A stretch of 44,838 bases of DNA from Ilumatobacteraceae bacterium (lineage in GTDB: Bacteria > Actinomycetota > Acidimicrobiia > Acidimicrobiales > Ilumatobacteraceae). Of the stretch, positions 1 through 44,838 are shown in pieces. Each line of letters opens with the position of its first letter. The first letter of the stretch is position 1. The translations under genes and the position numbers were made by a program. The notes below the pieces were generated by a model that did not search any database, was not told the DNA's origin, and saw only the letters and a program-made list of their open reading frames with translations. The stretch spans positions 1 through 44,838 of the forward strand of contig JAHEKY010000015.1 in the NCBI GenBank assembly GCA_024644465.1, written 5' to 3'.

Positions 1-85
1 CACCGATGCCGCCCGCGACCCTCTTGCGGCGCGTCCGGCCAACCGACTCGTCGGCCGGACCTGTCGTGTCGAACTCCACCGTCAT
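1..85 (-). CDS. N-terminus of an unknown protein (runs off the left edge)
   Basis: A reading frame starts with ATG at 85 on the minus strand and stays open to the window edge (28 codons). It has a strong ribosome binding site, AAAGGAGC, about 7 nt before the ATG, which makes the start credible. The visible N-terminus is acidic, then basic (RTRRKR) and then Gly-rich, as often seen just before a first membrane segment. No family can be recognised from this fragment. It lies in the same direction as the next gene (241-1713) with a 155-bp gap. Confidence 0.5.
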   Translation of the reverse strand, partial: MTVEFDTTGPADESVGRTRRKRVAGGIG

Positions 86-240
86 GTCGTGCTCCTTTGC
101 GCGCCGCAACCCCTCACTCTTTCAGACGTCCGCCGTCGGGGTGCGGTTCCCTCCCGATGTGGAACATCTGCTCCTCTCACCACCGCCAGCGTGCACCGCG
201 TGACGTCTCGCCGTCCAGAGGCCTCGGTCATCATCGATCG

Positions 241-1713
241 TCAGCAGATCAGCGGGTCACAGCCCTGGGCACGCCAGTACAGCTCGCTGAGCTGCTCCCA
301 CTCCCGCCACAGCGCCGCCGCGTCGGCGTCGTCGACCGGCGACAGGTTCGGTGTGGGATTGCCGCTGCCGTCGCAGTAACCCCACGCGAGCGTGAGGTCC
401 TGGCAGATCGTCTGGCGCGTGATCTGCCACACCTCGCCGTTGAACGTCGCCTGACCGAACCGATTCGAGAACAACCCGGTCGGGGCATCGATCGAGTAGC
501 GGAACCATGCGGTTTCCGGGTCGGTGAAGACGAACTCCTCCAGCGTGTACACCGCGCCCGCAGCGGACTCGGCGTACTCACCCGCCTCCATCTGTTCGCG
601 GGCCTCGGTGACGCCCGTGTCGTCGTCGAGCAGACCCTCGGGCTTGTCCTCCGGGGCGACCGTCTGGTCGACGAGCAGCGCGTGGCGAGCACGGATCTCC
701 GCCTCTGTCGCCGCGGGGTCGACGGGCTGCTCGCCGGGTGGCGGCAGCGTCGCCGAGGGCGGCGGCGGCGGTTGACACGCGGGGTCGAGGAGCGCCGCAG
801 GCTGCATCTGCGCGTAGAGCGGGAACTCCACGTGCTCGGGCGAGGCAGAGAACGCGGGGTCCGTGATCAACGTGAGCGTCGGTTGCTCGCCAGCGTCGCC
901 GGCCTGGACGATGTCGTCGTAGGCGACTTCCAGGATCGCGACACCGCCGACGACCGCGGCTCGGTCGGCGATCAGACCGCCCCCCGCCACCGTGACCTCG
1001 ATCGCAGGCAGCGGCGTCCGGACGAGCACGAACGACGTGTCCGTGCCGAGATAGAACTCCTCGGAGTGCACCTCGTGATCCGGGTCGAGCGGGAACCACT
1101 GCCGGGCCGCCCACGCCGACGGCCATTCCGGTGATCGGCTGGCCCCGCCGATGAACGCGACGGGATGGCCGAGGCACAACTCCGCGGAGCCAGTGGGGGC
1201 ATCCCAGCCGATCTGGAACAGGTTGCCGAACGTCTCCTCGCTCAGGCGAACGGCGACCGTGTCGCCGCTGGGCATCGTGCGGCGGTAGATCTCGGTCGTG
1301 TCGGCGAGGTATTCGTCGGCCGGATCCGGGCCGGTGACGGGCGCGCCGACGGGCCGAACCGTGGTCTCGACGAGTGGCGCGTCCTCGCCCGATTCGGGCG
1401 ATGTCCCGTCCGTGCCGCGTTCGCCGTCGGGCGCCGTCGCATCGGTCGCAGCCGGCGCCGCCCCCGGCGCCGCGCCGTCGGCCGTCGGCGGTGCCGCGGA
1501 CGACCGGTCGACGTCTGTCATGTCGCGATCGGCGACGAGGAACACGCCGCCGACACCGATCGCGACGACGGCGACCGCGCCACCGATCGACAGGCGCCTC
1601 GTGCGGCGCCGTCGGCCGGATGCACCGCTGAACACCTCGTCGAGGTCGGCGCGCGCGGACACGGACGCGGCGCCATCCCGGAGCCGTCGCGCGAGGTCGT
1701 GTTCAAGATCCAT
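241..1713 (-). CDS. Single-pass membrane protein coupled to an ECF sigma factor
   Basis: 490 residues. A cytoplasmic N-terminus of about 40 residues with a basic RRRRTRR stop is followed by one hydrophobic segment at about 41-61. After it comes a long Ala/Pro/acidic linker (about 70-120) and a large external domain with a Pro-rich stretch near 310-340. The C-terminus ends in two cysteines (GCDPLIC). The gene overlaps the sigma factor by 11 bp (1703-1713), so the two are translationally coupled. That position is typical of an anti-sigma or sensor partner. However, I see no zinc anti-sigma motif (HxxxCxxC), so the regulatory role is inference. The domain itself is not recognised. Confidence 0.8.
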   Translation of the reverse strand: MDLEHDLARRLRDGAASVSARADLDEVFSGASGRRRRTRRLSIGGAVAVVAIGVGGVFLVADRDMTDVDRSSAAPPTADGAAPGAAPAATDATAPDGERGTDGTSPESGEDAPLVETTVRPVGAPVTGPDPADEYLADTTEIYRRTMPSGDTVAVRLSEETFGNLFQIGWDAPTGSAELCLGHPVAFIGGASRSPEWPSAWAARQWFPLDPDHEVHSEEFYLGTDTSFVLVRTPLPAIEVTVAGGGLIADRAAVVGGVAILEVAYDDIVQAGDAGEQPTLTLITDPAFSASPEHVEFPLYAQMQPAALLDPACQPPPPPSATLPPPGEQPVDPAATEAEIRARHALLVDQTVAPEDKPEGLLDDDTGVTEAREQMEAGEYAESAAGAVYTLEEFVFTDPETAWFRYSIDAPTGLFSNRFGQATFNGEVWQITRQTICQDLTLAWGYCDGSGNPTPNLSPVDDADAAALWREWEQLSELYWRAQGCDPLIC

Positions 1714-2257
1714 TCCGTGGCTCCAATCCGTCGTGTGACGCCCGTGGTCCGGTGACCGGGGCGTCGAGGTGCTGCTTCATCGTGGCGAGGCCCCGCGAGA
1801 TCAGCGAACCGACCGTGCCGGGGCGGCAGCCGATCAGATCGGCGATCTCGGCTTCGTTGCGCTGCTCGTAGAACCGCAGGACGATCGCCGCCCGTTGACG
1901 TGGGGTGAGCAGCGCGAGGACGTCGTTCAGTTCCTCCGGCTGCTGATGGGTCGTGGGGACGTTGCGCGCAACGCGTCCACGGCGCAGCCGTTCCCACCGC
2001 GCCCGGCTGCGGCAGCCGTTGACGACGCTGCGCCGGAGGTACGCCTTCGGCTGATCGACGCCCGCCCACTTCACGTGGAGCCTGACGAACGCATCCTGGA
2101 CGATGTCCCGTGCGACTTCGACCCGTCCGCACATCAAGGTGGCCAGCCGCACCATCGGCAGGAACTGATCGCCGTACAGCGCCTCGAACGAGACCTGCTC
2201 CGCCTCGAACTCGATCGTCGGGGCGGCCCAGTCGCCGGGCTCGGCCGGCTCGATCAT
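1703..2257 (-). CDS. ECF RNA polymerase sigma factor, SigE-like family
   Basis: 184 residues from ATG 2257. Region 2 is near residues 20-90 (FEALYGDQFLPMVRLA, then DIVQDAFVRLHVKW). Region 4 is near 115-165, with LTPRQRAAIVLRFYE and a helix-turn-helix around EAEIADLIGCRPGTVGSLISR. It would direct RNA polymerase to a small stress regulon. Another in-frame ATG at 2278 is less likely, because a good -10 box (TAGGGT, 2280-2285) would put the transcript start downstream of it. The downstream membrane protein overlaps by 11 bp and may be its regulator. Family assignment rests on length and motifs. Confidence 0.85.
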   Translation of the reverse strand: MIEPAEPGDWAAPTIEFEAEQVSFEALYGDQFLPMVRLATLMCGRVEVARDIVQDAFVRLHVKWAGVDQPKAYLRRSVVNGCRSRARWERLRRGRVARNVPTTHQQPEELNDVLALLTPRQRAAIVLRFYEQRNEAEIADLIGCRPGTVGSLISRGLATMKQHLDAPVTGPRASHDGLEPRNGS

Positions 2258-2279
2258 GCACACCCCATCAACATCCATC

Positions 2280-2285
2280 ACCCTA
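2280..2285 (-). promoter_or_regulatory. Candidate -10 box of the SigE-like sigma gene
   Basis: TAGGGT on the minus strand, 22 nt before ATG 2257. It predicts a short leader and argues against the upstream ATG at 2278. Confidence 0.4.
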
Positions 2286-2337
2286 GAAGACGCCTGACGA
2301 CGCAAGATGCTTGCGTCGCCCGGCGGCCCCGAGCCGG

Positions 2338-2733
2338 TCAGGCGGGCTGGAGGAGGTCCCAGCGGTTGCCGAACGCGTCCTCGAACACCGCGACGATGCC
2401 GTACGGCTCGTGCCGCGGCGCCTCGAGGAACGTCACGCCGGCCGCCGCCATGCGCGCGTGGTCCCGCGCGAAGTCGTCGGTGTGGAGGAACAGGAAGACG
2501 CGTCCGCCGGTCTGGTTGCCGATGCGCGAGCGCTCGTCGTCGTTGCTCGCCCGGGCGAGCAGCACGTGCGTCGCCCGTGCGTCGTGCTCGGTGCCGGGCG
2601 GAGCGACGACGACCCACCGCTTGCCCTCCTGCGGGAGGTCCTCGATCAGCGCGAACCCGAGGTCGTCGACGTAGTGGGCGATGGCGCGGTCGTAGTCGTC
2701 GACGACGACAGCGACGAGACCGAGTGACGGCAT
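2338..2733 (-). CDS. VOC-family protein (glyoxalase/dioxygenase fold)
   Basis: 131 residues, one complete VOC module. The N-terminal beta strand and helix read MPSLGLVAVVVDDYDRAIAHY, followed by the paired half with FLFLHTDDFARDHARMAAAG. The end, VFEDAFGNRWDLLQ, is the usual metal-site strand with Glu and an aromatic cap (EDAFGNRWDL). Such proteins include glyoxalases, dioxygenases and antibiotic-binding proteins, so the substrate cannot be called. It is divergent from the DGPF-protein gene at 2878 and shares a 144-bp upstream region with it. No clear ribosome binding site precedes ATG 2733. Confidence 0.85.
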   Translation of the reverse strand: MPSLGLVAVVVDDYDRAIAHYVDDLGFALIEDLPQEGKRWVVVAPPGTEHDARATHVLLARASNDDERSRIGNQTGGRVFLFLHTDDFARDHARMAAAGVTFLEAPRHEPYGIVAVFEDAFGNRWDLLQPA

Positions 2734-2777
2734 CCGCTCATCATGGCCCGGCTGGAGCGGCGTCCGACGACAACGTC

Positions 2778-2788
2778 GTGTCAGACAC
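2778..2788. promoter_or_regulatory. Short palindrome in the VOC/yciI divergent region
   Basis: GTGTC-A-GACAC, a perfect 5-bp inverted repeat in the 144-bp region between divergent starts. A TGTCGG element lies just downstream at 2794-2799. It resembles, from memory only, the TGTCGA -35 element of ECF42 target promoters. Function is inferred from position. Confidence 0.3.
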
Positions 2789-2877
2789 ATCTTTGTCGGT
2801 GTCCGAATCCGTCGTCCTCGTTCGTCGTTGCAGTGAGTACCGACAACAATGGGGCACCAGCCCAGGAGGAACACACC

Positions 2878-3234
2878 ATGAAGTACATGCTCTTGCTCGC
2901 CAGCGACCCGACCGCCGGCCCCACGTACGACTCCGACGAGTTTGCCGCCGAGATGAAAGAGTGGTTCGCCTACAGCAATGCGCTGGTCGAAGCCGGCGCG
3001 ATGGTCAGCGGCGAGCCGCTGCAGGGCCCCGACACCGCGACGACGGTGCAGGTGCGTGACGGCGAGCGAATCGTGACCGACGGCCCGTTCATCGAGTCGA
3101 AGGAAGTACTCGGCGGCTTCTACGTCATCGACGTTCCGGACCTCGATGCCGCGATCGACTGGGCCGCGAAGATCCCGAACTCCTACTACGGCACGATCGA
3201 GGTGCGCCCGGTCATGGACCTGCCTGCCGGGTGA
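2878..3234 (+). CDS. DGPF-motif YciI-like protein, partner of an ECF42 sigma factor
   Basis: 118 residues, one YCII/DGPF domain. The name-giving DGPF motif is at residues 68-71 (VTDGPFIESKEVLGGFYVID). The N-terminus MKYMLLLASD is typical of this family. The start is fixed by an AGGAGGA ribosome binding site about 8 nt before ATG 2878. Its stop overlaps the GTG start of the sigma factor by 4 bp (GTGA), so the two are coupled. DGPF genes are the standard genomic neighbours and regulated targets of ECF42 sigma factors. Their biochemical role is still unclear; a ferredoxin-like dimer fold is known for the family. Confidence 0.9.
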   Translation: MKYMLLLASDPTAGPTYDSDEFAAEMKEWFAYSNALVEAGAMVSGEPLQGPDTATTVQVRDGERIVTDGPFIESKEVLGGFYVIDVPDLDAAIDWAAKIPNSYYGTIEVRPVMDLPAG

Positions 3235-4466
3235 TCGACCGGTCGGGCGTCGCCGAGGTCTTCGCAACCGAGTGGCCGCGGCTCGTCGCGACGCTCGTGC
3301 GGGACCTCGGCGACATCGGGCTCGCCGAGGACGCGGCGCAGGACGCGTTCATGGCGGCGGCGCAGCACTGGGCGGCGGACGGTCTGCCGGATCGCCCCGG
3401 CGCGTGGTTGCTCACGACGGCCCGCCGCAAGGCGATCGACCAGATCCGTCGATCCGAGCGGTTCGACGAACGCCTCCCGCAACTGTTGATGATCGCCGAC
3501 GCGGCCGACCGCGCGTCGCACACCGTGCCGGACCTCGTCGACGAGCAACTCGCGCTGCTCCTCGGTTGCTGTCATCCCGCGCTCGCGCCGGACGCACAGG
3601 TCGCCCTCACCCTGCGGATCGTCGCCGGCCTGTCGACCGCGCAGATCGCCCGCGCCTTCTTCGTGTCGGAGGCGACGATGACGCGCCGGCTGACGAGATC
3701 GAAGACGAAGATCAGGGCGGCGAACATCCCGTTCTCGCGCAGCGACGTCGAGACGCTGCGCGAGCGGCTGCCGGCGGTGTGCGCGGTGATCTACTCGATC
3801 TTCACCGAGGGCCATGCGAGCGCTGGCGCGCCGACGCTGCTACGCGGCGACTTGTGCGACGAAGCCGTCTGGCTCGCCGAGCTGCTACGCACGTTGGTAC
3901 CGCACGACCCGGAGGTCGCCGGCCTCTATGCATTGATCGTGCTGATCGACGCTCGCCGCGCGACGCGGGTCGACGTCGACGGTGTGCCCGTCCTGCTCGC
4001 CGACCAGGATCGTTCACGGTGGAATCGCGAGAAGATCGCGCTCGGGCTCGCGGCGCTCGCCGCCGCCCATGCGGAACGCAACGCGGGGCCGTACCAGTTC
4101 CAGGCGGCGATCGCCGCGATCCACGCAACGGCGCCGAGTTTCGAACAGACCGACTGGAGCGCCGTCGTCCGGCTGTACGACGTGATGTTGGCCCGCCGGC
4201 CGAGCGCGGTGCTCGCGCTGAACCGGGCGGTTGCGATCGGCGAGCGCGACGGGCCGGAGGCGGGGCTCGCCGCGCTCGACGCGATCGAGTGCTCCGGCGA
4301 ACTGGACCGCTACCCCTACTTCCACAGCGCCTGCGCCGAGTTGCTCGCCCGGCTCGATCGGCACGACGAGAGCCTCACCGCCTTTCGCCGCGCGCTCGCC
4401 GTCTGCACCAACGACGCCGAGCGCCTCCACCTCGAACGCCGCGCGGCCACCGTCTCCGCCCGCTGA
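3231..4466 (+). CDS. ECF42-type RNA polymerase sigma factor with C-terminal TPR-like extension
   Basis: 411 residues, about twice the size of a simple ECF sigma factor. Region 2 covers about 8-75 (RLVATLVRDLGDIGLAEDAA, then WLLTTARRKAIDQIRR). Region 4 is around 100-165, with LTLRIVAGLSTAQIARAF and VSEATMTRRLTR. The remaining 240 residues are helical and repeat-like (ALNRAVAIGERDGPEAGLAALDAIE near the end), as in the TPR-like domain of group ECF42. This group lacks a classical anti-sigma factor, and the extension is thought to be needed for activity. It starts with GTG, overlapping the DGPF gene stop by 4 bp. Confidence in the group is high because both architecture and neighbour match. Confidence 0.93.
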   Translation: MIDRSGVAEVFATEWPRLVATLVRDLGDIGLAEDAAQDAFMAAAQHWAADGLPDRPGAWLLTTARRKAIDQIRRSERFDERLPQLLMIADAADRASHTVPDLVDEQLALLLGCCHPALAPDAQVALTLRIVAGLSTAQIARAFFVSEATMTRRLTRSKTKIRAANIPFSRSDVETLRERLPAVCAVIYSIFTEGHASAGAPTLLRGDLCDEAVWLAELLRTLVPHDPEVAGLYALIVLIDARRATRVDVDGVPVLLADQDRSRWNREKIALGLAALAAAHAERNAGPYQFQAAIAAIHATAPSFEQTDWSAVVRLYDVMLARRPSAVLALNRAVAIGERDGPEAGLAALDAIECSGELDRYPYFHSACAELLARLDRHDESLTAFRRALAVCTNDAERLHLERRAATVSAR

Positions 4467-4482
4467 ACAGCGACCTCGGGTC

Positions 4483-4513
4483 GTGACATCTGGTGCCAGG
4501 CACCAGATGTGAC
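4483..4513. repeat. 31-bp palindromic intergenic repeat, copy 1 of 3
   Basis: Two 15-bp arms, GTGACATCTGGTGCC and GGCACCAGATGTGAC, flank a single A at 4498. The inner 12 bp of each arm pair perfectly and one pair near the end is broken. It begins 16 bp after the ECF42 sigma stop. Near-identical copies are at 25613 and 44469. It could act as a transcript-end hairpin, although no T-run follows. Confidence 0.85.
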
Positions 4514-4563
4514 ACGCTCCGAAATTCGGGGGCAGGTCGGCCGGGAGTCAGTGGTTCTGTCGG

Positions 4564-4569
4564 TACCTT
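4564..4569 (+). promoter_or_regulatory. -10 box, leaderless type (mycoredoxin-like gene)
   Basis: TACCTT, 7 nt before ATG 4577. This spacing puts transcription start at or next to the start codon. Confidence 0.5.
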
Positions 4570-4576
4570 CACTGCG

Positions 4577-4918
4577 ATGAACGCGGCGAACGGCGACGGG
4601 CAGCAGATCGAGCTCTACTGGCGGCCGGGCTGCGGCTACTGCTCGAGCCTGCGGCGCGGGCTCGACAAGCTCGGCATCGAACGGGTCGAGCACAACATCT
4701 GGGATGAGCCCGGCGGTGTCGACATCGTGCGACTGCACGCGAACGGCAACGAGACGGTGCCGACCGTCGTCCTCGGCGACGTCGGCCTCGTCAACCCGTC
4801 GGTCGCCCAGGTGATCGCCCTCCTCGCCGAGCGCGCCCCGCACCTCCTGCCCAACGGTGTCGAGGCACCGCAACCCGGTCGGGTCAGCCGGTTCGTCGGT
4901 CGGGTGCTCGGATCCTGA
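4577..4918 (+). CDS. Mycoredoxin/glutaredoxin-like thiol-disulfide protein
   Basis: 113 residues with a thioredoxin fold. The active-site CGYC sits near residues 18-21 (YWRPGCGYCSSLRRGL), followed by the cis-Pro motif TVPTVV and the GLVNPS segment. This layout matches actinobacterial mycoredoxin-1, which reduces mixed disulfides with mycothiol. A link to mycothiol itself is inferred. The C-terminus is about 30 residues longer than usual (LLPNGVEAP onward) and basic. ATG 4577 is chosen because a TANNNT box lies 7 nt upstream and the fold begins a few residues later. It precedes the transsulfuration genes in the same direction, fitting a thiol-metabolism neighbourhood. Confidence 0.88.
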   Translation: MNAANGDGQQIELYWRPGCGYCSSLRRGLDKLGIERVEHNIWDEPGGVDIVRLHANGNETVPTVVLGDVGLVNPSVAQVIALLAERAPHLLPNGVEAPQPGRVSRFVGRVLGS

Positions 4919-4970
4919 CCCGCGACCGCCAATCCGCGGCCCGGGGCTGTTCCGGCCGCGCCGCGACCGG

Positions 4971-4976
4971 TACCGT
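4971..4976 (+). promoter_or_regulatory. -10 box, leaderless type (cystathionine beta-synthase gene)
   Basis: TACCGT, 6 nt before ATG 4983. Confidence 0.5.
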
Positions 4977-4982
4977 TGCACC

Positions 4983-6395
4983 ATGACGAATCCGCAACTC
5001 GAGGGCATGGAGATCGCCGACTCGGTCCTCGATCTCATCGGCAACACACCGCTCGTGCGGATGAAGCGCATCAGCGAAGTCGAGGGCATCACGTGCGTGC
5101 TGGCGCTGAAGGCGGAGACGACCAACCCCGGCGGATCCTCCAAGGACCGACCGGCGCTCGAGATGATCCTCGCCGCCGAGGCGAGCGGCGAACTGAAGCC
5201 GGGCGGCACGATCGTCGAACCGACGTCCGGCAACACCGGCGTCGGCCTCGCGATCGTCGCAGCACAACGCGGTTACAAGTGCGTGTTCGTGATGACCGAC
5301 AAGGTCGGCAAGGAGAAGGTCGACCTGCTCAAGGCGTACGGCGCTCGCGTCGTCGTCTGCCCGGTCGCGGTCGAGCCCGACGATCCGCAGAGTTACTACT
5401 CGGTCGCCGAACGGCTGACGAAGGAACTCGACGCCTACCGGCCGAACCAGTACGAGAACCCGAACAACCCCGTCGCCCACGAAAAGACGACCGGGCCCGA
5501 ACTGTGGCGGCAGACCGCGGGCCGGATCACCCACTTCATCGCCGGCGCCGGCACGTGCGGGTCGATCACCGGCACCGCCCGCTACCTGAAGCAGATGAAC
5601 CCGGACATCAAGATCATCGCGGCCGACCCGGAAGCGTCGGTCTTCAGCGGCGGGTCGGGCCGGCCGTATCTCGTCGAGGGCGTCGGTGAAGACTTCTTCC
5701 CGGCGGCGTGGGAACCCGATCTGCTCGACGACATCATCCCGATCAGCGACGAGGAGAGCTTCCTCACCGCGCGCTACGTCAGCGAGACCGAAGGCATCCT
5801 CATCGGCGGCTCCGGCGGGCTCGCGGCCGCGGCGGCGATCCGCGTCGCCAAGGAAGCCGACGACGACGCAGTGGTCGTCGTGTTCAACCCGGACTCGGGC
5901 CGCGGGTACCTGTCGACGGTGTTCAACGAGAACTGGATGACGAACTTCGGGTTCCTCAAGGAGTGCGACCAGTGCGTCGGCGCGGTGCTCGACACCCGCA
6001 ACGCATCGATCGAGAACCTGCTGTACGTCAACCCGCACCAGACGGTCGCCGAAGCGGTCGAGCTGATGCGGGCCAACGGCGTCAGCCAGCTCCCGGTGTG
6101 CAAGAACACGCCGCCGTTCGCCAACGCCGAGGTGTCCGGTGCCGTCGACGAACTCGAGCTGATGGAGGTCATCCACCGCGACCCGGGTGTGATGAACACC
6201 GCCGTCGAGAAGGTGATGAGCAGCAAGCTGCCCACGATCGGCGTCGGCCAGAAGGTCGAGATGGCCGTCGAGATGCTCGAGACCGCACCCGCGCTGCTCG
6301 TGCTCTCCGGCGGGCGGCCGCTGAGCGTCCTGACCCGCACCGACGTGCTGTCGTACTTCACGGCGATCGCCGAGGACGCCGCGAACCGTGGGTGA
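4983..6395 (+). CDS. cbs: Cystathionine beta-synthase
   Basis: 470 residues. Condenses serine and homocysteine to cystathionine using PLP. The PLP domain spans about 10-325: the cofactor lysine is K54 in GGSSKDRP, and the phosphate loop is EPTSGNTGVGLA. A pair of CBS (Bateman) domains fills about 345-465, with the linker MTNFGFLKECDQCVG. This full-length form distinguishes it from plain cysteine synthase. A TANNNT box 6 nt before ATG 4983 supports that start. The next gene overlaps by 8 bp and encodes the partner enzyme, so the pair should run reverse transsulfuration from methionine to cysteine. The CBS pair may bind an adenosyl ligand; that is a family trait, not visible here. Confidence 0.93.
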   Translation: MTNPQLEGMEIADSVLDLIGNTPLVRMKRISEVEGITCVLALKAETTNPGGSSKDRPALEMILAAEASGELKPGGTIVEPTSGNTGVGLAIVAAQRGYKCVFVMTDKVGKEKVDLLKAYGARVVVCPVAVEPDDPQSYYSVAERLTKELDAYRPNQYENPNNPVAHEKTTGPELWRQTAGRITHFIAGAGTCGSITGTARYLKQMNPDIKIIAADPEASVFSGGSGRPYLVEGVGEDFFPAAWEPDLLDDIIPISDEESFLTARYVSETEGILIGGSGGLAAAAAIRVAKEADDDAVVVVFNPDSGRGYLSTVFNENWMTNFGFLKECDQCVGAVLDTRNASIENLLYVNPHQTVAEAVELMRANGVSQLPVCKNTPPFANAEVSGAVDELELMEVIHRDPGVMNTAVEKVMSSKLPTIGVGQKVEMAVEMLETAPALLVLSGGRPLSVLTRTDVLSYFTAIAEDAANRG

Positions 6396-7551
6396 GGATC
6401 AGCAATCGAGTTACAGCACCGGGTTCTCGACACGGGCGATCCACGCCGGCCAAGAGCCCGAGCCGACGACCGGCGCAGTCGTCACGCCGATCTCGTTGTC
6501 GACGACGTTCGCCCAGGACGGCGTCGGCGTCCACAAGGGCTATGAGTACTCCCGGTCGGGCAACCCGACGCGCACCGCGCTGGAGACACAGGTCGCCTCG
6601 CTGGAACAGGCCCGCCACGGCATGGCGTTCGCGAGCGGCCTGGCGGCGGAGGACAACATCTTGCGCCTGCTGCGTCAGGGCCAGCGGATCCTGCTCGGCA
6701 ACGACGCGTACGGTGGCACGTTCCGGCTGATCTCCAAGGTGTGGAGCCCGCTCGGGTTCCCCTGGTCTGCCGTCGACCTCGACGACCTCGCCGCCCTCCA
6801 GGCGAACTGGCCCGACGACACCGGGATGATCTGGCTGGAAACGCCGACCAACCCGCTGCTGACCTGCTTCGACATCGAGGCGATCGCCTCGATCGCCCAC
6901 GAACGGGGCGCGCTCGTCGTCGTCGACAACACGTTCGCGACGCCGTACCTCCAGCAGCCGATCACGCTCGGCGCAGACGTCGTGGTCCACTCGGCCACGA
7001 AGTACCTCGGCGGGCACAGCGACGTCGTCGGCGGCTTCGTCGCCACGAGCAACGACGAGTTGGCAGAACAGCTCGTCTTCACGCAGAACGCGGCTGGCGC
7101 GGTTCCCGCGCCGTTCGACTGCTACCTCGTGCTGCGCGGTGTCAAGACGCTCGCCGTGCGGATGGACCGCCACTGCGAGAACGCGCGGGCCGTCGTCGAT
7201 CTGCTCGCCGGACACCGGGCGGTCGACCGGGTGCTGTACCCGCAACTGCCCGACCATCCCGGCCACGCTGCCGCGGCGAAGCAGATGAAGGACTTCGGCG
7301 GGATGGTCTCGTTCACGCTGAACGGCGGCAGCGACGCCGCGATGCGGGTCGCGGCGGCGACGGAGATCTTCACGCTCGCCGAGTCGCTCGGCGCCGTCGA
7401 GAGCCTGATCGAGCATCCCGGTGCGATGACCCACGCGTCCGCGGCGGGTTCGCCGCTGGAGGTGCCCGACAACCTGATCCGGTTGTCGGTCGGCATCGAG
7501 GACTCCGCCGACCTCGTCGCCGATCTCGAAGCTGCCCTCGACACGATCTGA
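6388..7551 (+). CDS. Cystathionine gamma-synthase / gamma-lyase (Cys/Met metabolism PLP enzyme)
   Basis: 387 residues, full length for the family. Landmarks are STRAIHAGQEP at the N-terminus, YSRSGNPTR, ASGLAAE, the Asp motif VVDNTFATPYLQQP near 175-190, and the PLP lysine K205 in HSATKYLGGHSD. Gamma-synthase and gamma-lyase share this fold and cannot be separated by motif alone. The 8-bp overlap with cystathionine beta-synthase favours the lyase direction (cystathionine to cysteine). Start is GTG 6388, expressed by coupling. No own promoter box is seen. A long nested hairpin follows at 7571-7613. Confidence 0.92.
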   Translation: MGEDQQSSYSTGFSTRAIHAGQEPEPTTGAVVTPISLSTTFAQDGVGVHKGYEYSRSGNPTRTALETQVASLEQARHGMAFASGLAAEDNILRLLRQGQRILLGNDAYGGTFRLISKVWSPLGFPWSAVDLDDLAALQANWPDDTGMIWLETPTNPLLTCFDIEAIASIAHERGALVVVDNTFATPYLQQPITLGADVVVHSATKYLGGHSDVVGGFVATSNDELAEQLVFTQNAAGAVPAPFDCYLVLRGVKTLAVRMDRHCENARAVVDLLAGHRAVDRVLYPQLPDHPGHAAAAKQMKDFGGMVSFTLNGGSDAAMRVAAATEIFTLAESLGAVESLIEHPGAMTHASAAGSPLEVPDNLIRLSVGIEDSADLVADLEAALDTI

Positions 7552-7570
7552 CCCCCGTCCCTCCCACGTT

Positions 7571-7613
7571 CGCGTGAGGTGTTTGCGCACCACGAGCGCA
7601 CCTACCTCACGCG
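7571..7613. terminator. Nested inverted repeat after the transsulfuration genes
   Basis: Outer arms CGCGTGAGGT (7571-7580) and ACCTCACGCG (7604-7613) enclose inner arms TGCGC (7584-7588) and GCGCA (7596-7600). It lies 19 bp after the stop at 7551 and before the promoter of the next gene. No T-run follows, so it is a hairpin-type end or a relic repeat. Its right arm and flank, CCTCACGCGTTCG, recur at 12164-12176 just after aioA. Confidence 0.5.
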
Positions 7614-7641
7614 TTCGGGTCGAGTTGCGGGGGCGATGATC

Positions 7642-7647
7642 TACTGT
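7642..7647 (+). promoter_or_regulatory. -10 box, leaderless type (F420-type oxidoreductase gene)
   Basis: TACTGT, 7 nt before ATG 7655. Confidence 0.5.
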
Positions 7648-7654
7648 CGCCCGG

Positions 7655-8566
7655 ATGCGACCGTTCCGCTTCGGGCTGCAGACGACGACCGGACAGGAGG
7701 TCGATCCGATCGCCACCGGCCGGCGCGCCGAAGCGGCCGGCTTCGACCTGATGCTCGTCAGCGACCATGTCGGGCCGGGCCGGTCGCCGCTCCCGATGCT
7801 GGCCGCTGTGGCCGCGACGACGGCCACGCTGCGGCTCGGCACGCTGGTGCTCAACGCCGACATGCGCAACCCGGTGCAGCTCGCCTGGGACGTCACCACG
7901 ATCGACCACCTCTCCGGTGGACGGTTCGAGCTCGGTCTCGGCGCGGGTCACACGCCGCACGAGTACGACGAGACGGGTGTCGAGCTCCGGCCGCCCGCGG
8001 TCCGCAAGGCCGCGATGGCCGAACAGGTCGAGATCATCCGCCGCCTGCTCGACGGCGAGACGGTCGACTGGGACGGTGAGCACCATCGCCTCACCGGCGC
8101 AAAGGTCGACCGAGCGGTGCAGGAACGCCTGCCGATCCTCGTCGGCGGCAACGGCGACGCGCTGCTGACCCATGCCGCCCGGCACGCCGACATCATCGGG
8201 CTGCAGGGGCTCGGCAGGACCCACGACGACGGGCACCGCCACGACGTCAAGTGGAGCGCCGACCACCTCGACGCGCAGCTCGCGTGCCTCCGAGCCGCGG
8301 CCGGCCAACGGTTCGACGACATCGAACTGAACGCGCTCGTCCAGGTCGTCACCGTCACCGACGACGCCGCCGGCGCGATCGATCAGCTGTGCGCGCGCAA
8401 CGACGGCCTCGACCCGCACGAACTGGCGACCACGCCCTATGCGTTGATCGGCACCGTCGACGAGATCGTCGCGAAGCTGCATGCCTGTCGCGAACGGTGG
8501 GGCATCTCGTACTTCGCGGTGCGCGAGCTGGACGCGTTCGCACCGGTGATCGCCGCGTACCGGTGA
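7655..8566 (+). CDS. Luciferase-like (LLM) oxidoreductase, probably F420-dependent
   Basis: 303 residues forming one TIM-barrel LLM domain. Seen are the N-terminal strand FRFGLQT, the barrel segments FDLMLVSDHV and TLRLGTLVLNADMRNPVQLA, the conserved DHLSGGRFELGLGAG, and RLPILVGGNGDALL near 165. These match the actinobacterial F420-dependent branch more than FMN-dependent bacterial luciferase. The cofactor call is from family knowledge and from fbiD being present at 16560 in this window. The substrate cannot be predicted. It ends 36 bp from the convergent cupredoxin gene. A TANNNT box 7 nt before ATG 7655 supports the start. Confidence 0.88.
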   Translation: MRPFRFGLQTTTGQEVDPIATGRRAEAAGFDLMLVSDHVGPGRSPLPMLAAVAATTATLRLGTLVLNADMRNPVQLAWDVTTIDHLSGGRFELGLGAGHTPHEYDETGVELRPPAVRKAAMAEQVEIIRRLLDGETVDWDGEHHRLTGAKVDRAVQERLPILVGGNGDALLTHAARHADIIGLQGLGRTHDDGHRHDVKWSADHLDAQLACLRAAAGQRFDDIELNALVQVVTVTDDAAGAIDQLCARNDGLDPHELATTPYALIGTVDEIVAKLHACRERWGISYFAVRELDAFAPVIAAYR

Positions 8567-8602
8567 CGCAGCAGTGCCGTTCCGGCGTCGCGTCGGGCAG
8601 GC

Positions 8603-9049
8603 TCAGGACGCCGGACCGGTGACCGTGAGCGTCGCCTCCATCCCGGCGTCACGGTGCCCGGGAACACTGCAGTACAGGACGTGGGTACCGGCGCCGAGCT
8701 CGACCGAGCCCGTGGCGCTCGCGCCGGGCTGCGCTTCGAGCACGAAGCCCGGTGCTCCGACGATCAGCAGGTTGTGGAAGATCGCGCCCTCGTTGACCAT
8801 CGTGATCTCCAAGTTGCCCGATGGCCGCGAACCCGGCTCGAGTTCGTACGCGAACTCGGTCGCGATGATCACCTCGCTCACGGCCGACCCTCCGCCGGTG
8901 ATCGGCTTGCTGAGCGCATCGGTGGTCAGCGCAAACGTGGCCAAGGCGACGAACACCGTGACGTGAACGGCCACGCCCAGCCCACCGGCGAACCAGAGGA
9001 AGCGCTCGGCGCCCACCGGTGACTCGGGCAGATCCGCAGCTTCGTCCAC
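8603..9049 (-). CDS. Membrane-anchored cupredoxin (blue copper protein)
   Basis: 148 residues. An N-terminal hydrophobic anchor at about 18-43 leaves the C-terminal domain outside the membrane. That domain is a plastocyanin/azurin-like fold with a full type-1 copper set: H92 (FHNL), C127, H132 and M137 (YCSVPGHRDAGM). Start is GTG 9049, supported by TACGTT 6 nt upstream. It is divergent from aioB-aioA and shares an 88-bp control region with them. Azurins and c-type cytochromes are known electron acceptors of arsenite oxidase, so this protein is a natural acceptor for the adjacent enzyme; that pairing is inference. The convergent oxidoreductase gene ends 36 bp away. Confidence 0.92.
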   Translation of the reverse strand: MDEAADLPESPVGAERFLWFAGGLGVAVHVTVFVALATFALTTDALSKPITGGGSAVSEVIIATEFAYELEPGSRPSGNLEITMVNEGAIFHNLLIVGAPGFVLEAQPGASATGSVELGAGTHVLYCSVPGHRDAGMEATLTVTGPAS

Positions 9050-9055
9050 GGGTCG

Positions 9056-9061
9056 AACGTA
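9056..9061 (-). promoter_or_regulatory. -10 box, leaderless type (cupredoxin gene)
   Basis: TACGTT on the minus strand, 6 nt before GTG 9049. Confidence 0.55.
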
Positions 9062-9083
9062 TGGGCACCCGACGTTTGGGAGA

Positions 9084-9101
9084 TAGGGCCCTCCGGCCCT
9101 A
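9084..9101. promoter_or_regulatory. Candidate operator shared by the cupredoxin and aioBA promoters
   Basis: A perfect inverted repeat, TAGGGCC-CTCC-GGCCCTA. Its centre (9092.5) is exactly equidistant, 34 bp, from the centres of the two divergent -10 boxes (9058.5 and 9126.5). It reaches the expected -35 region of both promoters. One dimeric regulator could control both genes. No regulator gene is visible nearby. Confidence 0.55.
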
Positions 9102-9123
9102 AAAGCCAGCCCGTCGTCCCCCG

Positions 9124-9129
9124 TAGGGT
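9124..9129 (+). promoter_or_regulatory. -10 box, leaderless type (aioB)
   Basis: TAGGGT, 8 nt before ATG 9138. Confidence 0.55.
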
Positions 9130-9137
9130 CGGCTCAC

Positions 9138-9674
9138 ATGCCGATGACTCGCCGAGAATTCCTGTTCGCCGGCGTCGCCACCGGGGCGTTCGTGGGGGCC
9201 GGTATCGTGCTCCCGGTCGCGATCTCCCTCACCGACGACGACGGCAACCCCGACTCCGAAGCGCTGCTCTACCCCCGGCAGCGGGTCGCCTCGCTGTCGG
9301 AGCTGCGCAACGGTGAACCCGTCTTCTTCGACTACCCGCTCGTCGGTCAGTCGAACATCCTCGTCAAGGTCGGCGCCCCGGCCGAGGCGGGGATCGGGCC
9401 GGACGGCGACATCGTCGCGTTCTCCAACCTGTGCACCCACATGGGCTGTCCGCTCATCGAGTTCCAGGCCGATCACGGCGTGCTCGGGCCGTGCCCCTGC
9501 CACTTCACGACGTTCGACCTCGCCCGCGACGCGCAGGTCACGCTCGGACAGGCGACGCAACAGCTGCCGCGGGTGCTCCTGACACCGGACGGCGACGACA
9601 TCTACGCCGTCGGCATCCTCCGGCTCGTCTACGGCTACAGCGATTCACTCACGGGCGGGGAGCGCGTGTCATGA
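9138..9674 (+). CDS. aioB: Arsenite oxidase small subunit, Rieske [2Fe-2S] protein
   Basis: 178 residues. It opens with a Tat signal, TRREFLF at 4-10, followed by a hydrophobic segment at about 10-30, so the folded complex is exported. The Rieske site is complete: C99 and H101 (CTHMGC) with C119 and H122 (CPCH) bind the cluster. C104 and C121 form the potential disulfide pair. The second half continues CHFTTFD instead of the cytochrome bc1-type CHGS, as in AioB proteins. It passes electrons from the molybdenum subunit to a periplasmic carrier. Its stop overlaps the aioA ATG by 4 bp. A TANNNT box 8 nt upstream supports ATG 9138. Confidence 0.92.
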   Translation: MPMTRREFLFAGVATGAFVGAGIVLPVAISLTDDDGNPDSEALLYPRQRVASLSELRNGEPVFFDYPLVGQSNILVKVGAPAEAGIGPDGDIVAFSNLCTHMGCPLIEFQADHGVLGPCPCHFTTFDLARDAQVTLGQATQQLPRVLLTPDGDDIYAVGILRLVYGYSDSLTGGERVS

Positions 9675-12160
9675 CCAACGCAGCCCAATCCGCATCGGTT
9701 CCCCTGCCCCCGCCTGACGCCACCAACAAGCAGATCTGCTGCGAGTACTGCCCGGTCGGCTGCGGCTATCGCGTGTACTCGTGGCCGGTCGGCACACAGG
9801 GAGGCAACGCGGCCGATGAGAACGCCCTCGGCGTCGAGTACCCGGCCTCGGCACTCTCGGGCCGCTGGATCTCCGAGAACATGCACACGGTCGTCGACAT
9901 CGACGGGCGTGACCACAACGTCGTGATCATTCCCGACGCCGACATCCAAGCGGTCAACATCGGCGGCGAGCACAGCATCCGCGGCGGTGCACTCGCGAAG
10001 AAGCTCTACACGGGCAGCGGGCCGACCGCCGACCGGTTGCGAACGCCGTACCTGCGGGTGCGCGGCGACCTCGTCCCGATCTCGTGGGAGATGGCGAGCG
10101 ACCTCGTCGCCGACCTCGGCCGGCATGTCATCGACAACTACGGCGAGCTGGCCTGGGGCATGAAGGTCTACAGCTACCAGTTCTTCCAGAACACGTTCGC
10201 GGCCACCAAGCTGGCGTTCGCGAGCGTCGGCACGCCGAACTATTCGCCGCACCACGCGCCTGCCGAGGGTGACGACACCCCCGGCCTGTCCGACGCCGGG
10301 ATCGACGCGTTCGGTGCCGCCTACGAGGACTTCAGCGAAGCCGACGTGCTGTTCATCGCGGGCAGCGATCCCTACGAGACCAAGACGATCGCGTTCACCA
10401 AGTGGATGGTCGAAGGCGGCGCCGACATCATCTTCGTCGACCCGCGCCGCACCTACACGGCGTCGCATGCGCTGGCCAACGGCGGCATGCACCTGCAGCT
10501 CAAGCCGGGCACCGACACCGCGCTGTACAGCGCGATCGTGCGCGAGATCATCGACAACGGCTGGGAGGACCGCGACTTCATCGACCGGTACACCGCCTCG
10601 CGCGCCGAGCTCGACGCCGAGGGTGGGTGGCGGCGCCAGCTGTTCGGACGGACGTTCGACGAGCTGCGCGAGTACCTGTTCTCCCGCGACGAGTTCACGC
10701 CCGACGGGGCTGCGGCGATCACCGGGGTTCCGGCCGATCAGATCCGCGAGGCCGCCAGACGCCTCAGTGGCGGCGGAGCGGGCGAGCGGCCGAAGGTGGC
10801 GGTGGCGTTCGAGAAGGGCGTGTACTGGTCGCACAACTACGAGAACACCGCGGCGGTCGCCAACCTCGGCGTGGTGCTCGGTTCGACCGGCCGGCCGGGG
10901 CGCTCGGTCGGGCGGATGGGCGGTCACCAGCGCGGCGGTCAGTCGGCGGCCGGCTACCCCAAGGACAAGTCGCCCCACGACTACCTGGGCAACAAGGTCG
11001 AGATGGACACCGAGCGGTGGCTCGTCGAGGGCAACACCCGCTTCCGCTGGGTCGTCGGTCAGAACTGGCTCGGCGCGATGGGGGCGACCCAGGCCCTGCG
11101 CGAGGCGACCGAACAGCTCCTGAGTGTCGGCCCCCAGGTGACGTCGACCGATCCGGACATCGCCTTCGACCAACTGAAGGCCCGCATCGACGCCGGCGGC
11201 ATGGTCCTCGTCCACCAGGAGACGTACCACAACGAGTCGACGGCGCTTGCCGACATCATCCTGCCCGCCGGCGCCTGGGGTGAGGACGACTACGTCCGCA
11301 ACAACGCCGAACGGCGGATGCGGCTCTACCAGAAGATCATGGACCCGCCGGGCGATGCCAAGCCCGACTGGCAGATCTTCGCGATGGTCGCGAAGAAGAT
11401 GGGCTACGACGGCTTCGACTGGGAGGACACGAACGAGATCTTCGAAGAGGCCGCACCACGGTCGGCCGGTTCGCGCAAGGATTGGCTCGCGCTGGTCGAG
11501 TTCGCCCAGGCCGAGGGCCGGCGGACCCACGACGTACTGCTCGACTTCGGCACGACGGGCATCCAGACGCCGATCAAGCTCGAGGACGGTCAACTCGTCG
11601 GGACACCCCGGCTGCACGCCGACCTCACGTTCAAGTCCGATTCGGGCAAGGCGAACTTCGTGTTCGCCGACTGGGACGAAGTCGCCAAGCGCAACGACAT
11701 CCTCGGCCCGGCCGACGGGGAGATGTGGGTCTTGAACGGACGCGTCAACGAGCTGTGGAACAACCTGTCGGACTTCACCCGCCGCAAGATCGCCGACGAT
11801 CGCTGGCCGATGAACTGGTTGGAGATCCACCCCGACGACGCGGCCGCGATGGGGATCGAATCCGGTGATCTCGTCAGCATCGAGTCGGACAATGTGCTCG
11901 ATCAGGTCGGCAGAACGGTGACGGGCAGCTTCACCGCGGTTGCGTACGTCTCCGACATCGTGCCGCCCGGAGTGACGTTCACCTACTTCATGTTCCCCGG
12001 GAGCCCGGCGAACTCGGTCGTGTCCGGCGACACGACGCTCCAGCCGATCAACCTGCGCTACAACTTCAAGCTCGGGAAGGGGCGGGTCCGCAAGATCGGC
12101 ACGACCGGCCTGGCGGAGACGATGTCGTTCGCGCCGCGCAATCTCGCGCTGGGTCCCTGA
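9671..12160 (+). CDS. aioA: Arsenite oxidase large subunit, molybdopterin enzyme (AioA family)
   Basis: 829 residues, the usual AioA length. The N-terminus holds C24, C27 and C31 (CEYCPVGC), and exactly 71 residues after C31 is S102. This is the CX2CX3CX70S pattern that gives AioA its [3Fe-4S] cluster instead of [4Fe-4S]. Bis-MGD domains follow, with FIAGSDPYETKT, DPRRTYTASHA and a C-terminal MopB cap. GRMGGHQRGG at 414-423 supplies R415 and H419, matching the substrate-pocket Arg/His pair known in AioA. The other pocket pair seems to be H194 and D202, where characterised enzymes have His and Glu; this relies on remembered alignment. There is no signal peptide, so export would ride on AioB. 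Substrate arsenite is inferred; a relative with another substrate is possible. Confidence 0.87.
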   Translation: MTNAAQSASVPLPPPDATNKQICCEYCPVGCGYRVYSWPVGTQGGNAADENALGVEYPASALSGRWISENMHTVVDIDGRDHNVVIIPDADIQAVNIGGEHSIRGGALAKKLYTGSGPTADRLRTPYLRVRGDLVPISWEMASDLVADLGRHVIDNYGELAWGMKVYSYQFFQNTFAATKLAFASVGTPNYSPHHAPAEGDDTPGLSDAGIDAFGAAYEDFSEADVLFIAGSDPYETKTIAFTKWMVEGGADIIFVDPRRTYTASHALANGGMHLQLKPGTDTALYSAIVREIIDNGWEDRDFIDRYTASRAELDAEGGWRRQLFGRTFDELREYLFSRDEFTPDGAAAITGVPADQIREAARRLSGGGAGERPKVAVAFEKGVYWSHNYENTAAVANLGVVLGSTGRPGRSVGRMGGHQRGGQSAAGYPKDKSPHDYLGNKVEMDTERWLVEGNTRFRWVVGQNWLGAMGATQALREATEQLLSVGPQVTSTDPDIAFDQLKARIDAGGMVLVHQETYHNESTALADIILPAGAWGEDDYVRNNAERRMRLYQKIMDPPGDAKPDWQIFAMVAKKMGYDGFDWEDTNEIFEEAAPRSAGSRKDWLALVEFAQAEGRRTHDVLLDFGTTGIQTPIKLEDGQLVGTPRLHADLTFKSDSGKANFVFADWDEVAKRNDILGPADGEMWVLNGRVNELWNNLSDFTRRKIADDRWPMNWLEIHPDDAAAMGIESGDLVSIESDNVLDQVGRTVTGSFTAVAYVSDIVPPGVTFTYFMFPGSPANSVVSGDTTLQPINLRYNFKLGKGRVRKIGTTGLAETMSFAPRNLALGP

Positions 12161-12230
12161 CCGCCTCACGCGTTCGCGGCCCGGCGGCGATCCGCTGTCG
12201 ATTTCGCGATGGATCGGGTAGACCAGAGAC

Positions 12231-13667
12231 ATGACCGACACGGCGATCACCGACAGCACCCCGGTCCAGGGCGTGGTCGCGCGACGACCGATCGTCGTCG
12301 CCGCCAACCGCCTGCCGGTGATGCGCGACGCCACGACCGAAACGGGCTGGACACCGAGCCCCGGCGGGCTGGTGCGAGCGCTGCTGCCGATGCTGCGCGA
12401 CTCCGGCGGCACGTGGGTCGGCTGGACGGGAAACCCCGACGACGCACCGGCGCCGTTCACGGTCGACGGCATCGACGTCCACCCGGTCGAGATCTCCGCG
12501 GAGGAGATCGAGCTGTACTACGAGGGGTTCTCGAACGACGGGTTGTGGCCCCTGTATCACGACGCGCTCCGCGAGTCGACGTTCGACGCGACGCAGTGGG
12601 ACGCGTACCACCGCGTCAACGAACGGTTCGCGGTCACGCTCGCGAACATCGCGCCACCGGACTCGATCGTCTGGATCCACGACTACCAACTGCAACTCGT
12701 CCCCGCGATGCTGCGCCGCCAACGGCCGGACGTCACGATCGCCTTCTTCCTGCACATCCCGTTCCCACCGGTCGAACTGTTCTCCCGGCTGCCCTGGCGC
12801 AACCAGATCATCGAGGGTCTGCTCGGGTGCGACCTCGTCGGGTTCCAGCGCCCGATCGGAGCCGCGAATTTCAGGGCATGCGCACATCAGCTGCTCGATG
12901 CCGAGATCGACGACGACGTCGTCACCTCGTCCGGCCACGACACGGTCGTCGGCTACTTCCCGATCTCGATCGACTTCGGCGAGGTCGAGGAGATGGCCGC
13001 CGGCCGGGCCACCCGGAAGCTGACCAGCCAGTTCAGGACGCGTCTCGGCGACCCCGAGGTGATCCTGCTCGGCGTCGACCGGCTCGACTACACCAAGGGG
13101 ATCGGCCTCCGGCTGCGAGCCTTCGCCGCGCTGCTCGAATCCGGCGAGCTCGACGCCGAGCGGTGCGTGATGGTCCAAGTCGCGACGCCGACGAGAGAGG
13201 CTGTCGAGCACTATCAGGACGAACGCCACGAGATCGAACGACTCGTCGGCGAGATCAACGGCCGCTACAGCAGGATCGGCCTCCCCGTCGTCCACTACCT
13301 GTACCAGACGCTCCCGTACGACGACTTGATCGCCTTGTATCGCGCCGGCGACGTGATGCTCGTGACGCCGTTCCGCGACGGCATGAACCTCGTCGCCAAG
13401 GAGTACGCCGCGGCGCACATCGACGGTGACGGCGTGCTCGTCCTGTCCGAGTTCGCCGGCGCGGCCGACGAGCTGACCGACGCCGTCCTCGTCAACCCGC
13501 ACGACGACCATGCGCTGCAGGAAGCGATCATCACTGCGGTCGAGATGCATCGCGGCGAGCGCCGCACCCGGATGGCGGCGCTACGTGACCAGGTCCGGCG
13601 GATGGACGTGCAGGGGTGGGCGGACCGCTTCCTCACGGCGATGGAAGCCGTCAGCGGGCGCGGGTGA
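12231..13667 (+). CDS. otsA: Trehalose-6-phosphate synthase (GT20)
   Basis: 478 residues. Makes trehalose 6-phosphate from a nucleotide-glucose and glucose 6-phosphate. Seen are VVAANRLPVM at the N-terminus, the loop SPGGLVRAL, WIHDYQLQLVP, FLHIPFPPVELF, GVDRLDYTKGI and the C-terminal FRDGMNLVAKEY, all hallmarks of GT20. A TAGACC element 6 nt before ATG 12231 is a weak leaderless-type -10 box. The stop overlaps the otsB GTG by 4 bp, so synthase and phosphatase are coupled for trehalose synthesis, an osmotic and desiccation protectant. Confidence 0.95.
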   Translation: MTDTAITDSTPVQGVVARRPIVVAANRLPVMRDATTETGWTPSPGGLVRALLPMLRDSGGTWVGWTGNPDDAPAPFTVDGIDVHPVEISAEEIELYYEGFSNDGLWPLYHDALRESTFDATQWDAYHRVNERFAVTLANIAPPDSIVWIHDYQLQLVPAMLRRQRPDVTIAFFLHIPFPPVELFSRLPWRNQIIEGLLGCDLVGFQRPIGAANFRACAHQLLDAEIDDDVVTSSGHDTVVGYFPISIDFGEVEEMAAGRATRKLTSQFRTRLGDPEVILLGVDRLDYTKGIGLRLRAFAALLESGELDAERCVMVQVATPTREAVEHYQDERHEIERLVGEINGRYSRIGLPVVHYLYQTLPYDDLIALYRAGDVMLVTPFRDGMNLVAKEYAAAHIDGDGVLVLSEFAGAADELTDAVLVNPHDDHALQEAIITAVEMHRGERRTRMAALRDQVRRMDVQGWADRFLTAMEAVSGRG

Positions 13668-14473
13668 CCACGCCGCCCCGCCAGTCAGCGTCCGGTGACG
13701 ACGTGCGCTTCGACGATCCGATCGAGCTGGCTGCCATCGTCGCCGCCGCCCCGCGGCCGCTGCTGATCGGCCTCGACATCGACGGCGTGCTCGCGCCGAT
13801 CGTCGCCCACGCCGACGACTCCCGTCTGCTCGACGGCGTCGCCGACACCGTCGGCCGCCTGGCGAACCGTTACGGTGTCGCGGTCGCCGCGGTCTCGGGC
13901 CGCTCCCTGTCGAGCATCCGCTCGTTCGGCCTGCCCGACGGGCTGCGGCTCGTCGGGGGTCACGGCCTCGAGCGCAACGACCGGCCGACCACCCCGCTCG
14001 ACGAGGAGGAGGCCGAGCGGCTCGTCGACCTGCACCGACTCGCCACCGCTGCTGCGGCGCGGGCGGGCGACGGCGCATGGGTCGAGGAGAAGGCTGCGAG
14101 CGTCGTGCTCCACGTTCGCGAGGCGGAGCCGCACCGTGCCGACGACGCGATCCGCGAGTTGGACGAGTCGAGCGCGGGCGTCAGCGGGGCAGAGCGCAAG
14201 CACGGCAGCGCCGTCCTGGAGCTGTTCGCCCGGGCGGCCAGCAAGGGCACCGCGATGCGCGAGCTGATCGACGAGGCACGGGCCGCGACAGCGGTGTTCG
14301 TCGGCGACGACGTCACCGACGAGGAGGCGTTCGCCGAGCTCGGGCCGGCAGACCTCGCGATCAAGGTCGGCACCGCAGCGTCGATCGCCGGTCATCGGCT
14401 CCGCGATCCGGATGCCGTACTGGCGTGGCTGCGCGCGCTCGACGGCCACGTCGCCGACCAGCGATCGGGTTGA
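13664..14473 (+). CDS. otsB: Trehalose-6-phosphate phosphatase (HAD superfamily)
   Basis: 269 residues. HAD motif I is LDIDGVLAP with D38 and D40. Motif II is VSGRSLSSI and motif IV is VGDDVTDEEAF near 211-221. The cap domain carries GGHGLER and the strand WVEEKAASVVLH. It removes phosphate from the OtsA product. The GTG at 13664 is chosen because it overlaps the otsA stop as GTGA, and the first HAD strand begins about 33 residues later. An upstream in-frame ATG lies inside otsA and is less likely. The convergent rnhB stop is only 9 bp away. Confidence 0.93.
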   Translation: MTTPPRQSASGDDVRFDDPIELAAIVAAAPRPLLIGLDIDGVLAPIVAHADDSRLLDGVADTVGRLANRYGVAVAAVSGRSLSSIRSFGLPDGLRLVGGHGLERNDRPTTPLDEEEAERLVDLHRLATAAAARAGDGAWVEEKAASVVLHVREAEPHRADDAIRELDESSAGVSGAERKHGSAVLELFARAASKGTAMRELIDEARAATAVFVGDDVTDEEAFAELGPADLAIKVGTAASIAGHRLRDPDAVLAWLRALDGHVADQRSG

Positions 14474-14482
14474 CGGCACCGG

Positions 14483-15169
14483 TCAGAACAGCGCGGTCTG
14501 GCCGGCCGGCGGCGTGCGCTTGATCGCCGTCCACGGGTTGTAGTTGTCCATGAACACCCAGCTGCGCCGATGGATTGCCGACGGCCCGTACCCCTGCAAT
14601 GCGGCCTTGTGGACGGGGCACGGATATCCCTTGTTCGTGTCGAAGGACCAGTGCGGGTAGCTGTCGGCGAGCGCGCGCATCTGGCGGTCGCGGACGACCT
14701 TCGCGAGGATGCTCGCGGCGGCGACGCTGAGGCAGCGGCGGTCCGCCTTCACGACGAGCTCGACGTGGGCGACCGACGGCGAGACGAAGTCCCACCGGCC
14801 GTCGGTGACGGCGATGTCGGGCGTGACCGACAGCGCGCCGATCGCCCGCTTCGTCGCCAGCTTCTGCGCCGCCGACATCCCCAACCGGTCGCATTCGTCC
14901 TGGGATGCAGCACCGACCGACCAACTGACGCACCATGTCGAGATCTTGTCGAACAGCGCCTCGCGTTCACGTTCGGTCAACAGCTTCGAGTCACGCACGC
15001 CGTTCACGCGGGTGTCGCGCGGCAGCACCGCCGCGCCGACCATCAGCGGCCCCGCCCATGCCCCCCGGCCGACCTCGTCGACGCCGACCACCAACTCGTG
15101 CCCGCGCGCCCACATCTCCTGTTCGATCGCGCGGGTCGGCGCGCGCTTCTTGGAGTTCTTGACACGCAC
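14483..15169 (-). CDS. rnhB: Ribonuclease HII
   Basis: 228 residues. Cleaves RNA in RNA-DNA hybrids and misincorporated ribonucleotides. The catalytic DEXGRG core is VGVDEVGRGAWAGPL near residues 29-43. RDSKLL follows, then the metal-binding stretch near SVAAASILAKVVRD, and a C-terminal DTNKGYPCPVH. A perfect AGGAG site at 15176-15180 directly abuts ATG 15175 but lies 6 nt before the in-frame GTG 15169. The GTG is therefore the better start, and the ATG would add only two residues. The N-terminus is basic (VKNSKKR). Confidence 0.93.
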   Translation of the reverse strand: MRVKNSKKRAPTRAIEQEMWARGHELVVGVDEVGRGAWAGPLMVGAAVLPRDTRVNGVRDSKLLTEREREALFDKISTWCVSWSVGAASQDECDRLGMSAAQKLATKRAIGALSVTPDIAVTDGRWDFVSPSVAHVELVVKADRRCLSVAAASILAKVVRDRQMRALADSYPHWSFDTNKGYPCPVHKAALQGYGPSAIHRRSWVFMDNYNPWTAIKRTPPAGQTALF

Positions 15170-15240
15170 TGCCATCTCCTGGGCATCATGCCAGGCGCGG
15201 CCACCCGTGCCACGCCGCAGCCAGCAGACCGCCGGTGACG

Positions 15241-16497
15241 TCAGCTGAACGACGTCTGGTCGGGTTCGCCCGCCGCTGCCACGGCGATCGGCGACGTCGG
15301 CGCCCGCGCCGGCTCGGGCCACAACGCCTCGCCGGACATCTCGGTCGTCGACCAGCTGCGGTCGACCGCGGATGCAGTCAGGCGCCGGACGTCGCCGGTC
15401 TGCTCCCACAGGACAGCCGGACGCTTGCCGTGCCAGCGCACCGCGTACGAGACCGCTGATCGCGCCGACGTCGGCACCCCGTGGACCTCGAAGTCGGAGC
15501 CGTGCCAACGTGTCGGGATCCCGGCCGGCAGCAGGTCACCGTCGCGGGCGAGATGCCGTTCGACGTCGTCGACGAACCGCCCGACGGACCCCGTCCGGCG
15601 GAGCTCGGAGAACGGGCCGATCGACGCGTCCACCGGGTTCGTCCTGGCCCGCATCCGGCCGATGTCGGCGGCCGCGCGCTCGTCCCGGGCTGCGAGTGCA
15701 ACCCGTTCGGCAGCGGCGAGCGCGGCTGCCAGCGACGGCTGCGCCGACCTGGCGATCGTCTCGAGCGGACCGACGAGCTCGGGTATCCAGTCAGCGGCGG
15801 CTTCCCCGCACCGCACGAGTTCGCCGACGTCGAGGACGAATCCGGCGGGATCGGCGGCGGCGTCCACCGGCCCTTCCAGCGTCAGGTCACAGCGCGCCGC
15901 GAGCACGGCCTCGGCGAGCCCCTCGTCCGGCAGTTCGAGGCGGCTGGCCCGGGACGCCAGGGCGACCCACCCCCGGACGACATCGGCCGGGCCCGGGACG
16001 CTGCCGAGATCGACCGAACGGGCCCGACGGGTGTGGGCGATCGCGACCCGGACCGACGCGCGGTGGCCGACCGGAAACGTGATCGTTTCCGGCGGGAGGT
16101 CGATGCCCTGCACCGGCAGGTCGGCCGGTGGCCGTGCGGACAGGAGGTCGATGCCACAGAACGCGACGGCGAACGGCAGCGGCGAGTCGTTCTCGACCTC
16201 GACGATCGTCAGGCCGCCGGCATCGGCGACCGACCACACCCGCTGAACTGCGTCGCCGTCCGGGATGCGCACGCGGGTCTCCACGACCGGAGCACCATCG
16301 ATGCGCCGCTGCCGGACGGTCGGCTCGAGCTGTGGGCGGTACCAGCGGTCGTCGGCGGCAACGAACCACTCGAGCGTCGGCGCGGCGCCGATCGACCCGG
16401 TGGCGGCCCACGGCGTGACCGCGCCCCACGGCGCCACCGAGGCTCGCCACCGTTGCCCGGTCACCCCGACGGTCGTCGACCCACTCGATGCACTCAC
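15241..16497 (-). CDS. Conserved-looking protein of unknown function
   Basis: 418 residues, no signal peptide or membrane segment. The N-terminal half (about 10-190) is beta-rich, with Trp-rich patches (WRASVAPWGAVTPWA, FVAADDRWYRP) and paired strands. The middle (about 195-330) is helical and Ala-rich. The C-terminal part returns to strands (GIPTRWHGSDFEVHGVPT, YAVRWHGKRPAVLWEQ). A beta-sandwich plus helical layout recalls some carbohydrate-active enzymes, but I see no catalytic motif and make no functional call. It starts with GTG 16497 with TAGCCT 6 nt upstream, divergent from fbiD across 62 bp. Confidence 0.8.
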   Translation of the reverse strand: MSASSGSTTVGVTGQRWRASVAPWGAVTPWAATGSIGAAPTLEWFVAADDRWYRPQLEPTVRQRRIDGAPVVETRVRIPDGDAVQRVWSVADAGGLTIVEVENDSPLPFAVAFCGIDLLSARPPADLPVQGIDLPPETITFPVGHRASVRVAIAHTRRARSVDLGSVPGPADVVRGWVALASRASRLELPDEGLAEAVLAARCDLTLEGPVDAAADPAGFVLDVGELVRCGEAAADWIPELVGPLETIARSAQPSLAAALAAAERVALAARDERAAADIGRMRARTNPVDASIGPFSELRRTGSVGRFVDDVERHLARDGDLLPAGIPTRWHGSDFEVHGVPTSARSAVSYAVRWHGKRPAVLWEQTGDVRRLTASAVDRSWSTTEMSGEALWPEPARAPTSPIAVAAAGEPDQTSFS

Positions 16498-16503
16498 GAG
16501 GGC

Positions 16504-16509
16504 AGGCTA
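16504..16509 (-). promoter_or_regulatory. -10 box, leaderless type (unknown gene 15241-16497)
   Basis: TAGCCT on the minus strand, 6 nt before GTG 16497. Confidence 0.5.
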
Positions 16510-16545
16510 CGCATGACCGGTGAGGAACGCGTCGCTGCTCACACG

Positions 16546-16551
16546 TACAGT
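16546..16551 (+). promoter_or_regulatory. -10 box, leaderless type (fbiD)
   Basis: TACAGT, 8 nt before GTG 16560. Confidence 0.5.
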
Positions 16552-16559
16552 GCAGCTCG

Positions 16560-17165
16560 GTGCGAGTCGCAGCGTTGGTCCCCGTCAAAGGCTTCGCCGC
16601 GGCGAAAGGCCGGCTCACCGATGTGCTCGGCAACGCCGACCGTGCCCGACTCGCCCGCTGGATGGCGACCGAGGTCGTCGACGCCCTGCACAGCTTCGAC
16701 GTCTTCGTCGCCTGCGACGACGCGGACGTGCGCGAGTGGGCGGACGGCCTCGGCGCCGAAGTGATCTGGGGGCCCGGCCTCGGCCTGAACGGTGCGATCG
16801 ACGACGGCACGGCGACGCTCGCGGCCGCCGGATACGACCACGTCGTGATCAGCCACGCCGATCTGCCGCGTCCGGCGTCGCTGACGGCGGTCGCTCGCGC
16901 GGGCACGGTGACGCTCGTGCCGGATCGACGGCGCGACGGCACCAACGTGATGGCGTTCCCACTGACCGACCGCGTCGAGGCGTCGTACGGCCCCGGCTCG
17001 TTCGGCCGCCATTTCGACGCCGCGCGCCGTACCGGGCACGCCGTCGAGATCCGGGTCGACGCCGACCTCGCGCTCGACATCGACACTCGCGACGACCTGC
17101 ACCATCCCCAGATTGACGAGGTACTGCCGCCATGGCTGCGAACGATCCTGGCCAACCGCCCTTGA
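16560..17165 (+). CDS. fbiD: Phosphoenolpyruvate/2-phospholactate guanylyltransferase, F420 biosynthesis
   Basis: 201 residues, one nucleotidyltransferase domain. The N-terminal loop LVPVKGFAAAKGRL is the GTP-binding signature. GLGLNGAIDDG and the metal-binding ISHADLPRP (about 100-108) follow, then VTLVPDRRRDGTNVMAFP, all typical of CofC/FbiD. It activates the phospho-acid that becomes the side chain of coenzyme F420. The other F420 genes are not in the window. The start is GTG 16560, supported by TACAGT 8 nt upstream. Its end overlaps the next gene by 34 bp, suggesting co-transcription. Confidence 0.9.
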   Translation: MRVAALVPVKGFAAAKGRLTDVLGNADRARLARWMATEVVDALHSFDVFVACDDADVREWADGLGAEVIWGPGLGLNGAIDDGTATLAAAGYDHVVISHADLPRPASLTAVARAGTVTLVPDRRRDGTNVMAFPLTDRVEASYGPGSFGRHFDAARRTGHAVEIRVDADLALDIDTRDDLHHPQIDEVLPPWLRTILANRP

Positions 17166-17920
17166 CGGGCTCCGACGGGCCGACCGCGTCGACGTCCGAG
17201 TACGCCACGCCCGCCTCGGCGCTCGCGATCGGGGCCCACCCGGACGACGTCGAGTTCGGCTGCGGCGGCGTGCTCGCGAAATGGGCGGCCGCCGGGTGCG
17301 TGATCCACCACCTCGTGTGCACCGATGGGTCGAAGGGCACGTGGGACGCCGACGCGGACACCGTCGAACTGGCCGCTCGCCGACAGGTCGAACAGCGTGA
17401 CGCGGCGCGCCGGCTCGCGGGCGGCGTCGAGGCGAGCGTCGGCGAGGTCAGATTCCTGGGTCACGTCGACGGTGAACTCGACAGTTCACTCGAGGTGCGC
17501 GGCGAGGTCGCCCGGGTGATCCGGGAACTCAAGCCGGCGGTCGTGTTCGGACACGATCCGTGGAAGCGGTACCGGCTGCATCCGGATCACCGCCACGCCG
17601 GCCTGCTCGCCTGCGAGGGCATCGTTGCGGCACGTGACCCCCACTTCTTCCGTGACCAGGGGCTTGCGCCGCATCGCCCCGACGCGTTGATGCTGTTCGA
17701 GGCCGACGCCCCCGACCACGTCGAGGACGTGACCGGCTTCGTCGATGCGAAGCTCGACGCGCTCGAGGCGCACACGAGCCAGTTCGAGTCGACGATGAAG
17801 GCGCTCGACGAGGAGCAGCTCGGCGCGTTCCGCGAGCGGATCCGGGTTCGCCTGCGCGAACTCGGCGAACCGTTCGATCTCGCGGCCGCCGAGGTCTTCA
17901 AGCTGATCACCGCCCTGTAG
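17132..17920 (+). CDS. PIG-L (LmbE-like) zinc deacetylase
   Basis: 262 residues. The zinc-binding motif AHPDDVEFGCGG starts at residue 35, with H36 and D39 as ligands. The second motif is HPDHRHAG near 150-157 and supplies the third ligand. Enzymes of this fold remove N-acetyl groups from N-acetylglucosamine-type sugars, including steps in mycothiol and bacillithiol synthesis. The exact substrate is not decidable, and a link to the mycoredoxin-like protein is only suggestive. The first 30 residues are a polar extension. The start overlaps fbiD by 34 bp. A strong terminator-like hairpin follows at 17948. Confidence 0.88.
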   Translation: MAANDPGQPPLTGSDGPTASTSEYATPASALAIGAHPDDVEFGCGGVLAKWAAAGCVIHHLVCTDGSKGTWDADADTVELAARRQVEQRDAARRLAGGVEASVGEVRFLGHVDGELDSSLEVRGEVARVIRELKPAVVFGHDPWKRYRLHPDHRHAGLLACEGIVAARDPHFFRDQGLAPHRPDALMLFEADAPDHVEDVTGFVDAKLDALEAHTSQFESTMKALDEEQLGAFRERIRVRLRELGEPFDLAAAEVFKLITAL

Positions 17921-17947
17921 ACGGCTGCGCCCGATCACCGACGCGGA

Positions 17948-17971
17948 ACGGGGGGCCCGAGGGCCCCCCGT
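17948..17971. terminator. Bidirectional terminator-type hairpin
   Basis: Perfect 11-bp arms ACGGGGGGCCC and GGGCCCCCCGT around GA. It lies between the PIG-L stop (17920) and the stop of the convergent basic protein (18004). There is no long T-run, but the stem is very stable. Confidence 0.7.
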
Positions 17972-18003
17972 CTCGCGTGGAGTTCATCCGACCGGGAGTC
18001 GGA

Positions 18004-18441
18004 TCACTTCTTCTTCTTGGCGGCTGCCTTCTTCTTGGCGGGTGCCCTCTTCGCAGCAGCCTTCTTCTTCGTCGCTGCCTTCTTCTTGGCCGGTGCCTTC
18101 CTGGCGGCGGCCTTCTTCTTGGCCGGTGCCTTCTTCGCAGCAGCCTTCTTCTTCGTCGCTGCCTTCTTCTTGGCGGGTGCCTTCCTGGCGGCGGCCTTCT
18201 TCTTGGCGGGTGCCTTCTTCGCAGCAGCCTTCTTCTTCGCAGCTGCCTTCTTCTTGGCCGGTGCCTTCTTGGCAGCTGCCTTTCTCTTGGCCGGTGCCTT
18301 CTTCGCAGCTGCCTTCTTCTTGGCCGGTGCCTTCTTTGCAGCTGCCTTCTTCTTGGCCGGTGCCTTCTTCTTGGCCGGTGCCTTCTTCGCAGCAGCCTTC
18401 TTCTTCGCTGGCGCCTTCTTGGCGGCTCGCTTCGCGGCCAT
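18004..18441 (-). CDS. Lys/Ala/Pro-only histone H1-like basic protein
   Basis: 145 residues built from only six residue types: Lys, Ala, Pro, Arg, Thr and the initial Met. There are no acidic or hydrophobic core residues. It is a chain of repeats such as KKAPAKKKAAA, as in the C-terminal tail of mycobacterial HupB and in H1-like bacterial proteins, and should bind DNA without a fixed fold. It starts 4 nt after the HU gene stop, in a different frame (offset +1), with no strong ribosome binding site. Reinitiation after HU is likely. The DNA contains an 84-nt duplication (18050-18217), so length probably varies between strains. Confidence 0.85.
   Translation of the reverse strand: MAAKRAAKKAPAKKKAAAKKAPAKKKAPAKKKAAAKKAPAKKKAAAKKAPAKRKAAAKKAPAKKKAAAKKKAAAKKAPAKKKAAARKAPAKKKAATKKKAAAKKAPAKKKAAARKAPAKKKAATKKKAAAKRAPAKKKAAAKKKK
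18050..18217. repeat. 84-nt tandem duplication inside the basic-protein gene
   Basis: Two adjacent 84-bp copies (18050-18133 and 18134-18217) differ at two positions, both C/G changes in a GGCCGG versus GGCGGG context. Each encodes 28 residues. A third, partial copy begins at 18218. This is slippage or unequal-recombination substrate in coding DNA. Confidence 0.9.
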
Positions 18442-18445
18442 CAGA

Positions 18446-18730
18446 TCAGCGCTGCCCGTTCAGAGCTTGCTTGAGCGTCGAGCTCGCGCTGAACTTCATC
18501 GCGGTCGACGCCTTGATCTGCACCGGTGCACCGGTCTGCGGGTTGCGGCCTTCGCGAGCGGCGCGCTGCGTCGTGCTGAACGCGCCGAAGCCCGGCCACG
18601 CGACCTTCTCGCCACCCTTCGTGGCGGTCACGACGTGGTCGAAGAACGCGCCCAGTGTCCGCTCGGCGTCGGCTTTCGAAACGCCGGCTGCGTCTGAGAC
18701 TGCCTCGATCAATTCTGACTTGGTTGCCAT
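18446..18730 (-). CDS. HU-family DNA-binding protein
   Basis: 94 residues, one complete HU domain: MATKSELIEAVSDAAGVSK, then GEKVAWPGFGAFSTTQRAAR and the DNA-binding arm REGRNPQTGAPVQIKAS. It bends and compacts DNA as a dimer. The GAGGA ribosome binding site about 6 nt before ATG 18730 fixes the start. In many actinobacteria the HU domain is fused to a Lys/Ala tail (HupB). Here the HU gene stops cleanly with TGA and the tail-like protein is a separate frame 4 nt further on. It is preceded by an AT-rich island with a palindrome (18855-18870). Confidence 0.95.
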   Translation of the reverse strand: MATKSELIEAVSDAAGVSKADAERTLGAFFDHVVTATKGGEKVAWPGFGAFSTTQRAAREGRNPQTGAPVQIKASTAMKFSASSTLKQALNGQR

Positions 18731-19037
18731 TGGGTCCTCTTTCGGATGGTCTGGTGGGTGTTGTCGTCCCGCTCGGGTCCAGGGCCGTTCGGGGTCCAGG
18801 GGCGGAACGACAACCATGTGACCGACCTGGCCACGGGCTTGCAAGTATCAAACACATTGCATTTGCAATGATTAATCGCCGAGCGATTTCGCACCCGGCC
18901 ACGAGAGTCGTCGCCGGATGCAGGATCCGGCCGGGCGACGGTGGCCCATCCACCACCTCGCGCGCTGCCGGGACTACAACAGAACCCGTTGCGCATGAAT
19001 CACCGACCGACGTTCCAGGGTTCCACCGAGGAGTGAG
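18731..19037. other. 307-bp intergenic control region between HU and phoH
   Basis: The longest gap without a gene in the window. It holds an AT-rich island at about 18840-18890 in otherwise GC-rich DNA. That island contains a 16-bp palindrome and, on the minus strand, a GATACT element that could be the -10 box of the HU gene. The right part leads to phoH with a GAGGAG ribosome binding site. I see no RNA gene or further open frame. Confidence 0.6.
18855..18870. promoter_or_regulatory. Palindromic operator candidate upstream of HU
   Basis: CATTGCA-TT-TGCAATG, perfect 7-bp arms in an AT-rich island 125 bp before the HU start. Such a site could bind a repressor or HU/IHF-type protein itself. Function is inferred. 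Confidence 0.45.
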
Positions 19038-20459
19038 ATGACCGACCTGCTTCCGTCTGCTGACACCACCCGCGCGGCGGCCACCGCGTACGAGGCGGGA
19101 CACGGAACAGGGCACGATCCGGGCGCTGACCCCGCCACATCCAAGACGCACACACGACTCGTGCTGGACACCTCGGTCCTGATCGCGGATCCGACCTGCG
19201 TCCTCGAGTTCCGGGACGCCGACGTGATCATCCCGCTGACCGTCGTCGAGGAACTCGACGGGCTGAAGAGCCGTCGGGACGACGTCGGCCGGGCGGCACG
19301 TACCGCGCTGCGCACGCTGGAGGAACTGCGGGTCCGCCACGGCGGCTCGCTCGCGGACGCAGTGCCGACGGGCGCCGACGGCGCGACGGTCCAGATCGAG
19401 ATCAACAACATCCGCAAACACCTGCTCGTCGAACACGGGCTGAACCCGGACGTCCCGGACAACCGCATCATCGGCGCCGCGATCGGGCAGGCGGACTACG
19501 GCCCGACGACGATGGTCAGCAACGACGCGGCCCTGCGAATCAAGGCGGCGCACCTCGGCGTGGACGCTGCCGAACACACCCTCGCCCGAGCCCGCGACGA
19601 CCGCCCGGCGATCGGCTGGACGACGATCGACACGACCCACGAGGCGGTCGACTGTCTCTACGCCGCCGGCGGGATCGCGACCGGTGCGGTGATCGACGAC
19701 GCGATGAGCGAGAACGAATTCGCCGTGCTCCGGTCCGGTTCGCAGTCCGCGCTCGTCCGGGCGGTCGGCGACGAATTCGTACTCCTGCCGCAGCACTCAC
19801 CCGAGCCATGGGGCCTGCGTCCCCGCAACAAGGAGCAGCGGTTCGCGCTCGAGCTCCTGCTCGACCCCGAGATCACGGTGATCGCGCTCGACGGACGCGC
19901 CGGCACCGGCAAGACGCTGCTGGCGATCGCTGCCGGGCTCGAGCAGGTGGTCGAGCAGCGCCGCTTCGAACGACTCGCGATCTACCGCCCGCTCGTCCCG
20001 GTCGGCCGGGCCGACGTCGGCTTCCTCCCCGGTGGGCTCGACGAGAAGCTCGACCCCTGGATGGCGGCGATCCACGATGCGGTCGTCGCCCTGTCCGACC
20101 TCGGCAGCAGCCACGACGCCCGCAACCTGATCGAGGAACTCACCGAGCGCGGCCAGCTGTCGCTCGAGTCGGTCACGTTCCTGCGCGGCCGCTCGCTCCA
20201 GCGCCAGATGGTGATCATCGACGAGGCACAGAACCTCGAGCCGACGACCCTGCGTACGATCCTGACCCGCGTCGGCGAAGGCACCAAGGTGATCTTCACC
20301 GGCGACACGAGCCAGATCGATGCGCCCTACCTCGGCGAGTCGAACAACGCGCTCACGGTGCTGGCGTCGGCGTTCAGCAACCAGCGCTGTTTCGGCCACA
20401 TCACGCTCACATCGTGTGAACGCAGCGACGTCGCCAGCCTCGCCGCCGAACTGCTCTGA
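19038..20459 (+). CDS. PIN-domain PhoH-family ATPase
   Basis: 473 residues. An N-terminal PIN nuclease domain (about 38-180) starts LVLDTSVLIADPT and contains VVEELDGLK and DNRIIGAA with the acidic residues of the site. The PhoH ATPase domain (about 255-470) has the Walker A loop DGRAGTGKTLLA near 283-294, Walker B MVIIDEAQNLEP, and VIFTGDTSQID. Such PhoH2-type proteins act as RNA helicase/ribonucleases. The start is set by GAGGAG 4 nt before ATG 19038. It follows the HU control region and has a leader, unlike most neighbours. Confidence 0.94.
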   Translation: MTDLLPSADTTRAAATAYEAGHGTGHDPGADPATSKTHTRLVLDTSVLIADPTCVLEFRDADVIIPLTVVEELDGLKSRRDDVGRAARTALRTLEELRVRHGGSLADAVPTGADGATVQIEINNIRKHLLVEHGLNPDVPDNRIIGAAIGQADYGPTTMVSNDAALRIKAAHLGVDAAEHTLARARDDRPAIGWTTIDTTHEAVDCLYAAGGIATGAVIDDAMSENEFAVLRSGSQSALVRAVGDEFVLLPQHSPEPWGLRPRNKEQRFALELLLDPEITVIALDGRAGTGKTLLAIAAGLEQVVEQRRFERLAIYRPLVPVGRADVGFLPGGLDEKLDPWMAAIHDAVVALSDLGSSHDARNLIEELTERGQLSLESVTFLRGRSLQRQMVIIDEAQNLEPTTLRTILTRVGEGTKVIFTGDTSQIDAPYLGESNNALTVLASAFSNQRCFGHITLTSCERSDVASLAAELL

Positions 20460-20503
20460 CGGCGCCGCACCCGTGGCCGGCGGCGGCGCGCCGACCGACC
20501 TGG

Positions 20504-20518
20504 GGGCTGTGACAGCCC
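20504..20518. promoter_or_regulatory. Palindrome between phoH and the exonuclease gene
   Basis: GGGCTGT-G-ACAGCCC, perfect 7-bp arms, ending 5 bp before the -10 box of the next gene and 44 bp after the phoH stop. It may be an operator over the promoter, or a phoH end hairpin. Confidence 0.4.
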
Positions 20519-20523
20519 GTGTC

Positions 20524-20529
20524 TATGGT
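20524..20529 (+). promoter_or_regulatory. -10 box, leaderless type (exonuclease gene)
   Basis: TATGGT, 6 nt before GTG 20536. Confidence 0.5.
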
Positions 20530-20535
20530 GGAAGC

Positions 20536-21096
20536 GTGCCACTTCCGAGGTTCGCCGTCGTCGACCTGGAGACATCGGGGTTCTCCGTCCGGCGTCACCG
20601 GATCCTCCAGATCGGCGTCGTCGTGGTCGAGGCGGACGGCACCGTCCTCGACGAGTGGTCGACGCTGGTGAAGCTGCGTTGGCCGCTCCAACGCGTCGGC
20701 CCGACCAAGGTCCACGGCATCACGCGACGGATGCTCGCCGACGCCCCGCGGATGGACGACGTGCTCACCCAGCTCGGAGACCGGCTCGACGGGGCACTGT
20801 TCACCGCCCACAACGCCCGGTTCGACGCGGCGTTCCTCGTGCGCGCAGCACGCCGCCGCACCGGCCTCGAGCTCGGGCCCCGGTTGTGCACGCTGCGGAT
20901 GTCGCGGCGGCTCGACCCCGAACGACAGGCATCCCACCGGCTGAGCGACGTCTGCGCGCGGTACGGCGTGGTGCTCGATCGGCCGCACGACGCGCTCGCC
21001 GATGCCGCCGCGACCGCCGCCGTCCTGCCGCACCTGATCACCGCGCACGGCATCACCGACCGCGACGATCTGGCCCCGTTCCTCGACCGGGCGTGA
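20536..21096 (+). CDS. DEDDh 3'-5' exonuclease (DnaQ epsilon-like)
   Basis: 186 residues. Exo I motif is FAVVDLETSGFS with the D and E ligands. Exo II is FTAHNARFDAAFL. Exo III is RPHDALADAAATAAV, with the DEDDh histidine and final Asp. It removes nucleotides from 3' ends; whether it serves proofreading or RNA/DNA trimming is unclear, since there is no polymerase-binding or GIY-YIG extension. GTG 20536 is used because the fold begins 5 residues later and a TANNNT box precedes it by 6 nt. The convergent pafC stop is only 7 bp away. Confidence 0.9.
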   Translation: MPLPRFAVVDLETSGFSVRRHRILQIGVVVVEADGTVLDEWSTLVKLRWPLQRVGPTKVHGITRRMLADAPRMDDVLTQLGDRLDGALFTAHNARFDAAFLVRAARRRTGLELGPRLCTLRMSRRLDPERQASHRLSDVCARYGVVLDRPHDALADAAATAAVLPHLITAHGITDRDDLAPFLDRA

Positions 21097-21103
21097 GCCC
21101 CGG

Positions 21104-22078
21104 TCAGCGGGTGTAGGCGGCAAGGACCTGCGCCGCCATCGCGGCCACGTCCGCGGCCATGCCGTCCGGTTCGACGACCACCGCGTCCGGTCCGAGCCGG
21201 ATCAGCAGGCGCGTCAACCAGCGCGGCGTCGCAACCGGTAGGCGGACTTCGACCCATCCGGGTCGGCCGTCGACATCGCGGACGTCGTCGACCGGGTACT
21301 GCTCGACGACCCACTGGGCGGCAGGTGCGAGACGGATCACCGCTCGCGGCACGTCGGCGTCTGTGAAGAACTGGCCGGGCGCCGCGATCGGTTCGGTCGT
21401 CTCGACCGAACGGCCGGTCGCCACCACCGACTCGATCCGATCGATCCGGAACGTGCGTCGCTGGCCGGACGATTCGTCGTCCGCCACGACGTACCAGTTG
21501 CCCGAGTCCGCGAAGACGTGACGGGGCACGATCGTGCGCTCGCCGAGTTCGTCGCGTGCCGGCGAGTAGTAGGTGATCCGCAGCTCGGCGTTCTCCGCGA
21601 CCGCTTCCGCGAGATCGTCGGTCAGCGCAGGCCGGGCGAGGTCGATCGCGACGCCGGCGGTGTCATCGGACGAGTCGGCCACGTCGCTGTGCACGCCGAC
21701 GTCGGACAGCGCAGACGCGAGCTTGCGCAGCCCGCGGCCCAGCGGCCCGTCCGGGTCCGCGCCCGGCAGCTCCATCGCCGCCCGCGCCGACGCGAGCAAC
21801 GAGAAACCCTCCGGCGCGGTGAGCCGCAGCGGCCGAGTGAACAGGCGGGGGATGCCGACGAAGACGATGCCGTCGTCGACGAACACGTCGATCATCTCGT
21901 CGACGAACGGCGGCAGGCCGCACATCGCCACGAGTTCGAGGTCTTCCTGCACCTCGGACTCCGGCAGGTCGTATCGCGCCGCGACGTCGGCCAACGGCAC
22001 CTCGCCGACCTCCATCAACCACGGAAGCATCACGAGCAGACGACCGAGGCGTTCCTCGGCTCTGCGCGGCCCACTCAC
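21104..22078 (-). CDS. pafC: WYL-domain regulator PafC
   Basis: 324 residues. A helix-turn-helix start (RLGRLLVMLPWLMEVGEVPL, then YDLPESEVQEDLELVAMCG) is followed by a middle domain and a WYL domain near 180-290 (ELRITYYSPARDE, NWYVVADDE, RTFRIDRIESV). PafB and PafC together activate the LexA/RecA-independent DNA-damage response in mycobacteria. The start is GTG 22078, overlapping the pafB stop by 4 bp (GTGA), so they are coupled. No Pup-proteasome or tat genes lie next to it here, unlike the common actinobacterial arrangement. Confidence 0.9.
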   Translation of the reverse strand: MSGPRRAEERLGRLLVMLPWLMEVGEVPLADVAARYDLPESEVQEDLELVAMCGLPPFVDEMIDVFVDDGIVFVGIPRLFTRPLRLTAPEGFSLLASARAAMELPGADPDGPLGRGLRKLASALSDVGVHSDVADSSDDTAGVAIDLARPALTDDLAEAVAENAELRITYYSPARDELGERTIVPRHVFADSGNWYVVADDESSGQRRTFRIDRIESVVATGRSVETTEPIAAPGQFFTDADVPRAVIRLAPAAQWVVEQYPVDDVRDVDGRPGWVEVRLPVATPRWLTRLLIRLGPDAVVVEPDGMAADVAAMAAQVLAAYTR

Positions 22079-23040
22079 GACGCCGCCCGGCCGGAGAGCT
22101 CGCGGAGCCACGACACGATGCCGTCACGCACGTCGTCGGGCCCGAGAACGACGGCGTGGTCGAGCAGCCCCAGCACCCAGGACCGGAACGCCGCGAGGTT
22201 CGTCGCAGGCACCGTCACGTCGACGCTGCCGTCGGGATGGCGGGCGAGGACTCGGTCTGCACCGAGCTCACGTTCGATCGCGGCGGCGCGCGTCACATCG
22301 ATCCGCACCATCGCCTCGACGCCGTCGGCCGGTGCGTGGCCGATCTGCTTCGGGTCTGCCGGGAACGCATCCCGCGGGTCGAATGACGGCGGTCGCTCGA
22401 ACGAGTCGGGCTCGCCGGCCTCGAGCGAGTCGGACCCGAAGCGGTCGACGCGAAACGTGCGCTGCTCACCTCGGTCGCGGTCATGGCCGACGACGTACCA
22501 GAACCCGCCGCGCAGCAGCAGCCCGTACGGCTCGACGTGGCGCGACTCGCCGCGATAGCCGAAGCGGATCGGCGACCGCGACGCCACGGCTGCCCGCAGC
22601 ACCGGCAGTTCCGGGCGGTCCGGGACGACCGCCGAGACCGGCAGCCGATCGCCGCTCGACAGCTCCCCTCCCAGCTTCCAGATCGCGTCGCGGCCGGCGG
22701 ACGAACCGCTGCGCACCGCCGCAACGGCCACCTGCAGCGCCCGCATCTCGTCGACCTCGAGCTGCAGGTCGGCGAGTTCGTACTTGCGGCGCTGGATGCG
22801 GTAGCGCGAGGACCCGGCCTCGGACCCGGCGTCGACCGTCTCGATGTCGATCGGTACACCGAGGTCGCGCAGCGCCGCCTTGTCGCGCTCGAACGCGCCA
22901 CGTCGCGCCCGCGCCCCGTCGGGGTAGTGCGGCGCGAGCTCGGCCGTGATCTGGACCTGGGTCAGCGGCTCCGGCGTCTCCAGCAGCAGCGCGAGCAGGT
23001 TCGTCAGCCGCTCGACCCGATCGCCCCGCTTCGTCGCCAC
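22075..23040 (-). CDS. pafB: WYL-domain regulator PafB
   Basis: 321 residues. The N-terminal winged helix reads DRVERLTNLLALLLETPEPL, then ITAELAPHYPDGARARRGAFERDK. The WYL domain is in the second half (PIRFGYRGESRHVEPYGLLL, FWYVVGHDRDRGEQRTFRVDR). It heads the pafB-pafC pair and would form a heterodimer with PafC sensing DNA damage, probably through the WYL domain binding nucleic acid. It starts with GTG 23040. The upstream hydroxyacyl-CoA dehydrogenase gene is in the same direction, with a 42-bp gap. No clear promoter box was found. Confidence 0.92.
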   Translation of the reverse strand: MATKRGDRVERLTNLLALLLETPEPLTQVQITAELAPHYPDGARARRGAFERDKAALRDLGVPIDIETVDAGSEAGSSRYRIQRRKYELADLQLEVDEMRALQVAVAAVRSGSSAGRDAIWKLGGELSSGDRLPVSAVVPDRPELPVLRAAVASRSPIRFGYRGESRHVEPYGLLLRGGFWYVVGHDRDRGEQRTFRVDRFGSDSLEAGEPDSFERPPSFDPRDAFPADPKQIGHAPADGVEAMVRIDVTRAAAIERELGADRVLARHPDGSVDVTVPATNLAAFRSWVLGLLDHAVVLGPDDVRDGIVSWLRELSGRAAS

Positions 23041-23082
23041 GGCGACCAGTCAAGCAGGCGGCACCGGCATCCAGGCGCCCCG

Positions 23083-23949
23083 TCAGTGCATGTAGTCGTA
23101 GAACCCGCGGCCGGACTTGCGGCCGAGTAGACCGGCTTCGACCATCCGCGAGAGCATCGGCGGCGGGGCGTAGAGCGGCTCCTTGAACTCCTCGTACAGG
23201 CTGAGGGCGACCGCGAGCGTCGTGTCGAGCCCGATGAGGTCGGCGAGGCTGAGCGGACCCATCGGGTGGTTGCACCCCTCGACCATGCCGTGGTCGATGT
23301 CCTCGGCGGTCGCGAAGCCGGACTCCATCATCCGGATCGCCGACAAGATGTACGGGATCAGCAGCGCGTTCACGATGAACCCGGCGCGATCCTGGCTGCG
23401 GATCACGATCTTGTCGAGTGTCTCGGTCGCGAAGGAGTTCGCCCGGTCGACCGTCTCGTCGGACGTCATCAGGCTCGTGACGAGCTCGACGAGGCGGAGC
23501 ACGGGGACCGGGTTGAAGAAGTGGATGCCGACGACCTGCTCCGGGCGTCTGGTCGCGATTCCGAGCTTCATGATCGGGATCGAGCTCGTGTTGCTCGCCA
23601 GGATCGCGTCGTCTGCCTCGACGACCCGATCGAGCGTCGAGAACACGTCGACCTTCAGCGGCTCGTCCTCGATCACCGCTTCGATCACGAGCTCGCGGTC
23701 GGCCATGTCGCCGAGGTCGGTCGTGAACGACAGGCGCGCGGTCGTCGCCTCGCGTTCGTCCTCGGTCATCTTGTTCCGGGCGACCGCCTTGTCGAACGAG
23801 CCGAGGATCCGCTCGCGCCCGCGTTCCGCGGCTGCGGCGTCGATCTCGCGCACGATCGTGTCCATCCCCGCCCGTGCGCAGACCTCGGCGATCCCGGCGC
23901 CCATCTGGCCGCAGCCGACGACGCCGACGCGTTGCATCGCAGTACTCAC
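23083..23949 (-). CDS. 3-hydroxybutyryl-CoA (3-hydroxyacyl-CoA) dehydrogenase
   Basis: 288 residues, the usual length of the single-function enzyme. The NAD-binding loop is VGVVGCGQMGAGIAEVC near residues 8-24. NTSSIPIMKLG and GIHFFNPVPVLRLVE hold the conserved catalytic region. The C-terminal domain has GFIVNALLIPY and LIGLDTTLAV. It oxidises 3-hydroxyacyl-CoA with NAD(P), in butyrate or short fatty acid metabolism. The start is GTG 23949; ATG 23937 is an alternative 4 codons in. It is divergent from the PhoD gene across 62 bp. Confidence 0.92.
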   Translation of the reverse strand: MSTAMQRVGVVGCGQMGAGIAEVCARAGMDTIVREIDAAAAERGRERILGSFDKAVARNKMTEDEREATTARLSFTTDLGDMADRELVIEAVIEDEPLKVDVFSTLDRVVEADDAILASNTSSIPIMKLGIATRRPEQVVGIHFFNPVPVLRLVELVTSLMTSDETVDRANSFATETLDKIVIRSQDRAGFIVNALLIPYILSAIRMMESGFATAEDIDHGMVEGCNHPMGPLSLADLIGLDTTLAVALSLYEEFKEPLYAPPPMLSRMVEAGLLGRKSGRGFYDYMH

Positions 23950-24011
23950 AGTTCCGGTTCTCCCATCGATCGATCGCTCGTCAGTGCGGCGATCCTGCCA
24001 CACTTCGTCTC

Positions 24012-25610
24012 ATGCGGATGTCGCGGCGCCGGTTCCTCGCACTCTCGGCGACGGTGGTCGCGGGCTGCACGACGTCGGAAGGCGCCGGTTCCGGGCCGAC
24101 CACACCGCCGACGACCGCGCGTCCGCCGGAGACCACGGCCAGCACGACCACGACGACCACGACGACCACCACGACCACGACATCGACGACGACCACGTCG
24201 ACCGTGCCGGAGCCGGCAGAACTGCCCGAGAACCCATTCACCCTCGGCGTCGCGTCGGGGGACCCCGATGCGGCGTCGGTCGTTCTCTGGACGCGACTGA
24301 CCGGCGAGTTGCCGGCCGAAGGGGTGCCGGTCGACTGGCGGGCGACCGCCGAGGACGGCACCGAAGTCGCGAGCGGGGTGTTCACGACCGGAGCATTGCT
24401 CGGCGGGACGGTCCGCGTCGTCGCGGCGATCGATCGGCCCGTCGCCTACCAGTTCTTCACCGGCTCCTGGGCGTCGCCGGTCGGTCGAGCTGCACCGATC
24501 ACCGCCACGGACGAGCTGCGGATCGCGAGTGCTTCGTGCCAGAACTACGAGGCCGGCTTCTACGCGGCGTACGACGACCTCGCCGAGTGGACACCCGATC
24601 TGGTCGTCTTCCTCGGCGACTTCATCTACGAAGGCGATGCCCAGCCGGTGGCGGCCGGGCGGGTCCGCAGCCACGAGGGCGCCGAGCCGACCGATCTCGA
24701 TGGGTATCGAGCGCGCTATGCGACGTACCTCGGCGACCCGCAGTTGCAGGCGGCGCGCGGGGCAGCGCCGTGGATCTGCATCTGGGACGACCACGAGGTG
24801 GAGAACAACTATGCCGGCGTCGTCTCGTCGGAAGGCGCCGATCCGGTGACGTTCGCGACACGCCGCTCGGCTGCGTATCGCGCCTGGTGGGAGAACACGC
24901 CGACCCGTCTCCCGCCGCCGGACGCCGGCGTCGACTACCCGATCCACCGCGGCATCGACATCCCCGCAGCGGGGGGCGGGGACCTCGTGCGCATCTCGGT
25001 GCTCGACGGCCGCCAGTTCCGTTCCGACCAGGTCTGCGACACGACGTTCGACCTCGGTCCACCGTGCAGCGGCTGGGACGACCCCCAGCGGACGATGCTC
25101 GGCGCGGACCAGGAGGGGTGGATCGCCGACCGGTTCTCGACGACCGCCGCGCGCTGGAACTGCCTCGCGCAGCAGACGGTGCTGACCGACCTGCGCTTCG
25201 GCGAGGACGGAGCGATCCTCAACTACGACCAGTGGGACGGTTACACCCCGGCCCGCGACCGGCTCCTGGCGAACGCCCCGGACGATCTCGTCGTGCTGAC
25301 CGGCGACATCCACCTCGCGGGCATCGGCCTCGTCGGCCCCCTGGGCGCGCCGGTCGGCGTCGAGTTCGTGACGACGTCGATCTCCTCGAGCGGGAACGTG
25401 CCGCTCGATTTCCTCCCGGTCGTCGAGGGCTTCGAGAACATCGTCGCGGCCGAGCTCGAGCACCGCGGGTACACCCGCCACACGGTCACACCGGCCGCCT
25501 GGACGGCCGAGTACCGCACGGTCGACGATGTGGCCGACGCAGCGTCGGCGGTGTCGACGTGGAAGACGTTCCGCGTCGCGAACGGCGCAGCGGCCGTCAG
25601 CGAGGTCTGA
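24012..25610 (+). CDS. phoD: Tat-exported PhoD-type alkaline phosphatase/phosphodiesterase, probable lipoprotein
   Basis: 532 residues. The N-terminus has a Tat motif, SRRRFLA, followed by a lipobox ending VVAGC, so it may be a Tat lipoprotein. Next is a Thr-rich linker (about 36-70, including 13 consecutive Thr from residue 45). Then the PhoD N-domain (NPFTLGVASGDPDAASVVLW) and the metallophosphatase core follow, with VFLGDFIYEG, CIWDDHEVENNY and VLTGDIHLAG. PhoD enzymes hydrolyse phosphomonoesters and diesters using Fe/Ca. The exact substrate is open. The 31-bp palindrome copy 2 begins 2 bp after its stop. Confidence 0.92.
   Translation: MRMSRRRFLALSATVVAGCTTSEGAGSGPTTPPTTARPPETTASTTTTTTTTTTTTTSTTTTSTVPEPAELPENPFTLGVASGDPDAASVVLWTRLTGELPAEGVPVDWRATAEDGTEVASGVFTTGALLGGTVRVVAAIDRPVAYQFFTGSWASPVGRAAPITATDELRIASASCQNYEAGFYAAYDDLAEWTPDLVVFLGDFIYEGDAQPVAAGRVRSHEGAEPTDLDGYRARYATYLGDPQLQAARGAAPWICIWDDHEVENNYAGVVSSEGADPVTFATRRSAAYRAWWENTPTRLPPPDAGVDYPIHRGIDIPAAGGGDLVRISVLDGRQFRSDQVCDTTFDLGPPCSGWDDPQRTMLGADQEGWIADRFSTTAARWNCLAQQTVLTDLRFGEDGAILNYDQWDGYTPARDRLLANAPDDLVVLTGDIHLAGIGLVGPLGAPVGVEFVTTSISSSGNVPLDFLPVVEGFENIVAAELEHRGYTRHTVTPAAWTAEYRTVDDVADAASAVSTWKTFRVANGAAAVSEV
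24144..24197. repeat. ACG/ACC microsatellite encoding a poly-Thr linker
   Basis: An 18-codon block, 13 Thr then Ser then 4 Thr, made of ACG, ACC and ACA codons in the phoD linker. A slippage-prone sequence. A comparable Thr-rich tract exists in the L,D-transpeptidase gene (39209-39400). Confidence 0.85.
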
Positions 25611-25612
25611 GT

Positions 25613-25643
25613 GTCACATCTGGTGCCTGGCACCAGGTGTGAC
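25613..25643. repeat. 31-bp palindromic intergenic repeat, copy 2 of 3
   Basis: Arms GTCACATCTGGTGCC and GGCACCAGGTGTGAC flank T 25628. One position differs from perfect pairing (T opposite G), which still pairs as U-G in RNA. It fills almost the whole 35-bp gap between two convergent genes, 2 bp from each stop. It is thus a likely bidirectional transcript end. Confidence 0.88.
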
Positions 25644-25645
25644 GG

Positions 25646-27064
25646 TCAGCGTTGGAGGGACTTGGTCTGGAGGAACTCGTCGATGCCGTACGGGCCGTTC
25701 TCGCGGCCGTACCCCGACTGCTTGTACCCGCCGAACGGCGCCGCGATGTTGAACGCGCCGCCGTTGACGTCGACCGCTCCGGTGCGCATCCGGCGGGCGA
25801 CCGCCAGTGCCCGTTCCTGATCAGCCGACCAGACACCGCCCGACAGGCCGTAGTTGCTGTCGTTGGCGATCCGCACCGCGTCGTCGTCGTCCTCGTAGCC
25901 GATGATCGACAGCACGGGCCCGAAGATCTCCTCCTGCGCGATCGTCATGTCGTTGGTGACGTTCGCGAACACGGTCGGCTTGACGTAGTAGCCGGTGTCC
26001 TTGCCCTCCGGCTTGCCGAGACCGCCGGCCGCGACGACGGCACCTTCGTCGATCCCCTGCTGGATGTAGCCCTGGACGCGATCCCACTGCGCCTGGCTGA
26101 TCAGTGGTCCGAGGTGCATCCCCTCCTTGGTCGGATCGTCGACCTGGGTACCGGACACCGCGGCAGCGGCGATCTCGACCGCCTCGTCGTACCGGCTGTT
26201 CGGCACGAGCATCCGGGTGTGTGCCGTGCACGTCTGACCCGAGTTGAGGAAGCACGCGAAGACACCCTTCGGGATGACCTTCTCGAACTCGGCGTCGTCG
26301 AGCACGATATTGGCCGACTTGCCGCCCAGTTCGAGCGCCACCCGCTTGACCGTGCCGGCCGCGACTTCGGCGACGCGCTTGCCGGCGCGAGTCGAGCCGG
26401 TGAAGCTGACCATGTCGACGTCGGGATGCGCCGCGATCGCCTCGCCGACCACCGGACCGGTCCCCGTGACCAGGTTGAACACGCCTGCCGGCAACCCGAC
26501 CTCGTGCACGATCTCGGCGAGGATGTACGCGTTCAACGGCGCGATCTCGCTCGGCTTGAGCACGATCGTGCACCCCGCGGCGAGAGCGCCACCGACCTTG
26601 CAGATGATCTGGTGCAGCGGGTAGTTCCACGGCGTGATCGCGCCGACGACGCCGACCGGCTCCTTGACGACGAGGCTGTTGCCGATCTCCTCCTCGAACT
26701 CGAACGTGTCGAGCAGGGTGGCGAAGGTCTGCATGTTGCCGGCCGGGAGACCGGCCTGGATCATCGTCGACCACGTGATCGGCATCCCGACCTCGCCGGC
26801 GATCGTCTGGGCAATCTCCGCCGATCGGGCCTGGAGGGCTTCGTTCAGCCGCACGAGGAACTTCTGGCGCTCCTCGACGGGCGTCCGCGACCAGCCGTCG
26901 AACGCGGCCTTGGCGGCGGCAACGGCTTTGTCGACGTCGCTCGCCGTACCCTCCGGGATCGAACCCATGACCTGTTCGGTCGCGGCGTTGATCACGTCGA
27001 TCCGTGAGTCGCCGTCGCTCGCCACCCATGCGCCGTCGATGTAGATGTTGTCGTAGTCAGCCAT
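25646..27064 (-). CDS. Aldehyde dehydrogenase (NAD(P)-dependent)
   Basis: 472 residues, full length. Landmarks: PWNYP with N147, GSTRAGKRV, the general base E245 in [13 protein letters not shown], and the nucleophile C279 in [11 protein letters not shown]. The C-terminus ends with [15 protein letters not shown]. It oxidises an aldehyde to an acid; the substrate cannot be told from sequence. ATG 27064 is preferred, with CAGACT 6 nt upstream as a weak -10 box. It is convergent with phoD. It precedes pgi on the minus strand but there is no sign of functional linkage. Confidence 0.93.
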
Positions 27065-27121
27065 GGTCGCAGTCTGGCGCATGACCGCCCGCCGGGACGA
27101 AGCGCGGCCGCTCGGGCCGGT

Positions 27122-28663
27122 TCAGCGATGGGCGCGGTACCAGCCGATCAGCGCGTTCGTGCTCGCGTCATGGGCATCCGGGCGAAGTGCGTCGACGCCG
27201 CCGGTCAACTCCGGCGTGACCTGGTTGGCGAGTTCCTTGCCGAGCTCGACGCCCCACTGGTCATAGCTGTTGACGCCCCAGATCGTGCCCTGGACGTGCA
27301 CGATGTGCTCATACAGGGCGATCAGCTGCCCGAGCACCGACGGGGTGAGTTGCTCGGCCAGGATCACGGTGTTCGGCCGGTCACCGTCGAAGTTGCGGTG
27401 GGGTTCGTCCTCGTTGCGCCGCCCGAAAGCGAGCGCCTCGGATTGCGCGATCAGGTTCGCGATCAGCAGGTCGTGGTGCTGCTGGTAGGGGTGATGGGCC
27501 TTGGCGAAGCCGATCAGGTCGACGGGGACGACGTGTGTGCCCTGGTGGATCAGTTGGTAGAACGCGTGCTGCCCGTTCGTGCCCGGCTCGCCCCAGACGA
27601 TCGGGCCGGTGTCGTGGTCGACGCGCGACCCGTCGAGGCGCACCGACTTGCCGTTCGACTCCATGTCGAGCTGCTGCAGGTACGCCGGGAAGCGCGCCAG
27701 CTCCTGGGCGTACGGAAGTACCGCCTTGGTGGCGAACCCCAACCCGTTCGTGTACCAGACGCCCAGCAGGGCCAGCAGCACCGGGGCGTTCTCGGGGAGT
27801 GGCGCGGTGCGGAAGTGCTCGTCGACCTGGTGAAAGCCATCGAGGAACTCGCGGAATGCGGCCGGCCCGATCGCGATCATGAGGGCCAGGCCGATCGCCG
27901 AGTCGACGGAGTATCGCCCACCGACCCAGTCCCAGAAGCCGAACATGTTGACGGTGTCGATGCCGAACTCGGCGACGCGCTCGGCATTCGTCGAGACGGC
28001 GACGAAGTGTTCGGCGACCGCCGCGTCGCCGAGCGCGTCGACGAGCCATGCCCGCGCGGTCCGGGCGTTCGTCAGCGTCTCGATCGTGCCGAACGTCTTG
28101 GACGCCACGACGAACAGGGTCGAGGCCGGATCGGCGTCGGCGAGCACGCCGGCGATGTCGGCCCCGTCGACGTTGGACACGAAGGAGCAGCGGATGCGGG
28201 GGTGGCGGAATGCCTGGAGCGCCTCGTACGCCATCGCGGGGCCGAGATCCGACCCCCCGATGCCGATGTTGACGACGTGCGTGATCCGGTCGTCCGCACG
28301 GACCCGGTCGGCGAACGCGCCCATCCGATCGAGGACGTCGTGAACGTCGGGCACGACGTCGTCGCCGTCGATGCGGAACTCCGATCCGCTCGGCATCCGC
28401 AACGCGACATGCCCGACGGCGCGATCCTCCGCGACGTTGATCCGCTCGCCCGCGAACATCGCGTCGCGGCGTGCCTCGACTCCGCGGTCCCGCGCCAGTT
28501 CGACCAGTGCGTCGAGCACGCCGTCGTCGATGCGGTGTTTCGAGAAGTCGATCCGCAGGTCGCCGGCGTGGGCGACATAGCGCTCGGCACGCTGCGGGTC
28601 GGTCGCGAAGAGTTCGCGGAGATGGGCGGGTGGCGCGAGATCGGCGAGGTCGGCGAGGTCCAT
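27122..28663 (-). CDS. pgi: Glucose-6-phosphate isomerase
   Basis: 513 residues. Interconverts glucose 6-phosphate and fructose 6-phosphate. Seen are the SIS-domain signature [38 protein letters not shown], the family signature around [13 protein letters not shown], and the C-terminal [17 protein letters not shown] 28663 is supported by TAACTT 7 nt upstream, which overlaps the stop codon of pgl. pgi therefore seems to have its own leaderless promoter while sitting 10 bp behind pgl. Adjacent glycolysis and pentose phosphate genes suggest coordinated sugar-phosphate use. Confidence 0.95.
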
Positions 28664-28670
28664 CTCGCCG

Positions 28671-28676
28671 AAGTTA
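28671..28676 (-). promoter_or_regulatory. -10 box, leaderless type (pgi), overlapping the pgl stop
   Basis: TAACTT on the minus strand, 7 nt before ATG 28663. The TAA stop of pgl forms its first three bases. Confidence 0.5.
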
Positions 28677-29399
28677 CCGGCGGCGGACGGTCGCCGCCGC
28701 GGCGTCGGCAGCACCGAGCTCGATCATCCTGGCGGCGGGCGGGTCGAGGAACAGCGTCGTGCCGGACCGGCGGACGGCCGTCGCGGGCATCGACGCGTCT
28801 CGGTCGAGCCAGCGGCGCACGACGCCGGCCTTGTCGGCGCCGGCGACGAGGAACAGCCTGCTGCGGGCGGCATTGATCGGGCCCCGCGTGAGCGTCATCC
28901 GACCGTGCCCGTTGAAGTTGCCGACCATCGCCACCCGTGTCGGCCGGTGCACGACGTCCGCGTCGTCGTGCGGTCGGGGCGGCCACGACGCGGTGTGCCC
29001 GTCGCTGCCGAGCCCGAGGTGGACGGCGTCGAACCGGTCCGGCAGGCCGTCGGCGTAGCGCATCGAGGCCGCGGCGAGGCCATCGCCGGTCACGGGCATC
29101 AGCTCCGTCGCGGCCGGCACGAACCACAGCTGGCTCGCGTTGCGGTCCGGGTGGCCGTCCCCCACGATTCGCTCGTCGACCTGCCAGATCGTCACCCGAT
29201 CCCACTCGAGGTCTTCATGGACGAACGCCGCGAGCATCGACGGCGCCGACGAGCCACCGCTGACGGCGAGTGACGCTCGCCCGCGTCGGCGGATGGCGGC
29301 CCGGACCCGGATCGCGAGCGATCGAGCGACGTCACCGGCAGGGTCGTCGGAAACGCGGACGGCCACGGTGCCGCAACGGACGACGCGGGCACGGTTCAT
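28674..29399 (-). CDS. pgl: 6-phosphogluconolactonase
   Basis: 241 residues, NagB/RpiA-like fold. [14 protein letters not shown] near 48-61 is the phosphate loop, [13 protein letters not shown] holds the VDER-type site, and the hallmark [15 protein letters not shown] is near 146-160. It hydrolyses 6-phosphogluconolactone in the oxidative pentose phosphate pathway. Zwf and Gnd are not in the window. ATG 29399 is supported by TATCGT 7 nt upstream. It is divergent from the rarD-like gene and followed by pgi after 10 bp. Confidence 0.9.
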
Positions 29400-29406
29400 C
29401 GCGGCG

Positions 29407-29412
29407 ACGATA
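29407..29412 (-). promoter_or_regulatory. -10 box, leaderless type (pgl)
   Basis: TATCGT on the minus strand, 7 nt before ATG 29399. Confidence 0.5.
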
Positions 29413-29456
29413 GGCGACCGCGGCGCGAGGGCCGAGTCGATCGGCGATCGGGGGCG

Positions 29457-29462
29457 TACCGT
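29457..29462 (+). promoter_or_regulatory. -10 box, leaderless type (rarD-like)
   Basis: TACCGT, 7 nt before ATG 29470. Confidence 0.5.
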
Positions 29463-29469
29463 TCCCGGC

Positions 29470-30432
29470 ATGACCGACGGGCAGATGCCGACGGGCGACG
29501 TCACGTCCGCCCGCGCGCCGGACACCGGGGGCAGCGTCGAGCGCGGCGTCCAGGTCGGAGTCGCGGCGTATCTCATCTGGGGATTCCTCACCATCTACTG
29601 GAAGCAGCTGAGCGCGTTCGACGCCGTCGAGCTGATCGGTTGGCGGATGTTGACCGCAGCGGTCGTGATGGCGCTGCTGACGACGGCGCGCCGCTCGTGG
29701 CCGCCACTGCTCGCGTCGTTCCGCGATCGGGGCACCCTCGCGCGGCTCGTCCTCGCAGCGTTGCTGTTGACCGTCAACTGGGGCAGCTACGTCTGGGCGG
29801 TCGTCAACGACCGCGTGATCGAGACCGCACTCGGGTACTTCATCGCACCGCTCGCGACGATGGCGATCGGCGTGACCGTCCTGCACGAGCGACCGACGGC
29901 AGCGCAACGGTTCGCGTTCGTCTGTGCGTCGTGCGCCGTCGTGATCCTGACGTTCTCCTACGGGCGGCCGCCGTGGATCGCGCTCGTCCTCGCCGGCACG
30001 TGGAGCCTCTACGGGCTCACCAAGCGCAGCGTCGCCCTCGGCCCGGTGGCGAGCCTGTCCGGCGAGACGTTCGTGCTGTTCGTCCCCGCCGTGGCCATCG
30101 TCGCGATCAGCTCGACACACTCCGGCAGCGTCGTGTCGGCCGCCAGCGGTGTCGAGTGGGGCTTCGCGCTCGGGACCGGGCTGATCACCGCGATCCCGCT
30201 GACGTTGTTCGCGTCTGCGGCGCAGTCGATCCCGTTCACGTTGCTGGGGCCGCTCAACCTGCTCGTCCCGGTGATCAACTTCGGGCTCGGCTGGGCCCTG
30301 TACGGCGAACCGATGCCGATCGGCCGGTTCGTCGGGTTCGCGTTCGTCTGGCTCGCGCTGCTCGTCGTGATGGCCGAACGGGTGCGGTCCGGTCGGCGGC
30401 ACCAGACGGCCGGCCTCGCAGCTGTAACGTGA
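29470..30432 (+). CDS. rarD: RarD-like EamA-family permease
   Basis: 320 residues with about ten membrane segments in two EamA halves. RarD hallmarks are GVAAYLIWGFLTIYWKQL, ELIGWRML, LLTVNWGSYVWAVVNDRVIE, ALGYFIAPL and SLYGLTKR. The family has inner-membrane transporters of small metabolites. RarD itself was named from chloramphenicol sensitivity, but its substrate is uncertain. The first 25 residues are a polar extension. ATG 29470 is supported by a TANNNT box 7 nt upstream. The stop overlaps a GTG that could start the next gene. Confidence 0.9.
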   Translation: MTDGQMPTGDVTSARAPDTGGSVERGVQVGVAAYLIWGFLTIYWKQLSAFDAVELIGWRMLTAAVVMALLTTARRSWPPLLASFRDRGTLARLVLAALLLTVNWGSYVWAVVNDRVIETALGYFIAPLATMAIGVTVLHERPTAAQRFAFVCASCAVVILTFSYGRPPWIALVLAGTWSLYGLTKRSVALGPVASLSGETFVLFVPAVAIVAISSTHSGSVVSAASGVEWGFALGTGLITAIPLTLFASAAQSIPFTLLGPLNLLVPVINFGLGWALYGEPMPIGRFVGFAFVWLALLVVMAERVRSGRRHQTAGLAAVT

Positions 30433-30437
30433 CGCGA

Positions 30438-30731
30438 ATGCAGCCCCGCCACCGCATGGCAACCGTCGTCGCGGCCGCATCCTCCCTGCTCGGGGCGTGC
30501 TTCACGACGACGGCCGACTTCAAGCGCGACGCCGAGACCTTCATCGAGGAACAGGTCGCTCCCGAACTCGGCACGACGTTCCAGTCGGTGACTTGCATGC
30601 AGCCGGTCGACCAGGAGGTCGGCACGACGTTCACGTGTTCGGCGCTCGACGCAGGCGGCGGCGTGTGGGAGTTCGACAACCTGATCGACGCCCCGGGCGA
30701 GTTCACCGTGAACATCTCCCGAAGCCCGTGA
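30438..30731 (+). CDS. Small lipoprotein, DUF4333-like
   Basis: 97 residues. A signal sequence with lipobox ends LLGAC, near residue 21. The rest is about 75 residues with two further Cys (VTCMQP, FTCSAL) spaced like the conserved pair of DUF4333 domains of actinobacterial secreted proteins. The GTG at 30429 (GTGA overlap with the rarD-like stop) would add three residues and is an equal candidate. Neither start has a clear ribosome binding site. Likely co-transcribed with the permease; function unknown. Confidence 0.7.
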   Translation: MQPRHRMATVVAAASSLLGACFTTTADFKRDAETFIEEQVAPELGTTFQSVTCMQPVDQEVGTTFTCSALDAGGGVWEFDNLIDAPGEFTVNISRSP

Positions 30732-30775
30732 GACGATTCCGCGCACCGGCCCCGAAACGGCGATGGGTGAAATTG

Positions 30776-30794
30776 CCGCCGCGCTGCGCGGCGG
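30776..30794. terminator. GC-rich hairpin after the DUF4333-like gene
   Basis: CCGCCGCGC-T-GCGCGGCGG, perfect 9-bp arms, 45 bp after the stop and 47 bp before the next ATG. No T-run. Either a terminator or a leader hairpin of the next gene. Confidence 0.45.
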
Positions 30795-30840
30795 ATCTGT
30801 CACGATGCAGCCAATGACCGTGATCAAGAAGGGAACCTCC

Positions 30841-31113
30841 ATGAAGAAGACCTGCACGATCCTGCTCGTACTCGGCGCAGTCGCGAGCTGCGGTGGTGGT
30901 GTCGATCGGGAGGGCAGCCGCGATCTGTTCATCTCCCAGATCGAGTCCGCGACCGGCTTCACCGCCGATGCCGACTGCGTCGATGCGGTGCTCGACGAGT
31001 ACAGCGACGACGAGTTGAAGGACTTCGACAAGGAGGAGAACCAGGACTCCGCCGAGTTCGATGAGTTCTCGAACAAGCTGATCGAGTGCGTCGACCTGAC
31101 CAGCGGCGAGTAA
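30841..31113 (+). CDS. Small acidic lipoprotein
   Basis: 90 residues. MKKTCTILLVLGAVASCGGG is a lipoprotein signal with the lipid-anchored Cys near 17. The mature part is strongly acidic, with DEYSDDELKDFDKEENQDSA, and has two more Cys that could form a disulfide (ADCVDAV and LIECVDL). ATG 30841 has a GAAGGGA ribosome binding site about 6 nt upstream. An ATG at 30814 would add nine residues. Family not recognised. Confidence 0.75.
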   Translation: MKKTCTILLVLGAVASCGGGVDREGSRDLFISQIESATGFTADADCVDAVLDEYSDDELKDFDKEENQDSAEFDEFSNKLIECVDLTSGE

Positions 31114-31140
31114 CCCGACCCGCCGCCACCCCTGACGCGA

Positions 31141-31174
31141 ACTGGCCGGCGACTCCGAGGAGTCGCCGGCCAGT
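31141..31174. terminator. Strong intrinsic terminator, probably bidirectional
   Basis: Perfect 16-bp arms, ACTGGCCGGCGACTCC and GGAGTCGCCGGCCAGT, around GA, followed by GTCGTTTT. It lies between the small lipoprotein stop and the convergent substrate-binding protein stop. Three 8-bp direct repeats (TTCAGGTG, TTCAAGTG, TTCAGGTC) follow at 31181-31204, running into the stop codon of the latter. Confidence 0.85.
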
Positions 31175-31202
31175 GTCGTTTTCAGGTGTTCAAGTGTTCA
31201 GG

Positions 31203-32696
31203 TCAGCCGAATGAGCCGCCCTGACCCTCGAAGTCGAGGAAGTCACCACGTGGCTCGAACACCAATGAACCGTCGTCGTTGACGACGACCTCCTGCAGCT
31301 GGGCGCCCTCGGTCCAGTAGGCGTCGTTGACGCCGTCCAGCTTGAGGGTGCCACCGAGCAGCGAGTCGTTCGTCAGGTCGGCGTTCCACACGGCGGCCAT
31401 CAGGTTGACCCGGTTCAGACCACCGGGCAGCTCGGAAGCGGCACGGATGACGTCGACGAGGAACTCGCCGTACAGGATGCCCGTCGAGAACGAGCCGTCG
31501 GCGCAGGTGACGCCGCCGTACTCGTCGAGGATGCGCTCGATCTCGATGATCTTCGGGTCGTCGGCCCACACCGGGTCACCACAGACCTTGTTCGAGTTCG
31601 CCATGTACGGGCCGGCACCGGCGTCGCTGAGGGTCTTCGCCTGGTCCTTGACCGGCTCGAAGAACGACGCCAGGTTGTTGCACGTGTACGACATGTACGT
31701 CCGTGGGCGCCAGTCACGGGCGGCGAGGTCGGCCGTGGTCTGCGAGCAGAACTTCGACGTCGTCCCTGCGATCAACACCTGCGCCTCGGTCGCGGCGAGC
31801 GTCGTCATCTCGTTGGTGACGTCGGCCCCGGCCGGATCGTGCAACTGTTCGGACACGACATCGACACCGGCGCACGCGTCAGACTCGTTGAGTGTCTGCT
31901 GATACGTCTTGCCGAAGTCGTTGTTCATGATCAGCGCGGCGACGGTCGCCCCCTCACCGAACTCCTCGACGATCGCCGTGCACCAGATCTCCGTCTCGGT
32001 GACGTAGTTCAAGATGTTGCCGACAGTCCACGGGAAGTTCGCCGGGTCACCCCAGAACGGGAAGCCCGACGAGTTGAACAGCTGCGGGACACACGCCTCA
32101 TCGGTGATCGGCCGGATCGCGAGGTTGATCGGCGTACCGATCACGTGACCGAACGCGAAGATGTCGTCGGAGTCGATCATTTCCTCGACGTTGGCGACGG
32201 CACGACCGGCTTCGTAGCCGTCGTCCTTCGCGATCAGCACGAGCTCCTTGCCGTCGATCGGGTCCGTGTCGTTGATGAAGTCGAAGTACATCTGCATGCC
32301 TTCGCCGATCGCCCCGAACGCGGCGAGCGCGCCCGACTGCGGCAGCGTCTGGCCGAGGCGGATCTCGTCGCCGTCGACGCCCTGGGTTGCGCTCCAGTCG
32401 TCCGGGCAGTCACCGAGGCTGAGTGTCGTGCCGGCCGCGACCTCGACGTCACCCTCGAGCGGAAGCGCGTCACCGCCGCCGTCCGGTGGGTCGGTCTCCG
32501 CCGGTGCATCGGTTTCGGTCGGCGCATCGGTCTCGGCCGGCGCATCGGTTTCCGTCGGCGCATCGGTTTCCGTCGGCGCATCGGTTTCCGTCGGCGCGTC
32601 GGTTGCCGCCGGCGTGTCGTCGTCGCTGCCACATGCCGCGAAGATCAGGCCGGCGGCCATCACTGCGGCGATGGACCGTTTCATTGGTGATCGCAT
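31203..32696 (-). CDS. livK: Branched-chain amino acid-type ABC substrate-binding lipoprotein
   Basis: 497 residues. A lipoprotein signal has the lipobox ending FAAC near residue 22. Next is an acidic Thr/Asp/Ala/Pro/Glu linker of TDAPTE repeats (32-69). The periplasmic-binding protein type 1 domain follows, with IRLGQTLPQSGALAAFG, NDFGKTY and YGEFLVDVIRAA. It delivers a ligand, classically Leu/Ile/Val but often other compounds in this family, to the permease encoded upstream. ATG 32696 is set by GGGGAG about 6 nt upstream. A 125-bp gap with a hairpin separates it from livM. Confidence 0.9.
   Translation of the reverse strand: MRSPMKRSIAAVMAAGLIFAACGSDDDTPAATDAPTETDAPTETDAPTETDAPAETDAPTETDAPAETDPPDGGGDALPLEGDVEVAAGTTLSLGDCPDDWSATQGVDGDEIRLGQTLPQSGALAAFGAIGEGMQMYFDFINDTDPIDGKELVLIAKDDGYEAGRAVANVEEMIDSDDIFAFGHVIGTPINLAIRPITDEACVPQLFNSSGFPFWGDPANFPWTVGNILNYVTETEIWCTAIVEEFGEGATVAALIMNNDFGKTYQQTLNESDACAGVDVVSEQLHDPAGADVTNEMTTLAATEAQVLIAGTTSKFCSQTTADLAARDWRPRTYMSYTCNNLASFFEPVKDQAKTLSDAGAGPYMANSNKVCGDPVWADDPKIIEIERILDEYGGVTCADGSFSTGILYGEFLVDVIRAASELPGGLNRVNLMAAVWNADLTNDSLLGGTLKLDGVNDAYWTEGAQLQEVVVNDDGSLVFEPRGDFLDFEGQGGSFG
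32490..32603. repeat. 18-nt tandem repeat encoding TDAPTE units
   Basis: Six imperfect hexapeptide units (TDAPTE or TDAPAE) plus a TD remnant, in the linker of the binding protein. The 18-bp unit resembles GCATCGGTTTCCGTCGGC on the plus strand. Copy number may vary between strains. Confidence 0.9.
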
Positions 32697-32800
32697 GTTC
32701 TCCCCTGTTGGTTTGGTGGTGCTGGATGTTCAGCTCGGTTGCGGTGGACGTCGGCGGTCCGGAAGGGCACGGTCGACGTGTCACCGGGTTCTGTTTTCAA

Positions 32801-32825
32801 CTGACGGGCGTCGGACGTCCGTCAG
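32801..32825. terminator. Inverted repeat overlapping the livM stop
   Basis: CTGACGG (32801-32807) and CCGTCAG (32819-32825) with an 11-bp loop. It sits at the junction of livM and livK and could protect or attenuate the transcript. No T-run. Confidence 0.4.
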
Positions 32826-34060
32826 TCGTTCACGCTTGCGGCATCGACCGTAGCCGAGTCGGCGAGCGCGTTCGTGGTCGGGTCGCCGGTGGTCAGCAAC
32901 GGCGGTCGGGCCGGATTCACGCGGACGAAGCGGGCCCGCAGCCGACGAACACCGGCGACGATGCCGCCTGGCAGGACGAACGTCAACACGATCAACATCA
33001 GACCGAGGATCAGCCCGCCGGTCGGGCCCTGCAGCCACCGTTCGGGCACGCCCGGAAAGTTCTGCGTCGACGAGGCCCAGTCCGGAACGAACGCGATGAC
33101 GAGGCCGCCGATCACGGCGCCGGACAAGGTGCCGACGCCGCCGACCACCAGCCCGACGATGAACAAGATCGACAGCAACTGGGTGAAGTCGCCGGGCGAC
33201 GCGATGCCCAACTCCGCAACGTAGACCATGCCGCCGACGCCGCCGAGTGCCGAGGCGACGCCGAACGACATCGTCTTGTGATAGGCGAGCCCGATGCCGT
33301 TGACCGCGGCGCTCGTCTCGTTGTCGCGGACGGCCCGGATCGCACGGCCGGGGCGGCTCTTGATCAGGTTGCCGACCATCTTGAAGCACACGACGGCGAC
33401 GATCGTCATGATGAAGAAGGTCCAGACGCGCTGCTCTTCCCGACTGGACAGACCGTCGCCGTCTCCGAAGTACGACCCGACGAGCGGCAACTTGTGGAGC
33501 GCGTCGACGATGCCGTCGAGGGGCAGCCAACCCGGCGGCACGAGATCGGAGTCGGTCTGCTTGCCGGCTGCGCCCGCGGTGTACGGCTCGAGCTTGTCGA
33601 GCAGAATCAGCGACGGCAGGATCGCGGCCAGACCGAGCGTGACGAGCGCGAGGTACAGGCCCTTGATCCGCAACGCCGGGATGCCGAACGCCATCCCGAA
33701 GATGAAGCACGTCGGGATGATCACCACGAGCGTCAGCAGCCACGGCCAGTTGTGATCCGAGACGAGCCATGCCGACAGGTAGGCCCCGACACCGAAGAAG
33801 AACCCCTGCCCGAGGGACAGTTGGCCGGTGAACCCGGCGACGACCTGGAGGCCGAGAATCGCGATGATGAACGAGATCGCCTTGGTGACGCGGGTGATGC
33901 TGACCTTGTAGTCGTTGTCGAACAACGTGATCGAACCGGTGTCGTTGTAGGCGAACGCGACGACCAGGACGAGCAGCAGCAGGATGCCGTACCCGATCAG
34001 CTTGTACGTCCGGTACTGGGGCGTTCCTTCGGTGAATTGAAATCGTGGTGCAGTTGCCAT
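32822..34060 (-). CDS. livM: Branched-chain amino acid ABC permease (LivM-like)
   Basis: 412 residues, several membrane segments, typical of the longer LivM-type subunit. Key segments are GLQVVAGFTGQLSLGQGFFFG and GRAIRAVRDNETSAAVNGIG, the EAA-like coupling loop, then MVYVAELGIASPGDF and IVGLVVGGVGTLSGAVIGG. It forms the channel with LivH. A loop near 180-210 (AAGKQTDSDLV onward) is an insertion. ATG 34060 follows the livH stop by 9 bp. Confidence 0.93.
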   Translation of the reverse strand: MATAPRFQFTEGTPQYRTYKLIGYGILLLLVLVVAFAYNDTGSITLFDNDYKVSITRVTKAISFIIAILGLQVVAGFTGQLSLGQGFFFGVGAYLSAWLVSDHNWPWLLTLVVIIPTCFIFGMAFGIPALRIKGLYLALVTLGLAAILPSLILLDKLEPYTAGAAGKQTDSDLVPPGWLPLDGIVDALHKLPLVGSYFGDGDGLSSREEQRVWTFFIMTIVAVVCFKMVGNLIKSRPGRAIRAVRDNETSAAVNGIGLAYHKTMSFGVASALGGVGGMVYVAELGIASPGDFTQLLSILFIVGLVVGGVGTLSGAVIGGLVIAFVPDWASSTQNFPGVPERWLQGPTGGLILGLMLIVLTFVLPGGIVAGVRRLRARFVRVNPARPPLLTTGDPTTNALADSATVDAASVND

Positions 34061-34069
34061 GTCGTCCCC

Positions 34070-34960
34070 CTAGACCCGCTCCACCGCTGGCGTGCCGAAC
34101 AGGCCGGAGGGCTTGAAGAGCAGTACCAGCATCAACACGACGACCGCGGCGAGCAGGCTGAGCTCGCTCGGCACACCGACATATGGAACCACGATGCTCT
34201 GCACGAGGCCGATGGCGAGGCCACCGACGATGGCGCCGCCCAGGCTGTCGAGGCCGCCGAGTGCCGCCGCCGACACCGCGAAGATCAGCCCGGTGATCAT
34301 CACGTTCGGTTCGATCTGGCGCACCGGCGTCGCTACGAACACGGCCACCGCGAGCGTGCCGACGGCCGCGGCGATGGCCCACCCGAACTGCAGCGTCGGC
34401 CCGACCTTGATGCCGACCAGCTCGCTCGACTCGAGGTTCGACGACACTGCCCGGAACGCGAGGCCGATCTTCGTCTTGTTCAGCAGCAGTGTCAGGGCTC
34501 CGGCAACGACGAGGACGGTGAGCAGCGTGAAGATCGTGTACCACGAGAGGTTCGCACCGCCGATCGACGCCGCGTTGCCCGACGGGAACAGCTCGGGGAA
34601 GGCGCGGGGGTCGAACCGCCACACGATGCCGGCGACCGCGTTGATCGCAAGGAACAGGCCGAGCGTGATGATCACGAGCGGCAGGTGATCGGCGGGGTCG
34701 AACGGGCGGATCAGCGTCCGCTCGATGCCGGCCGCCAGCAGCGCGCTGATCACCATCGCGAGCACCACTGCGCCCCACATCGGCACGCCGCGCTCGGTGG
34801 CGAGCACGTAGGCGATGAACCCGCCGAACATCGCGAACTCACCCTGTGCGAAGTTGATCAGCGTCGTCGCCTTGAAGATCATCACCAGCGCCATCGCGAT
34901 CAGCGCGTACGTCGCGCCGTTCGAGAGGCCGTCGAAGATGCGGTTGATGAAGAGTTCCAT
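34070..34960 (-). CDS. livH: Branched-chain amino acid ABC permease (LivH-like)
   Basis: 296 residues, about eight membrane segments. The N-terminal NRIFDGLSNGATYALIAM and NFAQGEFAMFGGFIAY are the LivH signatures. KIGLAFRAVSSNLESSEL is the coupling loop that contacts the ATPases. It pairs with LivM in the membrane. The gene starts 5 bp after the livF stop, within one operon livG-livF-livH-livM-livK. Confidence 0.95.
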   Translation of the reverse strand: MELFINRIFDGLSNGATYALIAMALVMIFKATTLINFAQGEFAMFGGFIAYVLATERGVPMWGAVVLAMVISALLAAGIERTLIRPFDPADHLPLVIITLGLFLAINAVAGIVWRFDPRAFPELFPSGNAASIGGANLSWYTIFTLLTVLVVAGALTLLLNKTKIGLAFRAVSSNLESSELVGIKVGPTLQFGWAIAAAVGTLAVAVFVATPVRQIEPNVMITGLIFAVSAAALGGLDSLGGAIVGGLAIGLVQSIVVPYVGVPSELSLLAAVVVLMLVLLFKPSGLFGTPAVERV

Positions 34961-34965
34961 CGTCG

Positions 34966-35699
<734 letters not shown>

Positions 35700-35703
<4 letters not shown>

Positions 35704-36464
35704 GACGCCGGCACCCCGAGGTAGGCCTCGACCACGGCGGGGTTCTCCTGCACTTCGACAGGGAGCCCTTCCGCGATCTTGCGTCCGAAGTCGAGCACGA
35801 CGACGTTCTCGGAGATGCCCATCACCAGACCCATGTGGTGTTCGACGAGCAGGATCGTGAGGTCGTAGCGGTCGCGGATCCCGGTGATCACCTCCGACAG
35901 CAGGTCGACCTCGGAGTGCGTCAAGCCGGTGGCCGGCTCGTCGAGCATCAGCAGCTTCGGCCTCCCGATCAGGCAGCGGGCCAGTTCGATGCGCTTGAGC
36001 GTGCCGTACGGCAGCCCGGCGCACTGGTTGAAGGCGACGTGCTCCAAGCCGAGATCGTGGAGGATGCTGAACGCCTCGGTGGCGAGCTGCTTCTCTTCCT
36101 TCTTGCGGCCGATGTTGAGCATCGCCGTGCCGAAGTTCTCCTTGCTGCGGACGTGCGCGCCGGCCATCACGTTCTCGATCACGCTCATCCGGGGCCAGAG
36201 GGCGAGGTTCTGGAACGTGCGGAAGATGCCCGCCTTGGCGATCTGGTGCGGCGGCGTCTTCAGGAGATTGCGTCCGGAGAAGTTCAACGTGCCGTGCGTC
36301 GGGTCGTAGATCCGGCTGATGACGTTGAACATCGTCGTCTTGCCCGCTCCGTTCGGACCGATCAGCCCGCAGATCTGACCCTCTTCGATGTCGAACGTCA
36401 GGCCGCTGAGGGCGACGATGCCGCCGAATCTGACCTCGATGTCGTTCACTTCCAGTAATGCCAT
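35700..36464 (-). CDS. livG: Branched-chain amino acid ABC ATPase (LivG-like)
   Basis: 254 residues. Walker A is GPNGAGKTT, the family loop FRTFQNLALWP, and Walker B LLMLDEPATGLTHSE. The H-loop is LLVEHHMGLVM, with the extra His typical of LivG. In place of the standard signature it has GLPYGTLKRIELARCL, as usual in this subfamily. It is the first gene of the operon. ATG 36464 is chosen because the ATPase domain begins right after it. A TGCTACGTT extended -10 lies at 36501-36509. Confidence 0.95.
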
Positions 36465-36500
36465 CGCACTCGACCCCTTACCGCTCGGTGGCTGCTGGGG

Positions 36501-36509
36501 AACGTAGCA
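36501..36509 (-). promoter_or_regulatory. Extended -10 candidate of the liv operon
   Basis: TGCTACGTT on the minus strand, 36 nt before the livG ATG, fits the TGNTANNNT form. It would give a short leader. Confidence 0.4.
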
Positions 36510-36643
36510 CGATGTGACGCGCGTCATTCAGTCGAACTCACAGCCGGCCCAGGCCTCACTCGGCCCGAGCGGGCGACGCGGCTCGAAGGTGAGAACCACG
36601 TAATTCCGAACCGGCCCGATGTCGGCGGGGACGCGACGCTGCC

Positions 36644-36649
36644 TAGAGT
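36644..36649 (+). promoter_or_regulatory. -10 box, leaderless type (metallopeptidase gene)
   Basis: TAGAGT, 7 nt before GTG 36657. Confidence 0.5.
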
Positions 36650-36656
36650 CGACCTC

Positions 36657-38231
36657 GTGCATCTGTCGAAGCGCAGTGCGATCATCGTCGCGGCATCGCT
36701 GAGCCTCGCTGCCTGCGGCGCCGACGTACTCGTCACCGCCGAGCGGTCCGACCTCGACGAGTCGGCCACGACGGCCGTGCCGTTCGAACCGAACCCGGGC
36801 TCCGGTTCGACGATCGACCCCACCGACCCAACGGACCCGACGGCGTCCACCGACCCGAGCACCCCCCCGCCGGCGTCGACCGACCCGGAACCGTCGACGA
36901 CACCGGCACCGACGACACCACGCGTCATCGACGCGAGTGCGATCAATTTCGGCCCGGCCAAGCCGCCCCAGCCCTACGACGACTTCCTGCTCGCCACGAT
37001 CACCGACCTCGACGTGTGGTGGAGCGAGCTCTACCCGGAGATCTACGGCGAGCCCTGGACGCCGCTGCAGGGAGACGTCTACGCCGCGTACCCCGACCGG
37101 CCCGACGACCTTCCCGGCTGCGGTTCGCCGCGGACGCGATACCGGGACGTGCAGGAGTTCGTCGCGTTCTACTGCGGGATGGGCGACTTCATCGTCTACG
37201 ACGACGGGTCCGACGGCCTGCTCGCCGACCTCGCCGACAACTTCGGTGCCGGCACGATCGGGATCGTGCTCGCGCACGAGTTCGGGCACGCGATCCAGCA
37301 ACGCTCGGGGGTCCTCGACCGCCAGCTCCCGACCGTCACGTCCGAGCAGCAGGCGGACTGCTTCGCCGGTGCCTGGGCGGCGCGCGCCGCGCGGGGCGAG
37401 GGCGGGCTGACGTTCAGCGACGCCGATGTCCGGTCCGGCCTGATCGCGATGCTCGAGGTCCGCGACCCGGTGGGCATCGACCAGTTCACGCCGGGTGGGC
37501 ACGGCTCGGGCTTCGACCGGGTCGGCGCCTTCCAGGTCGGGTTCCGCGCCGGCCCGCAGCGGTGCAGCGAGTTGATCTCCGACCCACTGCCACTGATGCC
37601 GAACCAGTTCAACGACTCGACGGACTTCGCCAACGAGGGCAACGCCCCGTTCGGCTACGGCGAGAGCGAGTTGCTCGGATTCCTCGTCCCCGACCTCAAC
37701 CTGTTCTGGGGCGTCGACGCCGCGATCACCGGCTTCACACCGCTGACGCTCGTGCCGGTGCAGACGATCGCCGACGTCGAGTGTGCCGATCTCGAGCCCG
37801 GGTTCGACAACGGCGTGGCGCTCTGCCCGTCGACCGACACCGTGTACCTCAACGAGCCGGTCGCGCTCGACCTGTACGGCCAAGCGACCTTCGGCGACTT
37901 CTCGATCGGGTATCTCATCGGCACCGCATGGGCCGAGGACGTGCAGTCGGCGCTCGGGTCCGGCCTCGACGGCGAAGCGCGACAGTTGGCGAACGACTGC
38001 CTCACCGGGGCATGGGTCCGTACCGTGATCCCCGTCGACTTCCGCCTCCCCGAGCCGCGCGACCCCGACCGCACCGCCGTCGTCTCACCCGGCGATCTCG
38101 ACGAGGCGGTACGCACCGCGATCCTGATCGGTGATCTCGGCGCCGATGACGACGTGCTGGGCAGCCCGTTCGAGAAGATCGACGCGTTCCGACGTGGTGT
38201 GATCGGCGGCCTGGACGCCTGCGCCGTCTGA
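36657..38231 (+). CDS. Neutral zinc metallopeptidase lipoprotein (YpfJ-like)
   Basis: 524 residues. A lipoprotein signal (SAIIVAASLSLAAC) is followed by a Thr/Pro/Ser/Asp linker to about 95. The peptidase domain carries the zinc motif HEFGH with H207, E208 and H211, then SEQQADCFAGAWAA as the likely third-ligand region. The C-terminal part (about 320-520) continues with acidic strands. The family (ypfJ-like neutral zinc peptidase) has no well-defined substrate; anchoring outside the cell is predicted. GTG 36657 is supported by TAGAGT 7 nt upstream. It diverges from the liv operon across 192 bp. Confidence 0.88.
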   Translation: MHLSKRSAIIVAASLSLAACGADVLVTAERSDLDESATTAVPFEPNPGSGSTIDPTDPTDPTASTDPSTPPPASTDPEPSTTPAPTTPRVIDASAINFGPAKPPQPYDDFLLATITDLDVWWSELYPEIYGEPWTPLQGDVYAAYPDRPDDLPGCGSPRTRYRDVQEFVAFYCGMGDFIVYDDGSDGLLADLADNFGAGTIGIVLAHEFGHAIQQRSGVLDRQLPTVTSEQQADCFAGAWAARAARGEGGLTFSDADVRSGLIAMLEVRDPVGIDQFTPGGHGSGFDRVGAFQVGFRAGPQRCSELISDPLPLMPNQFNDSTDFANEGNAPFGYGESELLGFLVPDLNLFWGVDAAITGFTPLTLVPVQTIADVECADLEPGFDNGVALCPSTDTVYLNEPVALDLYGQATFGDFSIGYLIGTAWAEDVQSALGSGLDGEARQLANDCLTGAWVRTVIPVDFRLPEPRDPDRTAVVSPGDLDEAVRTAILIGDLGADDDVLGSPFEKIDAFRRGVIGGLDACAV

Positions 38232-38265
38232 GCGATCGCAGCCCGATCCGCGCGTCATGATTGGC

Positions 38266-39204
38266 TCAGCGGTGACGCCGCAACCAGTCGTCGACCAACG
38301 CCGCCAGCTCGACCGGGCGGTCGCCCTGCACGCTGTGGCCGGCACCGTCGACGACGTGCACCTCGACAGCGGGGCGGCGGCGGCGCGCTTCGGCGACGTC
38401 GGCGGCGTCGACGACCGGTGAGAGCGAGCCCCGGACGAGCATCAGCGGGCAGCTGACGGCGCCGAAGTCGTCCCACATCGGGTTCGGTGCGTCGTCGTCG
38501 TGGATGATGGCGGCGTCGGGCATCGCCGTCGAGCCACGGTCGTCGCCGGATCGGTCGGTACGGTCGTAGTTCCACTGCCACGAGCCGTCCGCGACCTGGT
38601 GTGCGTTGTGCAGGATGCCGCGGCGCAGCGACGACACGCTGCGGGTCGGGTTGTACGCGATCGTGCGTTCGAGCAGGTCGTCGAAGCTCGGAAACGACTG
38701 CGGCCCGTCGACGAAGTCGAGAATCGCCTTCGTCTTGGCACGGTTGACCCCCGGCGTGATGTCGACCATCACGAGCGATCTCACGAGCTGCGGGTGTCGC
38801 CGCGCCAACATCATCGCGGTCAGCCCGCCGAGGGACATCCCGACGACGGCCACGCCGGCGGGTCCGTGTTCGACGACGGCCCGCGCGACGTCGTCGGCGA
38901 GATTCGGCGGCGTGTAGGCGCCGTCGGTCCGCCAATCCGAATGGCCGTGACCGGGCAGGTCGACCGCAAGGGCCGGGCGCCCCAGGGCGAGTGCGACCGT
39001 GTCCCAGGTGTGCGCGTTCTGCGCCCCGCCGTGGACGAAGACGACCTCGGGCGGACCGGTGCCCCACACCAGCGCGCTCACCGATCGATCGTCGGCGGCA
39101 GGCGATTCGACACGCCGGACGGCGGGGACCTCGACATCGAGATCGAACTCCGCGATGTTCTCGTGGAACAGCCCGAACTCGTCGTATTCGACCCGCTCGA
39201 CCAC
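38266..39204 (-). CDS. Alpha/beta hydrolase
   Basis: 312 residues. The oxyanion strand is VVFVHGGAQNAHTWD, the nucleophile elbow GMSLGGLTAM with the catalytic Ser, and the catalytic His lies in VVDGAGHSVQGDRP near the end. The fold is that of esterases, epoxide hydrolases and ring-cleavage hydrolases, so no substrate can be named. The first 50 residues (VVERVEYDEFGLFHENIAEF) are an acidic extension. GTG 39204 lies 1 bp after the L,D-transpeptidase stop, so the pair is an operon. The convergent metallopeptidase gene ends 34 bp away. Confidence 0.87.
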   Translation of the reverse strand: MVERVEYDEFGLFHENIAEFDLDVEVPAVRRVESPAADDRSVSALVWGTGPPEVVFVHGGAQNAHTWDTVALALGRPALAVDLPGHGHSDWRTDGAYTPPNLADDVARAVVEHGPAGVAVVGMSLGGLTAMMLARRHPQLVRSLVMVDITPGVNRAKTKAILDFVDGPQSFPSFDDLLERTIAYNPTRSVSSLRRGILHNAHQVADGSWQWNYDRTDRSGDDRGSTAMPDAAIIHDDDAPNPMWDDFGAVSCPLMLVRGSLSPVVDAADVAEARRRRPAVEVHVVDGAGHSVQGDRPVELAALVDDWLRRHR

Positions 39205-39205
39205 G

Positions 39206-40393
39206 CTACGGCGCGGCGACCGTCGTGGTGGTGGTCGAGGTCGTCGTGGTCGTGGTCGTCGGCCGCGGTGCCGCGGTCGTCGTCGTCGCAGGCGTCGTTG
39301 TCGTGGGCCGCGGCGCAGCGGTCGTCGGCGGGGCCACCGTCGTGCTCGGCGCCACCGTGGTGGTCGTCGTCGACGTGGTCGTCGACGTCGTGGTCGTCGT
39401 CTCGTAGTTCGGGTCGAGCCAGTTGAACGTCGGCGGCGGCGAACCGTTCTCCTCCGGCTCCTTCTCGCCGTCCCACACGAAGACCTGATCACCGTTGGAC
39501 ATCAGGTCCTGCATGTCCTCCGACAGGTTCAGCGGGATGCGGATGCAGCCGTGCGACGCCCCCTGCAGCGGCACGTTGAGCGCACCGTGGATCGCGATGC
39601 CGTAGTTGAAGTACACCGGGTTCCACATGCCGCCGAGCGCGCTCTGGCGGATGCCCTCGACCTCGCGGTAGACCGTGAAGACGCCGCCAGGGGTGTTGGA
39701 GATACCGCACTCGCCGCGGACGAGCGGCTCGGTGCCGTCTCGGTTCCCGTACTCCCCTGGGCTGATCGTGACCTCCTCGCACCATTCCTCGCCGCTCCCG
39801 CTGGACATGTGGGTGATCATCATCGGCTTGTCGTCGTGGAAGATCGCCAGCACCTGTTCGGGGAGGTAGACCTCGGTGTGATTCGGTGTCGCGTTCGGGC
39901 GCCGCGGCTGGATCACGAACGGGTCCTGCATGTCCTCCCACATCTCGGGGGTGACCTTGCCGGTCGGAGCGTTGCTCGGCCGCTCGAGCACCAGTTTCTC
40001 GTACGCCCAGACCGCTTTGATCGTCTGGTCGCCGTAGATGCCGTCGGCCGGGCCGGGCACGAAGCCGAGCTCGGTCAGGCGCTCCTGGACGCGCTTCACG
40101 TCTTCGCCTGCGAGGCCGTTCGACAGTGTCCGGGACAGGGCCGTCTTGGTGACGGGCGCGGTCGTCTCGACCGTCGCGATCACGTCCGGGATCGAATCGG
40201 GGACGGCGAGCGTCGAAACCGCCAGATCGGTGGCGAACGCGGAATCGGCTGGTTCCCGGGCGTCGGACCCCCCGTTCCCACCGCCGCCGCCGAGCGCGAC
40301 GCCGGCGACGACAACCGTGCCCAGCAGGCCGGCAGCCGCGATTGCGGGCAGCCACCTGGCAGCTCGGTTCTGGGGGCGTCGAGGGTCGTTCAT
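39206..40393 (-). CDS. L,D-transpeptidase with peptidoglycan-binding domain and Thr-rich tail
   Basis: 395 residues. A membrane anchor at about 13-35 is followed by a peptidoglycan-binding repeat (about 92-150, GEDVKRVQERLTELGFVPG). The YkuD catalytic domain (about 175-310) has HGALNVPLQ and SHGCIR with C283. It forms 3-3 cross-links in peptidoglycan. The last 64 residues contain only Thr, Ser, Val, Ala, Pro and Arg, an unusual C-terminal tail for the family, perhaps a spacer in the wall. A TAGATT element at 40448-40453 (minus strand) is a -10 candidate about 55 nt upstream. Confidence 0.92.
   Translation of the reverse strand: MNDPRRPQNRAARWLPAIAAAGLLGTVVVAGVALGGGGGNGGSDAREPADSAFATDLAVSTLAVPDSIPDVIATVETTAPVTKTALSRTLSNGLAGEDVKRVQERLTELGFVPGPADGIYGDQTIKAVWAYEKLVLERPSNAPTGKVTPEMWEDMQDPFVIQPRRPNATPNHTEVYLPEQVLAIFHDDKPMMITHMSSGSGEEWCEEVTISPGEYGNRDGTEPLVRGECGISNTPGGVFTVYREVEGIRQSALGGMWNPVYFNYGIAIHGALNVPLQGASHGCIRIPLNLSEDMQDLMSNGDQVFVWDGEKEPEENGSPPPTFNWLDPNYETTTTTSTTTSTTTTTVAPSTTVAPPTTAAPRPTTTTPATTTTAAPRPTTTTTTTSTTTTTVAAP
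39209..39400. repeat. Low-complexity tract encoding the Thr-rich tail
   Basis: 192 bp, 64 codons, of GTC/GTG-rich plus-strand sequence that encode Thr-rich repeats such as TTTTPATTTTAAPRP. It resembles the phoD linker tract at 24144-24197. Probably prone to length change. Confidence 0.85.
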
Positions 40394-40550
40394 CAGGCGG
40401 AGTGGTCGGCGTGGTTCAGCGGGGGCGGGCGCAACGCAACTGCAAAGAATCTACCAACGAACATCAGCGGATCGACGTCAGCAACGACATCGAGACGACA
40501 GTTTCGGGATCGGTGAGAAGTGGCTGTCGCGAGGCCCGCGCGGCCGTCGT

Positions 40551-41318
40551 TCAGCGCCGGTCGACGACCGGCTCGATGCCGTCGAGATCGCCGCGCAACT
40601 CACGCATCTCGCGCAGGATTCCGAGGATCACGCCGGGAGAACTGAGCGTCGATTCCCCACGGGTCCGGGGGAAGTAGTCGACCCCGAACTGCAGCATCTC
40701 GTAGCCGAGCCTGGTCGCCCGGATGACGAGCTCCGCGTCGATGAACGAACCCTCGCTGCGCAGTTCGACGTGATCGAAGATCCGGGCGCGACACAGTTTG
40801 AACGCGAAGTTGATGTCGCGCGCCTTGACCCCGAACAGGCCGCGGATCAAGACGTTGTACCAGAACGTGTAGATCGTGCGGAGATAGCCCTCTCCGGTGC
40901 GATCGAAGCGGTACGCACTGACGATGTCGGCGTCGTAGTCGATCATCAGGCGGACGGCACGCGGCAGCTCCGCCATGTCGAACGGCAGATCGGCGTCGGT
41001 GTAGAGGATCAGGTCGCCCGACGCCGTCGCGAAGCCGGTCTTGATCGCCCCACCGAGCTTGCGATTGCGGGCGTGGTGCACGACACGGACGCGGGGGTCC
41101 TCCGCGGCGATCCGATCGGCGATCTGCGGTGTCGAGTCGGTCGACGCGTCGTCGACGATGATCAACTCGTAGTCCCCGATGTCACCGCGGTCCAGCAGCG
41201 TGCGGCACGCTCGCCGAGCCGCGTCGAGCGCGCGCTCGACGTACTCCTCCTCGTTCCACATCGGGTAGAAGATCGAGAGCTTCTCGAAGGTCGCACCGGT
41301 GGTGCCGTCCGCTGTCAC
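40551..41318 (-). CDS. Family 2 glycosyltransferase
   Basis: 255 residues. GT-A fold: KLSIFYPMWNEEEYV, then the DXD-like region LIIVDDASTDST and ILYTDADLPFD (TDAD). The C-terminal part, FAFKLCRARIF and SEGSFIDAELVIRA, resembles polyprenyl-phosphate mannose or glucose synthases. A soluble enzyme making a lipid-linked sugar is likely; the sugar is not clear. GTG 41318 is preferred over a GTG at 41339 because TACCCT lies exactly 8 nt before it, which would put the earlier start upstream of the transcript. Confidence 0.88.
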   Translation of the reverse strand: MTADGTTGATFEKLSIFYPMWNEEEYVERALDAARRACRTLLDRGDIGDYELIIVDDASTDSTPQIADRIAAEDPRVRVVHHARNRKLGGAIKTGFATASGDLILYTDADLPFDMAELPRAVRLMIDYDADIVSAYRFDRTGEGYLRTIYTFWYNVLIRGLFGVKARDINFAFKLCRARIFDHVELRSEGSFIDAELVIRATRLGYEMLQFGVDYFPRTRGESTLSSPGVILGILREMRELRGDLDGIEPVVDRR

Positions 41319-41326
41319 GCAGGTGG

Positions 41327-41332
41327 AGGGTA
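41327..41332 (-). promoter_or_regulatory. -10 box, leaderless type (glycosyltransferase)
   Basis: TACCCT on the minus strand, 8 nt before GTG 41318. Confidence 0.5.
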
Positions 41333-41361
41333 GCTGCACCGGGAGATCGTCGAGCAGCGCC

Positions 41362-41367
41362 TACAGT
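41362..41367 (+). promoter_or_regulatory. -10 box, leaderless type (membrane protein 41374-41910)
   Basis: TACAGT, 6 nt before GTG 41374. Confidence 0.5.
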
Positions 41368-41373
41368 GCCCCC

Positions 41374-43315
<1,942 letters not shown>

Positions 43316-43327
43316 AGCGGGTGCGGG

Positions 43328-44431
43328 TCAGCTCGCGAGGATCTGCTGGACGAGGCCGGCGATGAGGCGGGCCCGCTCGGGCATCGTGGCGGCGACGACG
43401 TGTTCGGTGTCGGCGTGCGCCCCGCCGCCGACCGCGCCGAGCCCGTCGAGCGTCGGGACACCGATCGCCGCGGTGAAGTTGCCATCGCTGCCGCCCCCGA
43501 CCGCGTAGCCGGCGATCCCCGGCGCAACTCGCTCGGCGAGCGGGAACAGCGTGGCGGACGCCGACTCGGGCATCGGCGGCCGGTTGATCGCGCCGCGCAC
43601 GTCGATCGTCGCCCCGTCGAGGCGCGCCGTCAGCGACGCCATCGCCTGTTCGACGCGGTCCTTCTCCGCCGCCGATTCGACGCGGACGTCGACCTTCAGC
43701 AGCGCCTGCGCCGGCACCGTGTTGTCCGCGGTGCCGGCGTGGGCGATCGTCGGCGTGACGGTCGTGCCGACCGCGGCGTCACCGAGCGCGCTGATCGCGA
43801 GGACCTGGTGGGACGCCTCGACGAGCGCGTTGATCCCCTTCTCGGGATCGAGCCCGGCGTGGCTCGCCCGGCCACCGACGACGACCTCGAACGTCCCGCA
43901 ACCCTTTCGGCCGGTCTTCAGCCCGCCGCCGTCCGCGGAAGGTTCGAGCACGAGCACCGCGCCGCAGGCGCGCGCCCGCTCCTCGATCAGGTCCCGCGAA
44001 TGGTGCGACCCGACTTCCTCGTCGGCGCTGAACAGCAGTTCCACGCCCGAGACGTCCTCCAGCGAGGCCAGGCCGTGAAGCGCCTGCACGATGCCGCCCA
44101 GCATGTCGAAGCAGCCGGGACCGGTGACGGTCCCGTCGCGGACGTCGAACGGGAGACGCTCCAGCGTGCCGATCGGGAAGACGGTGTCGTGATGGCCCAG
44201 CAACAGCACCTTCGGCTGTCCGCCGCCCGACCAGTGCACGTGCGGGCCGGCCGGGCTGTCGACGAGCGTCGCCGGGCGACCGAGGTGACGTTCGATCATC
44301 GCCGCCAGTGTGAGCGCCGACGCGCGCAGGGCCCCGAGGTCGAGCGACGGTGACTCGATCTCGACGAGCGTGCGCAGGTCGTCCAGCATCGCGTCGAGAT
44401 CGAAAGCCGATGCGTCCACGGTCGTCGTCAT
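43328..44431 (-). CDS. M20-family zinc metallopeptidase (carboxypeptidase G2-like)
   Basis: 367 residues. The metal-site motifs are GHHDTVFPIGT (H80, D82), GPGCFDMLGG (D109) and the catalytic FSADEEVGS near 135-142, where E138 is probably the base and E139 a ligand. The dimerisation domain (about 180-285) begins VVVGGRASHAGLDPEKG, and GGGSDGNFTA follows. Carboxypeptidase G2-like enzymes remove C-terminal residues such as glutamate from peptides or folates; the substrate is not certain. ATG 44431 has TAATAC 9 nt upstream as an imperfect -10 box. Palindrome copy 3 lies upstream. Confidence 0.92.
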   Translation of the reverse strand: MTTTVDASAFDLDAMLDDLRTLVEIESPSLDLGALRASALTLAAMIERHLGRPATLVDSPAGPHVHWSGGGQPKVLLLGHHDTVFPIGTLERLPFDVRDGTVTGPGCFDMLGGIVQALHGLASLEDVSGVELLFSADEEVGSHHSRDLIEERARACGAVLVLEPSADGGGLKTGRKGCGTFEVVVGGRASHAGLDPEKGINALVEASHQVLAISALGDAAVGTTVTPTIAHAGTADNTVPAQALLKVDVRVESAAEKDRVEQAMASLTARLDGATIDVRGAINRPPMPESASATLFPLAERVAPGIAGYAVGGGSDGNFTAAIGVPTLDGLGAVGGGAHADTEHVVAATMPERARLIAGLVQQILAS

Positions 44432-44468
44432 CGCCCCACCGTATTACCGATGCGCCACATTCCGGGGC

Positions 44469-44499
44469 GTGACATCTGGTGCCTGGCACCACATGTCAC
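44469..44499. repeat. 31-bp palindromic intergenic repeat, copy 3 of 3
   Basis: Arms GTGACATCTGGTGCC and GGCACCACATGTCAC flank T 44484, with one broken pair. It lies 4 bp after the stop of the upstream dehydrogenase and 37 bp before the M20 start, in the same transcription direction. It may end the dehydrogenase transcript. Confidence 0.87.
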
Positions 44500-44503
44500 A
44501 GCT

Positions 44504-44838
44504 CTAGATCGAGAAGCCGCCCAGCTTCACGTCGAGGTACTCGGCGATGCCCTCGTGGCCGCCCTCGCGTCCGAGCCCGGAGTCGCCCATGCCGCCGAAC
44601 GGCGCGGCGGCCGATGTCGGGTTGACATCGTTGATCCCGACGATGCCGAAGCGGAGCCCTTCGAACGTGCGCATCGCCGTCGAGAGATCCTTCGTGTACA
44701 CGTATGCGGCGAGGCCGTAGTTCGTGTCGTTCGCCATCGCGAGGACGTCGTCGCCGTCGCCGTACGTGATCACCGGCGCGACGGGGCCGAACGTCTCCTC
44801 GCGGCGGATCAGCATGTCGTCGGTGACATCGGTGACGA
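44504..44838 (-). CDS. C-terminus of a succinate-semialdehyde-type aldehyde dehydrogenase (partial)
   Basis: The frame is open to the right edge; 110 codons are visible. REETFGPVAPVITYGDGDD is the conserved ALDH loop. NDTNYGLAAYVYTKDL and the ending APFGGMGDSGLGREGG with the terminal EYLDVKLGGFSI are typical of GabD-like succinate-semialdehyde dehydrogenases. The catalytic Cys and Glu lie outside the window. The exact substrate is therefore a family-level guess. Confidence 0.85.
   Translation of the reverse strand, partial: VTDVTDDMLIRREETFGPVAPVITYGDGDDVLAMANDTNYGLAAYVYTKDLSTAMRTFEGLRFGIVGINDVNPTSAAAPFGGMGDSGLGREGGHEGIAEYLDVKLGGFSI

Follow-up and report, generated by a model that had tools for sequence, protein, structure and literature searches.

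Analysis of a 44,838 nt stretch of DNA from an Ilumatobacteraceae bacterium (GCA_024644465.1, contig JAHEKY010000015.1, positions 1 to 44,838), hereafter the window, revealed a three-gene unit (Table 1) whose molybdopterin large subunit falls in a third clade of the AioA/IdrA family. Judged by its sequences, this query clade is neither canonical AioA nor IdrABP1P2, since it displays its own active-site residue set (24/24 loci), is devoid of idrP1/P2 genes (0/24) and forms a separate group in the trees. We consider it probable that the enzyme belongs to this third clade and that the adjoining membrane cupredoxin is its true partner, while arsenite is put forward, tentatively, as the substrate of this enzyme.

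Table 1. Features of the gene block; coordinates are those of the window.
Feature	Coordinates	Strand	Details
Membrane-anchored blue (type-1) copper protein, predicted	8603..9049	-	148 aa, GTG start; ligands H92, C127, H132, M137
88-bp intergenic region between divergent genes	9050..9137	.	presumed to hold both promoters
Rieske [2Fe-2S] small subunit, Tat-type	9138..9674	+	178 aa; NCBIfam and PDB match
Small-subunit residues			C99-X-H101 and C119-X2-H122; disulphide pair C104/C121
Molybdopterin / 3Fe-4S large subunit, AioA/IdrA family, third clade	9671..12160	+	829 aa; profiles, trees, model
Stretch missing from the corresponding locus of G001, a genome of the same genus	8574..12212	.	identity 84% up to 8573, 76% from 12213

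The ORF coordinates agree with the first-pass annotation, which had described a 4-bp overlap of the two subunit genes and their divergence from the cupredoxin gene. The large-subunit ATG lies inside an ATGA overlap with the small-subunit gene, whose product bears the Tat-type motif TRREF; a 909-aa ORF starting at 9431 was discarded as an over-extension of the large subunit into the small-subunit gene. The three genes form one unit, gained or lost together, as the matching site of G001 is empty; the right border of the absent stretch is possibly 12164, owing to a 13-base match within the G001 spacer. Searches of the window for aioX, aioS and aioR returned no match, in line with the reported absence of aioXSR. 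In this respect, and in its attached cupredoxin gene, the block is unlike the AioAB systems of A. faecalis, NT-26, Thermus and Chloroflexota, with which it shares the two-subunit composition and the Rieske gene in first position.

The large subunit was recognized by NCBIfam TIGR02693 (456 bits, E 2.2e-136; cut-off 359.05) and the small subunit by TIGR02694 (128.4 bits; cut-off 95.65), and the top PDB sequence matches were AioA (E about 2e-89) and AioB (E about 1e-32) respectively. The large-subunit model (mean pLDDT 89.6) matched 11 AioA chains with TM values (query) of 0.84-0.86, the others among the best 50 matches reaching 0.70 at most. ORFs, profiles and models bear out the proposal that this actinobacterium encodes a two-subunit enzyme of the AioAB type, to which a membrane cupredoxin is linked. 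The residues C24, C27, C31 and S102, in the C-X2-C-X3-C-X70-S spacing given for the 3Fe-4S cluster of arsenite oxidase (PMC3758308), were verified together with the R415/H419 pair. Their earlier reading as AioA-typical did not hold, as IdrA-type rows carry them equally, and they are therefore not proof of AioA. A plain AioAB arsenite oxidase in the phylogenetic sense might be argued from these motifs and from the two NCBIfam scores. This is very improbable, however, since the trees and the AU test described below reject it and the TIGR02693 scores of full-length query-clade members of the class (397-460 bits) were far under those of nine Chloroflexota AioA (990-1280 bits), the same cut-off being passed also by the IdrA-type locus G595 (413 bits) and by L031 (368 bits). 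An ArxA/ArrA identity found no support in the ArrA model NF041714 (27.9 bits; cut-off 1600) or at the Mo ligand position, which has Ala instead of Cys; the trees were built without ArxA rows.

The first large-subunit tree was calculated after exclusion of 17/83 rows, consisting of 11 duplicates and six partial or broken rows (L028, L030, L046, L048, L051 and L052). L028, L030, L046 and L051 were placed later in a tree of 28/83 rows, and the paired support values given here refer to a tree of 34/83 rows. Because the 28-row tree grouped L046 with L031, L046 was dropped from the query clade, whose counts refer to 24 loci (25 rows minus L046). Iodate reductases were represented by stand-ins, namely the Azonexus plasmid NZ_CP151407 and others recognized by adjoining idrP1/P2, the proven Denitromonas proteins lying outside the set. 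Azonexus belongs to the same order as the proven iodate reducer Denitromonas.

All canonical AioA sequences (15/15) gathered in one clade, with the window large subunit outside it. The query clade, comprising Acidimicrobiia and two Chloroflexota, adjoined IdrA, the window protein being located beside and not inside the IdrA clade (support 97/99 for the query clade and 100/99 for Idr). The query clade, IdrA and L031 were together split from AioA by a 100/100 branch with a length of 0.95, and the same split in the first tree had a branch length of 1.13 and an SH-aLRT of 100. With groupings chosen after inspection of the first tree, the AU test rejected both the query clade forced with AioA (80.7 log-likelihood units worse, p-AU 3e-107) and the window protein forced with Idr apart from its own clade (p 1.6e-15). 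The Rieske tree, which like the table of Rieske residues covered part of the loci (38 rows), did not resolve the deep split (70/79). The assignment of the large subunit to AioA was thus not sustained by the trees. Of the outcome that the first-pass annotation had named as contrary to its proposal, a firm placement in a non-arsenite clade, one half was observed: the protein stands firmly outside known AioA, but the clade surrounding it is one without a placed characterized member. The clade lying between arsenite oxidase and iodate reductase was left open in PMC8692401, where an "unknown clade" next to IdrA is described as containing a Halorubrum, said to be arsenite-oxidizing, and a Dehalococcoidia bacterium. 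Compared by description only, this published clade (Reyes-Umana et al. 2021) resembles the query clade in its position just outside IdrA and in its Chloroflexota members, and its Dehalococcoidia member is reported without peroxidase genes, as here; the two are perhaps the same clade.

Alignment of the active sites (positions numbered on the window protein) matched H194, A198, D202, R415 and H419 with NT-26 H199, A203, E207, R447 and H451, and these five residues were kept in 24/24 query-clade loci. With respect to the four substrate residues given for A. faecalis (H195, E203, R419 and H423; PMC3758308), the query was identical at 3/4, the Glu being replaced by Asp (D202). The pocket His/Arg/His and the lack of a Mo ligand are shared with AioAB, Ala198 being found in all 24 loci and 14 Ala plus 1 Gly in AioA (n=15). 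Three positions invariant in 15/15 AioA (N, E, E) are instead H195, D202 and R421 throughout the query clade (24/24), corresponding to the changes of NT-26 Asn200 to His, Glu207 to Asp and HQEG to HQRG; overall identity to AioAB is 29-33%. Identity to the IdrA stand-ins is higher (39-47%), and these share the long branch from AioA and mostly HQRG, with Arg at position 421 in 22/23 IdrA-type rows with data, where AioA has Glu and the Azonexus row has Cys. They differ from the query at His195, where they have Asp, and at D202, where Ser or Ala occurs in 21/24 IdrA-type rows. The residue preceding the third cluster Cys is Ala in 22/22 query-clade rows with data, window excluded, and in 21/22 IdrA-type rows, while the window protein has Gly30, as in AioA.

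The set H195-A198-D202-R421, fixed in 24/24 loci and unlike that of AioA and most IdrA-type rows, might point, together with the well-supported clade and its own electron-carrier slot, to a third activity of Acidimicrobiia and some Chloroflexota, distinct from arsenite oxidation and iodate reduction and directed at some other oxyanion or metalloid. We regard this as unlikely, as the core of the pocket is built from the same residues as in characterized enzymes and nothing toward another substrate emerged among the window neighbours scanned and the 25 commonest of 150 sister-locus neighbour families. It is conceivable, though we would favour it with less than even confidence, that a third clade with its own active-site set and an exchangeable copper or haem partner performs a different oxyanion reaction or has preserved the intermediate stage that links iodate reduction with arsenite oxidation.

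The iodate reductase IdrAB-P1P2 has been proven in Denitromonas IR-12, and conserved idrP synteny is used as a marker of iodate reducers in that work (PMC8692401). Neither idrP1 nor idrP2 was found at the query-clade loci (0/24; the contig extends beyond the start of the small-subunit gene at 20 of them), the window included, whereas idrP occurred at 20/23 IdrA-type loci, plus L106/L137, and at least one idrP was present in 21/21 of those with upstream sequence. This difference weighs against an oxyanion reductase on the IdrA side, acting on iodate or a similar compound, in which electrons would flow from a bc complex through the cupredoxin or cytochrome c and the Rieske subunit to Mo and the cupredoxin would be a donor rather than an acceptor. 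Such a reductase is a possible reading, only slightly less probable than arsenite oxidation. It is suggested by the 100/100 branch uniting query clade, IdrA and L031, by the rejection of the AioA grouping, by R421, which may be better suited to an anion than to neutral arsenite, and by the Ala before the third cluster Cys; however, the window protein has the AioA-like Gly30 and Azonexus has Cys421. The Rieske loop is longer in the query clade, as in IdrB, but the Rieske disulphide cysteines were present in 17/18 query-clade rows and in none of the nine IdrB rows examined (0/9); the disulphide is weak evidence, because only 6/9 AioB rows have both cysteines. HisKA_3/LuxR-type two-component systems recur near query-clade loci and would also fit a reductase, but these counts have no background. 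A reductase would also be in keeping with PMC10100899, which argues from the deep branching of IdrA that iodate reduction is older than arsenite oxidation in the family. On the arsenite side, PMC7331816 describes haloarchaeal AioA as arsenite oxidizers deep in the AioA lineage.

The likeliest single reaction, though at less than even odds, would be the oxidation of arsenite or a comparable trivalent oxyanion, in which the cupredoxin would accept the electrons. Arsenite is preferred because the pocket keeps His, acid, Arg and His with the no-ligand Ala, because the idrP peroxidases are missing, and because the published "unknown clade" near IdrA is said to include the arsenite-oxidizing Halorubrum. 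Against it, on sequence grounds, would count the divergence of H195, D202 and R421 from AioA, the sister position of IdrA and the rejected AioA grouping. The Rieske subunit would carry the large subunit through the Tat system to the outer side of the cytoplasmic membrane, as suggested by the Tat-type motif and by the export pattern reported for IdrB/IdrA (PMC8692401). The large subunit would bind a bis-pterin molybdenum without protein ligand, Ala198 occupying the ligand position, and single electrons would pass from Mo to the 3Fe-4S cluster and the Rieske centre by analogy with AioAB. The membrane-tethered cupredoxin would then provide the one-electron link to the respiratory chain, a role that a one-haem cytochrome c would take over in sister loci.

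The cupredoxin partnership is argued from the divergent slot upstream of the small subunit, which holds a cupredoxin in 6/20 and a one-haem cytochrome c in 7/20 query-clade loci with upstream sequence, and from the G001 empty site, which lacks just these three genes. The full type-1 copper site and membrane anchor claimed for this protein were confirmed by sequence and model. The four predicted ligands were invariant in 5/5 aligned homologues. In the model (mean pLDDT 75.8) a helix at the N-terminus (13-46) precedes a domain folded as a cupredoxin, and Foldseek returned cupredoxin matches at probability 1.00, with CuA domains, nitrite and nitrous oxide reductases and a Bacillus cupredoxin in the top rows and auracyanin 6kol at rank 38. 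The single-Cys type-1 site, fold and N-terminal anchor are those of membrane-tethered auracyanin-like and sulfocyanin-like cupredoxins, but the window protein was under the cut-off of SoxE, its only Pfam hit (20.2 bits vs 21), and a PDB sequence search returned no match.

Fifteen arsenic and aio probes detected no gene of such kind in the 24 query-clade loci, the sole match being a receiver domain at L023 with 29.5% identity to AioR. The same probes matched 6/7 plasmid loci (six canonical AioA plus one Cytobacillus), the seventh, from Thermus, having an ArsR-family gene by annotation only. They matched none of nine Chloroflexota loci with flanks of about 1.4 kb, and ars genes occurred in 1/8 chromosomal Chloroflexota AioA loci with flanks of about 6 kb. 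No acr3 was found in the window's genome (82.86% complete); acr3 exceeded the cut-off in 2/17 query-clade genomes and 2/9 AioA-bearing Chloroflexota genomes, and was no commoner in carriers of the class (3/15) than in the others (93/380; Fisher p 1.0). The arsenic neighbourhood was dropped as a test, since Chloroflexota AioA controls are themselves mostly without ars genes or acr3 and the missing genes are thus not diagnostic.

Our literature search found no paper pairing aioA with halocyanin, none on arsenite oxidation, Actinobacteria and cupredoxin, none on iodate, idrA and Actinobacteria, and none combining at least three of the four arsenite-oxidase residues. Acidimicrobiia figure in PMC7798605 as 16S taxa. 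The question of this clade becomes experimentally accessible with the 24 loci described here, in which the residue set is fixed, the electron carrier is exchangeable and the unit is compact, with three genes. The TIGR02693 cut-off spans three clades, and pipelines using it will therefore label these genes as arsenite oxidase, so that arsenite oxidizers may be over-called in Acidimicrobiia.

The coordinates and orientations that the first-pass annotation had given for the three genes were confirmed, as was its description of the host as an actinobacterium, the genome belonging to the class Acidimicrobiia. Both enzyme subunits exceeded the NCBIfam arsenite oxidase cut-offs, and their best sequence matches among solved structures were the arsenite oxidase subunits AioA for the large and AioB for the small subunit. 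When modelled with AlphaFold (mean pLDDT 89.6), the large subunit gave TM scores, on the query scale, of 0.84-0.86 against AioA chains and at most 0.70 against the remaining matches listed. The small subunit has its Rieske ligands and disulphide pair and, suggestive of export, a TRREF Tat-type motif; the copper protein consists of an N-terminal helix (residues 13-46) followed by a cupredoxin domain with H92, C127, H132 and M137.

Features of the block, its borders and related loci
Feature	Position	Strand	Remark
Membrane cupredoxin	8603-9049	-	
Rieske small subunit	9138-9674	+	
Large subunit	9671-12160	+	Start lies within an ATGA overlap
End of identity to G001, a same-genus genome	8573		
Restart of identity to G001	12213		
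Short hairpin-like repeat CCTCACGCGTTCG	7605-7620		Also in the spacer of G001 (empty site), there in hairpin form
Same repeat	12164-12176		Right border
Same repeat, locus L130	L130:179-230		
idrP1-idrP2-idrB-idrA-type cluster	L137:3534-9005		
Formate-dehydrogenase-like match	G000:C36:21327-23249		One in-frame TGA

Homologues were collected by searching peptide patterns against one genome per species (84,980 species, 42 loci), from family samples of 296 phylum members, 395 class members and 301 Chloroflexota genomes, and from named plasmids. The window's large subunit showed 54-71% identity to its own clade of 24 loci (Acidimicrobiia and two Chloroflexota MAGs), 39-47% to proteins of the iodate reductase (IdrA) type and to the further lineage L031, and 29-33% to canonical AioA. 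Trees of 66 rows and, more carefully, of 34 rows were calculated, both with long branches. Canonical AioA was monophyletic in each (15 rows, SH-aLRT 100; 9 rows, 100/99). Past a branch of 1.13 or 0.95, respectively, L031, IdrA and the query clade lay together, with no firm order among the three. The query clade formed a separate group (97/99 in the 34-row tree, 98/98 in a further tree), as did IdrA (100/99); the Rieske subunit tree left the deep split without resolution. The large subunit had been annotated as AioA, an identity that this placement contradicts; a constraint joining the query clade to AioA was rejected by 80.7 log units (p-AU 3e-107), the groups being named after the first tree was seen. 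A plain AioA is thus highly improbable. Large subunits identical over residues 1-600 linked G630 (same order) and G397 (same class) with L026 (Acidimicrobiales) and L027 (Acidimicrobiia). The sample of 301 Chloroflexota genomes held no query-type gene apart from its centre genome, so Chloroflexota members are rare, and the two MAGs may reflect wrong binning.

L031 (Deltaproteobacteria Ga0077550) and L046 (a Chloroflexi MAG) grouped together (100/99); in L031 the Ser of the cluster motif is replaced by Ala, and the Mo-ligand position is occupied by Arg. A deep-branching AioA-like protein on a Cytobacillus firmus plasmid (L090, NZ_CP107028.1), adjoining ars and pst genes, has AioA-type N and E residues and Lys at the Mo-ligand position.

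The substrate site of the A. faecalis enzyme comprises His195, Glu203, Arg419 and His423, according to PMC3758308. All 15 AioA rows have H, E, R and H at these positions, with Asn following the first His and Glu two past the last. In 24/24 loci of the query clade the set is H, D, R and H, with His following the first His and Arg two past the last. In IdrA-type rows the first His is followed by Asp (24/24), the Glu position holds Ser (16/24), Ala (5/24) or Asp (3/24), and Arg stands two past the last His in 22 of the 23 rows with data, the exception being Cys in Azonexus. The query clade therefore carries a third residue set. The cluster motif, R415 and H419, previously taken as typical of AioA, are indeed present, but they occur in IdrA-type rows too. 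Judging from the residues, Arg in place of Glu would favour a charged substrate over a neutral one. The Rieske disulphide cysteines were kept in 17/18 query-clade, 0/9 IdrB and 6/9 AioB rows examined; they are a weak marker, since they are also absent in NT-26 and hyperthermophilic archaea (PMC3758308).

At least one gene resembling the peroxidase genes idrP1 and idrP2 adjoined 20/23 IdrA-type loci (a single ORF matching both probes in L035 and L052), the upstream sequence being missing in the other three, and L106/L137 in addition has both genes; no such match was found in the 24 query-clade loci. Twenty query-clade loci have sequence upstream of the small-subunit gene, and the adjacent divergent gene encodes a membrane cupredoxin in six (window, L014, L016, L025, L026, L139) and a one-haem cytochrome c in seven, called by Pfam (L013, L015), by clustering with L015 (L017, L024) or by the CXXCH motif alone (L019, L020, L045). 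L022 and L033 have a haem protein several genes downstream, and a motif scan detected neither carrier beside the enzyme in L018, L023, L027, L029 and L138. Occupation by two unrelated kinds of one-electron carrier is good evidence that the slot belongs to the electron partner of the enzyme; which way the electrons flow cannot be read from it.

By raw count, two-component genes (HisKA_3 kinases, LuxR-type regulators) recurred near the enzyme in L013, L017, L018, L023-L026, L030 and L107. Universal stress proteins occurred at L013, L015 and L018 and pyridoxamine-oxidase-like genes at L013 and L030; at a guess, regulation might be of the hypoxia type.

Of 395 class-sample genomes, 15 from six families had a query-type gene, and no other carrier belonged to the genus or family of the window's genome; another 9 genomes of the genus and 14 of the family had none. 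Same-genus genomes lacking the block keep the flanking gene order. The cystathionine genes directly adjoin otsA in G006, G007 and G008 and are separated from it by 1.9-2.4 kb of other, unassigned DNA in G002 and G009. In G001 (OtsA 92% identical to the window's), a luciferase-like gene is followed by otsA at 121 bp. The stretch missing from G001 is the three genes, gained in the window's lineage or lost in the other; their joint absence is a second line of evidence, separate from the slot, that cupredoxin and enzyme belong together.

Family, clade, cofactors (from their motifs), partner slot and behaviour as one unit are established by sequence; export, the electron path and the substrate are inferred. 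The query clade is bracketed by two characterised reactions, arsenite oxidation and iodate reduction. Arsenite is tentatively favoured as substrate, on the basis of the acid retained as Asp (D202), Ala at the Mo position (A198), the lack of peroxidases and the statement in PMC8692401 that just beyond IdrA lie a Halorubrum that oxidises arsenite and a peroxidase-free member of the Dehalococcoidia. Reduction of an anion such as iodate, a serious though doubtful possibility, has in its favour the tree position near IdrA, R421, the length of the Rieske loop and the argument in PMC10100899 that iodate reduction came first; some other substrate is unlikely. As for arsenite, arsenic genes and acr3 gave no signal for or against it, the results of the controls meaning that they could not decide function. 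The fold, cofactors and partner types were already known, and a branch at this place has been named in print as an unknown clade; in the openly licensed literature we found no description of how the clade is spread among Acidimicrobiia, of its invariant third residue set, of a slot in which cupredoxin and cytochrome are exchangeable, or of the empty site.

The L137 cluster belongs to an Acidimicrobiia genome of the same order (G595), and its large subunit groups with Azonexus IdrA. Iodate reduction may hence extend to Actinomycetota; no paper on iodate and idrA in Actinobacteria was found in the openly licensed literature. An Azonexus hydrophilus plasmid (L085, NZ_CP151407.1) carries two cytochrome c peroxidase genes with idrB- and idrA-type genes, a sigma-54 regulator, a cytochrome c and moaA, with Tn7-like genes nearby; its record labels the enzyme arsenate reductase (azurin). 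In the complete genome of Aliamphritea spongicola (L052) the IdrA-type gene is broken, the match being split over separate reading-frame pieces. Finally, a lone in-frame TGA in the formate-dehydrogenase-like matches of G000 and relatives points to selenocysteine in those genomes.
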